In this document: positions 1-7,735 of the stretch, in pieces
How the letters are laid out: every line of letters starts with the position of its first letter
Numbering within the stretch: the stretch's first letter is position 1
Assembly: GCA_002070755.1 (NCBI GenBank)
Contig: MWDY01000132.1
Coordinates: 1 to 7,735 of the forward strand
Origin: Spirochaetes bacterium ADurb.Bin110
Lineage (GTDB): Bacteria; Spirochaetota; Spirochaetia; Treponematales; Rectinemataceae
Direction: 5' to 3'
DNA length: 7,735 nucleotides
Made by a program: the position numbers and the translations under genes
Notes under the pieces: model-generated
Database searches by the model: none
What the model was told of the DNA's origin: nothing
The model's input: only the letters and a program-made list of their open reading frames with translations

Positions 1-2
1 CT

Positions 3-179
3 TCCCGATATGCTATGATGATTTTAACATATAGAGCGAGCTTCAGCTATACAGGTTTAGCGCAGAAAAAGGCAGTTGATACAATTACATACATATCAGA
101 AATAGTGTCTGGATCATTTTGTATCTTAATCTTCGATTATTCGACTTTGTTTATTGTTTATAGCAGGATAAAAGGCTAA
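3..179 (+). CDS. Possible 3' end of an unrecognised gene
   Basis: An open frame runs from the left edge of the window to a TAA at 177-179, about 58 codons without a stop. The end of the translation is rich in aromatic and aliphatic residues (for example FDYSTLFIVYSRIKG at the C-terminus). I recognise no family. Two things make it more than a chance frame: it is open to the window edge, and a terminator-like hairpin with a T run begins six bases after its stop. Against it, the composition is AT-rich and the peptide has no clear motif. Internal ATG codons at 15 and 18 would allow a tiny stand-alone peptide, but no good Shine-Dalgarno sequence can be judged there. The call is tentative. Confidence 0.25.
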   Translation, partial: SRYAMMILTYRASFSYTGLAQKKAVDTITYISEIVSGSFCILIFDYSTLFIVYSRIKG

Positions 180-184
180 GCCAG

Positions 185-215
185 CAAGGATCTAGCCAGC
201 CTCCTTGACTTTTTT
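185..215 (+). terminator. Probable rho-independent terminator upstream of the NifU-like gene
   Basis: CAAGGA (185-190) pairs perfectly with TCCTTG (202-207) around an 11-base loop, and the stem is followed by AC and a run of six T (210-215). It lies just after the stop of the open frame ending at 179 and would separate that gene from the NifU-like gene. The stem is only six pairs, so strength is uncertain. Confidence 0.42.
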
Positions 216-234
216 GAAGCAAATTTGGTAATTT
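205..234 (+). promoter_or_regulatory. Weak candidate promoter for the NifU-like gene
   Basis: TTGACT (205-210) is a good -35 match. TAATTT (229-234) is a poor -10 at 18-base spacing, and it would start transcription about 16 bases before the ATG at 257. The -35 overlaps the terminator stem. This is the best candidate I can find, but it is weak. Confidence 0.2.
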
Positions 235-256
235 AATTTGAGTAGAGGATATAAGA

Positions 257-481
257 ATGCTGTTCGAACAGGTTAGATCTGCGATTGAAGATGTACGGCC
301 GTCCCTCAGAGCGGATGGAGGAGATATAGAACTTGTATCTGTAAGCGACGATGGTGTGGTTAAAGTAAGACTCACAGGAGCGTGCGGTGCATGTCCTTAT
401 TCCATGATGACCCTTAAGCAAGGCATTGAGGCGTACCTCAAGAAAGCAGTACCACAGGTAAAAGAAGTAAAACAAGCCTAA
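257..481 (+). CDS. NifU C-terminal-domain (Nfu-type) Fe-S cluster scaffold/carrier protein
   Basis: This 74-residue protein consists of essentially one NifU C-terminal domain. Nfu proteins bind a labile [4Fe-4S] or [2Fe-2S] cluster between subunits through a CxxC motif and pass it to apo-enzymes in the cytoplasm. Visible signatures are the N-terminal helix, the RPSLRADGGDIELVSV segment (about residues 14-29) and GACGACPYSMMTLKQGIE (about 41-58), which carries the conserved Cys-Gly-Ala-Cys pair. The length matches single-domain Nfu proteins; the N-terminal IscU-like and central ferredoxin-like domains of full NifU are absent. The start is supported by AGAGGA (244-249) seven bases before the ATG. 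It appears to be monocistronic, with a terminator-like hairpin before it and convergent iclR after it, and has no obvious link to the sugar cluster. The domain call is secure; the specific clients are unknown. Confidence 0.9.
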   Translation: MLFEQVRSAIEDVRPSLRADGGDIELVSVSDDGVVKVRLTGACGACPYSMMTLKQGIEAYLKKAVPQVKEVKQA

Positions 482-500
482 GAAGATAATTCTCGCCTGA

Positions 501-560
501 TGTAAGGGAATGCCTTGCAAGCTAATTGTCTATTTCTTGTCTAGATTAAATCTATTTTTT
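501..560 (+). terminator. Candidate transcription end of the NifU-like gene
   Basis: Two weak structures follow the stop. TGTAAGG (501-507) pairs with CCTTGCA (513-519), with one G-T pair, but lacks a strong T run. TAGATTAAATCTA (542-554) is a near-palindrome followed by six T (555-560), but its stem is all AT except for one G-C pair. Either could end the transcript between the two convergent genes. Neither is strong. Confidence 0.28.
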
Positions 561-581
561 AAGCCAGGCTTATTGCAATTT

Positions 582-1352
582 TTAAGGTCTTTCAGCAAAT
601 CCCATTGCTTTTGATATTCCATTAGCTGCTTTGACTACGAATGAAGCTACTTTTTCCGCCTCCAATTCGGGTCGAATTTCCAAAAGCCAGGATGTGCTGA
701 TGGAGGCTATGATTTGACCGCGATAATCACGGATAGGAGCTGCGACACAGTTTACTCCGGGCTCTGCTTCCTCATTGTCGTGAGTCCATCCTCTAACTTT
801 ACAGATATGAATATCTTTTATGAGAGATTCTACATCAATATGTGTGTTTGGACCATATTTTTGCAATACATTACCAGGAAGAAGATTGCGAATTTCTTCA
901 TCATCCATGTCTAATATGAGAGCCTTCCCTAGAGATGTGCAATAGATAGGCCTTTGTTCTCCTATGATTGCATATTTCCTAAGACTTGTGAACTGATCTT
1001 CTTTGTCCATATAAACCATCATATTCCCCTGACGACGTGCAAGAAATACGATCGTTCCCAATGAGGATGCGAGTTCTCGCATGAAAGGAGCAGATTCCGT
1101 CTTGAGTTCTAGACTATTCAGATAGTTGCTAGAGAGCTCGATAAAACCTGGCCCCAATCGATAACAGTTATTATCTGAGCCTTTTCGCACATAATCGCGC
1201 TGAAGAAGAACGGCGAGCAAACGAAAAGTTGTACTGCGAGGAAGATCCGACTCTGCAGAAATCTCTGCAAGAGTAAGACCAATTGGCTCGCGCGCAAGGA
1301 TTTCGAGTATATCGAAGGCGCGATCGAGAGACTGTACCTTCATATCGGCCAT
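582..1352 (-). CDS. IclR-family transcriptional regulator (KdgR-like by context)
   Basis: The protein has 256 residues, a typical IclR length. The N-terminal winged helix-turn-helix spans about residues 5-65, with LTLAEISAESDLPRSTTFRL (26-45) as the HTH. The C-terminal effector domain follows, with the family's GEQRPIYCTSLGKAL (131-145) and EPGVNCVAAPIRDYRGQIIA (197-216) segments. IclR proteins bind short inverted repeats as dimers or tetramers and respond to small acids; the KdgR branch responds to KDG-type intermediates. The ATG at 1352 is preferred over the one at 1343 because AAAGGAGG lies only four bases upstream of it. It is divergent from kduI, and the shared region holds an IclR-style operator, so it probably represses kduI and perhaps its own gene. 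The family is certain. The ligand and the KdgR role are inferred from position. Confidence 0.92.
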   Translation of the reverse strand: MADMKVQSLDRAFDILEILAREPIGLTLAEISAESDLPRSTTFRLLAVLLQRDYVRKGSDNNCYRLGPGFIELSSNYLNSLELKTESAPFMRELASSLGTIVFLARRQGNMMVYMDKEDQFTSLRKYAIIGEQRPIYCTSLGKALILDMDDEEIRNLLPGNVLQKYGPNTHIDVESLIKDIHICKVRGWTHDNEEAEPGVNCVAAPIRDYRGQIIASISTSWLLEIRPELEAEKVASFVVKAANGISKAMGFAERP

Positions 1353-1389
1353 AGGGCCTCCTTTATTCCTATTTTAACCATAAAGATTT

Positions 1390-1418
1390 ATTTTAGTATT
1401 GACAAGATAGAAAAGCAA
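1390..1418 (-). promoter_or_regulatory. Candidate promoter for the IclR-family gene
   Basis: Read on the minus strand, TTGCTT (1413-1418) and TAAAAT (1390-1395) are separated by 17 bases. The -10 is a 5/6 match and the -35 a weak 3/6 match. The -35 lies seven bases from the operator that begins at 1425, so autoregulation is plausible. Confidence 0.4.
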
Positions 1419-1426
1419 GCTATTAT
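1399..1426 (+). promoter_or_regulatory. Sigma70-type promoter of kduI
   Basis: A perfect -35 hexamer TTGACA (1399-1404) is followed after 16 bases by TATTAT (1421-1426), a 5/6 -10 match. Transcription would begin near 1433, inside the adjacent inverted repeats, leaving a leader of roughly 110 bases before the kduI ATG. It is the best promoter in the window. Confidence 0.7.
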
Positions 1427-1452
1427 ATGGAATAGGGTTCCATATTGTGGAA
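1425..1452 (+). promoter_or_regulatory. IclR-type operator with three half-sites over the kduI start region
   Basis: Two overlapping inverted repeats share a central half-site. ATATGGAA (1425-1432) and TTCCATAT (1438-1445) form a perfect 8-bp repeat with a 5-base spacer. TTCCA (1438-1442) and TGGAA (1448-1452) form a second, also with a 5-base spacer. The resulting TGGAA-TTCCA-TGGAA array has half-sites at regular spacing. Palindromes of this size and three-half-site arrays are known for IclR-family regulators such as PcaU and PobR. The array covers the -10 edge and the predicted start, which suits a repressor. The likely ligand-bound partner is the divergent regulator at 582-1352. Confidence 0.65.
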
Positions 1453-1470
1453 TCGTTTTTACTAATTATC

Positions 1471-1508
1471 TTTAGGCACAATGCCAAATATTGGCATCAA
1501 AACCTAAA
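1471..1508 (+). promoter_or_regulatory. Two-tier hairpin in the kduI leader (or second operator)
   Basis: An inner perfect inverted repeat, ATGCCAA (1481-1487) and TTGGCAT (1491-1497) with an ATA loop, is nested inside an outer one, TTTAGG (1471-1476) and CCTAAA (1503-1508). They are separated by small internal loops (CACA and CAAAA). It lies between the predicted kduI start and the ribosome-binding site AAGGAG (1535-1540). It could fold in the mRNA leader or bind a protein as DNA. No T run follows, so it is not a simple terminator. Confidence 0.45.
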
Positions 1509-1545
1509 AATCATGTACCAATAATTTATCATACAAGGAGCAAAG

Positions 1546-2376
1546 ATGGAAATTCGAGAAGCGATTAATTCTGAGTTTGCAAAAAAAATGGGGACAGAGG
1601 ATTTGCGCAAGGCTTTTTTGGTGGAGAAAGTCTTTATTGTTGGAGACATGACAGCCATCTATAGTCATGTAGATAGGATGATAATTGGAGGTATTGTTCC
1701 AACCTCCGTCCCTATCGCGCTACCAGTGAGCAAAGAATTGGGGACAGAGTTTTTTCTAGAACGGCGAGAGATGGGAATTATCAATATCGGAGGAGAAGGA
1801 TCTATCGAGGTAGATGGCAACACCTATGATGTTGGACAACGAGATGCTTTATATATCTCGATGGGTTCAAAATATGTAATATTTTCAAGCAAGAATCCAA
1901 AAGAGCCGGCAAAATTCTATTTCAATAGCGCACCCGCTCATAGAGCATGCAAAACAAGGCTTATCACTTTTGATCAAGCTAACCATGTGGCGCTGGGTAG
2001 TGATGCGGAGTGCAATAAAAGAGTGATCAATCAATATATTCATCCGACAGTTCTCGAAACATGCCAGCTTGTAATGGGAATGACGACTTTTTCGGAAGGG
2101 AGTGTCTGGAACACAATGCCGGCACACACACATGAGAGGCGAATGGAGGCATATCTATATTTTGATATGCCAGATGACAGAGTAGTATTTCATTTGATGG
2201 GCAAACCGCAGGAAACGCGCCATATTGTAGTACGAAACGAGCAGGCCATAATCAGTCCGAGCTGGTCGATTCATTCAGGAGTAGGAACTGGGAAATATAC
2301 CTTTATTTGGGGCATGGCCGGGGAAAACCAGACTTTTGATGATATGGATAATGTCAATATGACTGATCTACGTTGA
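1546..2376 (+). CDS. kduI: 5-dehydro-4-deoxy-D-glucuronate isomerase
   Basis: KduI converts 5-dehydro-4-deoxy-D-glucuronate, the product of polyuronide lyase/hydrolase action, to 2,5-diketo-3-deoxygluconate in the cytoplasm. At 276 residues it is close to the E. coli enzyme (278). It is a two-cupin-domain zinc protein. The zinc ligands can be placed as His194 and His196 (PAHTHERRMEAYLYF), Glu201 and His243 (WSIHSGVGTGKYTFIWGM), each two residues from the E. coli positions. Other family segments are VEKVF (26-30), FFLERREMGIINIGG (69-83) and LETCQLVMGMT (170-180). AAGGAG lies five bases before the ATG. The gene heads the cluster and probably shares a transcript with kduD 28 bases downstream. 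An exact copy of the dispersed repeat (1703-1713, antisense) encodes TSVP at residues 53-56, in a loop that looks variable next to E. coli. Confidence 0.96.
   Translation: MEIREAINSEFAKKMGTEDLRKAFLVEKVFIVGDMTAIYSHVDRMIIGGIVPTSVPIALPVSKELGTEFFLERREMGIINIGGEGSIEVDGNTYDVGQRDALYISMGSKYVIFSSKNPKEPAKFYFNSAPAHRACKTRLITFDQANHVALGSDAECNKRVINQYIHPTVLETCQLVMGMTTFSEGSVWNTMPAHTHERRMEAYLYFDMPDDRVVFHLMGKPQETRHIVVRNEQAIISPSWSIHSGVGTGKYTFIWGMAGENQTFDDMDNVNMTDLR
1703..1713 (-). repeat. Dispersed repeat AGGGACGGAGG, copy inside kduI (antisense)
   Basis: This is the only copy on the minus strand. The 13-base form including TT reaches down to 1701. In the sense direction it reads across kduI residues 52-56 (PTSVP), so it is tolerated in a coding region in an orientation unlike the other intragenic copies. 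Confidence 0.85.
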
Positions 2377-2391
2377 ACTGATCTATATTGA
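2362..2391 (+). repeat. Tandem 15-bp duplication at the 3' end of kduI
   Basis: ACTGATCTACGTTGA (2362-2376) is followed directly by ACTGATCTATATTGA (2377-2391), with two mismatches. The kduI TGA is the end of the first unit. The second unit supplies most of the spacer before the kduD ribosome-binding site. A local slippage duplication is the simplest explanation. Confidence 0.8.
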
Positions 2392-2404
2392 AAGGAGAAA
2401 AGAT

Positions 2405-3166
2405 ATGATTTTGGATAAATTTAAGCTCGATGGCAAAGTAGCGATTGTAACCGGGAGTTCGACTGGCCTCGGACAAGGAATGAGCATTGCACTTTCAGAA
2501 GCTGGAGCAGACGTTGTAGGGGTAGATTACGTACCATCAAAGGAGACAGCTAGTTTCATAGAGGCACAAGGGAACAAATACCTAGAGATTGTAGCAAACC
2601 TTCTGACAATAGAGCCAATTCAGGGCATCTTAGATAAGACCATAAGCACTTTTGGACGAGTGGATATTTTGGTCAACAATGCTGGAATTATTAGGCGAGA
2701 AGATGCAATTAATTTTAAGGAGAAAGATTGGGACGATGTCATGGACCTGAATGCCAAGACAGTATTCTTCTTTAGTCAGGCAGTGGCGCGAAAATATATC
2801 GAACAAGGGACGGGAGGAAAGATCATCAATATTGCATCAATGCTTTCATTCCAGGGAGGAATAAGGGTGCCTTCTTATACAGCATCGAAAAGTGCCGTGA
2901 TGGGTCTGACAAGATTATTAGCAAATGAATGGGCAAAATATAAGATCAATGTGAATGCAATTGCTCCAGGCTATATGGCAACTAACAATACAGCGGAGCT
3001 GAGAGCAGATAGAGAGCGTTCAGAGGAGATCCTGGGTCGCATACCAGCGGGTCGATGGGGTACGCCTGAAGATGTGAAAGGCGCTGCTGTCTTTTTAGCA
3101 TCATCAGCAAGCGATTATGTTAATGGGTATACTGTCGCTGTCGATGGCGGTTGGCTGGCTAGATAA
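2405..3166 (+). CDS. kduD: 2-deoxy-D-gluconate 3-dehydrogenase / 2,5-diketo-3-deoxygluconate reductase
   Basis: KduD is a cytoplasmic short-chain dehydrogenase that reduces 2,5-diketo-3-deoxygluconate to 2-keto-3-deoxygluconate with NAD(P)H, the step after KduI. The 253-residue length is standard. Visible signatures are the nucleotide-binding TGSSTGLG (16-23), NNAG (91-94) and the catalytic tetrad Asn116, Ser145 (IINIASMLSFQGG), Tyr158 and Lys162 (YTASK). PGYMATNNT (188-196) and the C-terminal DGGWLAR ending are characteristic of KduD as opposed to other SDRs. An acidic residue at the end of the second strand (Asp41) suggests preference for NADH. AAAGGAG (2391-2397) precedes the ATG by seven bases. 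Adjacency to kduI makes the assignment firm. A 233-base gap with two repeat copies separates it from the next gene. Confidence 0.95.
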   Translation: MILDKFKLDGKVAIVTGSSTGLGQGMSIALSEAGADVVGVDYVPSKETASFIEAQGNKYLEIVANLLTIEPIQGILDKTISTFGRVDILVNNAGIIRREDAINFKEKDWDDVMDLNAKTVFFFSQAVARKYIEQGTGGKIINIASMLSFQGGIRVPSYTASKSAVMGLTRLLANEWAKYKINVNAIAPGYMATNNTAELRADRERSEEILGRIPAGRWGTPEDVKGAAVFLASSASDYVNGYTVAVDGGWLAR

Positions 3167-3195
3167 CAGTAATAACAAGTTCATGTGGGGATTAG

Positions 3196-3206
3196 AGGGA
3201 CGGAGG
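3196..3206 (+). repeat. Dispersed repeat AGGGACGGAGG, intergenic after kduD
   Basis: An exact copy, preceded by TAG (a 14-base match with the copy at 7609) and followed by ATTA instead of the commoner TT. It lies 30 bases after the kduD stop. Confidence 0.85.
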
Positions 3207-3322
3207 ATTAATACAGCCTAGATGTGAGGGTTGCAGATTTAAATAGTCTGACATATGGGCACTATAGGTAGTTTTTACTTAGAAGACGGAAGGGTTATGG
3301 TCCTATGGCTCTGCATAGCTCT

Positions 3323-3333
3323 AGGGACGGAGG
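3323..3333 (+). repeat. Dispersed repeat AGGGACGGAGG, intergenic before the YhcH-family gene
   Basis: An exact copy followed by TTTATTGAA. It lies 127 bases after the previous copy in the same orientation. It contains a perfect GGAGG, but no start codon at a suitable distance opens a meaningful frame, so it is not a ribosome-binding site. Confidence 0.85.
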
Positions 3334-3399
3334 TTTATTGAATAATTAACAAAAGCGATTGTTTATTTATTCAGAATTCCCTATATAAGGAGTAAGAAA

Positions 3400-3858
3400 A
3401 TGATTGTCAGCATGCTTTCAGAATTATCTAGATATCGAGGACTTAGTAAAAATCTAGATATCGCTTTTGATTGGCTCCATAAGGGACTTTGGCGTCAGCT
3501 TTCAACAGGGAAGTATTCTATTGAGGGCGATGTTGTCTTTGCGCTCATTCAAGAATATACAGCTAAAGAACATTCAGAGTGCAGATTTGAATCTCATCGA
3601 GAATATATAGACATTCAAATGATGATTTCTGGAAAAGAAATCATTGAGGTGCTGCCAGTAAATGCACTCAAAGTCATTGAGCCTTACAAGCCTGATATAG
3701 AATTTTATGCTTTACCAACAGATAGAAATGCTAATGTTTTGGCGATGAATGCTGAGCAACTTGCAATTTTTTTCCCCGAGGATGCCCATCGGCCATGTAT
3801 GAAAGCGGGAGCATTGGCGGAATCGGTGAGAAAAGTTGTGGTAAAAGTAGCTATATAA
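3400..3858 (+). CDS. YhcH/YjgK/YiaL (EbgC/TabA-like) family protein
   Basis: This 152-residue protein belongs to the small cupin-like YhcH/YjgK/YiaL family, which also includes the EbgC beta-galactosidase subunit and TabA. Diagnostic segments are FESHREYIDIQMMISGKE (63-80), whose Glu64, His66 and Asp71 are likely metal ligands, and FFPEDAHRPCM (124-134) with His130. A basic-valine strand (KVVVKV, 145-150) closes the barrel. Members occur in sugar-acid and sialic acid operons and are thought to act on sugar isomers or anomers, but the exact reaction is usually unknown. Its place between kduD and the aldolase gene suggests an accessory role in uronate metabolism, perhaps handling a cyclic or anomeric form of an intermediate. 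AAGGAG ends seven bases before the ATG, which supports the start. The family is sure; the function is inferred. Confidence 0.9.
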   Translation: MIVSMLSELSRYRGLSKNLDIAFDWLHKGLWRQLSTGKYSIEGDVVFALIQEYTAKEHSECRFESHREYIDIQMMISGKEIIEVLPVNALKVIEPYKPDIEFYALPTDRNANVLAMNAEQLAIFFPEDAHRPCMKAGALAESVRKVVVKVAI

Positions 3859-4005
3859 GTATTAAAGTTAAAAGAATGGATATCATATTTATTTCAATCA
3901 GGAATTGAAGAACGGATCGGAAAGATTTTATCTGGCTGGAATTTTGATTGGAAATTGCTAACTAAGGAAATCAGATAAATTGTGTATTGGATATCGGAGA
4001 AAATA

Positions 4006-4016
4006 GGAGACGGAGG
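4006..4016 (+). repeat. Near copy of the dispersed repeat (9 of 11 bases)
   Basis: GGAGACGGAGG matches the consensus AGGGACGGAGG except at positions 1 and 3, and the last eight bases are identical. It is followed by ATTT, as the copy at 3196 is followed by ATTA. It may be a decayed copy. Confidence 0.5.
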
Positions 4017-4078
4017 ATTTTCCAAAAGAAACAATTAGGACTGAAAAAATACCATGTTAACGTGGATTTTGTCGGCTC

Positions 4079-4107
4079 TAGCTAAAGGAGAGACTTGACT
4101 TTAGCTA
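4079..4107 (+). promoter_or_regulatory. Perfect 9-bp inverted repeat upstream of the aldolase gene
   Basis: TAGCTAAAG (4079-4087) and CTTTAGCTA (4099-4107) are exact reverse complements around an 11-base spacer that contains GGAGAGACTTGA. It ends 40 bases before the aldolase ATG. No T run follows directly, so it is not a typical terminator. It could be an operator or a leader hairpin. Confidence 0.5.
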
Positions 4108-4147
4108 TGTGGACTAGAACATAACATAGATTTTTAAGGATTATGCA

Positions 4148-5011
4148 ATGGTAAAAAAAGAGGAAATAGGAGAACTATTTTATAGAAATGGTCTTATCCC
4201 TGTAATAAAGATTGATTCTGCGGATACAGCTGATGGTCTTGCTACAGCACTTCGTAGAGGTGGGTTGTCTGTTGCTGAGATTACTTTTAGGACAAAGGCT
4301 GCACCTAAAGTAATTGAGAGATTTGCATCATGCTATGAGGATATTTTGATTGGCGCTGGAACGGTGACGAAAAAAGATGAAGTAGATGCAGCTATTTCGG
4401 CAGGAGCACAATTTATTGTCTCTCCAGGTTTTAACCCATCAATATGTGAATACTGTTTGGGAAAAGATGTTCCTATTTTCCCAGGGGTAAACAACCCTTC
4501 GCTTATAGAGCAAGCTATGGCTATGGGCCTTAACATTTTGAAATTTTTTCCTGCAGAGGTCTCTGGTGGCGCTAAGGCTCTTAATGCATTCAGGTCAGTG
4601 TATCAGCAGGTGTCATTCATCCCTACAGGAGGAATTCAGGAAAACAACATTAATGAATACCTTTCTTTGAAGAATGTGTTGGCTTGCGGTGGCTCATGGA
4701 TTGTCTCAGCAGACCTTCTTGAAGCAGGAAAATTTGATGAAATTGAGAGACTTGTAAAATCTGCACGACGAGCGATGATAGGATTCCTGCCAATTGTGCA
4801 GGAGGGCATAGATGAGGAGAACCAGAGCAGATCAATGAGGGACGGAGGTTGTATTGAAGTCAAAACCCCATCGATCAAAAGAACATTGGCTATGCTTTCT
4901 TATTTTAAAGCTTATGTTATTCCTGGTTCCGAGATCGAAAATAAACAGGGTTTACTTGAGGTGAGCGTGGGTATTCCAGGATTACATGCTCAAATTCATC
5001 TTGTTGAATAG
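4148..5011 (+). CDS. kdgA: 2-keto-3-deoxy-6-phosphogluconate aldolase (Eda/KdgA) with a C-terminal extension
   Basis: This class I aldolase splits KDPG into pyruvate and glyceraldehyde 3-phosphate and may also act on 4-hydroxy-2-oxoglutarate. The TIM-barrel domain is residues 1 to about 207. The Schiff-base Lys132 lies in LKFFPAE (131-137), the general acid/base Glu44 and Arg48 in AEITFRT (43-49), and the phosphate-site loops are GAGTVT, SPGFNP, PTGGI and GGSW. AAGGA ends seven bases before the ATG. At 287 residues it exceeds the usual 205-215. The last 80 or so residues resemble the VOC (glyoxalase-like) domain fused to some clostridial-type Eda proteins: MIGF (210-213), GIDEEN, GCIEVK (234-239) and the closing AQIHLVE match the order I recall. 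It is shorter, however, and a repeat copy lies at residues 231-234. It is translationally close to kdgK, 14 bases away. Confidence 0.93.
   Translation: MVKKEEIGELFYRNGLIPVIKIDSADTADGLATALRRGGLSVAEITFRTKAAPKVIERFASCYEDILIGAGTVTKKDEVDAAISAGAQFIVSPGFNPSICEYCLGKDVPIFPGVNNPSLIEQAMAMGLNILKFFPAEVSGGAKALNAFRSVYQQVSFIPTGGIQENNINEYLSLKNVLACGGSWIVSADLLEAGKFDEIERLVKSARRAMIGFLPIVQEGIDEENQSRSMRDGGCIEVKTPSIKRTLAMLSYFKAYVIPGSEIENKQGLLEVSVGIPGLHAQIHLVE
4838..4848 (+). repeat. Dispersed repeat AGGGACGGAGG, copy inside the aldolase gene
   Basis: An exact copy followed by TTGTAT; it shares 15 bases (TGAGGGACGGAGGTT) with the kdgK copy. It is read in frame as Arg231-Asp-Gly-Gly234 in the C-terminal extension of the aldolase. 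Confidence 0.85.
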
Positions 5012-5025
5012 GGAGGAGAATTGGA

Positions 5026-6051
5026 ATGAGCATAGCAACATTTGGGGAGATTATGCTTAGGTTAAAATCTCCTGGACAGGAAAGATTACTTCAGTCGCCT
5101 TTTTTTGAAGCAACTTTTGGCGGAAGTGAAGCGAATGTGGCTGTTGCTCTCTCAAGATTGGGCATTCCAGCGCGCTTTATTAGTATTTTGCCAGACAATC
5201 CAATTGGAAGAGAATGCATGAGAGAGCTTCGATCGCATGGTGTTGATGTTTCATGCCTAAAATTTAAGAAGGGGAGGCTGGGAATATATTTTTTCGAGAA
5301 TGGAGCCAATCAGCGTCCAAGTAATGTCATTTATGATAGGGAAAACTCAGCAATTTCAAGAATTACTGAAGAGGACATCGACTGGGATGCTTCATTTAAA
5401 GATATGCAATGGTTTCATATATCAGGAATTACACCTGCTCTTTCTCAAAATTGCGCTGATGAAACGATTAAAGCTGTTCGTACTGCTAAAGACAAGGGAT
5501 TGACTGTATCTTTTGATTTGAATTATAGAGCCAAATTATGGAACTATGGAGCGGAAGCATATAGTGTGATGTCAAAAATTGCGCGATATGCAGATATTCT
5601 TATAGGGAATGAAGAAGACTATCAAAAATCATTAGGTATTAAGGGCCCTTCAGCTATTGGAGCTCAACAGCTTGATCTCGATGCATATCAAGCGATGTGT
5701 GAGATTGCTTTAAAGCAATACCCAAACGCAAAGATAGCAGCAGTGACTCTTCGAGAGAGTTTCTCAGCCGATAATAATGATTGGTCAGGGATGATCGTCA
5801 GTGAGGGACGGAGGTTTGTATCGCGTAAATATCATATATCCGATATTGTGGATAGAGTTGGGGCTGGAGATAGTTTTGTCGCCGGTCTAATATATGGATT
5901 GATTACGAAGAAGGACTATCAGGCAGCCCTTGAATATGCTGCTGCGCTTTCCTGCTTAAAGCATTCTATTTCTGGCGATTTTGCTCTTATTGAAAAGGGA
6001 GAGATTGAGAAGCTCTTAGGAGGAGATGCCTCTGGTAGAGTACAACGTTAG
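5026..6051 (+). CDS. kdgK: 2-keto-3-deoxygluconate kinase (PfkB family)
   Basis: KdgK phosphorylates KDG with ATP to KDPG, the substrate of the aldolase encoded just upstream. The 341-residue sequence has the ribokinase/PfkB layout: GEIM (7-10), the substrate-binding FGGSEANVAVALSRLG (31-46), FDLNYR (163-168), GNEED (194-198), TLRESFSADNNDWSG (241-255) and the anion-hole/catalytic motif DRVGAGDSFVAGLIYGL (276-292), with Asp282 as catalytic base. The late KHSISGDFA segment (312-320) is typical of KDG kinases. GGGAGGAG (5011-5018) lies directly after the aldolase stop and seven bases before the ATG, so the two genes form an operon and are probably coupled. A copy of the dispersed repeat encodes Glu260-Gly-Arg-Arg263 in the loop before the last catalytic block. 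It is the last plus-strand gene and faces prs, with 52 bases between. Confidence 0.94.
   Translation: MSIATFGEIMLRLKSPGQERLLQSPFFEATFGGSEANVAVALSRLGIPARFISILPDNPIGRECMRELRSHGVDVSCLKFKKGRLGIYFFENGANQRPSNVIYDRENSAISRITEEDIDWDASFKDMQWFHISGITPALSQNCADETIKAVRTAKDKGLTVSFDLNYRAKLWNYGAEAYSVMSKIARYADILIGNEEDYQKSLGIKGPSAIGAQQLDLDAYQAMCEIALKQYPNAKIAAVTLRESFSADNNDWSGMIVSEGRRFVSRKYHISDIVDRVGAGDSFVAGLIYGLITKKDYQAALEYAAALSCLKHSISGDFALIEKGEIEKLLGGDASGRVQR
5804..5814 (+). repeat. Dispersed repeat AGGGACGGAGG, copy inside kdgK
   Basis: An exact copy followed by TTTGTAT, read as part of Glu260-Gly-Arg-Arg-Phe264. The reading phase differs from that in the aldolase copy, so the shared feature is the DNA and not a peptide. 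Confidence 0.85.
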
Positions 6052-6103
6052 ACTGCTTTTAATTTGCCTTCACTTTAATTATTGGAAGGACGAGGATGGG
6101 TCT

Positions 6104-7432
6104 TCATGGCTTATTAGCGGCGCCATAAGGAATAACATCTTCACTTATATTCTCATCCTTTGGCTGATTTGAAGAGACTCTACTACTACCTGTACTTTCT
6201 AACTTTTTCTTGATAAGACGAGCCACAACATCACGATTATCCAAAAGAGAGCTCAAGGATCTATCGTGATGCAGCAAGCTAATTACCTGCGCAAAAAGGC
6301 CAGTGACGTCACTCTGGATATACCACTCTTTTTTAAGCAATTCATTATGATATATGGCATTTGTTCCTATTACTCTATAAAATAATCCTTCCTTGTAAGC
6401 AGCGTCAAATTCATCAATTGCATTTGCTGAAAAAATTGGAAGGCTAACTGCACATATAACTTTGCTGGCGCCAAGTTCTTTTAGATATCTCATTGCCTTA
6501 ATAAGAGTTCCGCCGGTGCCGATCATGTCATCTGCCATAAAGACAACTTTATTCGAGACATTACCGAGTAATCGCATTTCACTGATATTGGTTTCTGCTG
6601 CACTTTTAGTGATTTTTGAATAGTCTCTTTCTTTGTAAAGTAAAGCTAAGGGCTTTTGTAAAGCATTTGCATAGAATTTATTTCGATCGACTGCACCTGT
6701 ATCTGGGGCAAGTACTACTATATCTTCTTTTGCTATATCAATAATCGACGTCAGCTTTTCGATGATCTGAAAAGAAGCATGCAAGTTCTCCATTCGGAGC
6801 CGGTCAAATGCATTCTCAATTTCCTTTGAGTGAATATCAAGAGTGATGATTCTATCAACACCAAGGCTTTCCAGCATCTTGCCTATGCGAGCTGCAGTTA
6901 ATCCCTCTCTTCCCTTTTTCTTATGTTGTCGCGAATAGGGATATATTGGTAGCACAAGACTTATTTCTGCAGCTCCAGCTTGCATGGCAGCGTCAATAGC
7001 TACAAAAAGGTTAAAAATATGATCATTTACTGAAAGGACTTTTTGAATAGTGCCATCATTAAATGAGACAGGTTGATGATTTTCTACATCCTGAAAGATA
7101 TAAATACTTCTTCCCCTGATAGATTCAAGGATTTCTGTTTTTATCTCGCCATTTGCAAAAAAAGTATGTCTTACATCGATCTTGAATTTGGGTGGTCGAT
7201 AACGTTCTTTATCTCCTGGCAAAAAAAGCATGCCAGTGTTACAGTCATTTGCAAAGTTGATCTTTCTAATAACCAGATCAGGAGTGATATGATATCTTCC
7301 TGCAATAGCTTGAGCTTTTCTCATGAATCGATGCTTATAGATTCCAGAGAGCTTTCGTATAACCTGATTTGCGAACGCCTCTGCTCCTGGGCAAGCAATA
7401 ATACCTAGATGGGTTGGATCTGAATAACTCAT
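6104..7432 (-). CDS. prs: Ribose-phosphate pyrophosphokinase, long form
   Basis: Prs makes PRPP from ribose 5-phosphate and ATP for nucleotide, His and Trp synthesis in the cytoplasm. Family motifs are FANGE (92-96), YPYSRQHKKKGREGLTAARI (164-183) for ATP binding, TLDIHS (197-202) with the catalytic-type His201, APDTGAVDRNKF (242-253) and the PRPP loop MADDMIGTGGT (299-309). The loop has Gly305 where E. coli Prs has Asp. At 442 residues it is well above the usual 310-320. The excess is an N-terminal insertion (about 30-80), small internal insertions and a polar C-terminal tail (about 408-442) rich in Ser, Glu and Lys. I associate this long form with spirochaetes. GGAAGG (7439-7444) lies six bases before the ATG. 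It is convergent with kdgK and unrelated to the uronate genes. Function is confident; the role of the extra segments is unknown. Confidence 0.93.
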   Translation of the reverse strand: MSYSDPTHLGIIACPGAEAFANQVIRKLSGIYKHRFMRKAQAIAGRYHITPDLVIRKINFANDCNTGMLFLPGDKERYRPPKFKIDVRHTFFANGEIKTEILESIRGRSIYIFQDVENHQPVSFNDGTIQKVLSVNDHIFNLFVAIDAAMQAGAAEISLVLPIYPYSRQHKKKGREGLTAARIGKMLESLGVDRIITLDIHSKEIENAFDRLRMENLHASFQIIEKLTSIIDIAKEDIVVLAPDTGAVDRNKFYANALQKPLALLYKERDYSKITKSAAETNISEMRLLGNVSNKVVFMADDMIGTGGTLIKAMRYLKELGASKVICAVSLPIFSANAIDEFDAAYKEGLFYRVIGTNAIYHNELLKKEWYIQSDVTGLFAQVISLLHHDRSLSSLLDNRDVVARLIKKKLESTGSSRVSSNQPKDENISEDVIPYGAANKP

Positions 7433-7496
7433 GCAAAGCCTTCCGTATTTGAATTCAACAAATTGGTGCGGATGAGAAACAAGAGAAATCTTAATT

Positions 7497-7524
7497 AGTA
7501 TAGCCCAAAATTACCCAAATGAAT
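7497..7524 (-). promoter_or_regulatory. Weak candidate promoter for prs
   Basis: On the minus strand TATACT (7497-7502) is a fair -10, and ATTCAT (7519-7524) sits 16 bases upstream as a poor -35. It would leave a leader of about 60 bases before the prs ATG at 7432. Confidence 0.25.
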
Positions 7525-7608
7525 AGAATCTTTCAAAAGAGAATTTGGGAGCGATTTGTTTATATATAGAAAAGGGAATCTTTAATATAGAATGGCTGCT
7601 CTTAATAG

Positions 7609-7619
7609 AGGGACGGAGG
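7609..7619 (+). repeat. Dispersed repeat AGGGACGGAGG, upstream of prs
   Basis: An exact copy with TAG before it (14 bases shared with the copy at 3196) and TAACAATTG after it. It lies outside the uronate cluster, so the repeat is not specific to those genes. Confidence 0.85.
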
Positions 7620-7640
7620 TAACAATTGTAATTCAATAAT

Positions 7641-7663
7641 TCCATAATATTCCAGATTATGGA
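7641..7663. promoter_or_regulatory. Perfect 8-bp inverted repeat near the right edge
   Basis: TCCATAAT (7641-7648) and ATTATGGA (7656-7663) are exact reverse complements with a 7-base spacer. It lies 21 bases after the last repeat copy. It may be an operator or hairpin for a gene beyond the edge. The half-site resembles but does not equal the TTCCA/TGGAA units before kduI. Confidence 0.4.
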
Positions 7664-7735
7664 TTGTCATGGTTTTCTATAAATTATTCGATGAAAACTT
7701 CATTCGAATTTATGAGTTGAAATAAAGTCTGATAA

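Follow-up and report, generated by a model that had tools for sequence, protein, structure and literature searches.

The motif that recurs through the window (the whole 7.7-kb stretch of DNA that was analysed) belongs to a local cloud of short sites around a gene for a RAYT (HUH/Y1 'REP-associated tyrosine transposase'). Comparison between genomes revealed the cloud, its association with the RAYT, a sequence specific to each RAYT, conservation that depends on the RAYT and, in Rectinema, a dip in GC content. Judged from these sequences, the sites are probably recognised by a RAYT that acts locally, and probably maintained while it is present.

Distribution of the motif in the window and the genome

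All six exact copies of AGGGACGGAGG and the 9/11 copy reported in the initial annotation were re-found at the same places and on the same strands, together with an additional site, GGGGACAGAGG (1590..1600, plus strand), which is an A variant, the motif position being A or G. This site and the exact site at 1703..1713 (minus strand, extended by TT) lie within a KduI-family gene, the latter antisense with the gene reading T-S-V-P, and both are kept in the relative G018; at 1703..1713, G017, which lacks the RAYT, has diverged sequence of equal length. The exact sites at 3196..3206 (plus) and 3323..3333 (plus, TTT) are intergenic, the first after a kduD-like gene in a stretch absent from G018 and the second before a DUF386 gene, with its core retained in G018 despite diverged flanks; for each of them, the intergenic bracket is 218 bp shorter in G017. 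The two-mismatch site GGAGACGGAGG (4006..4016, plus, intergenic) is intact in G018, where its counterpart reads GGGGACAGAGG. Two further exact sites on the plus strand are kept in G018: 4838..4848 (TT), within a KDPG-aldolase-family gene past its Pfam domain (M-R-D-G-G), and 5804..5814 (TTT), within a PfkB-family (KDG-kinase-like) gene (E-G-R-R-F), the latter having diverged in RAYT-less G017 in an ungapped local alignment. The exact site at 7609..7619 (plus, intergenic, upstream of a PRPP-synthetase gene) is unaligned in G018 and is the window copy closest to the RAYT, which lies on a separate contig (G000:C138:13479-13967).

The recurrence far exceeded chance, as had been claimed: allowing up to two mismatches, the motif matched 10 times, whereas 200 shuffles gave a mean of 0.97 and a maximum of 4. 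The 11-mer has 6 copies here, and none had more than 3 in any of 200 sequences generated from a first-order Markov model of the window. The proposed extension by TT also held: over 41 sites of the source genome, the first and the second base after the motif are each T in 78%. Five of the six exact copies do share one orientation in the window, but this is not general; over 17 loci, 206 of 373 sites were directed towards the RAYT (p = 0.049), with no regular inversion of the nearest left and right sites. A TIR-like orientation towards the RAYT looked promising at locus B and failed when the 17 loci were pooled. The flanks of the copies differed, with no common bases beyond [AG]...TT, and no palindrome with a GT[AG]G foot, a REP/REPIN feature, was seen in this comparison of flanking bases.

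The source genome (G000) is a 1.31-Mb MAG of a Rectinema-like spirochaete, and 33 of the 34 exact copies of GGGACGGAGG counted over it lie on five contigs (67 kb). These contigs are syntenic to one block of the relative G019, which rules out mis-binned contigs as the cause of the restriction. The block contains the RAYT gene, which synteny places 1-2.5 kb from the window, and the suggested involvement of a Y1/RAYT enzyme was right. The count elsewhere was low, as it would be for the isolated coincidence envisaged in the initial annotation, but the clustering in this region is not coincidental. A genome-wide motif of the Chi, KOPS or uptake kind is refuted in this assembly, as one of 34 exact 10-mers fell outside the five contigs (about 1.24 Mb) and orientation was mixed. 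Nor did an RNA-level signal stand, with 18 sites sense, 18 antisense and 5 outside open frames. A test of strand asymmetry gave nothing consistent, and strand-specific deamination was dropped. At a second Y1 match in the genome (C13, 27.6 bits), neither an intact RAYT frame nor a cloud was seen.

The RAYT and clouds around its relatives

The RAYT of this genome has 162 amino acids, with the HUH motif NHIH and the tyrosine motif YISNNP, and N-H-x-H, Y and N-P were invariant in an alignment of seven RAYT sequences. It matched Pfam Y1_Tnp with 45.6 bits (cut-off, 23), the sole Pfam match at E <= 0.001 over the 162 residues, and no C-terminal HTH/Bac_DnaA_C domain was detected. A profile match to the TnpAREP of Escherichia coli (4er8) was obtained as well. 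Scores for NF047646, a family model for RAYT/TnpAREP (class 2 Y1) enzymes, lay on both sides of its cut-off of 80, at 71.9 bits (G000) and 77.5 (G002) below it and 93.4 (G012) and 93.8 (G010:C23) above it.

Among 34 Y1 matches in the family, five were set aside by score and length as IS200-type or fragments, as was the C13 match, and 20 of the remaining 28 were examined, with 7.6-20 kb or more for each; the others belong to G003 (three), G009, G011:C80, G013 (two) and G025. A motif cloud was present at 17 of the 20 regions. Its word is GGGAC[AG]G followed by three bases that vary between RAYTs, even in one genome: G010 has three RAYTs, on C30, C23 and C1, and three words, with counts per 20 kb of 16/0/0 for AGAGC, 0/12/1 for AGACC and 0/0/13 for AGTCC. 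The sites are mostly single, mostly within genes and spread over tens of kilobases. Within 10 kb of the 17 RAYTs their density was 0.45-2.1 per kb, compared with 0-2.2 Markov-expected copies per whole region, words having been picked and counted in identical regions. Beyond 10 kb it dropped 1.8- to 10.6-fold in 9 of the 10 regions having outer DNA; G023:C55 showed no drop within its 25-kb contig. In genus g1 the densest clusters surrounded RAYTs (G000:C138, G018:C164, G019:C4 and C7, G023:C42 and C55, and G022:C137), and the 12-mer was absent near three IS200-type Y1 genes (G015:C12, G019:C7:261291 and G019:C18).

No cloud of this type was found at 3 of the 20 family regions or at 11 of 20 phylum regions taken from matches in 45 genomes. 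In two RAYT regions (L291 and L292), unrelated low-complexity words also scored high, and the word of G246 is clumped at two places where no RAYT was found (11 copies at 676-698 kb and 8 at 3250-3255 kb). Wider than the phylum, where 5 of 16 further records were examined, local clusters were present in Bacillota and Pseudomonadota too. In Acetoanaerobium noterae nearly all of the copies lie to one side, as far as 80 kb away.

Conservation of sites with and without the RAYT

When both genomes carried the RAYT (10 comparisons), 54-95% of aligned sites were kept, against 5.8-25.5% of random 10-mers; examples are G000 to G018 (37/39), G000 to G019 (22/29), G022 to G019 (24/30) and G022 to G023 (17/23). 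When the RAYT was missing at the locus (nine comparisons), 0-37% were kept (0/7, 0/7, 0/5, 1/5, 1/17, 9/26, 8/22, 11/30 and 8/23), against 4.8-19.2% of random 10-mers. Fisher tests of RAYT-dependent conservation gave p values of 9e-4 and 1.3e-5, these and the binomial tests taking sites as independent. Unaligned sites are excluded from the counts: for G000, 2 of 41 in G018, 12 in G019, 28 in G023, 34 in G022 and 36 in each of G017 and G015; for G019A to G022, 43 of 60, and for G018 to G022, 55 of 62, with only 21 kb of that G022 locus compared; for G022, 2 of 32 in G019, 6 in G015, 10 in G017 and 9 in G023; and for G019B, 3 of 37 in G022, 7 in G015, 14 in G017 and 9 in G023.

G022 carries RAYT_B with an identical word elsewhere, yet 21 kb at its locus A contain a single site. 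By parsimony, RAYT_A was lost in G022, G015 and G017 rather than never present there. At the RAYT-less locus, G015 still has 10 sites within 10 kb and G017 has 8, which we read as remnants, and the cloud of G019 persists around a RAYT_A that looks frameshifted.

The best-surviving alternative, although an unlikely one, is that the copies are very small mobile repeats (degenerate REPs or TIRs), each pasted locally by the RAYT and later conserved by chance or through mild use. The initial annotation had likewise suggested a minimal product of a RAYT/IS200-type element; a RAYT does lie within the cluster, but transposition as the main origin does not fit the 55 of 66 aligned nonconserved sites without a gap in the 10-mer (four comparisons at RAYT-less loci, unaligned sites uncounted). 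The dissimilar flanks and the retention of site positions between species at about 72% identity also argue against pasting. Some sites may nevertheless have been inserted, because at one locus (G019 versus G022) the length differs for 9 of 20 brackets; it does so for 6 of 8 between G000 and G017, and some intergenic copies sit in stretches that relatives lack. Arrangements resembling TIRs point the same way. In A. noterae, several copies face each other in pairs spaced 65-160 bp, flanking the RAYT; in Pseudoalteromonas, the copies near the RAYT (7 left and 3 right) all face inward. An inverted motif pair appears to bound the gene in both, and Rectinema has a mild excess of inward pairs at 61-200 bp (12 versus 4 outward).

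Base composition and chromosomal position

GC content dipped around Rectinema RAYTs, less deeply where the RAYT had been lost, and the same alignment columns were richer in GC in genomes missing the RAYT. On the G017-only branch this gain was absent, with one flank bin opposite in direction (12:53), and in the densest cloud (G021:C64) the dip was nearly absent. The low GC at Rectinema clouds and the existence of further low-GC stretches would suit AT-rich, oddly composed blocks that collect both RAYTs and motif without causation either way. We consider this improbable: the motif itself is GC-rich, its word varies between the RAYTs of one genome, clouds also occur in DNA of 0.58-0.68 GC (G021:C64 and G010), low-GC bins of G019:C4 at 70, 100, 115-125 and 170-175 kb are free of clouds, and the aligned columns are richer in GC in genomes without the RAYT.

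In G019, dnaA and the GC-skew minimum are 35-90 kb away from locus A, as might be expected of an origin-proximal motif that organises the chromosome (matS/parS-like), the RAYT being a bystander, but this is very improbable given that locus B is a second cloud on another contig, again around a RAYT, and that G022 has its cloud at its RAYT locus and a single site in the locus-A region. A genome-wide strand or uptake motif (Chi, KOPS or DUS/USS) is scarcely credible: location in genes and change by substitution resemble uptake sequences, but the motif is regional, unbiased in orientation and RAYT-specific.

Discussion

On the reading favoured here, the motif of 10-13 bases is a candidate recognition sequence of the single-strand DNA enzyme encoded beside the window, and GGGACRGAGGTT (or GGGACGGTTC) is the candidate for RAYTs of this clade. 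The protein would bind or nick the motif and act mainly in cis, over about 10-40 kb around its own gene, a locality that may stem from the cis preference of a transposase-like protein. Sites would arise and vanish largely through point mutation inside ordinary genes, being held while the RAYT is present and decaying once it is lost; nicking and repair may cause the drift towards AT. The holding force could be either selection on the cell or a drive favouring RAYT-bearing DNA.

The DUS/USS of Neisseria and Haemophilus are short in-gene sites found about once per 1-2 kb throughout the genome. The sites described here are similarly short, in genes and spaced at about one per 1-2 kb, but they are local and tied to a gene.

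According to Di Nocera et al. 2013 (PMC3733652) and Quentin et al. 2018 (PMC6006769), TIRYT/TIRtron systems (TnpAY1 subclass 2.1 in the latter) pair a short non-REP motif with a RAYT-like Y1 gene, the TIR consensus being GGGGWSAS (PMC3733652). Their terminal inverted repeats sit at the gene and in part belong to repeat families, dimers or clusters. Our system likewise joins a Y1 gene to a short non-REP motif, and GGGGACAG sites fit that consensus, but the commonest site in G000, GGGACGG, is one base off; the sites here are mostly single, within genes over tens of kilobases, follow no orientation rule and are retained across species that keep the RAYT, and the 162-residue RAYT has no detected HTH tail, a feature of subclass 2.1. 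REPs are described as palindromes that have a GT[AG]G foot, and none was found close to subclasses 2.1 and 2.3 (PMC6006769). The RAYT/REP and REPIN systems (E. coli TnpAREP, PDB 4er8) share with ours the enzyme superfamily and one sequence family per enzyme; in contrast, our motif has no palindrome seen, is coding and is common to species about 72% identical. In Marinomonas, REPs are concentrated near their own tnpAREP genes, which is read as recent arrival (PMC8266576). No description of such RAYT clouds was found in a search that most subscription papers lay outside, and among the papers listed for GGGGACAG, one carries it as a PCR primer and the others seem unrelated by title.

About one bacterial species in four has a RAYT (PMC8266576), and the role of these enzymes is unsettled. 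The clouds provide one candidate recognition sequence per RAYT and suggest action in cis over tens of kilobases, and site conservation goes with RAYT presence; the function of RAYTs is therefore directly testable. More tentatively, and with considerable doubt, RAYTs of this type may be cis-acting drive or local genome-editing systems, in which the enzyme would nick single-stranded DNA at sites around its own gene, so that DNA with the RAYT and its sites would be preferentially repaired, recombined or passed on. The RAYT-specific word would then be written by point mutation into tens of kilobases of core genes and kept while the RAYT stays, possibly leaving an AT-rich mutational scar. Uptake sequences would then have a local, gene-centred counterpart, and one present in at least three phyla. 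Overall, the clouds suggest that a relative of transposases can dictate bases in the ordinary genes that surround it.

A regional motif at the DNA level

The initial annotation had described six exact copies of an 11-base repeat and one 9/11 copy in the window, all of which were found at the positions it gave. The claimed excess over chance also held, with 10 matches at two or fewer mismatches against a mean of 0.97 (maximum of 4 in 200 shuffles), and none of the 200 Markov sequences generated contained any 11-mer more than three times. An additional site, GGGGACAGAGG, is located at window position 1590, and 41 sites from this genome gave the full motif [AG]GGGAC[AG]GAGGTT. The genes of the window are ordinary ones (NifU-like, IclR, KduI-family, KduD-like short-chain dehydrogenase, DUF386, KDPG-aldolase, PfkB kinase, and PRPP-synthetase). 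The KDPG-aldolase gene (window 4148-5011) runs ~85 amino acids past its Pfam domain (residues 14-202 of 287), and this extension contains one motif site. The PRPP-synthetase is 96% identical to that of the 'Treponema sp.' MAG AS4BglBPHE_29 and 91% identical to that of Rectinema subterraneum (407 residues); thus, the source is a Rectinema-like spirochaete.

The assembly (1.31 Mb, 79% complete, 176 contigs) contained 14 copies of the exact 11-mer, and the 9.4-kb contig that includes the window accounted for 7. The genome-wide count proposed in the initial annotation revealed a regional distribution instead: 33 of the 34 copies of the 10-mer GGGACGGAGG were on five contigs summing to 67.4 kb (binomial P of ~1e-41). 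By blastn, all five matched a single stretch (~163-280 kb) of contig C4 in the relative G019 and are therefore chromosomal neighbors, which rules out contamination as their source. The GC skew at 160-255 kb of that contig, the origin-proximal arm carrying the sites, was often about -0.1, with exceptions, and was ~0.02-0.05 on the other side.

An RNA-level signal had been considered, and the distribution of sites argues against it: equal numbers were sense and antisense (18 each), in all three phases, and the other 5 fell outside open frames of at least 120 codons. The shared orientation noted in the window dissolved when 17 loci with a RAYT (REP-associated tyrosine transposase) gene were pooled; of the 373 sites lying within 20 kb, 206 pointed toward the RAYT (P = 0.049). 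The sites are DNA-level and unoriented.

Clouds of sites surround RAYT genes

The suggested search for Y1/RAYT transposases was productive: a 162-amino-acid Y1 protein is encoded within the motif cluster (contig C138, 13479-13967) and has both the HUH motif (NHIH) and the tyrosine motif (YISNNP) that mark class 2 enzymes. It scored above the cutoff for Y1_Tnp and reached 71.9 bits against the NCBIfam REP-associated tyrosine transposase model (cutoff, 80), which two of the three relatives' proteins scanned exceeded; an alignment of seven such proteins matched Escherichia coli TnpAREP (4er8). Synteny puts the distance between the RAYT and the last window segment that aligned at ~1 kb (relative G018) to 2.5 kb (G019); we call this region locus A. 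The G019 copy appears to be split over two reading frames (C4, ~232.4-232.9 kb; region L065, 6900-7384) by a frameshift or an assembly error, and its cloud of sites is present nonetheless.

The 12-mer GGGACGGAGGTT was present in 8 of 10 genomes from the genus; elsewhere in the family, 5 of 20 genomes had a single copy each. Its densest clusters surround RAYTs (G000:C138 in this genome and G018:C164, G019:C4 and C7, G022:C137, and G023:C42 and C55 in relatives); the other half of the G022:C137 cloud is the end of C70, the adjacency being shown by four relatives. Three IS200-type Y1 genes in these genomes had no nearby 12-mer. At other RAYTs of the family, de novo 9-mer counts returned words that share the GGGAC[AG]G core and differ at the ends. 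A clear cloud was present in 17 of the 20 family Y1/RAYT regions read and absent from G014:C26 (a Y1 gene unmatched by the RAYT query), G011:C28, and G001:C79 (a region of only 7.6 kb). The cloud sequence is RAYT specific: around the three RAYTs of G010, copies per 20 kb were 16/0/0 for AGAGC, 0/12/1 for AGACC, and 0/0/13 for AGTCC. Words were counted in the same regions that had supplied them. Site density within 10 kb of the RAYT was 0.45 to 2.1 per kb; among the 10 regions with DNA farther out, 9 showed a 1.8- to 10.6-fold fall beyond 10 kb, and G023:C55 showed no drop (0.80 inside versus 0.76 outside). At 12 of 17 RAYT loci, a copy lay on the 5' side, 250-720 bp from the RAYT midpoint, which suggests autoregulation or an element end.

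Sites are conserved where the RAYT is present

We transferred sites to relatives via alignment, treating random 10-mers (percentages in parentheses) identically. In the ten comparisons with the RAYT in both genomes, conservation was 37/39 (25.5%) for G000 to G018 and 38/41 (25.2%) in reverse, 22/29 (5.8%) for G000 to G019 and 22/31 (5.9%) in reverse, 10/13 (8.0%) for G000 to G023, 15/28 (7.9%) for G019 to G023, 24/30 (20.9%) for G022 to G019 and 24/34 (20.0%) in reverse, and 17/23 (7.4%) for G022 to G023 and 17/25 (6.5%) in reverse. In the nine with the RAYT missing at the locus, it was 0/7 for both G000 and G018 to G022, 0/5 for G000 to G017, 1/5 for G000 to G015, and 1/17 (17.8%) for G019 to G022 at locus A; at the second RAYT region, locus B, it was 9/26 (11.8%) and 8/22 (11.6%) for G022 to G015 and G017 and 11/30 (17.8%) and 8/23 (19.2%) for G019 to the same two. 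Absence at locus A is based on the RAYT query at the locus in G022 and G017 and, in G015, whose locus stops short of the RAYT position, on a Y1 search of the genomes. Site conservation goes with RAYT presence (Fisher P = 9e-4 for G022 to G019 versus G022 to G015; 1.3e-5 for G019 to G000 versus G019 to G022), and G022-to-G023 conservation exceeded that of G022 to G015 despite greater divergence (P = 0.0096). RAYT pairs mostly had 0 mismatches, and lost pairs spread across 0 to 3 and more. Slow local evolution does not explain this, since flank identity, with gap columns scored as differences, was below the mean in all ten RAYT-positive comparisons.

In G015 and G017, the sites left at locus B read as remnants, because nearly all are common to G022 (9/11 and 8/8), the RAYT segment is gone, and the flanking DNA is syntenic; the two genomes share 6 of 9 aligned sites there (random, 31%). 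G022 retains RAYT_B, with a cloud of the same word, and has one site in 21 kb at its RAYT-less locus A; therefore, these sites are not maintained by a RAYT located at another genomic position. Many bacterial transposases prefer to act in cis, and the G022 result fits this.

The sites had also been proposed to be minimal products of transposition. Four comparisons against loci lacking the RAYT gave 66 aligned nonconserved sites, of which 55 were ungapped in the 10-mer, with 1 to 5 substitutions. Anchor brackets were equal in length for 11 of 20 sites between G019 and G022 (the other 9 differing by 5 to 65 bp) and for 2 of 8 between G000 and G017, where two intergenic brackets differed by 218 bp. 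Thus, most alignable sites look like evolved, putative binding sites, and the proposal may apply to the others, chiefly intergenic, as insertions. Inward pairs at 61-200 bp were only mildly in excess in Rectinema (12 versus 4 outward pairs).

A GC dip around Rectinema RAYTs

In Rectinema, the two central 5-kb bins had a GC of 0.40-0.49, compared with 0.52-0.64 at 20-30 kb (locus B of G022, G019, and G023 and locus A of G019). RAYT-less genomes were GC richer in aligned columns near the site: G019 versus G015 gave 499:179, 253:63, and 644:230 within 10 kb and 348:285, 307:297, and 189:191 at 20-35 kb. In the bin from -5 to 0 kb, G022 versus G015 gave 752:244, and the difference was weaker for G017 (488:349). 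Polarized with G023, the lost clade gained GC (90:23, 55:13, 25:8, and 92:20 in the four bins within 10 kb), and branches with the RAYT were mostly balanced or GC losing. The G017-only branch showed no GC bias; one bin at 15-20 kb was opposite (12:53); the densest cloud, G021:C64, had almost no dip; and low-GC bins lacking clouds occurred elsewhere on G019:C4. Other genera had smaller dips, which may come from the RAYT gene itself.

Clouds in the phylum and beyond

In the phylum, 45 of 247 genomes had a match at E ≤ 1e-25, and the 20 regions read comprised 8 with a GGGACRG cloud, 1 with the word GTGTCAGAGC, and 11 with neither. Top word scores were 21-60 in the eight clouds versus 9-18 in fifteen control loci (RAYT absence checked for 8, unchecked for 7); an unrelated low-complexity word scored 33-40 in regions L291 and L292, so the score by itself is not proof. 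In G246 (closed, 4.06 Mb, three RAYTs), 17 of 69 GGGACAGAGC copies were within 10 kb of a RAYT, several in short arrays, and no RAYT was found at two further clumps, one with 11 copies (676-698 kb) and one with 8 (3250-3255 kb). In G097:C1, six copies occupy 193 bp directly upstream of the RAYT (L293, ~9486-9678), other arrays have spacings of ~13-28 bp, and the genome contains 352 copies of GGGACAGASC. More distant RAYTs had other repeated words (GTGTCAGAGC-like, 7 copies, L306, G041:C22; ACGACACTA, 5 copies, L303, G211:C6).

Outside the phylum, two of five records read had a cloud. A 2.63-Mb replicon of Acetoanaerobium noterae (L311; NZ_CP154629.1, a 'plasmid' of chromosome size) had 29 copies of GGGACGGTTC, and 27 of them fell inside 81 kb ending just beyond the RAYT, so that copies are mostly one-sided; several form inward pairs 65-160 bp apart, like small TIR-bounded elements. 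Pseudoalteromonas sp. THAF3 had 11 copies of GGGTCAGAGT on an 801-kb replicon, 10 of them inside 5 kb around the RAYT. Copies in both are in inward pairs or point inward, as in classical TIRtrons. The Sporomusa, Chlorohelix, and Skermanella records had no comparable cloud; in the Candidatus Chlorohelix plasmid (L313), a unit with TGAACCTAA / CAATCTGAC repeated ~65 times in 20 kb near the RAYT relative is possibly a CRISPR array.

Relation to known systems and a possible mechanism

The C138 enzyme belongs with RAYT/TnpAREP. Its motif resembles the TIRYT word GGGGWSAS (PMC3733652; PMC6006769), and two TIRYT features, the inverted bounding pair and the C-terminal HTH, were not found here. Locally concentrated palindromic REPs in Marinomonas were read as a recent arrival (PMC8266576). 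Solitary sites within ordinary genes, conservation that depends on the RAYT, and an associated drop in GC were not described in the literature searched.

We propose that the RAYT would bind single-stranded DNA at its word, and may also nick it there, acting chiefly in the vicinity of its own gene. Repeated rounds of nicking and repair would account for the AT drift at the loci that show it. Cells or DNA molecules keeping the word would fare better while the RAYT is present, which could come from host benefit, protection from miscutting, or biased repair or transfer.
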